DNA of 64,000 bases from Cytobacillus oceanisediminis (GTDB lineage: Bacteria > Bacillota > Bacilli > Bacillales > Cytobacillaceae): the NCBI RefSeq assembly GCF_022811925.1, contig NZ_CP065511.1, positions 1 through 64,000 on the forward strand, written 5' to 3'. How positions within the stretch are numbered: the first letter of the stretch is position 1; the number at the start of each line of letters is the position of its first letter. The notes beneath the pieces were generated by a model, which searched no databases, had not been told where the DNA came from, and saw nothing but the letters and a program-made list of their open reading frames with translations. This document shows, one piece after another, positions 1 to 64,000 of the stretch. A program made the position numbers and the translations under genes.

Positions 1-654
1 GGCATTCTCAAGGACGCTCTCTTCTGTCGCTGCAAACAGTCCGTCGCCTTCTTTCCGCAGGCTTTCAGGATTTTGGGCATACATAATGCCCAGTCTCGCT
101 GTTTCACCTGCTTCTCCTGTAATCACACCATCTTCACTCACTGTAAAGCGGTCACTGGAGAGCTGAATCCGTTCACCCGCATCATCCAGAATATATAATC
201 CGCTCGCTGTCGTTAAGTAGCCCCCGCCGTCAATGGTAAAATTCCCATTCCTAGTATAGCGCGGCTCGCCATCAATACCTGCTGCAGCATAAAAGACGGA
301 CCCTCTTAAGCCAGTATCCGGATTAACAGGCAGATTAAGATCAAGCAACGCCAGGTCCGTATTCATTCCTGTTTCCTTCATATCTCCCTGCATGAAAGAC
401 GGAAGTGTCTCCTGCATATAAACCCCTGTAGTCAACCTGCCGACTTCCCCATTGAAAGGAAGGTTTAGTCCATTTTCAGTCGGCACGGTCTGCTGGCCCA
501 TGCGCTGTAGAAGCATCTCCGGAAAAGCTCTCAAGCTCGTCTGATCTGCTTTAAAGCCGGGCGTATTGGCATTGGCCATATTATTTGTCAGCACTTCTGT
601 CCTCCGCTGCTGCGCCAGCATCCCGGAAGCAGCCGTGTAGAAACCTCTAAACAT
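1..654 (-). CDS. flhO: Flagellar basal-body rod/hook protein, FlhO-like (3' end outside window)
   Basis: Minus-strand reading frame running off the left edge, so only about 218 N-terminal residues are seen. It starts MFRGFYTAASGMLAQQRR and continues with NNMANANTPGFK, the N-terminal signature of the FlgF/FlgG/FlhO rod family, followed by the QGDMKETG...DLALLDL region typical of these proteins. The ATG at 654 follows a GAGGTG ribosome binding site. It lies downstream of mbl, as flhO does in Bacillus subtilis, which favours FlhO over FlgG; flhP would be expected beyond the window. Expected role: rod or hook component outside the membrane. The family is clear; the exact paralogue rests on gene order. 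Confidence 0.85.
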   Translation of the reverse strand, partial: MFRGFYTAASGMLAQQRRTEVLTNNMANANTPGFKADQTSLRAFPEMLLQRMGQQTVPTENGLNLPFNGEVGRLTTGVYMQETLPSFMQGDMKETGMNTDLALLDLNLPVNPDTGLRGSVFYAAAGIDGEPRYTRNGNFTIDGGGYLTTASGLYILDDAGERIQLSSDRFTVSEDGVITGEAGETARLGIMYAQNPESLRKEGDGLFAATEESVLENA

Positions 655-826
655 CTTTAATCACCTCTAAATTGCAATTCCGAACATCTATTTACCTCTA
701 TTATAAGAAACTTTCCGACAATAAACATTAAAAATTTGAAGAATTGAGTCAGATTTTGAAAAAAGCTGTACCTTTTTTTAATCGGCTGGAATGGGAGAAA
801 GTTTACTAATGAAATTCACTTATTGA

Positions 827-936
827 TATCGGTCAGATTGACTTGCATATCGGTCAGATTTCATTTTTATCGGTCACTTTTTTCATATATCGGCCAGATT
901 ACAATTTTATCGGTTAATTTATAAATATATCGGTCA
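827..936 (+). repeat. Array 1: six TATCGGTCA motifs at 20-21 bp period
   Basis: TATCGGTCA or a one-base variant starts at 827, 848, 868, 888 (TATCGGCCA), 908 (TATCGGTTA) and 928. The spacers are 11-12 bp, AT-rich and all different. The array fills the gap between the mbl terminator and the flhO start. The same six-copy arrangement recurs at 36869-36979. Function unknown; the two-helical-turn spacing would place all motifs on one face of the DNA. Confidence 0.9.
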
Positions 937-972
937 CTTCGCGCCAAAACAGCGTTTGAGCTGTTCCCAAAA

Positions 973-996
973 GAAAAACCCGCCAAAAGACGGGTT
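973..996 (-). terminator. Intrinsic terminator of mbl
   Basis: AACCCG (977-982) pairs with CGGGTT (991-996) around an 8-base loop. On the minus strand the stem is followed by a T-run, 10 bases after the mbl stop codon. Confidence 0.85.
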
Positions 997-1004
997 CCTC
1001 ACGA

Positions 1005-2006
1005 TTATACAAACTTCTTCTTCGGAAGCTTATCAATATTATCAAGCATGATGCCAGTTCCAACGGCAACGCAGTCCATCGGGTTTTCAGCAATTAAGAC
1101 AGGGACTTTCAGCTCTTCAGCCAAAAGCTGGTCGATTCCGTGAAGAAGGGCGCCGCCTCCTGTTAAAATAACCCCGCGGTCAATGATGTCTGCAGACAGT
1201 TCAGGCGGAGTGCGTTCCAGCACGCTTTTAGCCGCCTGTACTATGACATCGACGGATTCTGCCAAAGCACCCTGAACTTCTTCGGAACGAACTGTAATGG
1301 TTCTTGGAAGACCTGACACCATGTCACGGCCGCGGATTTCCATTTCCTCATTTTTGCCTCCAGGGAATACGGTCCCAATGGTTACTTTAATATTTTCGGC
1401 CGTTCTTTCGCCGATTAGAAGCTTGTACTCTTTTTTGATATATTGAAGAATTTCATTGTCAAATTTATCACCGGCCATCTTTATGGATGAAGACGTAACA
1501 ATGTCTCCCATTGATAAAACCGCCACGTCTGTTGTACCGCCACCGATATCGACAACCATGTTTCCGCTCGGCTGGAAGATATCCATGCCTGCTCCGATTG
1601 CCGCAACTTTTGGTTCTTCTTCAAGATATACTTTTTTGCCGCCGCTTTTTTCAGCAGCTTCCCTAATCGCCTTCTGCTCAACACCTGTAACATTTGTGGG
1701 GCAGCAGATTAAAATGCGCGGCTTTGATAAGAAGCCTTTAACATTCAGTTTGTTGATAAAATGCTTCAGCATCGCTTCTGTCACATCAAAGTCGGCAATA
1801 ACCCCGTCTTTTAACGGGCGGATTGCCACAATGTTCCCTGGCGTACGTCCGACCATGCGGCGCGCCTCTTCACCTACGGCCAGTACTTTGTTTGTATTTT
1901 TATCAATTGCCACTACAGATGGTTCATTCAGCACAATTCCGCGACCTTTAACGTGGATTAGCACGTTGGCAGTTCCTAAATCAATCCCAATATCCCTAGC
2001 AAACAT
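1005..2006 (-). CDS. mbl: Rod-shape actin homologue Mbl (MreB family)
   Basis: A 333-residue MreB-family protein, the same length as B. subtilis Mbl. Nucleotide-binding motifs of the actin fold are visible: DIGIDLGTANVL at the N terminus (phosphate 1), DIGGGTTDVAVL (phosphate 2) and ILTGGGALLHGID (adenosine). It forms membrane-associated filaments that guide lateral wall synthesis. The start at 2006 is chosen over an upstream in-frame codon at 2048 because AAGGAGG sits just ahead of MFARDIG and family members begin there. It lies between spoIIID and flhO, the B. subtilis order, which supports Mbl over MreB or MreBH. A terminator follows directly. Confidence 0.96.
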   Translation of the reverse strand: MFARDIGIDLGTANVLIHVKGRGIVLNEPSVVAIDKNTNKVLAVGEEARRMVGRTPGNIVAIRPLKDGVIADFDVTEAMLKHFINKLNVKGFLSKPRILICCPTNVTGVEQKAIREAAEKSGGKKVYLEEEPKVAAIGAGMDIFQPSGNMVVDIGGGTTDVAVLSMGDIVTSSSIKMAGDKFDNEILQYIKKEYKLLIGERTAENIKVTIGTVFPGGKNEEMEIRGRDMVSGLPRTITVRSEEVQGALAESVDVIVQAAKSVLERTPPELSADIIDRGVILTGGGALLHGIDQLLAEELKVPVLIAENPMDCVAVGTGIMLDNIDKLPKKKFV

Positions 2007-2527
2007 TTCTTTTTTCCTCCTTGCAAAATGGCCAGCTTCTGTCCGCACCTTTGAAGGCTCTCTCTATTTAGGCATTCTTAAAGCGAACTTCGCTTATTAA
2101 TTTTTTAGTTAGATGTTCAAGTCATTATTCGTAACAGCAGTTTAAGCCACGCAAAAAAATCAGTTCTTTTTAAAAAGAAATGATTTTGCCCGGCGTTCTC
2201 TTTAGGAGTCCTAGTCTTTACGAACCAAGTTCTATCCTAATTTTATATTTTAACACATTCCTTGTGAAAGCAGTAACATTTTGACAGATTTTGTGAGACT
2301 TTTTAAGGGTTTTTGTCGAAATGGGGAAATTGATGCAGGCGACTTAGGAAGGGGCTTAAATCCATATAGCAAAGCCTTGGATCAGGCCATGGAAACAGCT
2401 TATGATCTTTTAGCCCCCGGAGCCGCATGAAGGTTCATCTTGTACAGCAAAAGAAAAATTGCCATGACACAGCTAAAAACGGCAGCCTTTAGCCTTCGAC
2501 GCCTTTATCAGCGCCTTTTGATTCTTT
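2007..2527. other. Intergenic region between spoIIID and mbl
   Basis: About 520 bases without a convincing gene. It holds an AT-rich terminator-like hairpin at 2153-2186. A short plus-strand open stretch ends at the TGA near 2430 and has no start or ribosome binding site; it could be decayed coding DNA. A promoter for mbl is expected here, but I could not identify one. Confidence 0.5.
2153..2186 (-). terminator. Possible terminator downstream of spoIIID
   Basis: AAATCA then TTCTTTTT (2157-2171) pairs with AAAAAGAA then TGATTT (2172-2186) with one mismatch. The minus strand ends in a T-run. The stem is AT-rich and lacks a clear loop, so the call is weak. Confidence 0.4.
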
Positions 2528-2800
2528 TCATTTAACTGGCTCTTCTTCCATTTCCTCTTTTTTGTATTTCATTTTAGTGGCTTCACCGCCGCGCAGATGG
2601 CGGATCGATTTATGATAATCCAGGATTTCCTTTACTTCGTTTGCCAGTTCAGGATTGATTTCAGGTAATCTTTCCGTCAAGTCTTTATGGACTGTACTTT
2701 TGGATACGCCAAACTCCTTCGCGATTACGCGAACCGTTTTTTTCGTCTCCACGATATACTTTCCAATCTTGATAGTTCTCTCTTTGATGTAATCGTGCAC
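2528..2800 (-). CDS. spoIIID: Sporulation transcription factor SpoIIID
   Basis: A 90-residue DNA-binding protein that opens HDYIKERTIKIGKYIVE and has a helix-turn-helix around VRVIAKEFGVSKSTVHKDL, then the basic C-terminal stretch SIRHLRGGEATKMKYKKE. This matches SpoIIID, the mother-cell regulator that activates and represses SigE-dependent genes. The start is a GTG at 2800 preceded by GGGGAGGG; an upstream in-frame ATG at 2881 would add 27 residues not found in the family. It sits upstream of mbl as in B. subtilis. The C terminus (EEMEEEPVK) is variable in the family. Confidence 0.95.
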   Translation of the reverse strand: MHDYIKERTIKIGKYIVETKKTVRVIAKEFGVSKSTVHKDLTERLPEINPELANEVKEILDYHKSIRHLRGGEATKMKYKKEEMEEEPVK

Positions 2801-3493
2801 ACCACTCGCCCTCCCCGATTTGGATGTGAGAAGTGTGAAATGAGACTCGCTTTCTGTCTGGTCTTTAACTGTATTCCGCATGGATTCCTGATTAAATGAA
2901 CTTAATCGTGCATGCGCCTGAAAGGCTTGCTTTCAGCTTGCGATAATTAAACATGTCCTCAACATATTCATTAGTTTTAGTAAAACGATCCCTCACCTCA
3001 TACATTCTCTTTGTAAGGTTTGTAACAGTTTATTAGCTTGGTTGAGGTAATATGCACGAAAAACTCAATAGGGACAAGGTTTTGTGTAAATTTTTTGAAA
3101 ATAGGACATCTGGAGGCCAAAAATTAGAAATGTTTTCAAAAAATTCTTTGGGGTATTTGAAAATTAAGCAGTCTAAAGACCAGTGAAAACCTTCCTAATT
3201 TTAATTGTTCCATCGATAAGACTCGGGACTTTTCCCGCAGATTCGACAAAATCCTTCATTGCCGGGTAATTCATTTCGAAGTCAACAAACAATTTCTTTA
3301 GCAGCAGATAATTGCATATATCTAGGAATTACAGAGCGGATTGAACTATATACATTTTCGGAAACAAGGGTAAAGAGCCAGGAACTCCTCCCTATTGTGG
3401 AGCAGATATTTATACCGTACTATTTTTTTCAGAAAACAATTCATTTTATTGGTTATGAAACCACAATATTCCAACAGATAGGATGAACATAGT
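2801..3493. other. Intergenic region, no supported gene
   Basis: About 690 bases between the divergent spoIIID and LysM genes. A plus-strand open frame at 3259-3486 has no ribosome binding site and no recognisable protein character, so I do not call it. Promoters for both flanking genes must lie here, but I see no match strong enough to place them. Confidence 0.5.
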
Positions 3494-4132
3494 ATGCAAA
3501 CACGCAAGGAAAGGATTCTAAATGATAAAAGAAAGAAGATAAAAGCAAGAGGAATGACGGCAGCCAGCACTGTTTTTGCTGCAGTAATCGCATCCGCCGG
3601 TTTCAGCGCTTCAGCAAAAGAAGCTCAGGCATTGACGGGCTCCTACAAAGTGAAGCAGGGAGATACTTTATATAAAATCTCAAGGGAACATGATATGACT
3701 GTAAAAGAATTGAAAGCGGTTAACCACCTTAAGTCTGACACCATCCATCCAGGCCAATCACTGGAGGTCCGGACTGAGCGCCATACAGAAGAACCCTTTA
3801 ATAATGAGACAGCTGTTTATACCGTTGTGCCAGGAGATACACTATGGGGAATCGCAAAGCGCTACCGCATGAATGTCAATGAATTGAAAACATTGAACAA
3901 GTTAAAAAGTGATATGGTACTCATTAATCAGAAATTGACCATTAAAGGTGATATTTCCAGAACAAAGGCAATCATCACCGGTGCGGCAGACAATTTTACG
4001 GTGGAATTTAAAAACGGGGATGACTATTTTACATTGAAGGTTCCGTATGGAACAGCACAGTCCTATCAAAAAAGTTCAGGAAAAGAAGTCCTCGTGGTTT
4101 ATAAGGACGATGCTCTGATCAATATTAAATAA
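3494..4132 (+). CDS. Secreted protein with two LysM domains
   Basis: 212 residues. A basic N terminus is followed by a hydrophobic segment ending ASAGFSASAKEAQA, consistent with a signal peptide. Two LysM peptidoglycan-binding domains follow: YKVKQGDTLYKISREH...HPGQSLEV (about residues 50-92) and YTVVPGDTLWGIAKRY...INQKLTI (about 108-150). The C-terminal 60 residues match nothing I recognise and include a possible beta-rich tail. Likely bound to the cell wall; no catalytic domain is visible. The ribosome binding site upstream of the ATG is weak (ATAGGATG). A hairpin follows the stop codon. Confidence 0.85.
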   Translation: MQTRKERILNDKRKKIKARGMTAASTVFAAVIASAGFSASAKEAQALTGSYKVKQGDTLYKISREHDMTVKELKAVNHLKSDTIHPGQSLEVRTERHTEEPFNNETAVYTVVPGDTLWGIAKRYRMNVNELKTLNKLKSDMVLINQKLTIKGDISRTKAIITGAADNFTVEFKNGDDYFTLKVPYGTAQSYQKSSGKEVLVVYKDDALINIK

Positions 4133-4138
4133 AGGTAT

Positions 4139-4164
4139 GGAAAGCCGCATTCAGCCGGCTTTCC
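4139..4164 (+). terminator. Hairpin after the LysM gene
   Basis: GGAAAGCCG (4139-4147) pairs with CGGCTTTCC (4156-4164) around an 8-base loop, just after the LysM stop codon. No T-run follows, so it may be a weak terminator or a 3' stabilising stem. Confidence 0.5.
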
Positions 4165-4222
4165 ATGGTTAAATCACATCGCCCACCCGCTCATCAACAT
4201 TCCAACCATAGACTTATGAAGC

Positions 4223-4888
4223 TCAAAAATGCAGTGATCTCATTTGGCTGTCAGTTGCTTTAATCAATTCCCCCCAGGTTTTATAGCCCCTCAGCTGAAA
4301 CTGAAAGAGCAATTCAACAAATAAGTAAGCGGCAGTTAAAGCATCCCCTTCTGCACTATGGCGGTCATATATGCGGGTGCCGAATGCCATGGCATATCTC
4401 TCAAGGTCGCGCATATCATAGGACGGGGCGATAAAGCCAATCAAATCCAGCGTGTCAATGGTCAGGAAATTTTTTAAAGCAAGCTTTTCGCGCTTAAATT
4501 CGCTTTTGATAGCAAGTGCATCAAAGCCTACATAATGGCCAACCAGGCATACAGCTTCCCTTGATTCGATATAGTCAAAAAAGCTCTGAATAGCATCCAA
4601 AGCCTGTGGAGCATCTTTTACCAGCTCATCGGAAATAGAGGTTAATTCTTTTATTTCCCGAGAAATTTGTCGTTTTGGGTTAACATATGTCTGAAAAAGG
4701 TCCTTTTCCTGCACTTGAAATCCTTTTACCGGGACGGCGCCAATCTCAATGATCCGGTCTGCCGCAGAAACTTGAAATCCTGTAGTTTCAGTGTCAAATA
4801 CAATAAAATTCAGGTCTTCAAGCGGCGTTGATAACGGAATTTTTTCATATGTTAAGGAACATGTCACATTTTTTCTGAGAAAAAACAT
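4223..4888 (-). CDS. DEDDh 3'-5' exonuclease (DnaQ/PolC-epsilon family)
   Basis: 221 residues. The ExoI motif FDTETTGF (about residues 31-38) supplies the first acidic metal ligands, a central GHYVGFDALAIKSEF supplies the ExoII aspartate, and RHSAEGDALTAAYLF supplies the ExoIII histidine and aspartate. This is the epsilon-type proofreading fold as a stand-alone protein, expected to trim DNA or RNA from the 3' end. The ATG at 4888 follows AAGGAGG. It lies 18 bases downstream of the cNMP/CBS/nucleotidyltransferase gene and is probably cotranscribed with it and the symporter. Its substrate cannot be read from sequence. Confidence 0.88.
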   Translation of the reverse strand: MFFLRKNVTCSLTYEKIPLSTPLEDLNFIVFDTETTGFQVSAADRIIEIGAVPVKGFQVQEKDLFQTYVNPKRQISREIKELTSISDELVKDAPQALDAIQSFFDYIESREAVCLVGHYVGFDALAIKSEFKREKLALKNFLTIDTLDLIGFIAPSYDMRDLERYAMAFGTRIYDRHSAEGDALTAAYLFVELLFQFQLRGYKTWGELIKATDSQMRSLHF

Positions 4889-4906
4889 ACCAGCCTCCTT
4901 TCAGAG

Positions 4907-6820
4907 CTATATAGAGAATCCAGCAATTGCCTGGCTCTGCAGCTCCCTTAATGTCTTTAAGCTTAGAATCAATTCCTCTTTTTCGCGGGTAGACATTCTT
5001 GTAAATGAGACAACGGAAGAGAGAGCGGCACCTGATTTTTTCTGCTGCCAGCGCTGGTTGACATACAATGTCATAATAGTGCTTACTGCTTCCTTCAAAT
5101 CGTGTGCAAACTCCTTTGAGAATACCTGCTTCTCCTGCAGGAAATCTATTTTTCCCAGTGGTGTGCCTGATAGTTTTCCATGCATAAGTGACAGTATCTG
5201 CAGACTATGGTGATAGGGAAATAGAACCTCTTTTTTCATATCCATGTTTTTTCGATGCAGCTTGAATAGGAACCGGATCGGCTGATCCAGGGTGGGGATG
5301 GCATGTTCTTTTTCCAGCTGTGCCAGCCGGTATAAAAATATTCTGGACCTTTTAATCTGCCCTGCAGCCTGTGCTTCAAATTTCGCATGCAGCCCTTCAC
5401 TCCCCGCAATTAGCCGATAGGAGAAGAAGTTTTGCGCTAATAATAAATTGTCATTTGTTGAATGGAGCATCCATGTCCGCAGCCTCTCTTCCCATACTGT
5501 CAGTGAGCCGCGCCATTTTTGTTCACTGCACATCATGAGCCCTTTGCAGCGTGCATAGCCAGCTGCTTCCATATTAGAGGTGATTCTTTTTCCCAGCTCT
5601 TCAAAAAATGCCGAGGCATCTTCTGAATGACTCTCATAAACCAGGAAATGGTCCTGATCTGTGAGCATGAACTGTTCTCCACGGCCGCTTGAGCCCATTT
5701 GATAGAAAACAAATTCGCATGGCTGCTGCAAACCTTTTTCTCTCAGTTCAGAAATAGATAGAGCTATAATTCTGCCTGCCAGGCGATCGTATAGCTTTGT
5801 AATGATTTCAAGCATTTTTAATATGGGAACACGGTCCCTTATTAAAGAATCAATAATATCATAGATGCCGGTTTTGATTTGCGGAAGACTGTCCCGGTCG
5901 GCTTTTTCTATTTTTTGAACTGTCTTCATCACATTCTCGTTTTTCTTTCTCAGCAAATCTGATAGTGTCACAATCCCCGCCACCTTGGAATCTTCCATGA
6001 CAGGCAGGTGTTTGACGCCCTTTAACAGAATCAGTGAAAGGGCGTCATAGTAATACGCAAACCTTGATATCGTGACTGGGTTTTCTGTCATAATGGTTCT
6101 TGCTTGAGATGATAAATCTGCACCTTTAGCAGCGACTCTTTCCACTATGTCTCTTTCCGTAATAATCCCTTTTAAGCAATCATTCTCTGCAACAAGGACC
6201 GAACTAATTTTCCTATTATGCATTAATTTTGCGGCTTCCTGAATGGTTGCAGCTGGACTGACTGCAGCTGCCTCACTGCTCATGACATCCTGAACCCTGA
6301 TCATGAATGCATCATTTTCTCCATAATCTGTCGCGCGCTTTACCTGTTCTGCAAGAGAAGCGTAAACATCTTTCAATCTGATGGCTACCTGCGCCAGCAA
6401 GTAATCATGAACAGCAGGGTCATCCCATCTTTTTCTCACCACTTCAAACGGAATGAACATCGCTCTTACCTCACTGGAGGCTTTGACTTCGACCATTGAC
6501 TCTGTTTCGATCTGTTTGGAAACACCCAGGAAATCGGCGAGGCTGGAAAATCCAATCATTTCCCCTGCCTGGACTACTTCAAGCACTTCTTCCCTCCCAC
6601 TGTGTTCATTCTTCACTAAAACCTCTGAAAGACCTTCTAATATGAGCAGAAGGCCTTCACGCGGTTTATCTTTTTTCAGGATAATGCCATTTTTTCCATA
6701 GCGGCGGACTTCACACAAAGATAGAAGTGAAAGGGCTGTGTCAGATTCCACCCCCTGAAAAAAGGGGTGAAACCGCACAGCCTCCAAATGGTATAGGTTA
6801 TACAGATTTTGATCCATCAT
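4907..6820 (-). CDS. Cyclic-nucleotide-binding/CBS/DUF294 nucleotidyltransferase regulator
   Basis: 637 residues with four parts. About 15-140 is a cNMP-binding-like beta roll (FFQGVE...GLLLILEGLSEVLVK...GEMIGFSSL). About 178-295 is a CBS pair (VQDVMSSEAAAVSPAATIQEA, then IMTENPVTISRFA). About 325-460 is a DUF294-type nucleotidyltransferase with GSSGRGEQ and DQDH. The rest is the DUF294 C-terminal helical domain. Such proteins resemble GlnD-type modifying enzymes fused to ligand sensors, and occur next to VC_2705-type symporters. Its start overlaps the symporter stop by 23 bases, which suggests translational coupling. The ligand and the modified partner are unknown. Confidence 0.87.
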   Translation of the reverse strand: MMDQNLYNLYHLEAVRFHPFFQGVESDTALSLLSLCEVRRYGKNGIILKKDKPREGLLLILEGLSEVLVKNEHSGREEVLEVVQAGEMIGFSSLADFLGVSKQIETESMVEVKASSEVRAMFIPFEVVRKRWDDPAVHDYLLAQVAIRLKDVYASLAEQVKRATDYGENDAFMIRVQDVMSSEAAAVSPAATIQEAAKLMHNRKISSVLVAENDCLKGIITERDIVERVAAKGADLSSQARTIMTENPVTISRFAYYYDALSLILLKGVKHLPVMEDSKVAGIVTLSDLLRKKNENVMKTVQKIEKADRDSLPQIKTGIYDIIDSLIRDRVPILKMLEIITKLYDRLAGRIIALSISELREKGLQQPCEFVFYQMGSSGRGEQFMLTDQDHFLVYESHSEDASAFFEELGKRITSNMEAAGYARCKGLMMCSEQKWRGSLTVWEERLRTWMLHSTNDNLLLAQNFFSYRLIAGSEGLHAKFEAQAAGQIKRSRIFLYRLAQLEKEHAIPTLDQPIRFLFKLHRKNMDMKKEVLFPYHHSLQILSLMHGKLSGTPLGKIDFLQEKQVFSKEFAHDLKEAVSTIMTLYVNQRWQQKKSGAALSSVVSFTRMSTREKEELILSLKTLRELQSQAIAGFSI

Positions 6821-8474
6821 CGTTCATCCATACTTCACCATCTTTATATACCATTTGCTCCGGATAGCGAAGATCCATAACTTCCTCCTGAATTTTTTGT
6901 GAAGGGGCAGCTGTCATAAGAGATACAATGATATTAGCTGCAAATGCAGCAGCGGCACCAAACACACCAGCACCTGTATCAATAATACCCAGGATTGTAT
7001 AGCCGCCATATTTAGATGCAAAGATGTACGCCAAAGTTACACCTAATCCCACCAGCAAGCCGGCAATAACCCCCTGTGAGTTTGAACGCTTCCACCAGAC
7101 ACCCAGAACAAGTGCTGGGAAGAATGTTCCTGTCGCAAGCGCAAATGCCCAGGCAACAATTTGCGTAATCGCTCCTGGAGGGTTAAGTGCGATAATGCCT
7201 GCCAAAAGAGTGGCGATAACAATGGACCAGCGTGCAACAGAAAGACGAGTCTTTTCAGTTGAATTCGGTCTTAGCACCCGGTAAAAGATATCGTGGGCAA
7301 AGGCAGAAGAAATCGCTATCATCAAACCTCCGGCAGTTGATAATGCAGCAGCCATTGCCCCTGCTGCCACCAAACCGATGACAAACATGCCAAGATTGGC
7401 AATCTCAGGTGTCGCCATAACGACAATATCGTTCGAGATAATTAGTTCATTCCATTGAAGGACGCCGTCGCCATTGCCATCCGCTACTTGCAGCTTGCCT
7501 GTATCAACCCATGTCTTCGTCCAGGCAGGCAGTTCCGTAATTTTGCTGCCGGCAACCTGTGTCATAAGAATAAAGCGGGAGAATGCTGCGTATGCAGGTG
7601 CAGACAGATAAAGCAAGCCGATGAACAGCAATGCCCAGGCTCCAGACCAGCGTGCTGCTTTCATCGTGGATACCGTATAGAAACGGACAATTACGTGCGG
7701 AAGTCCGGCTGTACCAGCCATCAGTGTAAACATAAGGGCTAGAAATTGCCATTTTGTTCCATTTGTAAATGGCGCAAAATATTCAGAGATTCCAAGCTCC
7801 CGGTCGAGTTCACCCATTTTGCCGACAAGCTCTCCATAGGAAAGCCATGGCGCCGGGTTTCCTGTAATTTGAAGGGACATGAATACGACTGGAATGATAT
7901 AAGCGATAATCAAAATGACATACTGAGCAACCTGCGTCCAAGTAATCCCCTTCATGCCGCCGAATGCAGCATAAAAGGCAATAAGCACGACGCCGATCAT
8001 GGTTCCAAGCTTCGCATCAATTTCGAACAGGCGGCCGATAACCACTCCCGAACCGGAAAGCTGTCCGATCGAATAGGTGAAGCTGATGATGATTGTACAA
8101 AGGGCTGCAATCACACGGGCAGTGTGGCTGTCAAACCGGTCACCAATGAATTCAGGAACCGTGTAGCGGCCGTATTTCCGCAGCTGTGGTGCCAATAGGA
8201 ATGTTAAGAGCAGGTAACCGCCCGTCCAGCCCATAATATAGGCAAGACCATCATAGCCCAGGAGCATGATCGTTCCCGCCATCCCGATAAAGGAAGCGGC
8301 ACTCATCCAGTCTGCGCCTATCGCCATTCCATTAAAGACTGGCGGCACCCCGCGGCCAGCAACATAAAACTCCGATGTCTCTTTTGCCTTATTATAAATG
8401 GCTATGCCAATATACAAAGCAAATGTAGCTAAAATAATGGATAATGAGACCAAAAATTGCGTATCCAAAGACAT
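6798..8474 (-). CDS. Sodium:solute symporter, VC_2705/ActP-like
   Basis: 558 residues with about 13 hydrophobic segments of the SSS family, starting SLDTQFLVSLSIILATFALYIG and containing the conserved YVAGRGVPPVFNGMAIGADWMSAASFIGMAG region. With the adjacent DUF4212 small subunit it fits the VC_2705 subfamily of probable carboxylate (acetate-type) symporters; the substrate is not provable from sequence. Residues 332-343 between membrane segments form an EF-hand-like loop (DGNGDGVLQWNE). The start at 8474 is preceded by a purine-rich AAAAAGGGGG stretch. It is followed with overlap by the cNMP/CBS protein. Confidence 0.88.
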   Translation of the reverse strand: MSLDTQFLVSLSIILATFALYIGIAIYNKAKETSEFYVAGRGVPPVFNGMAIGADWMSAASFIGMAGTIMLLGYDGLAYIMGWTGGYLLLTFLLAPQLRKYGRYTVPEFIGDRFDSHTARVIAALCTIIISFTYSIGQLSGSGVVIGRLFEIDAKLGTMIGVVLIAFYAAFGGMKGITWTQVAQYVILIIAYIIPVVFMSLQITGNPAPWLSYGELVGKMGELDRELGISEYFAPFTNGTKWQFLALMFTLMAGTAGLPHVIVRFYTVSTMKAARWSGAWALLFIGLLYLSAPAYAAFSRFILMTQVAGSKITELPAWTKTWVDTGKLQVADGNGDGVLQWNELIISNDIVVMATPEIANLGMFVIGLVAAGAMAAALSTAGGLMIAISSAFAHDIFYRVLRPNSTEKTRLSVARWSIVIATLLAGIIALNPPGAITQIVAWAFALATGTFFPALVLGVWWKRSNSQGVIAGLLVGLGVTLAYIFASKYGGYTILGIIDTGAGVFGAAAAFAANIIVSLMTAAPSQKIQEEVMDLRYPEQMVYKDGEVWMNDDGSKSV

Positions 8475-8561
8475 CCCCCTTTTTTACGGACAAATTTTTA
8501 ATGACGCCCCTTTTATCTCTGTTTATAGCGGCGGCTTGAACAGCCGCTCATTTTTCGTTAA

Positions 8562-8864
8562 TTAATGATCAAGAACTTTCCCTGAACTGATTTGTTCATT
8601 TTTGTTTTCATCAATTCCATATTTCCGGTCAATGGCATCTCCCATTTTGGCATTAACGAACAGCAGAATGATAAAGGTTAGTACAGCTCCCTGTGCGCCC
8701 ATAAAGTAATGGAATGGAAATCCGTTAATCGTAATATCGCTTAATGGTTCTGCAAAAAAGACCACGCCAAAAGAGGCAAGAAATCCAATAGCAAAATAAA
8801 TGATCATATTCCGAGTTTTTTCGCGGAAATAACTGTCCGCTACTTTTTTATCAATTTTTTTCAA
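8562..8864 (-). CDS. DUF4212 small subunit of the sodium:solute symporter
   Basis: 100 residues with two hydrophobic helices (MIIYFAIGFLASFGVVFFAEPL and FHYFMGAQGAVLTFIILLFVNAK), a conserved GFPFHYFMGAQG turn and a C-terminal DRKYGIDE. This is the DUF4212 pattern, a family nearly always found directly upstream of VC_2705-type symporters, as here. It probably forms part of the transporter complex in the membrane. The start is a TTG at 8864 with GGGGGTGGAG close upstream; the spacing is short, so a slightly different start is possible. Confidence 0.85.
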   Translation of the reverse strand: MKKIDKKVADSYFREKTRNMIIYFAIGFLASFGVVFFAEPLSDITINGFPFHYFMGAQGAVLTFIILLFVNAKMGDAIDRKYGIDENKNEQISSGKVLDH

Positions 8865-9011
8865 AACTCCACCCCCGGTAAAAAATGATAAATCCGCAAC
8901 TCTTAATTTTGATTAACAGACTTAATTGTCAGGAATCACTCCTTTATTGGATATATGCAGCTGAATCGCTGCTATTTCACCGGATCCGTTATCCGGACCC
9001 GGACAAAACCA

Positions 9012-9194
9012 TTACCTTAAACTGAAAATAAATTTGACTGTATCCATGAAAGGCGCGGGAACAAGAATGATTTGAACGAGGAAGTAAGCAAAGATTGATA
9101 GAAATGGAACTGCCAGGAAGATCGGCCTTTTCTTTCTTAAAGCAAGAAAAAGGCAAATACCTGTAATGATCATCATAGACACTAACGTAAGCAA
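9012..9194 (-). CDS. Small two-helix membrane protein
   Basis: 60 residues, not recognised. Two hydrophobic segments (about 2-20 and 26-46) are separated by a basic KKRP turn, so the N and C termini should lie on the same side of the membrane. The start is a TTG at 9194 with AAGGGGG seven bases upstream, which supports real translation. It is the first gene of the symporter cassette, about 150 bases before the DUF4212 gene, and a CcpA-like site lies just upstream. It may belong to the transporter complex; this is inference from position. Confidence 0.6.
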   Translation of the reverse strand: MLTLVSMMIITGICLFLALRKKRPIFLAVPFLSIFAYFLVQIILVPAPFMDTVKFIFSLR

Positions 9195-9503
9195 TTTGGT
9201 TCCCCCTTTTTAGAAAGCGCTGTCATTTTTTTACTGCTTTCCGCTTTAAGTTTTAAAATAGGCAACTGAGTTGTTTTCTGACTTCACTTAATTTTAAGAA
9301 AATTCATACTTTATTATGTACAAAAATCATTTCCAGGTCAAGTACATGCTGGAAATATATTTAATTTTTTTAAAAGCGACCCTTTGCTCCGTTGATACTT
9401 AAGGGTTTTATTCAATAAGCATGGTTGGCAGAAACTTTAGGGCATTAGAGGAAAACACTATAGTGATAATAAAAACTGCGCAAAAAAAGAGCCTGTCCGG
9501 CTC
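9195..9503. other. Intergenic region upstream of the symporter cassette
   Basis: About 310 bases between the cassette and the 3' end of pcp. It holds a cre-like site at 9211-9225 and the pcp terminator at its far end. No gene is visible. The promoter of the symporter cassette should lie here. Confidence 0.6.
9211..9225 (+). promoter_or_regulatory. Probable CcpA-binding (cre-like) site
   Basis: TAGAAAGCGCTGTCA matches the degenerate cre consensus WTGNAANCGNWNNCW at all defined positions but one. It lies 17 bases upstream of the first cassette start. This position suggests catabolite repression of the symporter genes; binding is inferred, not shown. Confidence 0.55.
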
Positions 9504-9505
9504 TT
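9482..9505 (-). terminator. Intrinsic terminator of pcp
   Basis: AAGAGCC (9487-9493) pairs with GGCTCTT (9499-9505) around a 5-base loop, followed on the minus strand by a T-run. The stem overlaps the pcp stop codon. Confidence 0.85.
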
Positions 9506-10109
9506 AATCCAATTCTTTGATGATAAGAGTAATTGCCTCCAGCAAATCCGCATCAGACCAGCTTGCCATGCTCTTTTTGCCTGCTGCTGCCAGTGCGTGG
9601 GAAGCAGGAATATGTACAAAACCCGCCGGTACTTCAGTGTTTGTGGATTTCAGCAGATGAAGCACAGAATACATAACATTATTGCATAGATAAGTCCCCG
9701 CTGTGTTTGAGATGGATGCAGGATATCCCGCTTCTTTAAGTCTATTAACCATCCGGCGGATCGGAAGGGTTGAAAAATAGCCATCGGGACCATTTTCCTC
9801 TATCAGTTTGTCTTCAGGGGCGACTCCGCTATTGTCCGGCTCCCCATCCTGGCAATTGATTGCAATTCTTTCCGGTGTGATTGCTGTACGGCCAGCTGCC
9901 AGCCCGAGAGAAATCACTGCATCCGGTTTTTTCTCCATTACTTCCTCTGCTATTTTCTTAGGTGCAAGATTAAAATCCACCGGCAAAAGGTGTCCCATAA
10001 TTTCATAGTTTCCAACTGCTTTGCCATCTAATGCATTCACAATCTTTTCCGTCGGATTAATCGGAAAATCAAGAAAAGGTTCGAATCCGGTTAATAGCAG
10101 TTTCTTCAT
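9504..10109 (-). CDS. pcp: Pyrrolidone-carboxylate peptidase (pyroglutamyl peptidase I)
   Basis: 201 residues beginning MKKLLLTGFEPFLDFPINPT, the family N terminus. Peptidase C15 residues are in place: the glutamate in the TPERIAIN segment, the cysteine in SNTAGTYLCNNVMY and the histidine in GFVHIPA. The enzyme removes N-terminal pyroglutamate from peptides in the cytoplasm. The length matches the usual 200-215 residues. The ATG at 10109 follows AGGGGGAG. It appears monocistronic, with its own terminator and a repeat fragment upstream. Confidence 0.95.
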   Translation of the reverse strand: MKKLLLTGFEPFLDFPINPTEKIVNALDGKAVGNYEIMGHLLPVDFNLAPKKIAEEVMEKKPDAVISLGLAAGRTAITPERIAINCQDGEPDNSGVAPEDKLIEENGPDGYFSTLPIRRMVNRLKEAGYPASISNTAGTYLCNNVMYSVLHLLKSTNTEVPAGFVHIPASHALAAAGKKSMASWSDADLLEAITLIIKELD

Positions 10110-10219
10110 ACTTTCTCCCCCTATATAACTCTTCGTTTTTCGAAGTATTATACAGGATAATGGCAGAATTGTCGAAAAAATGTTGATTCGACAAGAATTT
10201 AGTGGTTCCTTTCACAAGA

Positions 10220-10285
10220 AAAGCGGAAGCGCCTTGCCCGCCCCCGACACCTCGAGGGGTAGGCTGCTTGCGCTAGACAGTTATC
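10220..10285 (-). repeat. Modular palindromic repeat, short copy (R1)
   Basis: A 66-bp copy with the shared ends of the family: AGCGGAAGCGCCTTG, then CCTCGAGG, then GCGCTAGACAGTTATC. Compared with the copies at 32051 and 38332 it lacks the central hairpin. It lies between pcp and the spoIIQ terminator. Confidence 0.75.
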
Positions 10286-10311
10286 AAACTTCAGGATTCA
10301 TAAATTCTGTC

Positions 10312-10341
10312 AAAAAAAGAGCCTGCCATTACGGCAGACTC
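10312..10341 (-). terminator. Intrinsic terminator of spoIIQ
   Basis: GAGCCTGCC (10319-10327) pairs with GGCAGACTC (10333-10341) with one mismatch around a 5-base loop, followed by a seven-T run on the minus strand. Confidence 0.85.
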
Positions 10342-10348
10342 CCTATCA

Positions 10349-11314
10349 TTATGCGTCAGTTGATTCAGTTGCAGTGTCTTCTTCAACTTGGTCGTCAGTT
10401 TGACCTTCGTCTTCAGAAGTTCCAGCTGGGTCTTCTTCTGTATCAGCAGACTCGTCTTCTTCCGTATTTCCGGCATTTTCATCTGCAGATTCTTCAGCAG
10501 AACCTTCGTCTTCCGTTTTGCCAGACTCTTCAGTTGACTTGTCCTCAGAAGGAGCAGCTTCGTCGTTTTCTTCAGTTGCACCGCTGTTTTCTTCTGCATT
10601 TGCTTTGTCAGTTGTGTCTAACTCCTGTAAAGAGCTAAGCGGCTTATTGAAGTAATCAAGTGGATTGACCGGCATCCCGTCTTTGCGGATTTCAAAGTGT
10701 ACATGTACGCCTGCTTCTTCATTAAACAAGCTTTCGCCTGCCTTAGCAAGGGCATCACCTTGTTCTACCTGGTCGCCAACCTCAACATTCATCTCTGTAA
10801 CAGATTGATATTGTGTTACAATTCCTTTGTCATGCTCCACTTCAATGACATTGCCCAACAGTGAATCTTCTTCTACCTTTGTTACTTTTCCGCTTAATGC
10901 AGCAAGGACATCAAAAGTTTCTCCATCCTTTGTAGTAATATCAATACCTGTGTTCGGATGGTATGTGTTATTGTAAAATACTAGAGCAGCTTCCTGTTCT
11001 TCAGCCTTGCCGTCATAGTCATAGAATTGTTTTTGAATGACAGCTGAGTCTGGATCTTTGACAGGCATTACGAAGTTTTCCATTGCGCGGTTAACTTCCA
11101 ATGCTGGCTCGTCGTACTTTTTGCCGGTAATATCAGTGGCTTCGTAATCGTAGCTGTCAGTGTCTGTAGTGTTGTCGCTTGTCTGATACCAAAGAACACC
11201 GGTTAAAATGATTGCTGCACTTGCAATGTAGATAGCTGGGAATGCCCACCGCTTCTTCATAAAGCGTTTAAAGCTGGAATCTTGAGAAGATCGTTTCTTT
11301 TCTTCCTCTCTCAT
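10349..11314 (-). CDS. spoIIQ: Stage II sporulation protein SpoIIQ (degenerate M23 peptidase)
   Basis: 321 residues: a basic cytoplasmic N terminus, one membrane helix (about 26-42, FPAIYIASAAIILTGVLWY), then a LytM/M23 domain at about 90-230. The first metal motif is degenerate: asparagine replaces the expected histidine four residues before the aspartate of NTGID, while HVHFE is intact. This agrees with SpoIIQ acting as a scaffold that binds SpoIIIAH across the intermembrane space. After residue 235 there is an unusually long, acidic Glu/Asp/Ser/Thr tail of about 85 residues, making it longer than the 283-residue B. subtilis protein. The ATG at 11314 follows GAGGTGATG. Confidence 0.93.
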   Translation of the reverse strand: MREEEKKRSSQDSSFKRFMKKRWAFPAIYIASAAIILTGVLWYQTSDNTTDTDSYDYEATDITGKKYDEPALEVNRAMENFVMPVKDPDSAVIQKQFYDYDGKAEEQEAALVFYNNTYHPNTGIDITTKDGETFDVLAALSGKVTKVEEDSLLGNVIEVEHDKGIVTQYQSVTEMNVEVGDQVEQGDALAKAGESLFNEEAGVHVHFEIRKDGMPVNPLDYFNKPLSSLQELDTTDKANAEENSGATEENDEAAPSEDKSTEESGKTEDEGSAEESADENAGNTEEDESADTEEDPAGTSEDEGQTDDQVEEDTATESTDA

Positions 11315-11456
11315 TTATCATCACCTCAGCAATCAGTCTGAACAGATTGAGAGGATTATATACATTTCTAAAAAAAAATTTTTTGGGCTTATTTTTCGAC
11401 AAAGGCTTTCGGATTATTCATGATTGGGAAAAAATTTTAAAAGGAGTTACTGAAAG

Positions 11457-11876
11457 ATGTTTAAGTGGATAATACGGGTGCTTCCTTTCCTTTATATGGC
11501 GCTTATTTGGGTCCTGTCCAGCATGCCGGCAGATGCAGTGGTGGAGCTGCCGGATTTGGCGGTGGACCGTTTTATAAAAGAATCTATGCATCTGATTGAG
11601 TTTGGTATTTTGTATGTTCTTCTGGTTTTGGCTGCTTTAACTGCATTTAAAGTGACGCCGGGAGTGAATATTTTATTGGCCGTATTGGCGTGCTTTTACG
11701 GGATTCTCGATGAAATTCATCAATCATTTGTTCCTTATCGGTCTGCTACTTTGATTGACGCTGTCAAGGATATTACCGGTGTGCTTGTGTGCTGGTATTT
11801 GATCAGCCGGGCTCTTTTTTATAGAAAGTTTAAAAAGATTGGTAAGTTTCTTGGTTTTTTTAAAAAAGCAAATTGA
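11457..11876 (+). CDS. VanZ-like membrane protein
   Basis: 139 residues with four hydrophobic segments. Family motifs include the N-terminal PFLYMALIWVLSSMPA, the central KESMHLIEFGILYVLL and FYGILDEIHQSFVPYRSATLIDAVKDITG, where the E-H-Q-F-P-R cluster and the acidic residue are the VanZ hallmark. Function in this context is unknown; the founding member confers low-level teicoplanin resistance. The ATG at 11457 follows AAGGAG. It is convergent with spoIID and shares its terminator. Confidence 0.82.
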   Translation: MFKWIIRVLPFLYMALIWVLSSMPADAVVELPDLAVDRFIKESMHLIEFGILYVLLVLAALTAFKVTPGVNILLAVLACFYGILDEIHQSFVPYRSATLIDAVKDITGVLVCWYLISRALFYRKFKKIGKFLGFFKKAN

Positions 11877-11906
11877 AAGAGCTGATTCAATGAACCAGCT
11901 CTTTTT
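11876..11906 (+). terminator. Bidirectional terminator between the VanZ-like gene and spoIID
   Basis: AAAGAGCTG (11876-11884) pairs perfectly with CAGCTCTTT (11896-11904). T-runs occur on both strands, so one hairpin serves both convergent genes. Confidence 0.85.
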
Positions 11907-11908
11907 CC

Positions 11909-12940
11909 TTATTTCTTAGCCGTGACTTTCGTCAGCAGCTGATCAGAAGCGGCAATTTCTACCCCTTTATAATAGTGGGCAACGATTTCTTTGTAGTTCT
12001 TTCCTTCAGCTGCCATGCCGTTTGCGCCGTATTGGCTCATGCCGACCCCATGGCCGTAGCCCTGGGTATTGATGATGATATTGTCTCCTTTGCGTTCCCA
12101 GGTAAAGTCTGTTGATTTCAGGCCCAGTTTCTCCCGGATGTCTTTACCGCTGACGACTTTTCCGTTAATTTCCACTTTCGAGACCCGCTGGCCGGCCGTG
12201 CGCTCGGTCACGTTTCCGATCGTGCTATCATTAGGAAGCTTCACACCCAATTTCCTTTCAAAATCCTGAACGGTGAATACCTCTCTGCCGTTAAACTTCG
12301 GAGACTGAAGGTCCCATTTGCTTTCTACACTTTTTAAGTAAGGAACGGAATTTGGCCAGATGGCTTCAGAGTTTTCAGTAAAGCCATTGCTTGTTGAAAA
12401 GAAGGAAGCTGTAATCGGTGAGCCGTCGAAGGTGAGGATCTGGCCTTGCGTTTTTGTAACGGCTTCTCTTACCTTTTCGATTTTCCAATTATAATCTTGT
12501 TTCCATTGCTGCCTCAGTTCCTCATCATTTTTATATACCTGATGGGTTACTGTATCGTAAACCAATGCTCCCTCAGGAAGTTCAACGCTATCTTTATTCA
12601 TTAACTGCTTCACAATAAATGTCCTTGCTGCCAATGCCTGAGCCTTCAAAGCTTCTTCTTCAAACTCAGCCGGCATTTCCGATGCTACTACTCCGACGAT
12701 ATACTCTTCAAGCGGAACCGTCTCCAGCTTTTTCTGTGCAAGGCGGTAGACCCCTACTTCTATGGCTGGCCCTTGAGGTATTTCTGCCGCCGTCTCTGTT
12801 TTGGTCTCATTCTTTAGCTCCTCGCCAAGCTTCCCGCTGACTTTCCCTTCTGTAAAGGGAATCACAAGCAGGGCAGGAACGATGAGCGTGACGGAAAACA
12901 ACAGTGTGGCTAGTACGATGAAAGGTTTGAATTTTGTCAT
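11909..12940 (-). CDS. spoIID: Stage II sporulation protein D (septal peptidoglycan lytic transglycosylase)
   Basis: 343 residues with an N-terminal membrane anchor (FIVLATLLFSVTLIVPALLVI). The SpoIID domain includes VPLEEYIVGVVASEMPAEF with the catalytic glutamate, AQALAARTFIV, the SNGFTENSEAIW region and the C-terminal GYGHGVGMSQYGANGMA. It degrades septal peptidoglycan with SpoIIM and SpoIIP during engulfment. The length matches B. subtilis SpoIID (343). The ATG at 12940 follows TGGAGG. It lies near spoIIQ and murA as in B. subtilis, but here the carboxylate module separates it from murA. Confidence 0.96.
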   Translation of the reverse strand: MTKFKPFIVLATLLFSVTLIVPALLVIPFTEGKVSGKLGEELKNETKTETAAEIPQGPAIEVGVYRLAQKKLETVPLEEYIVGVVASEMPAEFEEEALKAQALAARTFIVKQLMNKDSVELPEGALVYDTVTHQVYKNDEELRQQWKQDYNWKIEKVREAVTKTQGQILTFDGSPITASFFSTSNGFTENSEAIWPNSVPYLKSVESKWDLQSPKFNGREVFTVQDFERKLGVKLPNDSTIGNVTERTAGQRVSKVEINGKVVSGKDIREKLGLKSTDFTWERKGDNIIINTQGYGHGVGMSQYGANGMAAEGKNYKEIVAHYYKGVEIAASDQLLTKVTAKK

Positions 12941-13045
12941 GTTTTAAGCCTCCATAGCAAATAAATAATTCGAACTCATTTCATGTTTATGGCTATGGAC
13001 TTGCTAATATGACAACTTAATGAACCGGAATGCCATTTATCCAAT

Positions 13046-13903
13046 TTATGCTTTACTGCCGCGGAAAAATTCGATAAAAGCTTTTGAGACGGAGAGATCC
13101 AGTGAACTTTCATTAAATACAAGCCATGTTTTCCGGTAAAGCTTTTCACCCTTGAAGCTTAATTCCCATGTGTTTAAATCTGTGCAGCCTTTAAGGCAAA
13201 TTTCCGGCAGGATTCCATAACCCAGCCCATTCAGAACCATTTCACGGCATGTATCGATAATATCTACTTCCATTGTAATATTAGGAGGGAGGTCGAAGTT
13301 TTCCTTCCACCAAAGATCGATTATATTTTTTAAGGATGGATCGGTGTTATAATCTATTCTCGGCAGATATGGAAGCTGTTCTAAATCGATTTTATCTTTT
13401 GAAGCAAGGAAGATTCTCTCTTCATCTATTAATATTTTTGGCCCCTTCCAATCATAAGGGTCACGGACGATGCCAATATTCGCTTCTTCTTTATGAACCA
13501 TTTGGATGACCTCATAGCTGAAGCCGGTCTTTAATTTCAGGTCTACCTGTGGATATTGAATTAGAAATGCAGCCAGTATTTCAGGCAAGTTATATCTGGC
13601 ATACGTTTGCGAGACTCCAAGCCTTAATGCTCCTTTTACTTCACCATCCATGCTGCTGAGAAAGTCCTTCGTTTCCCTTAGCTGATGAATCATCCTATTG
13701 GCATATTCCACTAAATATTCCCCTTCAGATGTAAAATCCACTCCTCTCTTTCTTCGTGATAGGATTTTTACAGCAAATTCTTTTTCCAGCTGTTGAATCC
13801 TGTACGTTAATGAAGGCTGCGAGATATACAACTGTTCCGCAGCTTTCGTAATATTCCGTTCTTTATGGATCGTCTGCAGGATGAGCCAATCTTTTTCGTC
13901 CAT
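13046..13903 (-). CDS. LysR-family transcriptional regulator
   Basis: 285 residues. The N-terminal winged helix-turn-helix reads ILQTIHKERNITKAAEQLYISQPSLTYRIQQLEKEF, typical of LysR regulators. The effector domain (about 90-285) has the usual LRLGVSQTYARYNLPEILAAF opening. The start at 13903 (MDEKDW) is preferred over the ATG 12 bases upstream because GGAGG is correctly spaced for it. It is divergent from the TcuA-like gene with about 120 bases between, so it likely controls that gene from the shared region. Its co-inducer is probably a carboxylate; that is inference. Confidence 0.88.
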   Translation of the reverse strand: MDEKDWLILQTIHKERNITKAAEQLYISQPSLTYRIQQLEKEFAVKILSRRKRGVDFTSEGEYLVEYANRMIHQLRETKDFLSSMDGEVKGALRLGVSQTYARYNLPEILAAFLIQYPQVDLKLKTGFSYEVIQMVHKEEANIGIVRDPYDWKGPKILIDEERIFLASKDKIDLEQLPYLPRIDYNTDPSLKNIIDLWWKENFDLPPNITMEVDIIDTCREMVLNGLGYGILPEICLKGCTDLNTWELSFKGEKLYRKTWLVFNESSLDLSVSKAFIEFFRGSKA

Positions 13904-14025
13904 TTCTGCCTCCATTGAAATAGAAATTTTTTATCGTTAACAATAAAATATCAATATTTCATTTATTTTACCATTACCGCTACAATAATGTTATAAATAG
14001 TAAAATTCGTCAGGAGGAACTTAAA

Positions 14026-15525
14026 ATGGCTAAATATGATGTAGTAGTGGTGGGAGCCGGCAATGCGGCACTATGCGCAGCAATTTCGGCAAAGGAGAAT
14101 GGTGCAAGCGTCCTGGTCCTTGAAAAAGGTCCTGAACATAAGCGCGGAGGCAATTCTTATTTTACAGATGGGGCCATCCGTTTTGCTTATAACGATTTAA
14201 ACGATATCAGAAGAATCATGCCCTCATTGACAGATGAAGAAGCCGGCAAAATTGTCATGCCGGAGTACAGTGATTCTGACTATTATAATGATTTAATGAG
14301 GGTTACTGAAGGCCAGAGCCATACGGAGCTGGCAAATCAGCTTGTCTCGAAGTCTTACGAAACAATCGTTTGGATGAAGGAGCAGGGTGTCGAATTTGAA
14401 CTGAATTATGATAATCAATCATTTAAAAAGGATGACAAAATTCACTTCTGGGGCGGCCTTCCTGTTAAAACTAAGGAAAAAGGAATTGGCTTAATGAAGG
14501 CACTTTTCCAGCGTGCCAAGGAAGCAGGAATTGATATATGGTATGAGGCGCAGGCAACAAAGCTATTAACGGATGACAGCAGAATAACTGGCGCGGTTGT
14601 TCAGCAAAAAGAGAAAGAACTTACCGTAGAGGCAAACAGCGTCGTGCTTGCCTGCGGAAGCTTTGAGGCCAATAAAGAAATGCGCTCCAGGAATTTAGGA
14701 CTCGAGTGGGAAGCAGCTGCTGTCCGGGGCACAGAATTCAATACAGGTGACGGAATCAATATGGCGATTGAAGCTGGAGCCGAAACATTTGGTGAATGGT
14801 CAGGATGCCACTCCATCGGTACAGACTATAATGTTCCAAAGGTCGGTGATTTCACAAAGCCAGGCGATATCTTCAAGAAGCATTCATACCCGCTTGGAAT
14901 CATGTTAAATAAAGAGGGGTACCGCTTTGTGGATGAAGGTGCCGATTTCAGAAACTATACCTATGCGAAATATGGACGGGAGATTTTAAAACAGCCAGGA
15001 CATGTTGCTTACCAGATCTTTGATAGCCAAGTGAGACCTCTTCTGCGCAAAGAATATAATCTGGAAGAAGCAACTGTTTATCAGGCAGACACACTCGAGG
15101 AATTAGTGGAACAGCTCCCAGTTGAAAAAGAACAGTTTCTAAAAACCATTCACGAATATAATGATGCTGTTCAAGATGGTGATTACACTCCGTCTGTCAA
15201 AGACGGAAAATCTACATCAGGTATCACTCCTGAAAAAACGAACTGGGCACTGCGGGCAGAGAAAGGTCCCTTCTATGCGTTCCCGGTTACATGCGGGATT
15301 ACGTTTGCCTTTGGCGGACTCCATGTGAACACAGACGGGGAAGTGCTGGATAAAGATCAGACCCCAATTCCAGGGCTTTTTGCAGCAGGAGAGATGGTCG
15401 GCGGAATCTTTTATAAAAACTATCCAGGCGGATCAGGCTTAATGTCCGGTGCCGTTTATGGTAAAGTCGCAGGAACTCAGGCCGCATCATTCGCAGTGAA
15501 TCAATCCAGGGCTTCAATTAAATAA
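14026..15525 (+). CDS. tcuA: FAD-dependent dehydrogenase, TcuA (tricarballylate dehydrogenase)-like
   Basis: 499 residues. The N-terminal Rossmann motif VVVVGAGNAALCAAISAKENGASVLVLEKGP binds FAD, the GGNSYFTDGAIRF segment is typical of the fumarate reductase/KsdD/TcuA flavoproteins, and PGLFAAGEMVGGIFYKNYPGGSGLMSGAVYG closes the FAD site. The first 150 residues look most like TcuA, which oxidises tricarballylate to cis-aconitate. TcuB and TcuC partners are not seen, so the substrate remains a guess. The ATG at 14026 follows CAGGAGG. A LysR gene is divergent and carboxylate transporters are convergent. Confidence 0.78.
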   Translation: MAKYDVVVVGAGNAALCAAISAKENGASVLVLEKGPEHKRGGNSYFTDGAIRFAYNDLNDIRRIMPSLTDEEAGKIVMPEYSDSDYYNDLMRVTEGQSHTELANQLVSKSYETIVWMKEQGVEFELNYDNQSFKKDDKIHFWGGLPVKTKEKGIGLMKALFQRAKEAGIDIWYEAQATKLLTDDSRITGAVVQQKEKELTVEANSVVLACGSFEANKEMRSRNLGLEWEAAAVRGTEFNTGDGINMAIEAGAETFGEWSGCHSIGTDYNVPKVGDFTKPGDIFKKHSYPLGIMLNKEGYRFVDEGADFRNYTYAKYGREILKQPGHVAYQIFDSQVRPLLRKEYNLEEATVYQADTLEELVEQLPVEKEQFLKTIHEYNDAVQDGDYTPSVKDGKSTSGITPEKTNWALRAEKGPFYAFPVTCGITFAFGGLHVNTDGEVLDKDQTPIPGLFAAGEMVGGIFYKNYPGGSGLMSGAVYGKVAGTQAASFAVNQSRASIK

Positions 15526-15530
15526 CTATA

Positions 15531-15568
15531 ATGGCGTGCTCAGTTAAATGGGTACGCCATATTTTCTT
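15531..15568 (+). terminator. Terminator of the TcuA-like gene
   Basis: ATGGCGT (15531-15537) pairs with ACGCCAT (15554-15560), followed by ATTTTCTTC. It lies a few bases after the stop codon. Confidence 0.65.
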
Positions 15569-15574
15569 CAAAAC

Positions 15575-15602
15575 AGAAAAAGAGGCAGCCATAAGCCGCC
15601 TC
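15575..15602 (-). terminator. Terminator of the DASS permease gene
   Basis: GAGGC (15582-15586) pairs with GCCTC (15598-15602). On the minus strand the stem is followed by TTTTTCTG. Confidence 0.6.
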
Positions 15603-15657
15603 ATCCCTGCCAATAAAATGCGAAAGCTCCTAAAATAACCCCGATCAAAATCAAGAA

Positions 15658-16968
15658 TTAAACAGCACCCGCTTTAAGCAAATCTCTCTCACTAAAATGG
15701 CTATATGAATAACTGATTAGATGGACAGGCGATTGAGTGATAAAGAAGAAGCCTGGAATACCTGCTAAAAGCACGGCCTTCACCAGGCTCAGGGTCGGGA
15801 AGCCGCTTAATACATCCCCCAGTGAAATCACTAAAGGAAGCATGATGGCCAGGAAACCTAAGACATTCACAAACATGATTCTCATCAATGAAGTTAATAG
15901 AATTAGTATCAAAACAGTCATAAATGGAGTCTTCAGAGCAAGGATTTGGGTGAGATACTTTACCAGCAAATCGATGGTGCCTGTACTTAACAGCATCCCT
16001 GAGACCATGAGCGTAGAAGCAAAGAACAGAACGATATCCCAATTAATCGATTTTCTTGCCCGCTCCCATTCCCAGACTCCGATTCCCGGGAATATGGTCA
16101 GACAAGCGCCCAATAGACCAATGAGGGGAATTGAGTATCCATGTATGCTTTGCGTGATCCAAAGAGCAAGTGTAACGCCCATAATCGCAAGCATCTTCTT
16201 TTCTCTTGCACTTATTTTTCCCAGTTCACTGATTTTGGCTTCAAGCAGACACAGCAAATGTTCTTTGTTAATTTTCTCCGGCGGAAACATGATGATGAAT
16301 GCCAGACCGAGCAGCACCGCAAAAATAGCGATTGGCACTCCAAAAATAAGAGTCCATTGGAGATAATCAATATGATGGCCGATATCGGACAAAAGACTGT
16401 AGGCATAGATCGTTGAACTTGCTCCTGTAGCAACAAAAGCACCTGTAATCGGAATCAGATAGGTGATGCCGATGAACAAGGATTTCGCCAGATTGCTTGA
16501 TTCGTCCATTGACTTTAAGCTTCTGATCAGACTATCAAATACGGAGGAAATAAGGCTTGCTTTGCCGACATTGGACGGTACAAGGACCGATAAAATAAAT
16601 CCAAGGAAAAACGAGATGAAGACAAGCACCTTGCCCGCACCGCGTGACCATTTCAAAATCATTAAGGAAAGCCTGTCGGCTAAGCCAGTATCGATAAAGG
16701 CTCTTGAGATGATAAATGTAGAAACCAGCAGCCAGACAACATCAGAACTAATATATGCCAGCACCTCTTCATAAGTAAAAAAATGAAAGGAAAACATCAG
16801 CATAACTAATAATGAGCTGTAGGCCAGGGGAAATACGTTTCCGACCCATAATAGCTGGATGATCACAAGCGCGATGAGCGACTGTACTTTTATATCCCAT
16901 TGCATCGGGAGGATAAAAAAGAAAAGATACAGCGCGATTGCTATAATCATTAGAATTTTCTTTTTCAT
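15658..16968 (-). CDS. DASS/SLC13-type anion permease
   Basis: 436 residues and about 11 hydrophobic segments. Family signatures include the N-terminal LFFFILPMQWDIKVQSLIALVIIQLLWV, FLGFILSVLVPSNVGKASLI (the first Ser-Asn-Thr-like hairpin) and ATGASSTIYAYSLLSD. Such permeases carry citrate, succinate, malate or sulfate with sodium or by exchange. A strong hairpin separates it from tctA upstream on the transcript, so it may be expressed at a different level. The ATG at 16968 follows AAGGAG. With TctCBA it gives this locus two carboxylate transporters of different mechanism. Confidence 0.78.
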   Translation of the reverse strand: MKKKILMIIAIALYLFFFILPMQWDIKVQSLIALVIIQLLWVGNVFPLAYSSLLVMLMFSFHFFTYEEVLAYISSDVVWLLVSTFIISRAFIDTGLADRLSLMILKWSRGAGKVLVFISFFLGFILSVLVPSNVGKASLISSVFDSLIRSLKSMDESSNLAKSLFIGITYLIPITGAFVATGASSTIYAYSLLSDIGHHIDYLQWTLIFGVPIAIFAVLLGLAFIIMFPPEKINKEHLLCLLEAKISELGKISAREKKMLAIMGVTLALWITQSIHGYSIPLIGLLGACLTIFPGIGVWEWERARKSINWDIVLFFASTLMVSGMLLSTGTIDLLVKYLTQILALKTPFMTVLILILLTSLMRIMFVNVLGFLAIMLPLVISLGDVLSGFPTLSLVKAVLLAGIPGFFFITQSPVHLISYSYSHFSERDLLKAGAV

Positions 16969-16992
16969 AATGTTTCTCCTTCGAGGTAAACA

Positions 16993-17024
16993 GGAAAGTC
17001 CACCATTATTCTGGTGGACTTTCC
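16993..17024 (-). terminator. Hairpin between tctA and the permease gene
   Basis: GGAAAGTCCACC (16993-17004) pairs perfectly with GGTGGACTTTCC (17013-17024) around an 8-base loop. No T-run follows on the minus strand, so it may act as a processing or stability element rather than a full terminator. Confidence 0.7.
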
Positions 17025-17034
17025 TGGATCCATA

Positions 17035-18540
17035 TTAAGCAGAGATAGCTTCTTTATCATCATTTCTGCTTTTCTTCTTGAACTTATTGATCACAATTGG
17101 ATAGAACAAAGAAAGTACAGTCAGCACGATCAGTGTGATCGATATTCCAGAAGAGAAGAAAATACTTAAGCTGCCGTTTGATGAAGTCAGGGCCATCCGG
17201 AAATTCTGCTCCATATCCCCGCCCACAATAATTGCCAGCACCAGCGGGGCAATTGGGAAGTCCATTATTTTCATGAAAAGCCCAATTACGCCAAAAAGAA
17301 GCAGAAGGAAATAATCAACGGTGCTATAGCTGAGTGTGTATGTGCCAATAAACGCCAGCATGATGATAAGCGGATACAGGACCTTAGCTGGTGTATCCAG
17401 GATTTTCACCAATAAGCCGACAAGGAGAATATTGATGATGACTAGTGCGATATTCCCAATAAACATGCTGTTGATCAGGGCCCATACCATTCCAGGATCA
17501 TTTTCAAAAAGCAATGGGCCTGGCCTCACTCCCAGCATGATGAGAGCACCCAGCATAACCGCTGTCGTGCCTGAACCCGGAATCCCCATGGTCAAAAGCG
17601 GAATCATTGCCCCAACAGAAGCAGCGTTATTGGATGATTCCGGTGCTGCAAGTCCCTCAACAGCACCTTCACCGAACTCCTCAGGCTTTTTTGATAGCTG
17701 CTTCTCGGACGAATAACTCATCATGGAAGCAATCGAACCTCCCGCCCCAGGCAGGACACCAACGATAAATCCTAAGGGAGCACTGCGAAGTATCGGCCAT
17801 TTCGACCTTTTCCATTGTTCCTTGGTAAACCATATCCTGCCAACCTTCTTCTTTTCTTTTTTTACTTTATCAATCGTTAAAAAGTTATAAAAAACTTCTC
17901 CTACTGCATAAACACCGATAATAACAATGAGGAATTCAATGCCTTCACTTAAATGGGGAATATCCATTGTAAAACGGTGCACACCCGTCTGGGGGTCAAT
18001 TCCAATGGTACTGATCAGAAGACCCAGCGCCATGGCGATGAAGCCTTTCACCATTTTACCGATTGAAAGTGATACAATCGCCGATAATGTTAAAAGCATT
18101 AATAGGAAATATTCTGATGGGCCAAATTTTAAAGCGAAGTTTGCCAGCGGCTTTGCCAAAAAGATAAAACCAAAGACCGCCAATACACCGCCGATGAAGG
18201 ATGCCACTGCGGAAATGGCCATTGCCTCTCCTGCCTGTCCCTTTTGAGCCATCGGATATCCGTCAAAGGTGGCAGCGATTGCAGATCCATCTCCCGGTGT
18301 ATTGAGGAGAATCGAACTTCTTGAGCCGCCATACATGGCACCATAATAGATGGCAGCCATTAAAATAATCGCGCTTGTCGGATCCATCCCAAAGGTAATC
18401 GGGATTAATACTGCAACAGCTGTTGCTGGCCCCAAGCCTGGGAGCATGCCGACAATCGTGCCTAAAAACCCGCCAATTACAACCCAAAAGATATTCATTG
18501 GCTGTAAAACGATTTGGAACCCTTGCAAGAAAGCATCCAT
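17035..18540 (-). CDS. tctA: Tripartite tricarboxylate transporter large permease TctA
   Basis: 501 residues with about 12 hydrophobic segments and the two TctA family hallmarks: GGFLGTIVGMLPGLGPATAVAVLIPITF near the N terminus, and the internal repeat GFIVGVLPGAGGSIASMMSYSSEK. ATFDGYPMAQKGQAGEAM and GIPGSGTTAVMLGAL are also characteristic. It is the channel subunit of the binding-protein-dependent secondary transporter. The ATG at 18540 follows GGAGGTGAG. It lies 21 bases downstream of tctB, forming a tctCBA operon. Confidence 0.95.
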   Translation of the reverse strand: MDAFLQGFQIVLQPMNIFWVVIGGFLGTIVGMLPGLGPATAVAVLIPITFGMDPTSAIILMAAIYYGAMYGGSRSSILLNTPGDGSAIAATFDGYPMAQKGQAGEAMAISAVASFIGGVLAVFGFIFLAKPLANFALKFGPSEYFLLMLLTLSAIVSLSIGKMVKGFIAMALGLLISTIGIDPQTGVHRFTMDIPHLSEGIEFLIVIIGVYAVGEVFYNFLTIDKVKKEKKKVGRIWFTKEQWKRSKWPILRSAPLGFIVGVLPGAGGSIASMMSYSSEKQLSKKPEEFGEGAVEGLAAPESSNNAASVGAMIPLLTMGIPGSGTTAVMLGALIMLGVRPGPLLFENDPGMVWALINSMFIGNIALVIINILLVGLLVKILDTPAKVLYPLIIMLAFIGTYTLSYSTVDYFLLLLFGVIGLFMKIMDFPIAPLVLAIIVGGDMEQNFRMALTSSNGSLSIFFSSGISITLIVLTVLSLFYPIVINKFKKKSRNDDKEAISA

Positions 18541-18561
18541 GCTAACTTCTCACCTCCATAT

Positions 18562-19011
18562 TTATGGTAAACTCACACCCAATAATTCACTAAAGCCGTA
18601 CCAGGTTATGAATGAAAATGAAACCGTGACAATGATATTAACCTTCCACTTCTTCCATCCATTCACATAGAACAGCAGACATCCCAGAAATATAATGGTA
18701 GAAATCAAAAATCCAAAAGGTTCGAAAATAAAAGCGTAAATCACTCCTAGGGCGATCGTTACTGCTATTAATTTCAATGTTCTCCCCTCAAAAAGCACCT
18801 GGATTTTCCCATTATGTTCATGCAGGGTTTTTAATTCGTTAAAAAGATAGATGATGCTAAGCACCAGCATGAAAATACTTAATCCTATAGGAAAATATAA
18901 AGGCCCGTTTGGGTTTCCGAGATTTGCCTTTGGAATGGCGAAAGAGCTGATTAAAAAGACGCTGGCAATGATGATCATAAACAAAGGCATTCCTATTTTT
19001 ACGGCTTTCAT
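18562..19011 (-). CDS. tctB: Tripartite tricarboxylate transporter small permease TctB
   Basis: 149 residues with four hydrophobic segments, the usual size and layout of TctB. It opens with a membrane helix and a GPLYFPIGLSIFMLVLSIIYLFNEL stretch (PxxFP is common in the family) and ends FITWYGFSELLGVSLP, also typical. The ATG at 19011 follows AAAGGAG. It sits between tctC and tctA with short gaps. Assignment rests on topology, length and position, since TctB sequences are poorly conserved. Confidence 0.9.
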   Translation of the reverse strand: MKAVKIGMPLFMIIIASVFLISSFAIPKANLGNPNGPLYFPIGLSIFMLVLSIIYLFNELKTLHEHNGKIQVLFEGRTLKLIAVTIALGVIYAFIFEPFGFLISTIIFLGCLLFYVNGWKKWKVNIIVTVSFSFITWYGFSELLGVSLP

Positions 19012-19024
19012 CCCAATCGCTCCT

Positions 19025-20002
19025 TTACTTTACTAATCCAGAATCATTGATTAGATCTTTATATAACTTCTCCTGTTCGTCAAAGAACGCTTTGGTTTCT
19101 TCACTATTTTGATAGAAATCATCCCAGTCATTGTTCTCAAGCAGTTTCTTCCATTCATCCGTTTTAACCATTTCCGTTAACTTCTCATCCCAATATTTGA
19201 TTTCTTCTTCAGTCATATCAGGCGGACCCATTATTCCTCTCCAGTGAGGAAAGACCATGTCTATTCCTTCTTCCTGGAGTGTAGGCACATCTTCGAGCTC
19301 TTCCAATGTCTTATCAGAGGATACAGTCAAAATTCTAAGCTTTCCAGCCAAATGCTGATCCTTAACCTCTGATAACGATGTGGTTACAGCATCCACATGG
19401 TTCCCCATCAAAGCGGTAACCACATCTCCCCCGCCTCCATCATAAACAAGGAAATTCAAGTCTGTTGGTGTAATCCCTTTCATGTCTGCAACCTGTACAA
19501 AAGCCAAATGGTCATCATTCCCTAAGCCAGGGCCGACTCCTATTTTAATAGAATTTGGATCCTTCTTGATCTGTTCCATTAAGTCATTGATGGATTTATA
19601 TGGAGAATTAACAGATACCGCAATGGCCTGCCATTCAGTGGCCAGAGTTGCTAAAGGAGTAAAGTCTTTGTGCGTCAGCTTGCTTTGTCCCAGTAAATTA
19701 TTAGTCAGGAGCAAACTCGAATTTACTGCAAGGTTATGAGAGTCTTTGCTATGCAGGTAGTTCCAGCCGACCTCACCGCCGCCTCCCGGCTTATTAATGA
19801 CATTTACATTGCTTTTGACAAGTTTGTTATCTTTTAAGATTTTCTGTACGGATCGGGCAGTCAAATCCCATCCGCCACCCGGAGATGCAGGGGCTACAAT
19901 CTCAATGTTCTTCGAAGGGTAATCTGCACTGTTAGATGCTTTACCTGATGAACATGCCGCCAGCAATAATACAGATAATATTAATATTACAAGTTTTTTC
20001 AT
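19025..20002 (-). CDS. tctC: Tripartite tricarboxylate transporter binding lipoprotein TctC
   Basis: 325 residues. The N-terminal signal ends in a lipobox, LLLAACSSGK, so it should be lipid-anchored outside the membrane. The TctC fold is shown by IEIVAPASPGGGWDLTARSV, NKPGGGGEVGWNYLHSK and VYDGGGGDVVTALMGNHVDA. It binds the carboxylate and delivers it to TctAB. The start at 20002 (MKKLVIL) is chosen because AAGGAG lies eight bases upstream; an in-frame GTG nine bases earlier overlaps that site. A perfect cre site lies 60 bases upstream. Confidence 0.94.
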   Translation of the reverse strand: MKKLVILILSVLLLAACSSGKASNSADYPSKNIEIVAPASPGGGWDLTARSVQKILKDNKLVKSNVNVINKPGGGGEVGWNYLHSKDSHNLAVNSSLLLTNNLLGQSKLTHKDFTPLATLATEWQAIAVSVNSPYKSINDLMEQIKKDPNSIKIGVGPGLGNDDHLAFVQVADMKGITPTDLNFLVYDGGGGDVVTALMGNHVDAVTTSLSEVKDQHLAGKLRILTVSSDKTLEELEDVPTLQEEGIDMVFPHWRGIMGPPDMTEEEIKYWDEKLTEMVKTDEWKKLLENNDWDDFYQNSEETKAFFDEQEKLYKDLINDSGLVK

Positions 20003-20061
20003 GGTATCCACTCCTTTTATGTTATTTATTCTGAATTTATAATAAATTCTAAACGTTGTAG

Positions 20062-20075
20062 TGTAAACGTTTTCA
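20062..20075 (+). promoter_or_regulatory. CcpA-binding (cre) site upstream of tctC
   Basis: TGTAAACGTTTTCA matches the cre consensus TGWAANCGNTNWCA at every position. It is 60 bases upstream of the tctC start, so the tctCBA operon is probably subject to carbon catabolite repression. Confidence 0.8.
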
Positions 20076-20183
20076 AAAAATTGTCCATATAAACCTTTAT
20101 ATGCATTTTGTCCTTTGTGTTCATATGTTCATTGGTTCACATATTTATAAAAAAGAAAAAGCCCTAATCATTCGGACCTTTCC

Positions 20184-20870
20184 TCATCCTTCTTTTATGT
20201 AATAATTCCGTTCCGGCCGTCCTACAATCCCATACTCCTGCTCCACATACGCTTTATTGGCACTTACCAAATATTCCAGATACCTTCTGGCCGTAGTCCT
20301 GGATGCGCCCATTTTTTCGCCAACTTTGTCAGCGGACATTCCTTTCATCTCTTTCTTTAGTATTTGGCTTACTTTGTTTAAGGTAAGGTAGTCAATTCCC
20401 GCAGGCAAATCAAGTTTATCTTCTTTCACCTTGCGGCTTCTAAATAACCGGTCAATGGCATCCTGATTCACTTCCGCTATTGAGTCCAGGATCTGCTTAT
20501 CCTGCCTATATTTCTCGATTGTTCCGACAAAGGTCTCCATTGTTACCGGCTTAATCAAATAGTGATGGACGCCAAACTTCAGGGCTTTTTGCAAATATTC
20601 TTTTTCTCTGGCGGCTGATATCAAAATAACATCCAGTGCGGGGAACTTTTCACGGATTTCCAGCAGCAAGTCTGTTCCCAATTTATCCGGCATATATATG
20701 TCCAGCAGCAGCAAATCCACATGATGGACCTTTAATAAATTCATGGTTTCCCTGGCATTTAAGGCCTTCCCGATTAACTTCATGCCCTTAACCCTTGATA
20801 AAAATTCTTCATGGATTTGCGCAATCCGGAAATCATCCTCAGCAATTACAACATTGATTACCCCACTCAA
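20184..20870 (-). CDS. Response regulator, CitB/DcuR type
   Basis: 228 residues. The receiver domain (about 6-122) has the acidic pocket EDD near the N terminus, the phospho-acceptor aspartate in LLLLDIYMPDKLG and the lysine in HYLIKPVTMETF. The C-terminal output domain carries a helix-turn-helix around SADKVGEKMGASRTTARRYLEYLVS, as in CitT/DctR/DcuR regulators. It starts at a TTG (20870) with AAAGGGGG upstream and lies about 20 bases downstream of the kinase gene. It most likely activates tctC, which follows it. Confidence 0.92.
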   Translation of the reverse strand: MSGVINVVIAEDDFRIAQIHEEFLSRVKGMKLIGKALNARETMNLLKVHHVDLLLLDIYMPDKLGTDLLLEIREKFPALDVILISAAREKEYLQKALKFGVHHYLIKPVTMETFVGTIEKYRQDKQILDSIAEVNQDAIDRLFRSRKVKEDKLDLPAGIDYLTLNKVSQILKKEMKGMSADKVGEKMGASRTTARRYLEYLVSANKAYVEQEYGIVGRPERNYYIKEG

Positions 20871-20892
20871 ATTCCCCCTTTATAAGAGATAA

Positions 20893-22479
20893 TCATTTTG
20901 GCAAGTAGACAGTGAACACCGTACCATTTTCTTCATTACTGTCAAATTCAATCATTCCGCCTAATGATTCTGCTTCATCGTTAACATTCCCCAGACCATA
21001 TCCTCTATGTTTTCCCTTAGAAGAGAAACCGGTTTGAAAAATAAATGGCTTATCCTCATCCTTAATCCCCTTGCCATTGTCATTGATTTCAAAAATTATG
21101 TCATTTCCGATATCTGTCACAAAAAAATGAACCATCTTTTCTTCTTTTTCCGCAACGGCATCAAATGCATTATTAATGAGATTTCCCAAAATAATGATTA
21201 GGGAAGATAGCTTAAATTTTTCCGGAAGGGATTCCAGCGAGCTTTCCGGATCAATAACAAAATTTATCTTCTTTTCCGACGCCTGCGCCATTTTCCCTAA
21301 TAGAGTGGCCTGGACTTTTTCATCCTGTATTTTCGATAGCAATAGATCTTCCTCTATCGAATGGATATGGGCCTCATTTTTAATAAACTCAATCGCTTCT
21401 TCCTTCTTATTCAGCTGAAGAAGGCCGAGAATGGCATACAGCTTATTGGTGAATTCATGAGCTTGAGCTCTCAGGTCGTCGGAATACTGCCTAACCTCTG
21501 ATAGAGCATCAATCATATGCTTGATCTCTGTCCGATCACGGAAGCTTCCGACCATCCCTTTCTTTTGTTCTTCTTCAATAATTGGCTCAGTGCTGACGAT
21601 CATAATTTTATCTTTGTATTGTATTTCAACATTCATTTGTTTTTCATTGTTTGAAAGGATCTTTAACATTTCTGAGGAACCAATTACTTCAGTTAAGGGC
21701 CTCCCTTCTCCCTGTGTCTCAATATCCAGCATATGCTGTGCAGACGAGTTCATCATGGTGATAACTCCTTGTGCATCCACAGCAATGATTCCTTCCCGAA
21801 CCGATTGCAGGATAGCATTTCTTTCTCTGAACAAAGCGGCAATTTCATATGGCTCCAGATTGAGGGTATCTTTGCGAATGCTGTTGGCCAAAAGGAAGCT
21901 TCCAAATATCCCAATGATTAAGATCAATACGGAAGCCTTTAGAATCTTTGCGATGTCATCCCAAATAGAAAGATATATCGCATCCATTTCATATAAAATA
22001 ACGACTGTACCCTCGACTTTTTTATATGGTCCATAGTCCACCATAACTGGGGCAATCGCTTTAAGCACCTTTCTGCCGTTTTCCGTTGTTTGGAGTACGT
22101 AATAGCTCCCATAAGTAAGCGCTTTATCGATATTGTCATTATTCAGCATTTTATATAAACCCTGTTCATCTGTTGAAGCAACCAGCCTTCCATCACGGCC
22201 CTGAAAAAATACAGTCATGGGCTTGGATTGATATTTAATCTGGTCCATCAATATATTGATATTTTCATGTTCGCCGCCATGCCGAAAGAAATCTTGCAGG
22301 GCAGGCATATAAGACAGGGTCTTGGCCGTTTCCAAAGAAATTTCCTTCGCCTTTACCACATCATCAGCCTGCTTCATATAAATAAATAAACCTGATAAAG
22401 AAGTAATGATAAATATAATCAGCATGAGGACCAATCCCAGAATTTTCACCTTTAAAGAAACCTTTAGGAATTTTTTCAT
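20893..22479 (-). CDS. Sensor histidine kinase, CitA/DcuS type
   Basis: 528 residues. A membrane helix (about 13-33), an extracellular PASC/CACHE sensor of about 145 residues, a second helix (ASVLILIIGIFGSFLLAN), a cytoplasmic PAS domain (GIIAVDAQGVITMMNSSAQHML), the phospho-acceptor helix AQAHEFTNKLYAILGLLQL (His-Glu-Phe-x-Asn-Lys-Leu, specific to the CitA/DcuS class) and an ATPase domain with NLINNAFDAV, DNGKGI and GYGLGNVN. It senses external di- or tricarboxylates. The ribosome binding site is weak. With the downstream regulator it forms a complete two-component system. Confidence 0.93.
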   Translation of the reverse strand: MKKFLKVSLKVKILGLVLMLIIFIITSLSGLFIYMKQADDVVKAKEISLETAKTLSYMPALQDFFRHGGEHENINILMDQIKYQSKPMTVFFQGRDGRLVASTDEQGLYKMLNNDNIDKALTYGSYYVLQTTENGRKVLKAIAPVMVDYGPYKKVEGTVVILYEMDAIYLSIWDDIAKILKASVLILIIGIFGSFLLANSIRKDTLNLEPYEIAALFRERNAILQSVREGIIAVDAQGVITMMNSSAQHMLDIETQGEGRPLTEVIGSSEMLKILSNNEKQMNVEIQYKDKIMIVSTEPIIEEEQKKGMVGSFRDRTEIKHMIDALSEVRQYSDDLRAQAHEFTNKLYAILGLLQLNKKEEAIEFIKNEAHIHSIEEDLLLSKIQDEKVQATLLGKMAQASEKKINFVIDPESSLESLPEKFKLSSLIIILGNLINNAFDAVAEKEEKMVHFFVTDIGNDIIFEINDNGKGIKDEDKPFIFQTGFSSKGKHRGYGLGNVNDEAESLGGMIEFDSNEENGTVFTVYLPK

Positions 22480-22582
22480 GATATCTTCATCAGCTGTTCA
22501 CTATATCCCATCTTTTTCTACTATAATAGTATAAATATTCAAAATTATCCATGAATCCTTCTTACTAGTCGGCCAAAATTAA

Positions 22583-22632
22583 AAACCGCAGAATCGATTT
22601 GTCAGTCCTCTGACAGCTCGATTCTGCGGTTT
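22583..22632 (-). terminator. Long hairpin terminator of murA
   Basis: A perfect 15-bp stem, 22583-22597 with 22618-22632 (outer half AAACCGCAG/CTGCGGTTT). A nested GTCAG/CTGAC pair sits in the loop. The minus strand ends in TTTTTAATTTT. It lies 66 bases after the murA stop codon. Confidence 0.88.
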
Positions 22633-22697
22633 CGGTTTGAAATGCGCGCAAGGCGACTATTTTGACGACTCGCAATGGCCGCCTTGATTGGCATTAC

Positions 22698-24008
22698 TTA
22701 TGCGTTCATGTCAGAAACAAGGTTGTTATTAACAGGTGTTTCTTCCACTTCTGTCACACGTTCGATATCTGCACCCAGTGCAGCAAGCTTGTCGTGGAAA
22801 TTCACGTATCCGCGGTCAAGATGCTTCAGCTCTGTTACGCGTGTTACGCCATCTGCCACCAATCCAGTCAGGATCAAGGCAGCGGCTGCACGAAGATCTG
22901 TAGCAGCTACTTCTGCACCCTGCAGATTGCTTGGTCCGTTCATAATGACAGAACGGCCTTCAATTTTAATATCAGCGTTCATGCGGCGGAATTCCTCCAC
23001 ATGCATGAAACGGTTTTCGAATACAGTTTCCGTAATCACACTTGTACCCTGAGCGTGAAGCAATAGGGCCATCATCTGTGATTGCATATCTGTCGGGAAT
23101 CCAGGATGAGGCATTGTTTTAATATCAGCGGCCTTCAATTTGTCTGGACCCAGTACACGGATTCCTTCAGCTTCTTCAATGAAGGTAACACCCATTTCTT
23201 CCATCTTTGCGATTAAAGAAGCGGAATGCTCAGGAACAGCGCCCTTAACAAGTACGTCTCCGCCTGTAATGGCAGCTGCCACCATGAATGTACCAGCTTC
23301 GATGCGGTCAGGAATGATGTTGTGCTCTGCACCAAACAGTACGTCCACACCTTCAATGCGGATCGTGCCAGTTCCTGCCCCTTTAACCTTGGCACCCATT
23401 TTATTCAGGAAGTTAGCCAAGTCCACAATTTCCGGTTCCTTCGCTACGTTTTCCAAAATCGTTGTGCCTTTGGCCAATGTTGCAGCCATCATAATGTTTT
23501 CCGTAGCACCAACGCTAGGGAAATCGAGATATATTTTTGCTCCATGCAAGCGGCCTTCTGGTGCTTCCGCTTCAATAAAGCCATTACCAACCTTTACTTT
23601 CGCACCCATCGCTTCAAAGCCTTTTAAATGCTGATCGATCGGGCGGGAACCGATTGCGCAGCCCCCTGGCAATGCCACACGGGCACGGCCATTTCTTGCT
23701 AATAAAGATCCCATGACTAAAACTGAAGCACGCATTTTGCGTACATATTCAAAAGGTGCTTCTACCTTCAACTCTCGAGATGCATTTACTGTTACTGTAT
23801 TATTTTCAAACTCCACTTCGGCGTTTAAATAGCGTAATACTTCATTAATAGTATATACATCGGAGAGTGTTGGGACATCACGAATTACGCTTTTGCCATC
23901 ACTTGCTAACAGTGTTGCGGCGATAACCGGTAAGACAGCGTTTTTTGCTCCTTCTACTTTGACAGTACCGCTTAACCTATTTCCGCCGCGGACGATGATT
24001 TTATCCAA
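22698..24008 (-). CDS. murA: UDP-N-acetylglucosamine 1-carboxyvinyltransferase MurA
   Basis: 436 residues, the family length. It transfers enolpyruvate from PEP to UDP-GlcNAc, the first committed step of peptidoglycan synthesis. Lys22-Asn23 (GAKNAVLP) and the loop [13 protein letters not shown] with Cys117, the fosfomycin target, are intact. The start is a TTG at 24008 with GGAGGGG eight bases upstream. The C-terminal extension of about 16 residues ends [10 protein letters not shown]. It is the murAA-type gene by position next to ywmB and ywzB. Confidence 0.97.
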
Positions 24009-24041
24009 AGTGTATTCCCCTCCGCGTCCAATTTCTCTATA

Positions 24042-24785
24042 TTAATATTCAATCGTTATAATGGGTGTGCCAATAACTATGTTTGTCTTGGCGCCCATTC
24101 CTTGTGTCCGTAATCCAAGCTGCATGTTCATTTCATTGCCATTTGTCTCAATGGATTCACCAAAAAGCGGTGAATTTGCTGATGCTGAAATAAATTGGTC
24201 TTCTTTTAGTGCTTCTATTTCTGTTGCATTAAAAGCTTCTAGCAATTGAGTTGCAGTATCAGGCAAAGACTTATTAATCTTATCATTGAATTCACCCTGG
24301 ATACAAGAGAAAATTGTGGCATTTCCTCGAAAAATGTCAGAAATCTTACTATTCAGTTCTGCAGCCAGTTCGCTCTGTTCTTTCTTCCACCCCTGACCCT
24401 TGGCCTCATAAATCACATACGCCTGAACTTGACCTTTTGTGGGGGTCGTTAAAACTTTTACTGCTTCTGACTGAGTATCTGTTTTCTTAATAATAGCTTC
24501 TGCTTCCCAAGACTTTTCTGATCTTTGAAAGCTCCATTCCCAATCAGGATATTTCGCCTGCAATTCATTGGTGAATACTTTCACTTCCTGAAGAGTTTGA
24601 AGGTTTTCCATTTTTTCTCTCGCATGCAAAGTCCAATCTTTGATTAAAATATTCTCGCCCTGTAAAACCGAGGCCATCGTTAACAGGTCAAGCTCCCCTT
24701 TGGCTACAGTCGTCTTATTCCCAATGTTTATCATCATGAAACCAATAATGGCAATAATAGATAATGTAATGGCTAAATTTTTCAT
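24042..24785 (-). CDS. ywmB: YwmB-like secreted protein
   Basis: 247 residues. An N-terminal membrane helix (LAITLSIIAIIGFMMINIG) acts as signal or anchor; the rest is a soluble alpha/beta region that fits YwmB (TATA-box-binding-protein-like fold family). The start at 24785 is chosen because GGGGAGGAG lies just upstream; a longer reading frame to 24935 lacks a binding site and would bury the signal. It sits between ywzB and murA as in B. subtilis. Its molecular function is unknown. Confidence 0.85.
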   Translation of the reverse strand: MKNLAITLSIIAIIGFMMINIGNKTTVAKGELDLLTMASVLQGENILIKDWTLHAREKMENLQTLQEVKVFTNELQAKYPDWEWSFQRSEKSWEAEAIIKKTDTQSEAVKVLTTPTKGQVQAYVIYEAKGQGWKKEQSELAAELNSKISDIFRGNATIFSCIQGEFNDKINKSLPDTATQLLEAFNATEIEALKEDQFISASANSPLFGESIETNGNEMNMQLGLRTQGMGAKTNIVIGTPIITIEY

Positions 24786-25056
24786 CTGTAAACTCCTCCC
24801 CTTAGTACCATTGTTACCAAGGATAGAGTGAGCATACTTGGGAATTGTCGTCACTTTTTGACAAACTGAAAAGGCAGCAAAATCACTGTTAATTCCGTTG
24901 TTATTCCTGCCTTTTTTGCATACTTTGAAAATCATTTCACAAACTAGTATGTATGCAGGAAAACAAGCAACAAAAAGATTTTACTCAATAATTGTCAAAT
25001 TGAAAACATGTATGAAGACCTATATTTATAAAAAATATGGCCATCAAATACAGCAC

Positions 25057-25308
25057 CTAAAGAAAGGTGATGTTCTGCAGTATAAGCGGCAGCTGCTGGG
25101 ACCATAGAAGATAGTCGAGAAAGAAGTTGCTTACGGCTGATCCAATCACAATAGAAAGCAGAACATACAATACACGTGCCTGAAAAACATGATTTGCGCG
25201 CAATAGTGTCTCAAATCGCAATGCCTGAAGCGCCCACCAGGCCAGCGCAATAAACACCAGATGAGACATAATGCTGATGAGTGCCTGCTGCCCAAATCCT
25301 GTTATCAT
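25057..25308 (-). CDS. ywzB: DUF1146 membrane protein YwzB
   Basis: 83 residues with two hydrophobic helices (ALISIMSHLVFIALAWWALQAL and ARVLYVLLSIVIGSAVSNFFLDYL), the full length of the DUF1146 family. The linker ALRFETLL is also characteristic. Function is unknown. The ATG at 25308 follows AAGGGAGGG. It lies between nuoN and ywmB, matching the B. subtilis neighbourhood except that the nuo genes replace the direct join to atpC. Confidence 0.88.
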   Translation of the reverse strand: MITGFGQQALISIMSHLVFIALAWWALQALRFETLLRANHVFQARVLYVLLSIVIGSAVSNFFLDYLLWSQQLPLILQNITFL

Positions 25309-25506
25309 CTTCTTCCCTCCCTTAAAAGTTTGCCACGTCGCTTACCTGTTTTGTGCGCTACAATACCATTTGACGTTTATACTATCAGGTAAGTTTCATG
25401 AATGGGTATTTTTTGAAAATTAAGTTTCTTTGTTTTTCGCAGTTTATATCTCCATTATATCGAATTGTCGAAAAAACACGAAATGTAAACAAGGGCAAAC
25501 AAAAAG

Positions 25507-25530
25507 AAGGGGAAAATTTCCCCTCCTATT
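25507..25530 (-). terminator. Second hairpin downstream of nuoN
   Basis: GGGG(AAA) at 25509-25515 pairs with (TTT)CCCC at 25517-25523. On the minus strand it is followed by TTCTTTTTGTTTG. It comes after the hairpin at 25561-25588, so the nuo transcript meets two stops. Confidence 0.65.
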
Positions 25531-25560
25531 AATACCCCTTTTGTCCCCTTTTTGGCGTTA

Positions 25561-25588
25561 GCTTTTTAAAACCCCCATTTTAAAAAGC
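25561..25588 (-). terminator. First hairpin downstream of nuoN
   Basis: GCTTTTTAAAA (25561-25571) pairs perfectly with TTTTAAAAAGC (25578-25588) around a 6-base loop, 10 bases after the nuoN stop codon. No long T-run follows. Confidence 0.65.
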
Positions 25589-25597
25589 GATTTTACT

Positions 25598-27112
25598 TTA
25601 TTGAAAGAAATCAGTGAACTGGTTGAAATTGCCCTGCAGGAAGTCGAATGCAATATTTGGTGCAACTCCAAACAGGATGGTTGCTGCTAGGCTGATGCCG
25701 ATAACAGCTGTTAAGGCTGCCGGGATCTTAACCTTTCCTGTATCAGCTGCTGGCCTGAAGAACATCTGCACCATTACGCCGAAGTAATAGAAGTATGAAA
25801 CGACTGTTGTCGCAATCATAATCGATACCAATACATAATGGCCTTCATTCGGCACTAAGGCACCCATAAAGATATTCAGTTTGCCAATAAACCCTGCTGT
25901 TCCCGGAATTCCGGCAAGTGACAGCAGGAAGATGCCCATGGCAATGGCCAGAAACGGCGCCCGGCGGTATAATCCCGCAAATTGGCTGATATCTTCAGAG
26001 CCCGATTTATGTGTCACATGCTGGATGATCGCAAACGCACCCAAGTTCATGAATAGGTAGGCTCCCAGGTAGAACCAGAGTGTATCAAACATGAACAGTG
26101 ACATGCTTGCAATTACGACTAGCAGATAACCAGCCTGAGCGATGCTGGAATAGGCAAACAAACGCTTGATATTCCGCTGCCTTAACGCAATCAGGTTCCC
26201 AATAATCATCGTGGCTCCAGCCAGGAAGGCAATGTAATCCTGGAGAGCAAGAATCATCGGCAGCCCCTGTGCATCACCGGATGGTGCATTCGCGAAGATT
26301 GAGAACAGGATGCGAATAATGATTATGAACCCTGCTGTTTTGGAAACTACACTTAAAAAAGCTGTTACAGGTGTAGGTGCGCCCTGGTACACATCAGGCG
26401 CCCACATATGGAACGGTGCTGCTGCCAATTTGAAGGATAGTCCCACCACAATCATAAAGAACGCAAGGCCAAGCAGGTAAATATGCTGCTCGTTATAGAA
26501 GGATGTCAAAAATCCTGCCATTTCCTTTAAGTTCGTAGTTCCAGTTAAACCGTATACATAACTCATTCCAAACAAAGTGATCGCTGTGGCGATACTGCCA
26601 TTTATCACGTATTTCATGGCAGATTCATTTGAATGCAGATTTCTTTTTCTCATGCCTGCCAGAATGTACGACGAGATTGAAAGAAGCTCAAGTCCCACAA
26701 AAAGGGTAATTAAGTCGCCGCTTGAAGACATGATCATCGCTCCAAGCAATGCAGCCATGAAGAGATAGAAAAATTCCCCCCTGAATTCTTCCAATCCTTC
26801 ATTTGGCTCATAGCCAATGGCAATCAGCAGTACCATTGCCGATCCGATCAAAAGCAGCAGCTTAAAAGCTTTTGCAAAGGAATCAAGCCTGAACGTATCA
26901 AGCAAAATGGATTCTGGGCCATGTCCGATAAGGCCCAGTAAGGAAACAAGTGCTGCCAGAATTCCGGCAAACCCGACCCAGCCGAGAATTTTCCGGCTTT
27001 GTGATTTCGGCATAAATAAATCCATTAGTGAAAGAGCGGTCGCAACACCAAGGATGATGAACTCTGGCGTCATAATGCCCCATTCATATGATAATAATGT
27101 TTCGAGATCCAT
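25598..27112 (-). CDS. nuoN: NADH-quinone oxidoreductase subunit N
   Basis: 504 residues with about 14 membrane helices of the antiporter-like proton-pumping subunit. Conserved features include FVGLELLSISSYILAG with the key glutamate, KYVINGSIATAITLFGMSYVYG, and FKLAAAPFHMWAPDVYQGAPTPVTAFLSVVSK with the pumping lysine and the family signature. It forms part of the membrane arm of complex I. The ATG at 27112 follows GGAGGGTGATG and lies 6 bases after nuoM. It is the last gene of the operon, followed by two hairpins. Confidence 0.97.
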   Translation of the reverse strand: MDLETLLSYEWGIMTPEFIILGVATALSLMDLFMPKSQSRKILGWVGFAGILAALVSLLGLIGHGPESILLDTFRLDSFAKAFKLLLLIGSAMVLLIAIGYEPNEGLEEFRGEFFYLFMAALLGAMIMSSSGDLITLFVGLELLSISSYILAGMRKRNLHSNESAMKYVINGSIATAITLFGMSYVYGLTGTTNLKEMAGFLTSFYNEQHIYLLGLAFFMIVVGLSFKLAAAPFHMWAPDVYQGAPTPVTAFLSVVSKTAGFIIIIRILFSIFANAPSGDAQGLPMILALQDYIAFLAGATMIIGNLIALRQRNIKRLFAYSSIAQAGYLLVVIASMSLFMFDTLWFYLGAYLFMNLGAFAIIQHVTHKSGSEDISQFAGLYRRAPFLAIAMGIFLLSLAGIPGTAGFIGKLNIFMGALVPNEGHYVLVSIMIATTVVSYFYYFGVMVQMFFRPAADTGKVKIPAALTAVIGISLAATILFGVAPNIAFDFLQGNFNQFTDFFQ

Positions 27113-27118
27113 CCTTCA

Positions 27119-28636
27119 TCACCCTCCTATCCCTAGCATGATCGTTTCAAGTGTTGATGTCAGCGGTTCACTCAGTACACTTGGATAAACACCAATCAGG
27201 ACAATTAAGCCGACTAAGACCAGGACAGGCACGAACTCAAACCTTTTCATATCCGTTACGCCGGCAAAGTCTCTATGCGCTTTGCCGTATGTGATGCCCA
27301 GTACCGCGCGAAGCAGGTAAACAGCTGTCATAATGATTCCGATAGTACCGACTGCAGCGAGAATCGGCATTTCTTTAAACAGGCCAAGGAAGGCCATAAA
27401 TTCACTTACAAACCCTGACATGCCAGGCAGGCCAAGTGAGGCCATAGCCCCTGCAAGCAGGAAGCCTGCCGTAATCGGCATCCCTTTTGCCAAACCGCCG
27501 AGATTTTGAATATTGGAGGTTTGAACGCGTTCATAAAAAACACCAACAAGGAAGAATAAAAGTGCTGCGATTAAACCGTGAGAAACAACCTGGAAAATCG
27601 CCCCCTGGATTCCTGCCTCATTTAATGCACCTAACCCGATTAAAACGATTCCCATGTGGGAAATAGAAGAGTAGGCAAGCACCATTTTAAAGTCGGTCTG
27701 AACAAACGCCAGGAACGCTCCGTACAGTAAATTCACGACTCCGAGCACAGCCAGCCATACAGCTAGGCTTTGGAATTGCTCAGGAAATATTCCCATGCCG
27801 AAGCGGATTAAACCGAATGCCCCTATTTTCAAAAGCACCCCTGCGTGCAGCATGACGATTGATGGCGGAGCTTGTACGTGAACCCTTACCATCCAGCTAT
27901 GCAGCGGGAAAATAGGAAGCTTCACACCAAATGCAATTAAAAGCGCAATCAGCATGCCCATTTTCATATTTTCAGAGATTGGCGCAACAAGCTGCGGATT
28001 ATCCGCGTTCATTGCGGCCATTAAAGCATCAATATTAGCTGTGCCAGTTCGGGCAAACAGCACCATAATGACAATTAGCAGAACAGCAGATCCAAGTCCG
28101 TTATAGATCAGGAAGCTGTATGCTGCATTTTCCTTTTCAAAGTAACCCCATTTCCCGATCAGGAAGAAGGTCGGAATCAAGGTGATTTCAAAGAAAATAA
28201 AGAAAAGAATCAGGTTTTCAGCTGCAAATACACCCAGCATGCCGACTTCAAGCAGCAGGAACAGCATGAAGTAGCCCTTCCATTCTTTTTTAATATGAAT
28301 AGAAGCAATAGCTGCCAGTGTAGAAAGCACAGCTGTGAGCACAACCATGATTAATGAAAATCCATCCAGCCCCAGTTCATAATCAATGGAAAAAAGGTTG
28401 CCCAGCTGGCCGGAATCTCCAAACTGAATCCAGCTGACTTTTTCATTCAGCTGTTCCAGGCTTGCACCTGCCCGGTATTGAAAATAGGCAATCAGCGCCA
28501 ACATGAGTGGCGGAATGGTAGCCAGGAATCCAACGGTCTTGATCAATGATTCCTGTGTTTTCGGCAAAAACGATAATACTAAAATACCAAGCAGCGGGGA
28601 GAAAACTAAAATGGATAGAAAATAAGCTAGGTTCAT
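27119..28636 (-). CDS. nuoM: NADH-quinone oxidoreductase subunit M
   Basis: 505 residues with about 14 membrane helices. NuoM signatures are present: LLLEVGMLGVFAAENLILFFIFFEITLIPTFFLI with the glutamate used in proton transfer, GVKLPIFPLHSWMVRVHVQAPPSIVMLHAGVLLKIGAFG and AYSSISHMGIVLIGLGALN. It is a proton-translocating antiporter-like subunit of the membrane arm. The ATG at 28636 overlaps the nuoL stop by 4 bases, so translation is probably coupled. Confidence 0.97.
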   Translation of the reverse strand: MNLAYFLSILVFSPLLGILVLSFLPKTQESLIKTVGFLATIPPLMLALIAYFQYRAGASLEQLNEKVSWIQFGDSGQLGNLFSIDYELGLDGFSLIMVVLTAVLSTLAAIASIHIKKEWKGYFMLFLLLEVGMLGVFAAENLILFFIFFEITLIPTFFLIGKWGYFEKENAAYSFLIYNGLGSAVLLIVIMVLFARTGTANIDALMAAMNADNPQLVAPISENMKMGMLIALLIAFGVKLPIFPLHSWMVRVHVQAPPSIVMLHAGVLLKIGAFGLIRFGMGIFPEQFQSLAVWLAVLGVVNLLYGAFLAFVQTDFKMVLAYSSISHMGIVLIGLGALNEAGIQGAIFQVVSHGLIAALLFFLVGVFYERVQTSNIQNLGGLAKGMPITAGFLLAGAMASLGLPGMSGFVSEFMAFLGLFKEMPILAAVGTIGIIMTAVYLLRAVLGITYGKAHRDFAGVTDMKRFEFVPVLVLVGLIVLIGVYPSVLSEPLTSTLETIMLGIGG

Positions 28637-30501
28637 TTTAAGTACCCCCCTGTAAACGCATAGATGACGACTAAGATAGCAAGGCCGACAAATGCCACTG
28701 TTCCATAGGTCTGTATCTGGCCAGTTTGAATTTTAGAGCCAAGTTTTCCGAGTGCTGACGTGATTCCAGTTACGCTCTTTACTAGTCCTTCAACAAGGAA
28801 CACTTCCAGGAAGCGCAGGAATGAGCTAATGAATTTCGCTCCATTCACCACTGTCAGCGAATAGAATTCATCAATATAGTATTTATTGTACAGAACGTTG
28901 TATGAAAGCGGCATTCTGCTTGTAAGCCAGTCGCGGGAAAGCGAGCGTTTGCCGTACATTAGCCAGGCAAGGAAAATTCCAAGCAGGGATACAGCCGTAG
29001 CGACAATCATTATCCAGGCAGGCCCCTCAATATGGCCATGTCCCAGTGCTTGGTTATCTTCCACGAGCCAATCACCAAGAAATGTTCCAAACCATGGTGT
29101 ATTCACATATCCAGCCACTACAGCCAGGACCCCAAGCACCACCATCGGCATCGTCATGACATTTGGCGATTCGTGGACATTTTTCATATCGCTTCTTGCT
29201 TCACCAGCAAAAACCATAAAAAACAGACGGAACATATAAAATGCCGTAAAGAATGCAGCAATCACCGCTAGCCAGAACAGCACTGTATTCCCATGTGCCC
29301 AGGCAGCAATTAAAATCTCATCTTTACTGAAGAATCCTGAAAATAATGGAACCCCGCTGATCGCCAGTGTCCCAATCAGGAATAGAGGGCCAGTAACGCG
29401 CAGCTTTTTCCATAATCCGCCCATATGTTCAATATTCTGTGTATGAACCGCGTGGATGACACTTCCGGCTGCAAGAAACAGCAAGGCCTTGAAAAAGGCA
29501 TGTGTCATTAAATGGAATACACCGGCTACATATCCGGCAGAACCCAGCGCCAGCATCATATAGCCAAGCTGGCTGACGGTTGAATAAGCGAGCACCCGCT
29601 TAATATCCTTTTGGACCAGGCCGATGCTTGCAGCAAAAATGGCTGTGAACGCCCCAATTACAGCAACTGTCATCAATGCTGTTTCACTTGCTGTAAACAG
29701 AGGGAACAGCGCTGCCACTAAATACACACCTGCCGCTACCATTGTCGCAGCATGGATTAATGCGGAGACCGGCGTCGGTCCTTCCATTGCGTCCGGAAGC
29801 CAGGTATGCAGCGGGAACTGGCCTGATTTACCGACAGCCCCTACAAAAATAAGAATGGCTGTTAACGTAATCATTGTGCCCGAAATCGCACCAGCTTCAA
29901 CAGCTGCAAAAATTTCATCATACTCAAAGCTGCCAGCCTGCCAGAATAATAGAATCATTCCGATCAAAAGGCCGACGTCTCCAATACGGGTCATGATAAA
30001 TGCTTTTTTAGCCGCAGCCTTTGCTTCCTCTTTGTAAAAATAGAAACCGATCAGCAGGAAGGAACCAAGTCCGACAAGCTCCCAGAAGAAGTACGTCTGA
30101 AGCAGATTAGGTGAGATGACAAGGCCCAGCATGGCAAATGTAAATAACCCTAAATAAGCATAGAAAACAGGGAAGCGGTCATCACCCTGCATATAGCCTT
30201 TCGAATACGTATGTACCAGGAAACTGACAAGTGATACAATCACCAGCATCAGTGCATTTAACTGATTAACTTCAAAACCCGCTGTTAACTGAACATCCCC
30301 TATAGTCAGCCAAACGCCTTCTGCTTTAAAAGTTGGTGCCGAAAACCGGTCAAAAAGCACCAATATTGAATAGACAAGCGATGCCAGGGTAAACAGAATT
30401 CCTATATAAGCACTCGCTTCTTTTAGCCGTTTGCCGAATAAAATAAGGAACAAAAACGATAAAAGCGGGAAAAGCGGTATGATCCATGCATTCTCCATCA
30501 T
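28633..30501 (-). CDS. nuoL: NADH-quinone oxidoreductase subunit L
   Basis: 622 residues, the usual NuoL size. The core antiporter-like fold shows FFWELVGLGSFLLIGFYFYKEEA, AVGKSGQFPLHTWLPDAMEGPTPVSALIHAATMVAAGVYL and AYSTVSQLGYMMLALGSAGY; the C-terminal part should include the long lateral helix that bridges NuoM and NuoN. The start at 30501 (MMENAWIIPLFP) is preferred over an upstream frame reaching 30603, because AAAAGGGG lies nine bases ahead and family members begin here. There are about 150 bases between nuoK and this start. Confidence 0.96.
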   Translation of the reverse strand: MMENAWIIPLFPLLSFLFLILFGKRLKEASAYIGILFTLASLVYSILVLFDRFSAPTFKAEGVWLTIGDVQLTAGFEVNQLNALMLVIVSLVSFLVHTYSKGYMQGDDRFPVFYAYLGLFTFAMLGLVISPNLLQTYFFWELVGLGSFLLIGFYFYKEEAKAAAKKAFIMTRIGDVGLLIGMILLFWQAGSFEYDEIFAAVEAGAISGTMITLTAILIFVGAVGKSGQFPLHTWLPDAMEGPTPVSALIHAATMVAAGVYLVAALFPLFTASETALMTVAVIGAFTAIFAASIGLVQKDIKRVLAYSTVSQLGYMMLALGSAGYVAGVFHLMTHAFFKALLFLAAGSVIHAVHTQNIEHMGGLWKKLRVTGPLFLIGTLAISGVPLFSGFFSKDEILIAAWAHGNTVLFWLAVIAAFFTAFYMFRLFFMVFAGEARSDMKNVHESPNVMTMPMVVLGVLAVVAGYVNTPWFGTFLGDWLVEDNQALGHGHIEGPAWIMIVATAVSLLGIFLAWLMYGKRSLSRDWLTSRMPLSYNVLYNKYYIDEFYSLTVVNGAKFISSFLRFLEVFLVEGLVKSVTGITSALGKLGSKIQTGQIQTYGTVAFVGLAILVVIYAFTGGYLK

Positions 30502-30648
30502 TATCACAATCCCCTTTTTTGAACACGCCCTAATGCTTGGCGTGTCAGATTGGGACCTTTTTTTCAGGTCCATAAAGGCGGCGCCATTTATGGCAGCCTT
30601 CACTACTCTCTATTCTCAGCCAGTCCGGCTGCATTTTTCACAGTCTCT

Positions 30649-30963
30649 TTAGTGCTTCATAGCATCCATTTCATCAATGTTAACGCTCTTCTTGTTACGG
30701 TACAGGGCAATTAATATCGCCAGGCCAACTGCTGCTTCTGCTGCTGCAACAGTGATTGTAAACAAAGCAAATATCTGGCCTGTTATGGATGGCATAATGC
30801 CATATTTGCTGAATGCCACCAGATTAATATTAACCGCATTCAGCATCAGTTCAATCGAGATCAGGACAATCACGGTATTGCGCTTTGTCAAGGCACCATA
30901 CAGCCCGATGCAGAAGAGAATTAAAGCCAATGCCAGGTAGGCTTGAACGGGAACTGCACTCAT
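30649..30963 (-). CDS. nuoK: NADH-quinone oxidoreductase subunit K
   Basis: 104 residues with three membrane helices. The conserved [21 protein letters not shown] carries the buried glutamate of the proton channel, and [23 protein letters not shown] carries the second. Member of the membrane arm of complex I. The ATG at 30963 overlaps the nuoJ stop by 4 bases. Confidence 0.97.
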
Positions 30964-31481
30964 TCCTTTTCCGCCTCCTTCTCATCATCTCTTTTGGCCA
31001 AAACAATAGAACCAATTAAAGCGACCAATAATAGAACAGATGTTACTTCAAATGGAATTATGAATTTTGAGTAAAGCTCAATTCCAATTTGCTCTGTATT
31101 ATTGACATGAAGGTCATTCGGTGCTGAAGGCAAATCGAGGTTATAAATCCCGATGTAGACTGCGAAAGCAAAACCAAGCACACCCAGGAATAATAACAGC
31201 TTTCTCCAGCGGCCTGTTTTCGGCTCGCTTGTATCGTTATGGCGCGTCAGCATGATTCCGAACAGCATGATGATGGTGATGGCACCGGAGTAAATTAAGA
31301 TCTGGACTGCAGCCAGGAATTCAGCAGAAAGCAGCACGTAAATTCCGGCGATGCTTACAAATGTAAATACCAGCGCGACAACCATATGCACGACTTTTGT
31401 AAGGTTTAATAAAAGCACGCCGCCGATGACCGCAACTAAAGCTAGAGACATAAACGCTAAAAATTCACCTGAAAACGTCAT
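30960..31481 (-). CDS. nuoJ: NADH-quinone oxidoreductase subunit J
   Basis: 173 residues with five hydrophobic segments. The [26 protein letters not shown] helix is the NuoJ hallmark, containing the pi-bulge region near the tyrosine. Member of the membrane arm. The start at 31481 overlaps the nuoI stop by 4 bases, and its end overlaps nuoK by 4, so nuoI-J-K appear translationally coupled. Confidence 0.95.
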
Positions 31482-31897
31482 GCTTTATTCACCTTCCGTA
31501 TATTTTCATCATTTTCATCAAGCCATTCAAGGTTTTTAAACAGTTCATCCCGGCTATATTCCGCCAGTTCAAAATTATTGGTCATGATAATCGCTTCAGT
31601 AGGGCAGACCTCTGTGCACAAGTCGCAAAGTATGCAAATTTCGAAATTGATATCATAGGTATCAATGATTTTCCCCTTTTTGGCAGGGTCCGGATGCTTT
31701 TTGCCTGTCAGCTGGATACAATCGGTTGGACAAATATTTGCACACTGATTGCACACGATGCATTTTTCAGGATAAAACTTTTGAATTCCCCTGAACCGGT
31801 CCGGGAGCGGAAGCGGTTCATTCGGATAGTCATAGGTTACCTTTTTGCGTGTCAGGTTTTTTAGGGTATACGATAATCCTTTCGCTAAACCAAGCAT
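31478..31897 (-). CDS. nuoI: NADH-quinone oxidoreductase subunit I (two 4Fe-4S clusters)
   Basis: 139 residues. Two ferredoxin motifs, CIVCNQCANICPTDC and CILCDLCTEVCPTEA, bind clusters N6a and N6b, which pass electrons to NuoB. The N terminus LGLAKGLSYTLKNLTRKKVTYDYP is the usual membrane-facing amphipathic segment. The ATG at 31897 follows AAGGGGTG. It is separated from nuoH upstream by about 300 bases that hold two palindromic repeats, an unusual break in this operon. Confidence 0.97.
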   Translation of the reverse strand: MLGLAKGLSYTLKNLTRKKVTYDYPNEPLPLPDRFRGIQKFYPEKCIVCNQCANICPTDCIQLTGKKHPDPAKKGKIIDTYDINFEICILCDLCTEVCPTEAIIMTNNFELAEYSRDELFKNLEWLDENDENIRKVNKA

Positions 31898-31921
31898 GTT
31901 TTTTCACCCCTTGTTAAGAAA

Positions 31922-32040
31922 TGCGGAAGGCGCCCGCTTATCGGCGACAAGCATAAGACGAGCCGGCTAAAAGGTTGTTTTTTAACCTTTTGGACGGATT
32001 GGCTTATGACCTCGAGCCGATAGCGCCTGGAGCTGGACAA
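31922..32040 (-). repeat. Modular palindromic repeat (R2) inside the nuo operon
   Basis: Shared ends GCGGAAGGCGCCCG, then CAAGCATAAGACGAGCC, and GGCTTATGACCTCGAG, then GCGCCTGGAGCTGGACAA, match the copies at 42281 and 42405 in reverse orientation. The central hairpin here is AAAAGGTT with AACCTTTT, which differs from the other copies. It lies between nuoI and nuoH. Confidence 0.8.
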
Positions 32041-32050
32041 TTTCAGAAAT

Positions 32051-32170
32051 GTGGAAGCGCCTTGCCCACCCCCTACACCTCGAGGGGGTAGGCGCTCCTC
32101 CTAAAAGCTAACGCTTTTAGTCCTGCGATGATTATGCTGCCGAAGCGTTCCTTGTGCAGCTAGACAGTTC
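32051..32170 (-). repeat. Modular palindromic repeat (R3) inside the nuo operon
   Basis: Starts GTGGAAGCGCCTTGCCCAC, contains CCTCGAGG and AGGCGCTCCTCC, a central perfect hairpin CTAAAAGC/GCTTTTAG around TAAC, and ends GCAGCTAGACAGTTC. It is nearly the reverse complement of the copy at 38332. It directly follows R2 between nuoI and nuoH. Confidence 0.8.
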
Positions 32171-32196
32171 TCGAAGTTTTATCGGCCGGTCCTCAA

Positions 32197-33204
32197 TTAA
32201 AATATATTCAGCCATTCTTTCAGCAAAGCTGTTAAGAAAATATTCGCAAGCGCTACCGGCAGCAGAACCTTCCAGCCAAATTCCATGAGCTGGTCTGCAC
32301 GAAGGCGCGGGAATGTGACGCGGAACCAAACCAATATAAAGATTACAGCCGTGAACTTAAGCGCAAACCAAACGGCACCCGGAATGAAATCCAGGAATGG
32401 AAGCGGCAGCCACCCGCCAAGGAATAATACTGTTGTCAATGAAGCCATTGCAAAGAAATATACATATTCCGCAAGCATGAAGAACGCCCAGCGGAAGCCG
32501 GAATATTCAACATGGAAACCTGCGACCAGCTCAGATTCCGCCTCAGGCAAGTCAAATGGAACACGGTTCAGCTCCGCTGTTGAAGCAATCAGGAATACGA
32601 TAAAAGCGATTGGCTGCCAAATGATGAACCAGCCATTTTTTTGCGCTTCCACGATCTCATTAAGGTTTAAGCTGCCTGTTAAAAGGATAATGCCTAATAC
32701 AGACATAACGAGTGGAATCTCATAAGAAATCATCTGGGCCGCGGCACGCATTCCGCCTAGCAAAGCATATTTATTATTGGAAGCCCATGCTCCGGTGACA
32801 ATACCGACTGTTGTCAGCCCGGAAATGGCAATGTAATACAGCAATCCAACTCCAATATCAGCAAACTGCAGTTTATCTGTAAAGGGAATTGTTGCCAGCA
32901 CCATAAATGCCGGTGCAAATGCTATAACTGGTGCAAGTATAAACAGCGGCCTGTCTGCTAGCTTAGGGATGGTGTCTTCTTTTAATAAAAGCTTCAATAC
33001 ATCAGCAACGGTCTGCAGCAGCCCCCAGCGGCCGCCGACCTGATTCGGGCCATGGCGCAGCTGCATAAATCCCATGACTTTACGTTCTGCCAGGATGGCG
33101 TAAGTAACAAATCCCAAAACGACTAATAGCAAAACGGTGGCAAGCAAGAAGAAAATACCGAAATTGAGCAAACCTGCTTCGGAATAGAGAAGTTCTTCTA
33201 CCAT
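32197..33204 (-). CDS. nuoH: NADH-quinone oxidoreductase subunit H
   Basis: 335 residues with eight membrane helices. Conserved loops include AILAERKVMGFMQLRHGPNQVG (the first NuoH signature) and TAELNRVPFDLPEAESELVAGFHVEYSG, which carry glutamates of the quinone chamber. NuoH anchors the hydrophilic arm and forms the quinone tunnel with NuoB and NuoD. The ATG at 33204 overlaps the nuoD stop (TAATG). Confidence 0.97.
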   Translation of the reverse strand: MVEELLYSEAGLLNFGIFFLLATVLLLVVLGFVTYAILAERKVMGFMQLRHGPNQVGGRWGLLQTVADVLKLLLKEDTIPKLADRPLFILAPVIAFAPAFMVLATIPFTDKLQFADIGVGLLYYIAISGLTTVGIVTGAWASNNKYALLGGMRAAAQMISYEIPLVMSVLGIILLTGSLNLNEIVEAQKNGWFIIWQPIAFIVFLIASTAELNRVPFDLPEAESELVAGFHVEYSGFRWAFFMLAEYVYFFAMASLTTVLFLGGWLPLPFLDFIPGAVWFALKFTAVIFILVWFRVTFPRLRADQLMEFGWKVLLPVALANIFLTALLKEWLNIF

Positions 33205-34304
33205 TAACCGTCCACCTCCCCAAGGACAATATCAATTGCCCCTAAAATAGCAATCAAGTTCGCAATGTTTTCGCCTTCAAGCAATTTTGGGAGAATTTGA
33301 AGATTATAGAATGATGGCCTCCGGAATTTTAAACGGTATGGCTCTTTCTTTCCATCACTCGCGATATAGCAGCCGATTTCTCCCCGTGGAGACTCGATTC
33401 TAACAAACGCTTCCCCTTTCGGCGCTTTAATGATTTTTGGCACTTTTGCCAGAATATCGCCTTCTGAAGGGAATTGTTCTACAGCCTGTTCAAGGATCTT
33501 TAATGATTCTTCAATTTCCTTCATGCGCACATGATAGCGGGCCCACGCGTCCCCGCCGTCCTGAACGGCAACATCGAAATCGAAGCGGTCATAGATGGAG
33601 TATGGCTCATCTTTGCGGAGATCCCATTTCACGCCTGTGCAGCGAAGGTTTGCACCGCTCAGGGAGTAGTTTAACGCATCCTCTTTCGTATACTTTCCTA
33701 CCCCTTTGACACGGTTCATGAAAATTTCATTTCCTGTTACAAGCTGATGATAGCCTTTCAGCTGTTCACGCATATAGGGAACAAACTCTTTTACTTTATC
33801 AATCCAGCCCTCAGGAGCATCCCATTTTACACCGCCGACACGCATATAGTTAAACGTTAAGCGGCCCCCGGATATCTCATTCAGCATATTTATAATCATT
33901 TCACGCTCTCTGAATGCATACAGGAATGGGCTTGTCGCTCCAATATCCAGTAAATATGTACCCCACCATACGAGATGGCTGGCAATCCGGCCAAGTTCCA
34001 TCGTAATTACCCGCAGGTATTCTGCCCGATCCGGAATTTTAAGATCCATCATTGTTTCAACGGCATGGACAAGGATGTAGTTATTCGTCATGGCAGCAAG
34101 ATAATCCATTCTGTCTGTATAAGGAATAATTTGCGTATACTGCAGGTTTTCAGCCAATTTCTCCGTTCCGCGGTGCAGATAGCCGATCACCGGTTTCGCC
34201 TCTTTAATGATCTCACCGTCAATTTTCAGAACAAGGCGGAAAACACCGTGCGTACTTGGATGCTGAGGTCCAACATTCAATAGCATTTCTTCGGTTCGCA
34301 GCAT
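33204..34304 (-). CDS. nuoD: NADH-quinone oxidoreductase subunit D (49-kDa type)
   Basis: 366 residues. The family begins LLNVGPQHPSTHGVFRLVLKIDGE, with the HPSTHG quinone-site loop intact, then PVIGYLHRGTEKLAE and YTDRMDYLAAMTNN. Together with NuoB it reduces quinone. The ATG at 34304 follows GGAGGTG and lies 3 bases from the nuoC stop. In this cluster nuoC and nuoD are separate genes, not fused. Confidence 0.97.
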   Translation of the reverse strand: MLRTEEMLLNVGPQHPSTHGVFRLVLKIDGEIIKEAKPVIGYLHRGTEKLAENLQYTQIIPYTDRMDYLAAMTNNYILVHAVETMMDLKIPDRAEYLRVITMELGRIASHLVWWGTYLLDIGATSPFLYAFREREMIINMLNEISGGRLTFNYMRVGGVKWDAPEGWIDKVKEFVPYMREQLKGYHQLVTGNEIFMNRVKGVGKYTKEDALNYSLSGANLRCTGVKWDLRKDEPYSIYDRFDFDVAVQDGGDAWARYHVRMKEIEESLKILEQAVEQFPSEGDILAKVPKIIKAPKGEAFVRIESPRGEIGCYIASDGKKEPYRLKFRRPSFYNLQILPKLLEGENIANLIAILGAIDIVLGEVDG

Positions 34305-34307
34305 TGG

Positions 34308-35573
34308 TTACACCTCCACATCGTACGGTTCATAGTCTTTGCGCAGCGGATGCCCGATCCAGTCTTCCCCAAGCATTATCCGATATAAGTTAGGGTGTCC
34401 CCTGAACTGGATGCCCAGCAAATCATACGTTTCACATTCCGGCCAATCCGCTCCTGCCCATAGCGGCTGCAGAGAATCGATTTCCGGTTTGTCGCGGTCA
34501 ATTTTAACCTTAAGGGCAACAGATTGGCGCTTTTTGTATGAGTATAAGTGAGCATACACTTCCATATGGGTCTCAAAATCAGTGCCATGAAGCTCTGATA
34601 GGTAATCAAAGCCAAGCTGTTCATTATATTTCAGGAATTCTGCCAATTTAAAATATGATTCAGCCTTGGCAACCAAAGTCGGCACATCCTTGGAAAGATC
34701 ATTAATATAGTACTCTTCAAGAACGTCAGCACCAAGGTTTTCTTCAATTACCTTCACATATTTATCAAGATAAGGCTGATTAAAGGATGGCGTTTTTTCT
34801 GCAGCTGGTTCGGTGTCAGCCTTGCTTCCGGCAGCCTTTGCTTTTGCGGCGGCTGCAGCTGCGGCCTTTGCTTTCGCTGCTGCGATTGCCTTGGCCTTCT
34901 CATCATCTCCAGACCCGCCAGCTTGTTTTGTTGAGCGCTTTGCCTTAGTCGCACGCTTTGCCTTCGCATGCTTTTGCTTGGCAATGTCTATATCTTCCGC
35001 AGGTGATTCTTCCTTTGCTTCACCCTGCTCTTTTGCTTTCATTTTAGCCAGTGCTGCAGCTTTCGCCTTCGCGGCTGCGGCGGCTTTTTGCTTGGCCAGA
35101 TCTATATCTTCTGCAGGTGATTCTTCCTTTGCTTCACCCTGCTCTTTCGCTTTCATCTTCGCTAGAGCAGCAGCCTTCGCCTTCGCGGCAGCAGCAGCTT
35201 TTTGCTTGGCCAGATCCATGTCTTCTGCAGGTGATTCTTCCTTCGCTTCACCCTGCTCTTTCGCCTTCATTTTAGCCAGTGCTGCAGCCTTCGCCTTCGC
35301 GGCTGCGGCAGCTTTTTGCTTGGCCAGATCCATTTCTTCTGCAGGTGATTCTTCCTTCGCTTCACCCTGCTCTTTCGCTTTCATCTTTGCTAAGGCTGCA
35401 GCCTTTGCCTTCGCGGCAGCAGCGGCTTTTTGCTTGGCCAGATCCATGTCTTCTGCAGGTGATTCTTCCTTCGCTTCACCCTGCTCTTTCGCCTTCATTT
35501 TAGCCAGTGCTGCAGCCTTCGCTTTAGCTGCTGCTTCTTTTTTCAGCTGTTCAAGATCTTTTTCTCCGCTCAT
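34308..35573 (-). CDS. nuoC: NADH-quinone oxidoreductase subunit C with a long repetitive N terminus
   Basis: 421 residues, far longer than a typical 150-200 residue NuoC. Residues 6-195 are five near-identical 38-residue units rich in Ala, Lys and Glu (unit core AALAKMKAKEQGEAKEESPA). Residues 196-260 continue as Lys/Ala-rich low-complexity sequence. The true 30-kDa subunit domain starts near FNQPYLDKYVKVIEENLGAD and contains the family signature ECETYDLLGIQFRGHPNLYRIML. It couples the B-D module of complex I. The ATG at 35573 follows AAGAAGGTGAT. The N-terminal part is probably helical and highly charged; its role is unknown. Confidence 0.93.
   Translation of the reverse strand: MSGEKDLEQLKKEAAAKAKAAALAKMKAKEQGEAKEESPAEDMDLAKQKAAAAAKAKAAALAKMKAKEQGEAKEESPAEEMDLAKQKAAAAAKAKAAALAKMKAKEQGEAKEESPAEDMDLAKQKAAAAAKAKAAALAKMKAKEQGEAKEESPAEDIDLAKQKAAAAAKAKAAALAKMKAKEQGEAKEESPAEDIDIAKQKHAKAKRATKAKRSTKQAGGSGDDEKAKAIAAAKAKAAAAAAAKAKAAGSKADTEPAAEKTPSFNQPYLDKYVKVIEENLGADVLEEYYINDLSKDVPTLVAKAESYFKLAEFLKYNEQLGFDYLSELHGTDFETHMEVYAHLYSYKKRQSVALKVKIDRDKPEIDSLQPLWAGADWPECETYDLLGIQFRGHPNLYRIMLGEDWIGHPLRKDYEPYDVEV
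34989..35558 (-). repeat. Five tandem 114-bp in-frame repeats in nuoC
   Basis: Units at 35445-35558, 35331-35444, 35217-35330, 35103-35216 and 34989-35102 encode 38 residues each. The first unit diverges at its start. Units 1 and 3 share synonymous choices that unit 2 lacks, which hints at duplication of a two-unit block. High nucleotide identity means copy number could vary between strains. Confidence 0.92.
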
Positions 35574-35576
35574 AGG

Positions 35577-36089
35577 TTAGATCACCTTCTTCCCGGTCTT
35601 AGCCTCATAACGGATTTTTTCTTTTAGCTTATTAATTCCATAAATCAATGCTGCCGGGTTCGGCGGGCATCCTGGTATGTATACATCAACAGGGACAATC
35701 TGGTCGACCCCTTTTACAACTGAGTAAGATTTAACATATGGCCCGCCCGCAGTTGCACAGGAGCCCATTGCAATCACCCATTTTGGTTCAGGCATCTGAT
35801 CATACAGACGGCGGACAATTGGCGCCATTTTCTTTGTCACAGTACCTGATACAATCATGACATCAGACTGGCGGGGGGATGTACGGAAAAAAGATCCGAA
35901 ACGGTCCAAATCATAGTGCGATGAACCTACACCCATCATTTCAATGGCACAACAAGCAAGCCCGAAGGTCATTGGCCACAATGAATTACTCCGCGCCCAC
36001 GCTTTAATCTGTTCCAAAGTTGCCATAAACACATTACGCTGCAGTTCTTCCATTTCTTCTGGGGTAATATTATCCAACTTTAAATCCAT
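35577..36089 (-). CDS. nuoB: NADH-quinone oxidoreductase subunit B (cluster N2)
   Basis: 170 residues. It carries the tandem-cysteine motif [10 protein letters not shown] and the later cysteines in [11 protein letters not shown] and [17 protein letters not shown], which together bind the N2 4Fe-4S cluster that donates electrons to quinone. The start at 36089 (MDLKLDN) is preferred over the ATG at 36110 because AAGGTG is correctly spaced only for it. It overlaps the end of nuoA by 10 bases. Confidence 0.96.
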
Positions 36090-36454
36090 TTCAGCACCTT
36101 CTTTTTCCATGCATAAACAAGTCCAATTACTAGCATAAATACAAAAATCAGCATCTCAATCAATGCAAAAATTCCAAGTTTCTCATAGGCCACAGCCCAC
36201 GGATACAAAAATACCGTCTCTACATCAAAAATGACAAACATCAGGGCAAAAATATAATAGCGGACATTGAACTGCACCCTCGAATCATGGAATGGCTCAA
36301 TCCCGCTCTCATATGTGGTATACTTCGTATCATATGGCTTATAGGGCCGCAAAAGCTTGCCCAAAAACAAAGCCACCACAGGCAGTAAAATTCCCAGGCA
36401 CAAAAACACAAAAACTATCAAATAGTTATTCTGATATAAATTCCAAAGCTCCAT
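36080..36454 (-). CDS. nuoA: NADH-quinone oxidoreductase subunit A
   Basis: 124 residues with three membrane helices. Family features include [29 protein letters not shown], the [46 protein letters not shown] block, and the C-terminal [13 protein letters not shown]. The start at 36454 follows GGAGGGG six bases upstream; the in-frame ATG at 36460 would be too close to it. First gene of the operon, with a SigA-type promoter 57 bases upstream. Confidence 0.96.
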
Positions 36455-36510
36455 GCCCATCCCCTCCAATGCTGAAAATTTTCACAACATTTAAACATGT
36501 AACCGTAACC

Positions 36511-36539
36511 ATTATACACCCTACTCCCCCATGTGTCGA
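36511..36539 (-). promoter_or_regulatory. SigA-type promoter of the nuo operon
   Basis: On the minus strand, TCGACA (36534-36539) and TATAAT (36511-36516) are separated by 17 bases. The -10 box is perfect and the -35 box has one mismatch. It is 57 bases upstream of the nuoA start. Confidence 0.75.
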
Positions 36540-36868
36540 CACAACCTCAGACTATTATTGGAAATTCTCGCTAGGCGCCAAATCGGGTCGCCGAGAGAGA
36601 ATTTACATACGCAGTTTTAAGCCTGTGACACACCTTCCCTAGATTATATGAGCTTGCCCCCAGTCAATATCCATTAAATTCTTCTTTATATTCATCTACC
36701 ATTAAAAATTAAACTTCCAGCTTTGTCAGTGAGTTATCTAACACCTTAGAGGATTTTCATTAAAAACTTATTTATATATCTTTTTTATCTCTAAAAAAGT
36801 GACACTTCTTATCCTGAAACTTCTTATGTATATGCTGTTTTTTAAAATAAAACCTTGTTCCTCAAGTT

Positions 36869-36979
36869 TTTCGGTCAGTTTTCAGCGTTTATCGGTCAAA
36901 TTAGAATTTTATCGGTCAGAATTGTATTTTATCGGCTAGTTCTGCTCTTTTATCGGTCACTTTTCCAATTTATCGGTCA
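36869..36979 (+). repeat. Array 2: six TATCGGTCA motifs at 20-21 bp period
   Basis: Motifs start at 36869 (TTTCGGTCA), 36890, 36910, 36930 (TATCGGCTA), 36951 and 36971, with different AT-rich spacers of 11-12 bp. It lies in the divergent region between nuoA and the LysM-3D gene. Copy number, motif and spacing equal those of array 1 at 827-936. Confidence 0.9.
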
Positions 36980-37249
36980 GTTCCAGTTCAATCAACATTA
37001 CAGCATTAACATGTTGTCAATATAAAACACTTACAAAAGTTTCTATTTAAACCATCTTAAGGATTTAATATATCAAATATGACCATTTCTAATGCTTTTT
37101 GTTCATCTATTATGAACATTATTATGTTTTGCCATTTCTTCGTTAATTTCCTGAAATGTGCGTAATTGAATTATAACTTCCCTGTTCTTTTTCTCAGAAT
37201 TTTCTGTGCTAGCATAGAAATTGTCAACAAAGCTATTAGGAGGTTTAAT

Positions 37250-37966
37250 ATGAAAAAGTATTTTTATTATCTGCTCGCAGCTATAACGATCTGGAGTACT
37301 GCAGGTGTGAGCGCATATGCAGAAGAAGTAACGGTAAACAAAGGGGATACCCTGTGGTCCATAGCACAAAAACATGAAGTGTCCGTTCAGGATATTAAAA
37401 ACTGGAATGGTCTAACTGGCGATTTGATTCATCCAAATGATAAACTCGATGTTTCACCTGAAGAAATATACATAGTAAAATCCGGTGATACGCTATGGAA
37501 TATTGCCAAAACATACGGTATTAATGTACATAACCTTAAAAAATGGAATCAGCTGAACTCAGACCTTATTAAACCTGGTTTAGAGCTTATCATCTATAAA
37601 AATGGCTCAGCGAAGGAAACAAAACCTAAAACAGTTGTAAAAGCTGCTAACACAGAACAGCCTGCAGCTGAAGAAGGCAAAAGCCTGACTGTCACCGCAA
37701 CTGCCTATACAGCCAGCTGTGAAGGATGCATCGGCATTACAAAAACAGGAGTAAATCTTATTGATAACCCGGATGCAAAAGTAATTGCGGTGGATCCGGA
37801 CGTAATTCCTTTGGGTTCTATAGTATTTGTAGAAGGATACGGCTATGCTACTGCCGAGGATATTGGCGGAGGAATTAAAGGAAATGAGATTGATGTGTTT
37901 ATTCCTGCCACATCAGATGCCATGCAATGGGGAAGAAAAGAGGTAAAAGTTACAATTCTGAATTAA
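37250..37966 (+). CDS. Secreted LysM-3D domain protein (YocH-like)
   Basis: 238 residues. A signal peptide (KKYFYYLLAAITIWSTAGVSAYA) is followed by two LysM domains (VTVNKGDTLWSIAQKH..., about 26-68, and YIVKSGDTLWNIAKTY..., about 73-118), a linker and a C-terminal 3D domain (about 145-238) with its three aspartates in VIAVDPDVIPLGS, AEDIGGGIKG and EIDVFIP. Such proteins bind and probably cleave peptidoglycan as MltA-like transglycosylases. The start at 37250 follows TAGGAGG; an upstream frame to 37166 has no site and no signal. A hairpin follows the stop codon. Confidence 0.92.
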   Translation: MKKYFYYLLAAITIWSTAGVSAYAEEVTVNKGDTLWSIAQKHEVSVQDIKNWNGLTGDLIHPNDKLDVSPEEIYIVKSGDTLWNIAKTYGINVHNLKKWNQLNSDLIKPGLELIIYKNGSAKETKPKTVVKAANTEQPAAEEGKSLTVTATAYTASCEGCIGITKTGVNLIDNPDAKVIAVDPDVIPLGSIVFVEGYGYATAEDIGGGIKGNEIDVFIPATSDAMQWGRKEVKVTILN

Positions 37967-37978
37967 ATACTATTAACG

Positions 37979-38005
37979 AAGAGGTCTCTCACACAGGGAC
38001 CTCTT
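37979..38005 (+). terminator. Hairpin after the LysM-3D gene
   Basis: AAGAGGTC (37979-37986) pairs with GACCTCTT (37998-38005) just after the stop codon. The downstream T-run is poor. Confidence 0.6.
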
Positions 38006-38028
38006 AATTGTGCTATTCATAATAATGG

Positions 38029-38259
38029 CTACTTTTTAACCAAGTATGTTTCAGACACCCGGCAAAATGCTTTTAAAAGATTTTGCATACATTTTATCCG
38101 AATCGCTTCGTCAAATAAAAATACGTTGAATATCTCCGCTTCAAGCATGATGAATATTTTCATGGTTGCATCATCCTTATTGCTAATATGATTATTTGTA
38201 AAATAGCTGATTAACTCTCTTTCATAATATTCTATCGTTCCAAATAATACAGTCGACAA
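38029..38259 (-). CDS. Small hypothetical protein
   Basis: 76 residues, not recognised. It is mixed hydrophobic and charged, probably helical, with no signal peptide or metal motif. The start is a TTG at 38259 with AGGGGGTGAT eight bases upstream, a near-ideal ribosome binding site that supports translation; the GTG at 38268 lies inside that site. It is convergent with the LysM-3D gene and has a palindromic repeat upstream. No function can be inferred. Confidence 0.6.
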   Translation of the reverse strand: MSTVLFGTIEYYERELISYFTNNHISNKDDATMKIFIMLEAEIFNVFLFDEAIRIKCMQNLLKAFCRVSETYLVKK

Positions 38260-38331
38260 GGATATCACCCCCTGGTTTTCTCAAACCTTGTCTTTTATAA
38301 AAAATAAAATATATGATTTTGATTGTCGATA

Positions 38332-38461
38332 ACTGTCTAGCTCCACAAGGAACGCTTCGACAGCATCATCATCGCAGGACTAAAAGCGTTAGCTTTTAGG
38401 AGGAGCGCCTACCCCCTCGAGGTCTGGCTTGTCGGGGGTGGGCAAGGCGCTTGCGCTTTTC
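38332..38461 (+). repeat. Modular palindromic repeat (R4)
   Basis: Starts ACTGTCTAGCTCCACAAGG, has the central perfect hairpin CTAAAAGC/GCTTTTAG, then GGAGCGCCTACCCCCTCGAG, and ends GGCAAGGCGCTTGCGCTTTT. It is almost the reverse complement of R3. It lies between the two small hypothetical genes. Confidence 0.8.
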
Positions 38462-38646
38462 TAAGCACATGTTGATAATATATGACTCTATTCTATGGGT
38501 TTCAACAAAATCTGACACTTTTAACAAAATAGTTAAATTAGTTAAAAAGGCCATTCGTTTTTAATATAAATGAAACATGGCTGTTTCCTTTGAAACTATA
38601 TTTTGTGATAAAGTAAACTCAAGAGCTTAAATTAGGAGAAATACAT

Positions 38647-38835
38647 ATGACTAAAAACAACTGCCCAGTTATTCAAAAATTCGATGAGCTCGTTAAAAAA
38701 AGCAATGAGCTAAAAAAAGAACTAGACGTCACTCCTTTTGAAGATAAACAAAAGTTCATGAGCCTTCTCAAAAAGCTCATGACCGTGCATAAGAGTTTAG
38801 ATCAGTTAACCCTATATGACCAGACAAAGTATTGA
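38647..38835 (+). CDS. Small Lys/Glu-rich helical protein
   Basis: 62 residues, not recognised. The sequence is highly charged with leucines at helical spacing (FDELVKKSNELKKELD and FMSLLKKLMTVHKSL), suggesting two amphipathic helices or a short coiled coil. AGGAG lies 8 bases before the ATG, and a strong terminator follows 9 bases after the stop codon, so it looks like an expressed single-gene unit. A Spo0E-like phosphatase was considered because of size, but the SQELD motif is absent. Confidence 0.7.
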   Translation: MTKNNCPVIQKFDELVKKSNELKKELDVTPFEDKQKFMSLLKKLMTVHKSLDQLTLYDQTKY

Positions 38836-38843
38836 AATACTAC

Positions 38844-38873
38844 AAGGACAGGCCTATGCCTGTCCTTTCTTCA
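38844..38873 (+). terminator. Terminator of the 62-residue gene
   Basis: AAGGACAGGC (38844-38853) pairs perfectly with GCCTGTCCTT (38858-38867) around CTAT, followed by TCTTC. Confidence 0.85.
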
Positions 38874-38901
38874 TGTATAAAATGAGGATTGTGACTATCG
38901 A

Positions 38902-38928
38902 CCACTCACCCACCAACATATCAACTAT
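38902..38928 (+). repeat. 27-bp dispersed motif, copy 1
   Basis: CCACTCACCCACCAACATAT followed by CAACTAT. It matches 53361-53387 at 25 of 27 bases. Here it lies between two terminators, downstream of both the 62-residue gene and ftsZ. Confidence 0.7.
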
Positions 38929-38953
38929 CAATAATATACAATTATATTCACCT

Positions 38954-38990
38954 AAAAAAAGGCTGCCCTCATTGAGGCAGCCTTTTTTTT
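38954..38990 (-). terminator. Terminator of the ftsZ gene
   Basis: AAAAAGGCTGCC pairs with GGCAGCCTTTTT around CTCATTGA, with A and T runs on both sides. It abuts the ftsZ stop codon. Confidence 0.88.
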
Positions 38991-40150
38991 TAGTAGCGTC
39001 TTCTTCGGTTTCTAAGGAACGCCGGGGTATCAAGTGACTCTTCTTGCGGGTCAGCCTGCACCCGGTAATCTTCCTGAACCGGTTCCCGATGTTCTCTAAC
39101 CGGCCGGCGATTGCTTGGTTCTTCTGCATACTGATATGTATGAACATATTCTTTTTCTACAGGAGGCTTTGAACTAGGTTTAGCCCTGAGATCCTCTTGT
39201 TCATTGAAGCCGGTCGCAATAACCGTAACAAGTATTTCTTCTTTTAGGGAATCATTTATGACTGAGCCAAATATCATATTTACATCTTCATCTGAAGCAG
39301 AAGCAACGATATCTGCAGCTTCTTGTACTTCATATAAGCTGATATTTGCTCCGCCTGTAATATTCATGATGACGCCGCGGGCTCCATTAATGGACGTTTC
39401 TAATAATGGACTTGATATTGCTTTTCGGGCTGCTTCAGCCGCGCGGTCCTCCCCAGTGGCAATTCCGATTCCCATCAATGCTGTTCCTTTATGGGACATA
39501 ACTGTTTTAACATCGGCAAAATCGAGGTTGATTAAACCAGGAACGGCAATCAAGTCAGAAATACCTTGAACACCCTGGCGGAGGACATTATCCGCTTCCA
39601 TAAACGCTTCAAGCATAGGTGTTTTCTTATCAATAATCTCTAATAAGCGATCATTTGGAATAATAATTAGCGTATCGACTGCTTTTTTCATAGCCTCAAT
39701 GCCAGCATCTGCATTGGCTGCACGCTTGCGGCCCTCAAACTTGAAGGGGCGGGTTACCACACCAATTGTCAGCGCGCCCACTTCACGGGCAATGCGTGCA
39801 ATGGCAGGAGCTGCACCCGTTCCAGTTCCGCCGCCCATTCCGGCAGTAACGAATACCATGTCAGCACCCTTCAATACTTCACGAAGCTGGCTTTCACTTT
39901 CTTCCGCCGCCTTCCTGCCTACATCAGGATTTGCCCCTGCTCCCAGGCCCCTTGTTAAGGTAGCACCGATTTGCATGGTTACTTCTGCCTTTGATTGATT
40001 TAGAGCTTGTCCATCTGTATTAACAGCAATAAACTCTACTCCCTCAACTCCATGTTCAATCATCCTGTTTACAGCGTTGTTTCCCCCGCCGCCGACTCCG
40101 ATGACTTTGATCGTAGCATATTGGTCTATATTTGTATCAAACTCCAGCAT
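38990..40150 (-). CDS. ftsZ: Cell division protein FtsZ, stand-alone copy
   Basis: 386 residues, complete. The GTP-binding loop GGGTGTG (106-112), the N-terminal [15 protein letters not shown] and the T7 loop NLDFAD (208-213) that activates GTP hydrolysis are all intact. A variable linker (about 318-370) leads to the conserved C-terminal tail [12 protein letters not shown] that binds FtsA, EzrA and ZapA-type partners. It is very close to B. subtilis FtsZ, but no ftsA or other dcw gene is adjacent; it sits between a small gene and atpC. The ATG at 40150 follows AAAGGAGGAG. It may be a second FtsZ or a relocated sole copy. Confidence 0.95.
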
Positions 40151-40192
40151 TGCGGCTCCTCCTTTAATTCAAATAGACTTGCATGATTACTT

Positions 40193-40228
40193 TAAAAAAG
40201 AGAGTAACCCTTTAAAGGTTTACTCTCT
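40193..40228 (-). terminator. Terminator-like hairpin in the ftsZ leader
   Basis: AGAGAGTAACC (40199-40209) pairs with GGTTTACTCTCT (40217-40228) with one bulge. On the minus strand it is followed by TTTTTTAAAG. It ends about 45 bases before the ftsZ start, leaving little room for a promoter downstream of it. Confidence 0.7.
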
Positions 40229-40317
40229 TCTATTGTAAAGGCCTATATGAAAGAATTCGAGTGATTTATCTATTTTTCGGGGCAATTTTCTTAAAATTCC
40301 GGTGGTAAATATTACTA

Positions 40318-40350
40318 TAAAAAACACCCCCAGCTAAGCCAGGGGTGCTG
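40318..40350 (-). terminator. Terminator of the atp operon
   Basis: CACCCC...GGGGTG stem (about 40324-40347) followed by TTTTTTA on the minus strand, directly downstream of the atpC stop codon. Confidence 0.85.
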
Positions 40351-40359
40351 ATGTTTTTA

Positions 40360-40770
<411 letters not shown>

Positions 40771-40789
40771 TTACCCTCCTGGTCCAGAA

Positions 40790-42256
<1,467 letters not shown>

Positions 42257-42280
42257 TCACCTGCCAGCTCCGCTTTTCGT

Positions 42281-42402
42281 TTGTCTAGCTCCAGCGCCTA
42301 GCCCCTCGAGGTCATAAGCCAATCCCTTTCGGAAGGAAAAAACGCCTTCCTGCAGGGCTTGTCTTATGCTTGTCGGGGCTGACCGAGGCGCTTCCGCTTT
42401 TC
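42281..42402 (+). repeat. Modular palindromic repeat (R5) between atpG and atpD
   Basis: Starts TTGTCTAGCTCCAGCGCCTA, then CCCCTCGAGGTCATAAGCC, a central hairpin GGAAGG/CCTTCC, then GGCTTGTCTTATGCTTGTCG and ends GAGGCGCTTCCGCTTTT. It forms a tandem pair with the next copy at a 124-bp period. Confidence 0.88.
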
Positions 42403-42404
42403 TT

Positions 42405-42525
42405 TTGTCTAGCTCCAGCGCCTAGCCCCTCGAGGTCATAAGCCAATCCCTTTCGGAAGGAAAAAACGCCTTCCTGCAGGGCTTGCCTTATGCTTGTCGG
42501 GGCTGATCGAGGCGCTTCCGCTTTT
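42405..42525 (+). repeat. Modular palindromic repeat (R6) between atpG and atpD
   Basis: Near-identical to R5 (differences such as GCCTTATG for GTCTTATG and GATCGAGG for GACCGAGG). The near-identity suggests recent duplication or conversion. It ends 6 bases before the atpG stop codon. Confidence 0.88.
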
Positions 42526-42530
42526 CTTAA

Positions 42531-43394
<864 letters not shown>

Positions 43395-43417
43395 TCACCA
43401 CCCTTTTTCAAGATTAG

Positions 43418-43535
43418 GCCAGCTGCAGCGCCTAGCCCCTCGAGTCATAAGCCAATCCCTTCCGGAAGGAAAGTACACCTTCCTGCTGGGCTCGTCTTAT
43501 GCTTGTCGGGGCTGACCAAGGCGCTTCCGCTTTTT
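43418..43535 (+). repeat. Modular palindromic repeat (R7) between atpA and atpG
   Basis: Starts CCAGCTGCAGCGCCTAGCCC, then CTCGAGTCATAAGCC, a central hairpin GGAAGG/CCTTCC, CTCGTCTTATGCTTGTCGGG and ends AAGGCGCTTCCGCTTTT. A somewhat diverged copy of R5/R6 that has lost part of the CCTCGAGG core. Confidence 0.85.
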
Positions 43536-43600
43536 ATTGTTTGTCAGAACCGAATTGAGTTGCTTAGATGGGGAGCACTTCCCCATCCAGGCAATCTCCA

Positions 43601-45124
<1,524 letters not shown>

Positions 45125-45133
45125 CTACGAATC

Positions 45134-46233
<1,100 letters not shown>

Positions 46234-46280
46234 TCATATGCATGATTCCGAATTAGTTTTACGGTAAAAAAACATAAAGG

Positions 46281-46314
46281 AATGGCGAAGGTTCACGGAA
46301 TGATCTTCGCCATT
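46281..46314 (-). other. Intercistronic hairpin between atpE and atpF
   Basis: AATGGCGAAG (46281-46290) pairs perfectly with CTTCGCCATT (46305-46314) around a 14-base loop. It lies 24 bases downstream of atpE. A stem here could protect the atpE mRNA 3' end or partly terminate transcription, fitting the higher demand for subunit c; this role is inferred. Confidence 0.75.
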
Positions 46315-46337
46315 TAGAACGATTGGTACAGTATTAA

Positions 46338-46589
<252 letters not shown>

Positions 46590-46625
46590 TTATAATGTTT
46601 TGTCCATGAAATGAACAGGTATATA

Positions 46626-47345
<720 letters not shown>

Positions 47346-47360
47346 TCACCTCTCTTCCCG

Positions 47361-47735
47361 CTATTTACGTAATTGAAAAGATTGAAGAAAATAATCTATC
47401 ATAATGACAATATAGGATGTCATTAATCCAAATACCACACTGATCAGATGCAGCTTATCAGGATATTCCAGAGCGATCATGACAGCAAAAACTGCTGTAG
47501 CCATTCTGGATACCGTTCCAAGTGAACGCACCTTCTCGCCTCTCTCGACTGCCTCTCCAAACTGCAGCGCCTTTCGTGATATCAGCCACAGATTGAACAG
47601 ACTCAGGCTTGTACCAAAGATCAAGCCCAGAAAAATAGATTGATATGGTGTAAAACCCCAGCCGAGAACGTATACAGACAACAAAAGGAATATGTATTTT
47701 CGCTGTCTTTGAAAAGTTACTTTGATTTCCGGCAT
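47361..47735 (-). CDS. atpI: ATP synthase assembly/auxiliary protein AtpI
   Basis: 124 residues with four hydrophobic segments (YIFLLLSVYVLGWGFTPYQS, IFLGLIFGTSLSLFNLWLIS, ATAVFAVMIALEYP, ISVVFGLMTSYIVIMIDYFL), the AtpI layout. AtpI assists c-ring assembly. The start is taken at 47735 because AGGAG lies 10 bases upstream; the ATG at 47744 would overlap the atpZ stop (ATGA) but is too close to that site. Either start is possible. Confidence 0.88.
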   Translation of the reverse strand: MPEIKVTFQRQRKYIFLLLSVYVLGWGFTPYQSIFLGLIFGTSLSLFNLWLISRKALQFGEAVERGEKVRSLGTVSRMATAVFAVMIALEYPDKLHLISVVFGLMTSYIVIMIDYFLQSFQLRK

Positions 47736-47740
47736 GATGT

Positions 47741-47962
47741 TCATTCTCCTGTGAAGAAATGTTGGATTAAGCGAAGCATGGCGTATATCCCGGCGCCCAG
47801 TCCAATGAACAAGCCGATTAATAGGAATAACGGCTCTGTTCCTGCCTTGCTGTCAAACCACCTTCCGGCGAAAATGCCAATGAGCGTGGAACCTACTAAC
47901 TGAGAAAGAATGGCGGACATTAAGGCCATCGCCTTAAATGGGTTGCGGTCTTTTTGACGCAT
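47741..47962 (-). CDS. atpZ: AtpZ/AtpI-family small membrane protein
   Basis: 73 residues with two membrane helices (LMSAILSQLVGSTLIGIFAGRWFD and PLFLLIGLFIGLGAGIYAMLRLI). This is the AtpZ pattern; in alkaliphilic Bacillus AtpZ leads the atp operon and has been linked to magnesium supply with AtpI. The start at 47962 (MRQKDRNPF) follows GGGAGG; the longer frame to 48010 lacks a site. First gene of the operon, with a strong promoter about 130 bases upstream. Confidence 0.85.
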   Translation of the reverse strand: MRQKDRNPFKAMALMSAILSQLVGSTLIGIFAGRWFDSKAGTEPLFLLIGLFIGLGAGIYAMLRLIQHFFTGE

Positions 47963-48094
47963 AAAAACGCATCCTCCCTTAAGAGAATGGTAAGTGGGTT
48001 TTGAGGCCATAATTAATCACATTAACATCATGCAGAAGTGGGAAATATGTCTGCAAAAATATTTTGAAAACCCTATCATCTTTTACCCTTTGTA

Positions 48095-48123
48095 AGCATA
48101 CAATAGGGCTTTGTCAATGTCAA
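48095..48123 (-). promoter_or_regulatory. SigA-type promoter of the atp operon
   Basis: On the minus strand TTGACA (48118-48123) and TATGCT (48095-48100) are separated by exactly 17 bases. A second TTGACA overlaps at 48112-48117. The -35 box is perfect and the -10 box is a close match. Confidence 0.8.
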
Positions 48124-48216
48124 TGCGTTTGGAGTGAAAAAGTTCACAAACAAAAAGGTAAAAATATGGTATGTTCACATATTTATCACATTTAAATTTC
48201 GGATATCTATTGAAAA

Positions 48217-48241
48217 AGGAGCGAGTTTCTGCATCGCTCCT
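48217..48241 (-). terminator. Terminator of the subtilase gene
   Basis: AGGAGCGA (48217-48224) pairs perfectly with TCGCTCCT (48234-48241), followed by TTTTTCAAT on the minus strand. It insulates the atp promoter from upstream transcription. Confidence 0.88.
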
Positions 48242-48263
48242 GAAAACGCTTTATTTTTGTGTT

Positions 48264-50531
48264 TCACCTACTGAGTGTGCTCTTCTTATTTGCCGAAGGT
48301 TCCGGGTCCCCAAGCTGCCCATCCGGCCTCACAAATAAATAAGTTTCAATCCAATCTTCCTTGCCGGCTTTTTTGGCAAATACCTTTGCAAGGTACAGCC
48401 CTGGCCCTGGAAGCTTATTTGCAGGAATTTCCTGCAGCAGCTGTCCTTTGCCAGCATTTCTTTTCCAGTCCAGAAATCCCATGAACCGGAGGCTTTCCGA
48501 ATCAAACATGGCAATTCCGAACTCTTCTGCCCCGCCAGGAAGATACACTTCATAGCGATACGTGCCCGGCTTATCTCCTTTGCCCAGTCCGAATCCCATC
48601 ACCCTTGGATAATCCGGCTCCTCAAGCACATACAGATATGGAATCCAGATAGTTTCGGCACCTGCCTTCATCAGCAAGTACCCATCATGGATTTTTTTCT
48701 TTAAAAGAGTAGGGTCTGCAGACATTTTGATTTCCGCCTTTTTCTTTTCACCCGGTTTCAGTTGAAACGCCATAGGCATTTCCCAATTGATGCCTTGTTC
48801 TTTATAGGGTACGGAAAAGGAATAGGTCTGTGTTTTTTCACTTATATTTTCAACCGTTATAAAACTGCTGTGTTCATGCAGCCTGTCCGCGATCTGAAAT
48901 TTCCCAAACTGAAGTGAAGCCGGGAGGACAAGCGTTTCTGCTCTCAGCGCTTGATCAAGCTGGATTCTGCCTGCTCCCTGCTCATAAGTTCTATATGTTT
49001 GTCCTTCTGTATTCATAAGAAGCTTAGCGGTATTCATAAGTGCTGCCTTAATCTGTTCCGGCCCCCATTCGGGATGAGCCTGCTTCAGGATGGCACAGGC
49101 TCCTGCGACATGCGGAGCGGCCATGCTTGTACCCTGCAGCGGCAGGTAACCGCCAGGAATGGTGCTATTTATTGCGACTCCAGGTGCCACAACATCTGGT
49201 TTGATTTCCCATGTGGAGGTAACGGGCCCGCGGGAGCTAAAGTCAGCCAGGATATCCCTTTCTTCTATTATATTAGTCCGGGCAAGGAGTCTTCCTTCAT
49301 TAATAAGCTTCTTGAGCTCCTCTCCTTCTTCCTTTGATAACGCCGCAACCGGAATTGGAACTCCACTGTCCAGATTGCCAAAGAACCTGCCTTTTGTATT
49401 ATTAAAAATAATGATTCCCTCTGCTCCTGCTTCCATTGCATAGACTGCCTTATCAGTAAACGTTAGTTCACCTCTTTCCACTAATACCATTTTTCCTTCG
49501 GCATTCTTCAATTCTTCAGGATGACCAAGTCCTCCATCGATCATTTCATAGGATCGGTCAAATTCCCAATCCTTTGAACCCTGCAGCAAATCAAGACGAA
49601 TTTCCCGCCCGCCTATGCTCAAAAATGGCACCTTCATTGTTGGTGTAGAGGCTCCTACAGAAATGGCCTTCGACGCTGTGCCCGGTGATCCGACCGTCCA
49701 AATATTCGGGCCCGAATTGCCTGATGAAGTGACTGCCGTTATTCCCTTTTCAACTGCTTTATTCAGGGCCATGCTTATCGGAAGGTCAGGTCCGTTTACG
49801 TTATTTCCCAAGGAAAGGTTTAACACATCAACTTTATCCTTTATTGCCTGTTCAATGGCCGCTATCACCTGTTCTGTTGTTCCACTGCCGCCTGGTCCAA
49901 GAGCCCTGTATGCGATGATGGTTGCTTCGGGCGCGACCCCTTGAATTCTGCCATTTGCTGCAATGATTCCCGCGACGTGAGTGCCATGCAGTGTGCCTTG
50001 TCCCCCGGCAGCCTTTGTCTCCATCGGATCCTTATCATTATCCACCAGATCACGTCCGCCGCCATAGCTCCTTCGTAAGTCCGGATGATTATAATCGATG
50101 CCGGTATCAATTACGCCTACTTTCACACCCTTGCCTGTTAGGCGCTGATTATCTCTGTCATAATAGCCTCTGGCATTAATGCCGCCAATCAGCTTGATAT
50201 TGTCATCGGAATGAACATGATAGGTATTAACCTGTGAAACAGAAGATACTGACTCTATCTTTTGCAGGCTTTCCAATGCAGATTGCTTTCCTTTAACTGA
50301 AAAGCCGTTTAATGCTTGATTGAATGTATGCCTAATTTGCAGATCAGGATTGTGGTCTATCATTTTTTTAATTTCCTGTTCATTCTTCGCATCTTTTAGT
50401 ACTACGATAGCCACTTTTTCTATATCAGTTGACTCTTTCGGAATAGGAGGGTGTGAAAGTGTCCGGGCAGAAACAGGAGCTTGGCTCAAATACAAGAATA
50501 TTACTGTTATGATCAGCAAGAATTTTTTCAT
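48264..50531 (-). CDS. Secreted subtilisin-like serine protease, Vpr-like
   Basis: 755 residues. A signal peptide (about 1-22, cut near PVSA) precedes an inhibitor-like propeptide (about 35-110). The S8 catalytic triad is Asp142 (VIDTGID), His182 (HGTHVAG) and Ser469 (GTSMAAPHVAG), with the oxyanion Asn272 (SSGNSG). A protease-associated insertion (about 330-420) sits between His and Ser as in the minor extracellular protease Vpr. The C-terminal 230 residues are beta-rich and of unclear role. The start at 50531 (MKKFLL) follows GAGGGTGG; that site lies inside a hairpin with the upstream sequence. Confidence 0.93.
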   Translation of the reverse strand: MKKFLLIITVIFLYLSQAPVSARTLSHPPIPKESTDIEKVAIVVLKDAKNEQEIKKMIDHNPDLQIRHTFNQALNGFSVKGKQSALESLQKIESVSSVSQVNTYHVHSDDNIKLIGGINARGYYDRDNQRLTGKGVKVGVIDTGIDYNHPDLRRSYGGGRDLVDNDKDPMETKAAGGQGTLHGTHVAGIIAANGRIQGVAPEATIIAYRALGPGGSGTTEQVIAAIEQAIKDKVDVLNLSLGNNVNGPDLPISMALNKAVEKGITAVTSSGNSGPNIWTVGSPGTASKAISVGASTPTMKVPFLSIGGREIRLDLLQGSKDWEFDRSYEMIDGGLGHPEELKNAEGKMVLVERGELTFTDKAVYAMEAGAEGIIIFNNTKGRFFGNLDSGVPIPVAALSKEEGEELKKLINEGRLLARTNIIEERDILADFSSRGPVTSTWEIKPDVVAPGVAINSTIPGGYLPLQGTSMAAPHVAGACAILKQAHPEWGPEQIKAALMNTAKLLMNTEGQTYRTYEQGAGRIQLDQALRAETLVLPASLQFGKFQIADRLHEHSSFITVENISEKTQTYSFSVPYKEQGINWEMPMAFQLKPGEKKKAEIKMSADPTLLKKKIHDGYLLMKAGAETIWIPYLYVLEEPDYPRVMGFGLGKGDKPGTYRYEVYLPGGAEEFGIAMFDSESLRFMGFLDWKRNAGKGQLLQEIPANKLPGPGLYLAKVFAKKAGKEDWIETYLFVRPDGQLGDPEPSANKKSTLSR

Positions 50532-50538
50532 AAGAAAA

Positions 50539-50565
50539 CCCACCCTCTTTTTGTTTTAGGGTGGG
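50539..50565 (-). promoter_or_regulatory. Hairpin overlapping the subtilase ribosome binding site
   Basis: CCCACCCT (50539-50546) pairs perfectly with AGGGTGGG (50558-50565) around an 11-base loop. The 3' arm on the mRNA contains the GAGGGTGG binding site, and TTTTCTT follows, so the element can be read as a terminator of the upstream hydrolase gene or as a translational block. Confidence 0.75.
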
Positions 50566-50609
50566 CTGAATAGGTACCTTGTATGCGTAATTCGATATAA
50601 AATAAACGG

Positions 50610-51899
50610 CTAGTTCAAGGATTCATAAACAATATTAGCTACTTCTTTAGAAAGAGCGCCTGTGCTGCGGTATGATCCGCTTGGTAAAGGGCCATTGTTT
50701 TGTTTGTTCGTTAGCAGGATAATCTGAAGGTTTTCCTCTGGATCAATAATAACCTGTGTTCCAGTAAAACCAGTATGGCCAAAGGTTTTGTCAGAATACT
50801 GATCTCCCATGTACCAGCTTTTATTCAACTCCCAGCCATACCCCTGGCCAAAGCGCTTAGGAGAGGTAAAGGCATCAATCACTTCTTTTTCATACATTTG
50901 GGTTTTTCCATAAGTTCCGCCATTTAACATGGTCTGGCCCAATACGGCAAGGTCCCTTGCTGTTGAAAATAAACCGGCATGGCCTGCTATTCCTTTATTG
51001 CCATAGAAGCTATTCCCATCATTAACTTCTCCAACTAAGGTGTAATTTCTCCAGTATTTAAACATATCCGGGCTTTCTTCAACATAGTACCCGAAATTAG
51101 GGTCATCAATCATTTTATATTCATAAGGATTTCCCCAGGAAGTAGCCGCAATATTTTGCTTGAAATGTTCAGGAGGAGCAAACATCGTATCATGCATTTT
51201 TAACGGTTTATAAATATTTTCTTCTAAGAACTTATCCAATTTTTGTCCACTTATCTCTTCAATTAAAAAACCCAGCATCATAAAGCTAAAATCGCTATAT
51301 CTTCTGTCAGTGCCAGTCGGGTATTCAAGGGGCAGCTGGTTTATATAATTCAGTACCTCTTCCGAATTATCAGCATATAGGTATGTCGGCTTCCAAGGAG
51401 TCAATCCTGAGGTGTGTGTCAGCAAGTCAGCTACTGTAATATCTTCTTTTCCATGCTGAGCAAACTCAGGTATATATTCAGATACCTTGTCATTGACTGA
51501 AAGTTCACCGTCACTAACAAGTTTCATAATACCCTGAGTTGTTCCCATCACCTTCGTAACTGAAGCAAGATCGAAGATTGTTTTCTTTTTCATTTTTCGG
51601 GGATTACTGAGCAATTCCCCCATATCGTATTTTTGTGCATATCCATACGATTCCTCTTTGACAATCTTTCCATCCTTGGCCACGAGAACCACTGCACCGG
51701 GTGTAACACCATCCTCAATGGCATTCGTAATGGCTTTATCAATACCCTTCAATTTTTCAGGATCAAAGCCAGCTTTTTTCGGATGGGCATGACTTAATTT
51801 CTGTCCAGACCGTTCTTCGGCATTCACCATATTTCCAGAAAATACTGCAGAACTTAAGGATAATGCCAATACTATTAACAATAACTTTAACCTTTTCAA
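50610..51899 (-). CDS. Secreted beta-lactamase-fold serine hydrolase
   Basis: 429 residues. A signal peptide (LKRLKLLLIVLALSLSSAVFSGNMVNA) is followed by a class C beta-lactamase/PBP-like domain. The catalytic Ser-x-x-Lys is in FDLASVTKVMGTTQG, the Tyr-Ser-Asp element is RYSDFSFMMLG, and a His-Thr-Gly motif is in KTFGHTGFTGTQVIID. Likely a D-alanyl peptidase or esterase acting outside the cell, similar in type to B. subtilis YbbE. The start is a TTG at 51899 with GAAGGAG eight bases upstream; ATG and TTG codons further upstream lie before that site. Confidence 0.88.
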   Translation of the reverse strand: MKRLKLLLIVLALSLSSAVFSGNMVNAEERSGQKLSHAHPKKAGFDPEKLKGIDKAITNAIEDGVTPGAVVLVAKDGKIVKEESYGYAQKYDMGELLSNPRKMKKKTIFDLASVTKVMGTTQGIMKLVSDGELSVNDKVSEYIPEFAQHGKEDITVADLLTHTSGLTPWKPTYLYADNSEEVLNYINQLPLEYPTGTDRRYSDFSFMMLGFLIEEISGQKLDKFLEENIYKPLKMHDTMFAPPEHFKQNIAATSWGNPYEYKMIDDPNFGYYVEESPDMFKYWRNYTLVGEVNDGNSFYGNKGIAGHAGLFSTARDLAVLGQTMLNGGTYGKTQMYEKEVIDAFTSPKRFGQGYGWELNKSWYMGDQYSDKTFGHTGFTGTQVIIDPEENLQIILLTNKQNNGPLPSGSYRSTGALSKEVANIVYESLN

Positions 51900-52027
51900 A
51901 TTTTCATCTCCTTCATACATCAACCAATATACAATATTCTGTATAATTAATACTATCTATCTTTCGCTAGATTATCAATATAGTTTTTAGTATTTTCAGA
52001 AAATAGTACTTTTAGATTATAATGAAG

Positions 52028-52056
52028 AAAAAAAGCCATCAAATTAATGATGGCTT
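52028..52056 (-). terminator. Terminator of the 79-residue membrane protein gene
   Basis: AAGCCATCA (52033-52041) pairs perfectly with TGATGGCTT (52048-52056) around AATTAA, followed by a T-run on the minus strand. Confidence 0.88.
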
Positions 52057-52070
52057 ACTCCCTTTATGTA

Positions 52071-52310
52071 TTAAAACAGCTGATTCGGTTCAAGTTTTCC
52101 TTTTTGAATTAAACGGTCCCGCTTCTTATCTCTCCACATATCCGTTATGGTCGCGGCTATTAATAATACTGTAAGCAGGATTCCTTTTCCTTCTGCCAGT
52201 TTAAATACCATGGCGATGACACCTTCGGACATGAAGGTACTCATTAATGAACCCAGCAACATGATGATCCAGACAATTAATGCTCCTTCTAATACGGCTA
52301 ATGCTCTCAT
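52071..52310 (-). CDS. Small membrane protein, unknown function
   Basis: 79 residues, not recognised. Two hydrophobic segments (about 3-32, with an embedded GSLMSTF, and 44-55) are followed by a basic tail DMWRDKKRDRLIQKGKLEP. CTGGAGGT lies eight bases before the ATG and a terminator follows, so it is probably a real single-gene unit. It lies downstream of the MerR-HTH gene on the same strand and could share its transcript. Confidence 0.65.
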   Translation of the reverse strand: MRALAVLEGALIVWIIMLLGSLMSTFMSEGVIAMVFKLAEGKGILLTVLLIAATITDMWRDKKRDRLIQKGKLEPNQLF

Positions 52311-52397
52311 TTATTCGACCTCCAGGTATTTAAAATCATTATGCCATTACCCTGAAGACAGCAGTCTAAACGTAATTCTTGCAATTCGGGCATTCCT

Positions 52398-53048
52398 TTA
52401 CTTTCCAAATATCTTCTGCCAGATGCTTTTGCTTTTTTCAACTTCCAGTGCGCCGGCTACTTCTTCGACAGACCTTTGTGTTGCCATCAGCTTTTCATAG
52501 AGTGAAGTGACTTTTTCGCTCTCTTTTTCATATCCCTGTTCCTGCGCCATTCTTAAATCTTCAATTGTTTGTTTAAGCTCCTGCAATTCATGAATCAGCT
52601 GTTTGTTTTGCTCTCTGATTTTATTCTGGGTAAGACGGGACTGTTCATTTTGCTGAACGAGAAAGCTGACCAGCTTTTTCATATCTGTCAGTTCTGAATT
52701 CACATTCACCAGTGAGGTGGTGCTGCTTTCTTCGTCATCTTCCACTGTAATGATGACTGGGATGCCTGCATCCTCAAGCTTTGCTGTGACTTCCTCTTTT
52801 TTTAACCCATCTGAATACAATTTCCGGATGAATTTAAGCTTTTCGATTTCGGAAACCTGAATTTTATAGCGATTGTGTTCTTTCCGATAATTTATGTATT
52901 CTGCATGCTCCTGCAAATAACGCTTCAAGCTATTCTCAGGTATGTCCGGAAGCGCCTCTTTAAGCTCCTTCATTGTCAAATACTGATTTGCCAACGTCCT
53001 CAGCACCTTTCTTGGTATCTTGCCGATCACCCAGCCGCTGCTGGGCAT
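52398..53048 (-). CDS. MerR-type HTH/coiled-coil protein (DUF3967-like)
   Basis: 216 residues. The N-terminal 75 residues look like a MerR-type winged helix (YLTMKELKEALPDIPENSLKRYLQEH...YKIQVSEIEKLKFIRKLYSDGLKKEEVTAKL). Residues about 115-205 form a long charged coiled coil (ELTDMKKLVSFLVQQNEQSRLTQNK...). The layout recalls RacA and DUF3967 proteins that bind DNA and oligomerise. The ribosome binding site at the ATG (53048) is weak, so a later start is possible. Its upstream region carries repeated CAACCATGA-type boxes that might be its own targets; this is inference. Confidence 0.72.
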   Translation of the reverse strand: MPSSGWVIGKIPRKVLRTLANQYLTMKELKEALPDIPENSLKRYLQEHAEYINYRKEHNRYKIQVSEIEKLKFIRKLYSDGLKKEEVTAKLEDAGIPVIITVEDDEESSTTSLVNVNSELTDMKKLVSFLVQQNEQSRLTQNKIREQNKQLIHELQELKQTIEDLRMAQEQGYEKESEKVTSLYEKLMATQRSVEEVAGALEVEKSKSIWQKIFGK

Positions 53049-53360
53049 TACCCATGACTAACCACCTAACCGCCAACAAAACCACCATCAACATTTTTGG
53101 AGTGAATACTCCAACCATGAAGTCATTTCTGCCGCCATTTCTTCAACCATGACCAAACCAATTAAACACACTAAAAAACTGATATATCAACATTTTATAA
53201 ATAACCATACAACCACCAGCATGTTAATCACTTATATTTCAGCGTGAATTCTACTTCCATTTCTTCTATACTCTATCATAACTTTTCCAGCTTTGCGGGG
53301 AAAGAGACTTTTAACATAAATATTGATTAATACTATAAAGAATCCTCTTCTCATCATCAC

Positions 53361-53387
53361 CCACTCAACCACCAACATATCAACCAT
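53361..53387 (+). repeat. 27-bp dispersed motif, copy 2
   Basis: CCACTCAACCACCAACATAT followed by CAACCAT, identical to 38902-38928 at 25 of 27 positions. It lies between the MerR-HTH gene and the mnaA terminator, 14 kb from the first copy. Confidence 0.7.
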
Positions 53388-53443
53388 GTTATTTTCTAGT
53401 AATCTGACACTCTTCTCCCCTCCCCTTTTTAGAAAAGTAAAGA

Positions 53444-53477
53444 AAAATGCACCTCCTTTTAAGAGAGGTGCATTTTT
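53444..53477 (-). terminator. Terminator of mnaA
   Basis: AATGCACCTC pairs with GAGGTGCATT around CTTTTAAGA, followed by a T-run on the minus strand and abutting the mnaA stop codon. Confidence 0.88.
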
Positions 53478-54629
53478 TTAGTTTTGCGGTTTATATTCTT
53501 CCGGACGATCATTCGTCTGTTGAAAATAGTAGCGGATCGCTTCGCAAATTCTCCTGGAGGCATTTCCGTCTCCATATGGATTTACGGCTTTTGCCATTTT
53601 TTCATAAGCTGCCCGGTTAGTCAGAAGTTCAGTTGCCAGTTCGTAAATTGGCTGTTCCTCAATGCCGGCAAGCTTAAGGGTCCCTGCTTCAATTCCTTCT
53701 GGCCTTTCCGTTGTATCACGGAGGACAAGTACAGGCACACCAAGGGATGGTGCTTCTTCCTGGACTCCACCCGAATCTGTCAGAATCAGATGAGCTCTTG
53801 AAGCAAAGTTATGGAAATCAATGACGTCAAGCGGTTCAATCAAATGAATCCGGCTATCGCTGCCAAGGATTTCTGATGCAATTTCCCGTACAGCCGGGTT
53901 CAGGTGAACTGGATATACGACTTGGATATCTTTCTGTTCTTCAACCAGTCTTTTAATAGCCTTGAAAATATTCCGCATCGGCTCGCCCAGGTTTTCACGG
54001 CGGTGTGCAGTCAGAAGCACAAGGCGATCATCGCCGATCTTCTCAAGGACTTCATGGTGATACGTGTCTTTAACAGTCGTTTTAAGTGCATCGATTGCCG
54101 TGTTTCCAGTGATGAAAATACTATCGTTCTTTTTATTTTCTTTTAAGAGATTTTCCGCTGACTTCGATGTTGGCGAGAAATGCAGATCGGCCATGACACC
54201 TGTAAGCTGGCGGTTCATTTCCTCAGGGAATGGGGAGTATTTATTCCATGTGCGCAGTCCCGCCTCTACATGACCGAATACAATCTGGTTATAGAAAGCG
54301 GCAAGGCTTGCAATAAACGTTGTAGTGGTATCTCCATGAACAAGCACGATATCCGGCTTTACTTCCTTCATAATTTTATCAAGGCCTTCAAGTCCCCGTG
54401 TTGTCACATCCACCAGTGTCTGGCGGTCTTTCATGATATTCAGGTCAAAATCTGGTGTGACCTTAAAAATATTTAATACTTGATCCAGCATTTCGCGATG
54501 CTGTGCCGTTACGGTCACAATCGATTCAAAATGCTCAGGGTGTTTTTGAAGTTCAAGAACAAGTGGCGCCATTTTAATGGCTTCCGGCCTTGTTCCGAAA
54601 ATCGTCATAACTTTTATTGAGGAAAACAT
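53478..54629 (-). CDS. mnaA: UDP-N-acetylglucosamine 2-epimerase (non-hydrolysing)
   Basis: 383 residues. Family features are KVMTIFGTRPEAIKMAPLVLEL at the N terminus, LVHGDTTTTFIASLAAFYN, the HRRENLGEPMRNIF segment and DSGGVQEEAPSLGVPVLVLRDTTERPEG near the C terminus. It interconverts UDP-GlcNAc and UDP-ManNAc for teichoic acid linkage units. The start at 54629 follows GGGGAGGTG six bases upstream. It lies downstream of upp; in B. subtilis mnaA is elsewhere, while many other bacilli have it next to upp, as here. Confidence 0.95.
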   Translation of the reverse strand: MFSSIKVMTIFGTRPEAIKMAPLVLELQKHPEHFESIVTVTAQHREMLDQVLNIFKVTPDFDLNIMKDRQTLVDVTTRGLEGLDKIMKEVKPDIVLVHGDTTTTFIASLAAFYNQIVFGHVEAGLRTWNKYSPFPEEMNRQLTGVMADLHFSPTSKSAENLLKENKKNDSIFITGNTAIDALKTTVKDTYHHEVLEKIGDDRLVLLTAHRRENLGEPMRNIFKAIKRLVEEQKDIQVVYPVHLNPAVREIASEILGSDSRIHLIEPLDVIDFHNFASRAHLILTDSGGVQEEAPSLGVPVLVLRDTTERPEGIEAGTLKLAGIEEQPIYELATELLTNRAAYEKMAKAVNPYGDGNASRRICEAIRYYFQQTNDRPEEYKPQN

Positions 54630-54714
54630 TTGAAGCACCTCCCCTAACATAGAGATAACATTCCTGTTATCTTTCTATGAATTAAAAAGGGAAAGGTGCT
54701 TCAAGCTGCTTTAT

Positions 54715-55344
54715 TTATTTCGTTCCGAATAAACGGTCGCCTGCATCGCCGAGACCAGGGACAATATAGCCTTTTTCGTTCAATTTTTCGTCTAATGCTG
54801 CGATATAGATATCAACGTCAGGGTGAGCTTCTTGTACAGCTTCTACCCCTTCAGGAGCGGCAATCAGGCACATGAATTTAATATTTTTGCCTCCGCGCTT
54901 TTTAAGAGAGTGAATGGCTTCAATTGCGGAACCGCCAGTTGCAAGCATTGGGTCAACCACGATGAAATCTCTTTCTTCCACATCACTAGGAAGTTTTACA
55001 TAGTATTCAACCGGCTGCAGTGTTTCCGGGTCGCGGTATAAACCGATATGGCCCACTTTTGCAGCTGGAATCAGCTTCAGGATGCCGTCAACCATTCCAA
55101 TTCCCGCACGCAGAATAGGGATAATTCCTATCTTCTTACCTGCTAGTACGTTGGACTTCATCGTGCTGACCGGTGTTTCAATTGTAATTTCTTCTAAAGG
55201 CATATCACGGGTGATTTCGAATGCCATAAGTGTTGCCACTTCATCGACAAGCTCACGGAATTCCTTTGTGCCCGTACTTTTTTCACGAATGTATGTAAGC
55301 TTATGCTGAATTAATGGATGATCAAAAACGTAAACCTTTGCCAT
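54715..55344 (-). CDS. upp: Uracil phosphoribosyltransferase
   Basis: 209 residues, the B. subtilis length. The PRPP loop [21 protein letters not shown] and the uracil-binding end [18 protein letters not shown] are intact. It salvages uracil to UMP in the cytoplasm. The ATG at 55344 follows AAAAGGAGAG. It lies between glyA and mnaA, matching the conserved glyA-upp order. Confidence 0.98.
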
Positions 55345-55462
55345 GATTATCTCTCCTTTTTAATATGCTGATTAGTCGAACCACACTTCGTCTAATTTTA
55401 CAGAAAAACAGTTCCATCGGCAACTATGATTCGCTTTTGTAAAAGAAAAGTCATTTTTGCAT

Positions 55463-55492
55463 GGAAAAGCCGGTCCCTTGCTGAGACCGGCT
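55463..55492 (-). terminator. Terminator of glyA
   Basis: AGCCGGTC (55468-55475) pairs perfectly with GACCGGCT (55485-55492), followed by TTTTCC on the minus strand, just after the glyA stop codon. Confidence 0.82.
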
Positions 55493-55498
55493 GATTGA

Positions 55499-56740
55499 TT
55501 AATATTCAGGGTATAAAGTGAAGCTGCCTGTTAAGGCTTCGACGCGCTGAGCCGCTTCTTGAAGCTTCCCTTCATCTTCATGATTTTTAAGTGTGAAGGC
55601 AATGATGGATGCAATTTCCTGCATTTCTTTTTCGCCAAATCCGCGGGACGTAACGGCCGCTGTACCGATGCGGATGCCGCTTGTCACGAATGGGCTTTCC
55701 GGATCGAAAGGAATCGTGTTTTTGTTGACTGTAATGCCGACCTCATCAAGTACTTTCTCAGCTACTTTCCCTGTTAAGCCAAGGGAACGGAGGTCAACTA
55801 ACAGCAAGTGGTTGTCTGTGCCTGCAGATACAAGGTCAATTCCTTCAGCCTGCAATGCTTCAGCCAGCTTTTTGGCATTAGAAATAATATTGCCTGCATA
55901 TGTTTTGAATTCTTCCTGAAGCGCTTCGCCGAAGGCAACCGCTTTTGCCGCAATAACGTGCATTAAAGGACCGCCCTGGATTCCAGGGAAAATGGATTTA
56001 TCAATTTTCTTCGCATATTCTTCTTTGCAGAGGATCATGCCGCCGCGCGGTCCGCGCAATGTCTTGTGCGTAGTAGTTGTAACAAAGTCCGCGAACGGAA
56101 CCGGATTCTGATGAAGCCCAGCAGCCACAAGGCCTGCAATATGAGCCATATCAACCATCAGCATGGCACCGACTTCATCGGCAATTTCACGGAAACGTTT
56201 GAAGTCAATTTCACGCGGATAGGCGCTTGCACCCGCTACAATTAGTTTCGGCTTATGCTGACGGGCCTTTTCAAGCACATCATCATAATTGATGCGATGT
56301 GTTTCTTTATCCACGCCATATTCGACGAAATTGTACTGCACGCCGCTAAAGTTAACAGGGCTGCCGTGAGTTAAATGTCCGCCATGGGATAGATTCATGC
56401 CAAGAACAGTGTCTCCCTGCTCCAGGACAGTGAAGTATACAGCCATATTTGCCTGTGCTCCTGAATGCGGCTGCACGTTCACATGCTCTGCTCCGAAAAT
56501 TTCTTTCGCACGATCACGGGCTAAATCTTCGACTACATCCACATGTTCACATCCGCCATAATAGCGTCGGCCTGGATAGCCTTCAGCATACTTGTTTGTT
56601 AAAACAGAACCCTGTGCTTCCATTACCGCTTCACTGACAAAGTTTTCAGAAGCGATTAATTCAATCTTTGATCTCTGGCGTCCTAATTCTTCCTGAATCG
56701 ACTTGAAAACCTGCTCATCCTGCTGTGCTAAATGCTTCAT
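55499..56740 (-). CDS. glyA: Serine hydroxymethyltransferase
   Basis: 413 residues. It converts serine and tetrahydrofolate to glycine and methylene-tetrahydrofolate using PLP. The PLP lysine is in [36 protein letters not shown] and [15 protein letters not shown] are standard family blocks. The start at 56740 (MKHLAQQD) follows GGGAGG; the frame extends nine codons further upstream without a site. Confidence 0.98.
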
Positions 56741-56855
56741 AAGAATCCTCCCTTTTCTCCAACACACTTTTAATAAAGGAAAGCTTTGTAAAGGCTCTCC
56801 ATTTTTCGATCTTTTCGTGAAAATTCTTTTCTATTTTAGCATGTTTTACGAAAAA

Positions 56856-56904
56856 GTGACAGGCACCTATACAAGTTTGATGGAGTGGGGTAGGTGCCTG
56901 TCAC
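56856..56904 (+). repeat. GTGACAGGCACC inverted repeat
   Basis: GTGACAGGCACCTA (56856-56869) pairs perfectly with TAGGTGCCTGTCAC (56891-56904) around a 21-base loop. This motif recurs in intergenic regions of many Bacillaceae as I recall, and has REP-like form. T-runs are short. Confidence 0.8.
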
Positions 56905-56930
56905 AAAAATTAGTTTTGATAGCATGGGTG

Positions 56931-57025
56931 GTTCGGACTGATACTCTTGGATTTCCGCTTATCCTGTCCGAATCAGCTTCGGGTTCGGACTCGTGGTACA
57001 GGAATTCCCCTTTTGCTGTCCGAAT
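56931..57025 (+). repeat. Two 43-bp tandem units with GTTCGGAC/GTCCGAA ends
   Basis: Unit 1 at 56931-56973 and unit 2 at 56983-57025 each begin GTTCGGAC and end GTCCGAAT, so each is an inverted repeat, at a 52-bp period. The interiors differ but share a pyrimidine-rich CC(G/C)CTTxT segment. Confidence 0.75.
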
Positions 57026-57173
57026 AGGTGGCTGGTGTGGCGAAACTGAACAAGAACTTGAGAATTTAATAGGAATGAATAAAGCCCCAATCGCTAGGCA
57101 ATTGGGGCAGCAAATTGATAGGTTATTATCTAAGTTTTTCCCACAAAACTGATCCGCTTTACTTGACCTTTCA

Positions 57174-57740
57174 TTACCTGCACGATGTGTTATCAGAGTT
57201 TCGTTCATAGATCGCCCGGGCCCCGCCAATTAGCTTCGGCCTGGTTTTGGCCATGGTGACGTGCGCCTCGCCGACTGATTTTTGAGAGGTCCTGATCGGA
57301 ACGGCTACATGTTTCAGATGCATGCCGATCAGTGTGTCGCCGATATCGATGCCGGCATCTGCCTCGATAAACTCCACCATGACGGGGTCTTTGAAGTGTT
57401 CATAGGCATATGTTGCCATCGCGCCGCCGGCCGTGCGGTGAGGGATGACTGTCACTTCATCCAGATTTTTTGCCTCGGCAACAGCCCTCTCTACTACGAG
57501 TGCTCTGTTCAAATGTTCGCAGCATTGAAAGGCCAGAGCTACCCCGGTATCCTGGCGAAGCTTGTCCAGAAGCTCAAAAATCATTTCAGCCACTTGTTCC
57601 GTTCCGGCTGTGCCTATTCTTTTCCCGGCTACTTCACTTGTGCTGCAGCCCACTACAAGAATATGCTTTTCACTTAAAGGAACTTGTTCGCAAAATTCAC
57701 GAATGATTGTATCCAGTTCTTTTTTCCATTGTTCAATCAA
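57174..57740 (-). CDS. ywlG: YwlG family protein (TIGR01440/DUF436)
   Basis: 188 residues. Conserved blocks are [54 protein letters not shown] and [17 protein letters not shown]. The family has no established function. The start is taken as the TTG at 57740 because GGGTGAG lies at the right distance; the GTG three codons upstream overlaps that site. It lies between rpiB and glyA as in B. subtilis. Confidence 0.9.
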
Positions 57741-57762
57741 AATGCTCACCCTTTCGGAAGAT

Positions 57763-58203
57763 TCACTTCGTTTCGTAAGCAGTAATCTTTCCTACACGGT
57801 TTTCATGTCGGCCGCCTTCAAAATCCGTTGAAAGCCATACTTTTGCAATTTCACGAGCCAGGCCAGGGCCAATCACTCGTTCTCCCATAGCGAGGATGTT
57901 GCTGTCATTATGTTCACGGGTTGCTTTTGCACTGAATACATCATGCACAAGCGCACAGCGGATTCCCTTTACTTTGTTGGCAGAGATGCTCATGCCAATC
58001 CCAGTCCCGCAGATCAGAATGCCTTTGTCGAATTCGCCACCCGCTACCTTTTCAGCAACAGGCAATGCATAATCCGGATAATCTACTGAAGTTTCACATT
58101 CACAGCCGAAATCTTCATATTCAATGCCCATTTCATCCATTAGGCTTTTAATTTCTTCGCGGAGATTAAGTCCGCCATGGTCTGATGCAATTGCAATTTT
58201 CAT
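57763..58203 (-). CDS. rpiB: Ribose-5-phosphate isomerase B (RpiB/LacA family)
   Basis: 146 residues. It begins [16 protein letters not shown] and has the active-site block [24 protein letters not shown] with the catalytic cysteine, then [15 protein letters not shown]. It interconverts ribose 5-phosphate and ribulose 5-phosphate. The ATG at 58203 follows CAGGAGGG. It corresponds to B. subtilis ywlF. Here a chemoreceptor gene separates it from ywlE. Confidence 0.95.
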
Positions 58204-58283
58204 TATGAAACCCTCCTGTTTGAAGCCCGCTTATTTTTGACATTATGCTCTTATTTTGACACAAAACCTTGAAAATATAAAGA

Positions 58284-58310
58284 AAGGGAGCTGCATTTTT
58301 GGCTCCCTTA
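58284..58310 (-). terminator. Terminator of the chemoreceptor gene
   Basis: AAGGGAGC (58284-58291) pairs perfectly with GCTCCCTT (58302-58309), followed by TCTTTATATTTTC on the minus strand. Confidence 0.78.
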
Positions 58311-58318
58311 AAAATCGT

Positions 58319-59614
58319 TTATAGTTTAAATTTAGTAATTGTGCTATTTAATTTTTCTGCCTGTTCTTTAAGCTCGATGGCCAGTTTTTCGACATTGCCA
58401 ATCACAGCGGTCTGGTGCTGAGTGGCTGCTGAAACCTCCTGTGCGCCTGCTGACGTTTCTTCAGCAATTGCCGCAACTTCCTGGGATTGTGTGGATGTAA
58501 GCTGTATTCCCTCCATCTGGTTATCAACCAGGCCTGAAATGGCAGACACGGATGCAGCCATTTCATTGACCACTTTCGCCATTTCCTCAATCACTTCGTT
58601 TGTTTTCGTCCCTTTTTTCACTTCATTATTAGCAGTCTCCACTTGGTAAGAGATTTGCGTGACAACATTGCGGACCTCTTCCTGAATGTTTTTTATCAAT
58701 TCTGAGATGCCCTGGACTGCCTGCGCACTTTCATCTGCAAGTTTACGGACTTCTTCAGCGACTACGGCAAATCCTTTGCCATGGTCCCCCGCACGCGCTG
58801 CTTCAATGGAAGCATTTAAAGCAAGAAGGTTAGTCTGCGCTGCAATGTCACCGACAAGCTGAATAATCTGCTCCACTTTCACGGCATTTTGCTCAAGACG
58901 CTTCACTGTCTGCAGTGATTCCTCATTATCGTGGGCCAGTTTTTCTATACCTGAAATAAGTGAATGGATCACTTTCTTTGATTCCATCAGGTCCTGAACC
59001 ATTTCGCCGGAAACATTTTGTGATGCTTTTGCTGTATCCTGGACTTCCTGAGCAATTCGCAGGACATCTTCCATTGATTCAGCTGTTGATTGAATGGAAA
59101 CCGCAGAACTATCTGCTCCCTGGGAAATCTCGCTGATGGTTCTGGCAATCGCATCTGCCTGCTCTGCAGCTGCCGAAGACTCGGAAGACATCGCAATTAC
59201 TTTTTCATTCGTTTCTCTAAAGTTCTCGTCAATTTTATGGACCATATCCCTTAAATTGAAAAGCATATGGTTGAATGCAATGCCCAATGAACGGATTTCA
59301 TCATCCGAGTTGGAAAGCTCTGCGTCCTGGCCGATATCGCCATTGGCAGCCATGAGTGCTGTTTTTTCAAGTTTCTGTAAAGGTTTGATAATGAAACCTG
59401 CAGCAAAAAAGGCAAGAACACCTGACCAAAAAATACCCATTCCTAAGGTTAAAATAGTAAAAACACCCTCTCCAAATGGAAGCATCTCTTCAATGCCAGG
59501 AAATAAAAAGTAAAGAAATACAGCACTTGTTGTGTATGTAATGATGGCCAGCGATGTGATAAATAATACGAGCTTTTTCCTAAGGCCAAACTTATAGCCC
59601 TTTTTCTCCCCCAT
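58319..59614 (-). CDS. Methyl-accepting chemotaxis protein
   Basis: 431 residues. Two membrane helices (about 15-33 and 52-75) enclose only a short outer loop, so there is no large extracellular sensor. A HAMP domain follows (about 75-130, [27 protein letters not shown]), then the signalling domain with the conserved hairpin tip [33 protein letters not shown]. It probably senses membrane or cytoplasmic cues. The ATG at 59614 follows AGGGGGG. Its presence between rpiB and ywlE looks like an insertion relative to B. subtilis. Confidence 0.92.
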
Positions 59615-59631
59615 TATGTTGCCCCCCTGGA

Positions 59632-60072
59632 TTAATCTGGTCTCTTTACGCGATCCAAAATTTGTTCAATCGCTTTTGTCAGATCTTTAAATGTATTTCT
59701 ATATATCTCAACCGGCCCCCCATATGGATCGATAATATCTCCCGCGGCTCCGGCAAACTCTTTTAGTGTGAAGATTTTGCCCCCTGCTTCAGGAAACATG
59801 GACAGAACGGTATTTTTGTGGCCGGCTGTCATTGTTAAAATATAGGTCGCCCAGTCAATTAAATCTTCACTCATGCTGGAAGACTGATGCTGCAGCAGAA
59901 TCCCATGCTCCTCCAGCACACTTTTTGTATGCGCGGACGCCTCGCTGCCGTCTGCTGCAAATACTCCAGCCGATTTCACTTCTACACCCGGGAGCGATTT
60001 GCTTTTTAAAATGGCTTCTGCCATCGGGCTTCTGCAAGTATTTCCTGTACATACAAATAATACTTTTGTCAC
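59632..60072 (-). CDS. ywlE: Protein arginine phosphatase YwlE
   Basis: 146 residues of the low-molecular-weight phosphatase fold. The P-loop [11 protein letters not shown] has Cys8 and Arg14; the Thr12 in this loop is the residue that gives YwlE selectivity for phosphoarginine over phosphotyrosine. The acid is in DIIDPYGG. It counteracts the McsB kinase, but no mcsB is in the window. The start is a GTG at 60072 with AAGGAGGG upstream. It lies between mntP and rpiB as in B. subtilis. Confidence 0.93.
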
Positions 60073-60262
60073 AGAGATACTCCCTCCTTATATATCGGTC
60101 TATAACCATAAAACTTTATTCAAATATTACGGTTTGCACTTTTCTTACATTATAAGACAAATTTCCCATAACACCTATAGCTCCAGTGCAAAAAAAGAAA
60201 AAGGCCGCCCCGCACCCTTTCCATTTTTCACAAAATATTAACATTTAAACACAGGCTCACGT

Positions 60263-60814
60263 CTATAAAAATAAGAGTTTTACCCCGAAAGCAAGGAGGA
60301 TGGCACCGCCTAGAGCCTCGCTGTAGGAGCCGATCCAGCTTTGGACTTTTCTGCCGGTGAGGAGGCCGGCCCAAGTGAGGATGGTCGCCCCGGCTCCGAA
60401 GAACACGAGTACAAGCAATGTTTTGGCTCCGTAGATTCCCAGGCTGAGGCCTACTGAAAAACTATCAAGGCTGACGCTCAAGGCAAAGATCAGCAGCCCT
60501 AAGCCCACTGGCGTGATTAAGCTGTCTTCATCATCCCTGAAGCTTGACCAAATCATCTGCACACCTAATAAAAGGAGCAATCCCCCGCCTGCATAACCGG
60601 CAATGGCTCCGAATGTATTTGAAAGAAATCGGCCTGCTATCATTCCCAATAAAGGCATCCATACATGGAAAAGGCCAATGGTGATGCCGATTTTAGCTAT
60701 TTGTCTGAGGCGGAGTTTGTACATCCCCATGCCAAGACCTACCGAAAAGGCATCCATCCCCAATGCGAATGCCATTAGAGCCAGTGTTAAAATTTCTCCG
60801 ATCATTGCAGACAT
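60263..60814 (-). CDS. mntP: Manganese efflux pump MntP
   Basis: 183 residues with six membrane helices arranged as two repeats, each with a conserved acidic motif: [18 protein letters not shown] and [15 protein letters not shown]. It exports manganese. The ATG at 60814 follows AAGGAGG. I looked for a yybP-ykoY manganese riboswitch upstream and did not see room for one: the upstream gap of about 110 bases holds mainly the ywlC terminator. Confidence 0.93.
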
Positions 60815-60893
60815 TTTTCCGCCTCCTTGGACTTGCTAATTCAGCATATGCACGTCCATGCGGTTTTAGAATGCCATTGCCTTTTTCCAAAAC

Positions 60894-60921
60894 AAAAAAC
60901 CGCTTCATAAGGAAACGGTTT
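60894..60921 (-). terminator. Terminator of ywlC
   Basis: AAACCGCTTC (60897-60906) pairs with GGAAACGGTTT (60911-60921) with small mismatches, followed by TTTTGTTTTGG on the minus strand. Confidence 0.72.
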
Positions 60922-60927
60922 CTTTAT

Positions 60928-61971
60928 CTATCTGCTAATGACCCTGTGTCCTGCTGCTTTCATCAGGCGGTTCATGATTGCGTGCCCCACACCAACACCC
61001 GGGAACATCTCACAGAAAATAATATCAGCATCTGTTGTGTTGAAGTATCTTAATGCTTCATAGAGGGAGCTGGCCACGGTCTCAAGCTTTTCCCGCTGCC
61101 CGCAGGCATAGATAAAATCAGCACGATAAAATTCCAGGTTTTCTAATGTCGTCAGAACTCCCACCGAAAGGCCTTCCTGCTTTTTATCCTCAACAAAATG
61201 CTGGATGTCTTCTCTTGTTCCTTCTACTATATAAAGAGGAGCATCCGGTGCATAGTGCCGGTATTTCATGCCGGGAGATTTTGGCGCCTGGCTTTCATCC
61301 GCTAATGCAGGATCCACACTGACCTCGCCTACAACCTCTTCCAGCTGTTCTCTGGTAATGCCGCCTGGCCTTAAGATGACCGGCACTTCACCTGTACAAT
61401 CCACTACGGTTGATTCCACACCAACACCTGTCGGACCCCCGTCCACTAATCCAGCTATTCTTCCATTCAGGTCTTCCCAAACATGGTCAGCCGTTGTCGG
61501 ACTCGGCCTTCCGGAGCGATTTGCACTTGGAGCGGCAATTGGCAATCCTGTTTTCTCCAGCAGCGCCAGGGCTAATGGATGATCAGGCATTCTCACACCA
61601 ACTGTGGATAAACCCGCTGTTGCATAATGGGAAAGTACGTCTTCTTTTAGATTATAAATGAGCGTAAGCGGACCCGGCCAAAATCGATCCATAAGCGCCT
61701 GCGCATTTTGCGGAATTTCGGTTACAAAAGCGTCCAGCTGGGCTTTGTCAGCAATGTGAATAATCAGGGGATTATCACTCGGACGTCCTTTTGCCTCAAA
61801 TATTTTTCTGACCGCTTCATCATTTTCCGCATTCCCACCTAATCCATATACGGTTTCTGTTGGAAAAGCGACCACTTCATTATTTTTTAACAGATCGGCA
61901 GCCTGTGAAAACTGTGAATAACTATCTTCTTTATCCACACTGTTATCCACCGACCATCTTTTTGTAATCAT
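60928..61971 (-). CDS. ywlC: L-threonylcarbamoyladenylate synthase (TsaC/Sua5 long form)
   Basis: 347 residues. The YrdC/Sua5 catalytic domain (about 20-215) has VVAFPTETVYGLGGNAEN, KGRPSDNPLIIHI, PIAAPSANRSGRPSPT and VESTVVDCTG; the C-terminal Sua5 domain (about 230-340) follows after SPGMKYRHYAPDAPLY. It makes threonylcarbamoyl-AMP for tRNA t6A modification. The ATG at 61971 follows GAAGGTGG. Position between mntP and an acetyltransferase agrees with ywlC in B. subtilis. Confidence 0.95.
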   Translation of the reverse strand: MITKRWSVDNSVDKEDSYSQFSQAADLLKNNEVVAFPTETVYGLGGNAENDEAVRKIFEAKGRPSDNPLIIHIADKAQLDAFVTEIPQNAQALMDRFWPGPLTLIYNLKEDVLSHYATAGLSTVGVRMPDHPLALALLEKTGLPIAAPSANRSGRPSPTTADHVWEDLNGRIAGLVDGGPTGVGVESTVVDCTGEVPVILRPGGITREQLEEVVGEVSVDPALADESQAPKSPGMKYRHYAPDAPLYIVEGTREDIQHFVEDKKQEGLSVGVLTTLENLEFYRADFIYACGQREKLETVASSLYEALRYFNTTDADIIFCEMFPGVGVGHAIMNRLMKAAGHRVISR

Positions 61972-62148
61972 TGTTATCCACCTTCACAAAAAATGTTTTA
62001 TTGCTGCCAAAATTCCTATGTTTTCGACATTTTTTTTGAACATTCCTTTGGAAAGTATAGTAGAAGACGCTGGATAACTCAAGTCTTATCCACAAATTGT
62101 GTATAAATAAGAAGGATTTGTGTATAACTTTAGCAAGATACCCACAAT

Positions 62149-62595
62149 TCACATGGATAATTTCAAAAAGAAAGAGTTATCCACAGTCAGGATGTGTTTA
62201 ACATGCTCCGACTCGAATAAGACTTCCGGCAATCGCGGTATTTCTTCCTGTTTAAAGCCAAGCAGGCTGAAAAATGCCAGCGAGTTTCTTTTATTCGATG
62301 CGAGATACAAGGACTCCATGCCCCTATCCCTTGCCAGCATTAATATTTGCTCAAACAAAATAAATAGATCTTTTTCAGATGCTGTGGATGTCATTACAAG
62401 GGACCTTAAAAGACCAATCTTTCCATGGGGTTCAATTCCCAGGGTAGCCTTAATATCCCCAGAATCATTCTCCATAATTAAAAAATATTCGATTGCTTCC
62501 CTTATCCCATCCGTACTTAAGTTTGCCGATTCCAGAAAAGATGCCAGATTCTCCACATCTGAAGCATCAGCACATCTCACTACACCTGTTTCCAT
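62149..62595 (-). CDS. GNAT-family N-acetyltransferase (YwlB-like position)
   Basis: 148 residues. It opens VVRCADASDVENLASFLESANLSTDGIREAIEYFLIME, typical of GNAT proteins; the acetyl-CoA binding region is around LLRSLVMTSTASEKDLFILFEQILMLARDRGMESLYLAS. The substrate is unknown. The start at 62595 (METGVV) follows GGGGTGAAG; the longer frame to 62715 would add a hydrophobic leader without a site. It precedes ywlC on the same strand. Confidence 0.8.
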   Translation of the reverse strand: METGVVRCADASDVENLASFLESANLSTDGIREAIEYFLIMENDSGDIKATLGIEPHGKIGLLRSLVMTSTASEKDLFILFEQILMLARDRGMESLYLASNKRNSLAFFSLLGFKQEEIPRLPEVLFESEHVKHILTVDNSFFLKLSM

Positions 62596-62707
62596 TTCTT
62601 CACCCCATTTTCTTATTGTCACTCTATGAATATGAAAAAATAGAAATAGTAGAACTAGATTTGAAAAATATTTCAGAATGTGAGAGAAAGAAAGATTTCT
62701 GTAAAAT

Positions 62708-62745
62708 AAAAACACGGCAGCTGTAGGAATTCGGCTGCCGTGTTT
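62708..62745 (-). terminator. Terminator of the KGG-repeat gene
   Basis: AAACACGGCAGC (62710-62721) pairs perfectly with GCTGCCGTGTTT (62734-62745), followed by TTATTTTAC on the minus strand. Confidence 0.85.
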
Positions 62746-62780
62746 ATATTACGATCATATGCAATTTATCCGCGGCAAAA

Positions 62781-63161
62781 TTAGTCGTTCGACTTGCCGC
62801 CTTTTCTGCCGATTTCTTCGTAGAAATCGCGGTCATGGTTTTCACTTGTTGCTTCTCCGCCTTTGCGTCCAATTTCCTGATAGAATTCCTTGTCATGATT
62901 TTCCGCTGTTGCTTCTCCGCCTTTTTGGCCAATCTCCTGATAGAATTCACTATCATGATTTTCCGCTGTTGCTTCTCCACCTTTTTGGCCTATTTCCTGA
63001 TAGAAGTCCTTGTCATGGTTCTGGCTAGTTGCTTCTCCGCCCTTTTGTCCAATTTCCTGATAGAATTCCTTATCATGATTGCGGCTTGTTGCTTCTCCGC
63101 CCATGCGTCCTCTTTCCTCACGAGACATTTTATCGTTGTTATTATTGTTGTTTTTAGCCAT
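62781..63161 (-). CDS. KGG-repeat hydrophilic stress protein, GsiB-like
   Basis: 126 residues, entirely hydrophilic. After an Asn-rich start (AKNNNNNNDKMSREERGRMGG) it has five copies of a 20-residue unit (EATSxNHDKEFYQEIGQKGG). This is the KGG/LEA-like repeat of GsiB and related glucose-starvation and desiccation proteins, thought to protect other molecules in the cytoplasm. The ATG at 63161 follows AAAAGGAG. A SigB-type promoter is visible upstream and a strong terminator downstream, so it forms a single-gene stress unit. Confidence 0.92.
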   Translation of the reverse strand: MAKNNNNNNDKMSREERGRMGGEATSRNHDKEFYQEIGQKGGEATSQNHDKDFYQEIGQKGGEATAENHDSEFYQEIGQKGGEATAENHDKEFYQEIGRKGGEATSENHDRDFYEEIGRKGGKSND

Positions 63162-63209
63162 TATCTTTCATCTCCTTTTTGTTTAAGTTTTGTTGTTACA
63201 CTACTTTAA

Positions 63210-63234
63210 ATATCCGTTTTTAGTAGAATCAAAC
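63210..63234 (-). promoter_or_regulatory. SigB-type general stress promoter
   Basis: On the minus strand GTTTGA (63229-63234) and GGATAT (63210-63215) are separated by 13 bases, close to the SigB consensus GTTTAA and GGGTAT. It is about 50 bases upstream of the KGG-repeat gene, whose homologues are SigB-dependent. Confidence 0.7.
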
Positions 63235-63332
63235 GCATGAAAAGAAGATGTTAAATGCTTGTCTTAAATGTAATTTGATTTCCAGTTTTTAAAGTGATTC
63301 TAAAAAAGAAAGACCCTGCTCTGCAGCAAGGC

Positions 63333-64000
63333 CTAACCGAAGATTTTCTCCCATATTTCAGCTAAAAAGAATTTTACTTCTACAGGTTCTTCATCTTCCT
63401 CTGTATAAACGGGAGGGGTTTCTTTTTCGGAATCAGTGTCAGCAGCGATTTCTTCTGCTTTTACTTCTCCTTTCTTTTCTTCTTCTTCAAAGCCTTCGCT
63501 TACAGCCACACCGTTTGAGAAATCAAGGAAGCAAAGAGGAGGGAAAAGCACACACCACCAGTTGGCTCCTTTTCCTTCGCCAAGAGTGATCAAGATCGCT
63601 TCGTATTCGCCAGCCGGGTATAAAAACTGTCCGTATAATTTCGTCGGGAAGCTGACTTTTCCAAAGTCGGCATTTACTTTCTGGTCAGATCCTTCATCAG
63701 CTACAACTTTTTCGGCAATCTTTTGAATCTCAGGCAATCTGGACTGGATCAGTTCACGGGCATCTTCGATTGAAGTTAACTCTGCCACCCACTCAGTGAT
63801 TTCTGCATTTACTGCGTCCCTTACTTTCCTTTTAATCGCCTGGTCTTCTTCATTATCGCTGTTAGCCAGAATGCGCAGCCTGATTGCCTCGCTCGGTATT
63901 ACCATTGGCTCATCTGCTGTGACTTCTGTTTGCGGTATATATAAACTTAAAATGGTTCCTAAGGATAAAATCAGTACATATAATTTCACAATCGTTTTTG
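63333..64000 (-). CDS. spoIIR: Stage II sporulation protein R (5' end probably just outside window)
   Basis: At least 218 residues. After a signal-like N terminus (KLYVLILSLGTILSLYIP) the SpoIIR domain runs VIPSEAIRLRILANSDNEEDQAIKRKVRDAVNAEI, then YPAGEYEAILITLGEGKGANWWCVLFPPLCFLDFSNG. An acidic linker leads to the conserved end VEVKFFLAEIWEKIFG. It is the forespore signal that triggers SpoIIGA to cleave pro-SigE. A GTG at 63989 is in frame, but no binding site precedes it within the window and the frame stays open to the edge, so the true start probably lies a few codons beyond. Confidence 0.95.
   Translation of the reverse strand, partial: KTIVKLYVLILSLGTILSLYIPQTEVTADEPMVIPSEAIRLRILANSDNEEDQAIKRKVRDAVNAEITEWVAELTSIEDARELIQSRLPEIQKIAEKVVADEGSDQKVNADFGKVSFPTKLYGQFLYPAGEYEAILITLGEGKGANWWCVLFPPLCFLDFSNGVAVSEGFEEEEKKGEVKAEEIAADTDSEKETPPVYTEEDEEPVEVKFFLAEIWEKIFG

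Follow-up and report, generated by a model that had tools for sequence, protein, structure and literature searches.

What is a row of six short direct repeats doing between nuoA and a cell-wall gene of Cytobacillus oceanisediminis: does it serve the two genes that it separates, or does it belong to the chromosome at large? An earlier reading made from the letters alone (the sequence-only reading) had taken it, together with a second array 36 kb away, for a pair kept by selection on a motif and its spacing, and had implied control of the adjoining genes. In the window, i.e. the whole 64,000-nucleotide stretch of DNA that was analysed, this array (A2) consists of six 9-bp motifs, all on the + strand (36869-36979), which start at 36869, 36890, 36910, 36930, 36951 and 36971, in steps of 21, 20, 20, 21 and 20 bp; positions, orientation and spacing are thus as had been read. 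Four of the six units (36890, 36910, 36951 and 36971) are exact copies of TATCGGTCA; the unit at 36869, TTTCGGTCA, departs from it by one change and that at 36930, TATCGGCTA, by two. Array A1 also has six units, in agreement with the equal copy number reported for the two, and A2 does lie in a divergent gap, with nuoA (-) to its left and a gene for a protein with LysM and 3D domains (+) to its right. The window contains 8 exact 9-mers, four in each array, as against 0.24 expected, and none of 100 dinucleotide shuffles reached this number (shuffle mean 0.24). The features referred to below are:

36869..36979, + strand: array A2, six units (motif positions)
36980..37023, + strand: 3′ tail of A2, gttccagttcaATCAACATTacagca..., resembling the tail consensus of 51 arrays
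36080..36469, - strand: nuoA (PF00507; Pfam), left neighbour of A2
36539-36511, - strand: nuoA promoter-like site with 11 of 12 consensus letters, ~330 bp from A2
37250..37966, + strand: LysM + 3D-domain protein (PF01476, PF06725; Pfam), right neighbour of A2
827..936, + strand: array A1, six units in steps of 21, 20, 20, 20 and 20 bp, between a flagellar basal-body rod/hook-type gene and an mreB/mbl gene (Pfam)
937..960, + strand: tail of A1, CTTCGCGCCAAAACAGCG..., degenerate
1005..2048, - strand: MreB/Mbl (PF06723; Pfam), neighbour of A1

Upstream of the nuoA promoter-like site, an inverted repeat (AAATTCTC ... GAGAATTT) occupies window positions 36562-36604. In relatives its arms are mostly kept and its loop is strongly variable, with an insert of ~100 bp in the loop of one genome (G037).

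A dispersed family of one design

A search of the 5.58 Mb genome for the pair pattern ATCGGNNA-N10-13-ATCGGNNA gave 76 matches, as against 3 for the reversed pattern. Chaining of units in the two window regions and in 19 further regions chosen for this step gave at least 22 arrays in the chromosome, 12 of the 22 with exactly six units. A1 and A2 are therefore no special pair, as the sequence-only reading had treated them, but two among many. A second flavour, with the motif T(A/T)(T/A/C)CGGCCA, is stepped at 21 bp, frequently has four or five units and occurs alone (e.g. beside eno) or adjoining first-flavour arrays; in one other genome (G030), the array beside eno is of the first flavour.

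For consensus building, 51 arrays were picked from 129 chains by length, motif and unit number, a set that includes orthologs and a few chance chains. Across the 129 chains, units are spaced by 20-21 bp or double that in nearly all cases, with a few steps of 19 or 22 bp, i.e. the helical phase is constant, and 21 of the 51 arrays have the exact steps 21, 20, 20, 20, 20. The consensus of these 21 reads TATCGGTCA-CTTTcacAgGTT-TATCGGTCA-GATTTT.ATTT-TATCGGTCA-CTTTTtCaATA-TATCGGTCA-gATTTcaaTTT-TATCGGTCA-CTTTTtCAATA-TATCGGTCA. A tail follows, for which the 51 arrays give the consensus cTTcGCGt.atATCAaCaTTccAg.A, and some arrays carry an alternative tail with CCGGGC instead. Inspection by eye of the consensus flanks of the 51 arrays revealed no evident inverted ends, and the nuoA gaps with and without the array have diverged too far for a junction to be read.

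The spacers follow a pattern of their own, slot 3 resembling slot 5 and slot 2 resembling slot 4. Among the 12 six-unit arrays of the C. oceanisediminis genome, mean spacer similarity is 0.48 within the same slot, 0.44 between other slots and 0.35 after composition shuffling, with the slot effect reached in none of 500 slot shuffles. Likewise, spacers of the same parity are more alike than others in these 12 arrays (0.487 vs 0.437) as well as in 13 six-unit arrays from a collection of genome contigs (0.674 vs 0.508), some of which are orthologous to one another or to the former and hence not all independent; in neither set did any of 300 shuffles reach the difference. Such slot-specific and alternating similarity argues for a single element, made of 40-bp dimers, of which the arrays are old copies. 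Its ~110-155 bp run from a head unit through ~40-bp dimers, each pairing a C-type with a G-type unit, to a last unit and the recurrent 3′ tail. A2 is a worn copy, with spacers that match their slots poorly and a tail (36980-37023) that matches better, and its likeness to A1 is weak (0.33, 0.64, 0.36, 0.50 and 0.55 by slot vs 0.37 expected). Hence, the spacers of A1 and A2 are different letter for letter, as had been claimed, but for the family as a whole 'unrelated' is not an accurate description; that the two did not arise by recent duplication is borne out, the arrays being old copies of one element instead.

Two arrays of Peribacillus tepidiphilus (L134 and L161), with 51 and ~23 units, have steps that mostly alternate between 20 and 21 bp, i.e. 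a 41-bp dimer repeat.

Surroundings in the genome and occurrence in other lineages

Judged by the nearest long ORFs and read by hand, 14 of the 22 arrays lie in co-directional, 6 in convergent and 2 in divergent gaps; mechanical ORF calls give up to 4 divergent cases (L182 in one, L176 and L187 in another). A crude baseline, taken from 20-kb stretches of the relative G060 plus the window, comprises 89 co-directional, 27 divergent and 22 convergent gaps. By these counts, the family has no promoter preference. Nor is there a preferred orientation, 6 of the 14 co-directional arrays running with their genes and 8 against them: the arrays are dispersed, intergenic and orientation-free, occurring in all three kinds of gap and both ways round. 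A terminator-like hairpin is found within 150 bp of 12 of the 22 arrays and of 171 of 1833 control positions, the latter mostly coding. In Sporosarcina thermotolerans, 9 of 16 arrays are convergent and none divergent, and a recount with complete ORFs and gaps of at least 100 bp gives 3 convergent of 11. A lean of the arrays to gene ends is only suggested by these figures, and we are unsure of it.

The neighbours are mixed, including genes for lipoyl transfer and an oppF-type ABC protein, a catalase gene, pta, rpsF, ychF, serS, spoIIE, purF/purM and eno. Across 44 flanking-ORF entries (one ORF counted twice), with an NCBIfam scan of 30 proteins, 23 of which matched, and Pfam assignments for the four window neighbours, no functional theme emerged.

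One second-flavour array (L181) separates purF from purM and is probably transcribed, which would suit a structured or protein-binding RNA element at transcript ends, as would the weak self-pairing of AUCGGU via G-U pairs. However, Rfam at gathering scores gave no match in the window, the fold z-scores of A1 and A2, computed for either strand, were unremarkable (0.23, 1.05, -1.44 and -0.08), the consensus energy of 12 aligned arrays was -1.67 and 0 kcal/mol for the two strands, and arrays have no preferred orientation relative to genes. We see only a slim chance for an RNA element.

With regard to chromosome position, all first-flavour arrays lie outside an arc of 2.4 Mb (1.14-3.55 Mb), within which three single pairs are found, a chance-like number equal to the reversed-pattern control count of the whole genome; parS-like sites lie at 125-491 kb. 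A role as origin-bound chromosome sites was considered and rejected, since the bias is repeated neither in S. thermotolerans, with 15 array sites round the chromosome, nor in another genome (G061). With the S. thermotolerans arrays spread round the whole chromosome, no general role of position can be drawn from the arc.

Beyond this genome, the strict pair pattern is present in 38 of 193 family genomes and in 24 of 36 within the genus, with one reversed-pattern match in total. Carriers among the GTDB matches listed, which also include chance pairs from unrelated phyla, belong to Cytobacillus, Sporosarcina, Metabacillus, Peribacillus, Gracilibacillus and Heyndrickxia. Arrays reach ~37 units in Bacillus litorisediminis and 51 in P. 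tepidiphilus. S. thermotolerans, which NCBI places in the family Caryophanaceae, not Bacillaceae, has 41 motif pairs vs 0 for the control; its unit is TATCGGTCA plus twelve bases with a step of 21 bp, one of 22 bp excepted, its spacers differ from those of C. oceanisediminis, and Sporosarcina arrays carry a different recurrent tail, approximately TTATCGTCRTTTCRTGACCTTTGACCTAC. When flanking proteins were compared by blastp for array sites shared between S. thermotolerans and C. oceanisediminis, the result was a single match, weak and partial (33% over 141 residues). Relaxed patterns uncovered a TTCCGGTCA flavour in two genomes of the genus (G042 and G046) and, in another genus, ACCGGC/ACTGGC arrays that likewise have a 20-21 bp step and that surfaced in the control column; this ACYGGC flavour may or may not descend from the same element as the TATCGGTCA arrays.

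Two further repeats came to light alongside these. On one contig from another genus (G104, C70: 45703-46184, 51899-52379 and 96229-96749), ACCGGC arrays recur every ~217 to 237 bp, forming a higher-order repeat with alternating spacers. A relaxed-pattern match in G030 (C1:1444749-1444943) is a strict 21-bp repeat of CGGTCATGAGATTTTCCCTGA, which perhaps encodes a 7-residue protein repeat and is probably unrelated to the arrays.

Dispersed intergenic placement, indifference to orientation, patchiness and lineage-specific flavours are also properties of REP/BIME elements as described in PMC2817692, and the arrays might accordingly be non-autonomous elements kept by a Y1 (HUH) transposase of the RAYT type. 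Yet their units are direct and not palindromic, and the Y1 transposase profile PF01797 finds no match in C. oceanisediminis or in three array-bearing genomes (G043, G045 and G060), so a REP/RAYT system is barely credible here. As a driver of the family, too, a Y1/RAYT transposase was dismissed: PF01797 matches 23 of the 36 genus genomes without tracking array abundance, with 0 matches in C. oceanisediminis. Two other origins were set aside. Phages and plasmids are poor candidates, as the 16 viral contigs with the pair pattern each have at most two exact units in the stretch examined and blastn of the A2 region (201-bp query) against phages and plasmids gave no match at E 0.01. A solitary tail as the trace of an autonomous element was sought among the 8 tail matches of S. 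thermotolerans, of which the lone one away from the listed pairs also adjoins array units.

Turnover of units and rates of change

The gap between nuoA and the LysM-3D gene offers a view of A2 through time, as it was sampled via NuoA and not via the motif: NuoA was matched in 34 of 36 genus genomes, 30 loci were covered and the 15 with a LysM neighbour were aligned, C. oceanisediminis included. Six units are present in two genomes, five in one, two in two, one unit in one and two decayed units in another, whereas 8 of the 15 have none. The sequences just upstream of nuoA and of the LysM-3D gene are alike in all 15, including the 8 without an array. The conserved copy number expected by the sequence-only reading is thus not found. 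The same reading had named absence from relatives with unchanged regulation as an outcome that would speak against it. This outcome is half realised: over half of these genomes lack the array, and the unchanged part is the upstream sequence of both genes.

These alignments bear on the reading that had been implied for A2, namely an operator array at which a transcription factor between the two promoters regulates nuoA, the LysM-3D gene or both. Operators commonly take the form of phased direct repeats, and A2 does sit in a divergent gap. On the other hand, the array is missing from 8 of 15 genomes in which the upstream sequence of both genes is conserved, only 2-4 of the 22 arrays occupy divergent gaps, A2 is ~330 bp away from the nuoA promoter-like site, and no common pathway is evident among the genes beside the other arrays. 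A role in the expression of nuoA or the LysM-3D gene is therefore not indicated, and we consider an operator very improbable.

At 16 aligned sites of G060, the unit number is unchanged in 5 (including L181, whose spacers are unlike) and reduced in 11, down to one or none, and whole-unit gains and losses are seen in G055 and G045 too. This instability implies that six copies are not strictly needed. At L181 itself (second flavour, purF/purM; G000:C1:591524 region), the G060 array has other spacers, similar to those of an array in G035, as if alleles had been exchanged.

Motif and spacer rates were compared in three relatives (G055, G045 and G050). Of 40 array loci taken from them, 30 match array loci of C. 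oceanisediminis, three of these weakly; arrays are thus often inherited at orthologous sites. The 10 loci without an ortholog and the three weak pairs were dropped, the second L192 array yielded no letters against L258, and only arrays with at least four units were used. For motif, spacer and flank in turn, the proportions of letters that differ were 0.066, 0.153 and 0.142 in G055 (11 arrays), 0.059, 0.151 and 0.158 in G045 (12 arrays) and 0.157, 0.397 and 0.392 in G050 (4 arrays, including the poorly aligned L177), i.e. the motif changed 2.3-2.6 times more slowly than the spacers. These loci had been found through the motif pair, such that collapsed arrays are under-counted, and for this reason the best pair of adjacent units was removed from every array. 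The motif still remained below the spacers, at 0.091 (p = 0.0064) in G055, 0.084 (p = 0.0017) in G045 and 0.207 (p = 0.00023) in G050.

In G060, whose loci were partly chosen by synteny, 37 of 587 motif letters, 72 of 588 spacer letters (0.122) and 146 of 1608 flank letters (0.091) differ over all loci, the flanks here being slower than the spacers, unlike in the other three relatives. These totals include L181, with its unlike spacers, and L178, where the array and much of the flank are gone; 7 of the 22 arrays had no ortholog in the compared set, one of the 7 being A2, which is covered by the nuoA-gap alignment. In the small set of five loci found blind to the motif (A1, L174, L178, L185 and L186, of which L178 gave no letters; L179, found via a listed motif pair, was excluded), motif and spacer change equally (10/125 and 10/114). 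Because of this equality, we grade selection on the 9-mer as likely and not as proven. The earlier proposal of selection on motif and spacing accordingly stands in part: it is upheld by the slower motif in three relatives and the constant 20-21 bp step, and it is not upheld by the motif-blind loci of G060.

The main rival explanation is a neutral or selfish decaying repeat, an interspersed minisatellite whose copies were spread long ago by a transposase since lost and whose units change by slippage, with no function for the host. Frequent gain and loss of whole units would be expected of it, and it would readily accommodate the 8 of 15 aligned nuoA-LysM gaps that lack the array with upstream sequences alike, the absence of a theme among the neighbours, the patchy presence in 24 of 36 genus genomes, flavours that vary by lineage, and the equal motif and spacer rates in the motif-blind loci of G060. 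It does not account well for a motif that changes more slowly than the spacers in three relatives even after correction for ascertainment, or for the recurrence of the same 9-mer and 20-21 bp step, with different spacers, in other genera and another NCBI family. All in all, we regard a functionless minisatellite as somewhat doubtful, with a chance that is nonetheless substantial.

A candidate docking platform and known systems

An element of common design, inherited at orthologous sites, gaining and losing whole units, lying between genes in either orientation and, in three relatives, slower to change in its 9-mer, is best explained in our view as a BIME-like intergenic element with candidate protein sites phased at two helical turns; taken as a whole, this platform reading has about an even chance of being right. 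A short motif that is read, a phase that is kept, indifference to orientation and neighbouring gene, and dispensability fit best with a cooperatively acting DNA-binding protein. Each unit would be a putative docking site for a sequence-specific protein and, with units two helical turns apart, several molecules might line up along the same face of the helix, with cooperative binding. A filled platform would then act on DNA topology or on domain boundaries close to where transcription units end, instead of on one promoter. The element may have spread in an ancestor and been lost or eroded in some lineages. If purF and purM form an operon, the array between them would be transcribed, which fits poorly with a roadblock or a boundary.

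A bolder version, which we put forward as speculation that is rather unlikely to hold in full, would see a fast-evolving DNA addressing system of Bacillales, in which a putative sequence-specific protein with a drifting motif (TATCGGTCA, TWACGGCCA, TACCGGCCA, TTCCGGTCA and ACYGGC being its flavours) polymerises on two-turn-phased arrays and thereby marks or insulates the ends of transcription units.

A literature search by motif strings and by words found no paper on these arrays among those listed. They would constitute a family of intergenic repeats, in Bacillaceae and Sporosarcina, that we did not find in print and that carries its own ruler of two DNA turns. Since close relatives differ naturally in the presence, decay and loss of arrays, the function of an array is open to experiment, and the motif might provide a route to a new chromosome-binding protein. 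The family also cautions against assigning an array of this kind to the adjoining gene as its operator.

Among known systems, the RacA-bound sites of B. subtilis are likewise many chromosomal sites of a DNA-binding protein that are not tied to single promoters; they are palindromic and near the origin, whereas the arrays described here are direct and without origin bias in S. thermotolerans. The bcr repeats and MITEs of the B. cereus group, dispersed intergenic repeats of ~150 bp in Bacillaceae, resemble the arrays in being intergenic and dispersed, but the arrays have no recognised terminal inverted repeats and consist internally of phased tandem units.

REP/BIME elements are dispersed, regularly spaced, lineage-specific intergenic repeats with suggested roles in chromosome organisation and termination (PMC2817692), and the arrays share with them their dispersal between genes, regular spacing and lineage specificity. 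REP units are palindromic, alternate in orientation and are linked to RAYT transposases, whereas the arrays are non-palindromic direct repeats 20-21 bp apart in a genome in which PF01797 finds no Y1 transposase; all units of an array point the same way and no significant fold was found. Of the published direct repeats with a patchy, intergenic distribution that we found, the nearest to the arrays are the TAACTGA repeats of Beggiatoaceae, which also occur in Cyanobacteria and Bacteroidetes (PMC4679880). Like the arrays, these are short intergenic sets of direct repeats, usually in few copies, patchy across distant lineages and drawn out into long arrays in some species. They are built of contiguous heptamers placed mostly just upstream of start codons, whereas the arrays of C. 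oceanisediminis and its relatives are built of 9-mers with spacers of 11-12 bp and a recurrent tail, and show no preference for start codons.
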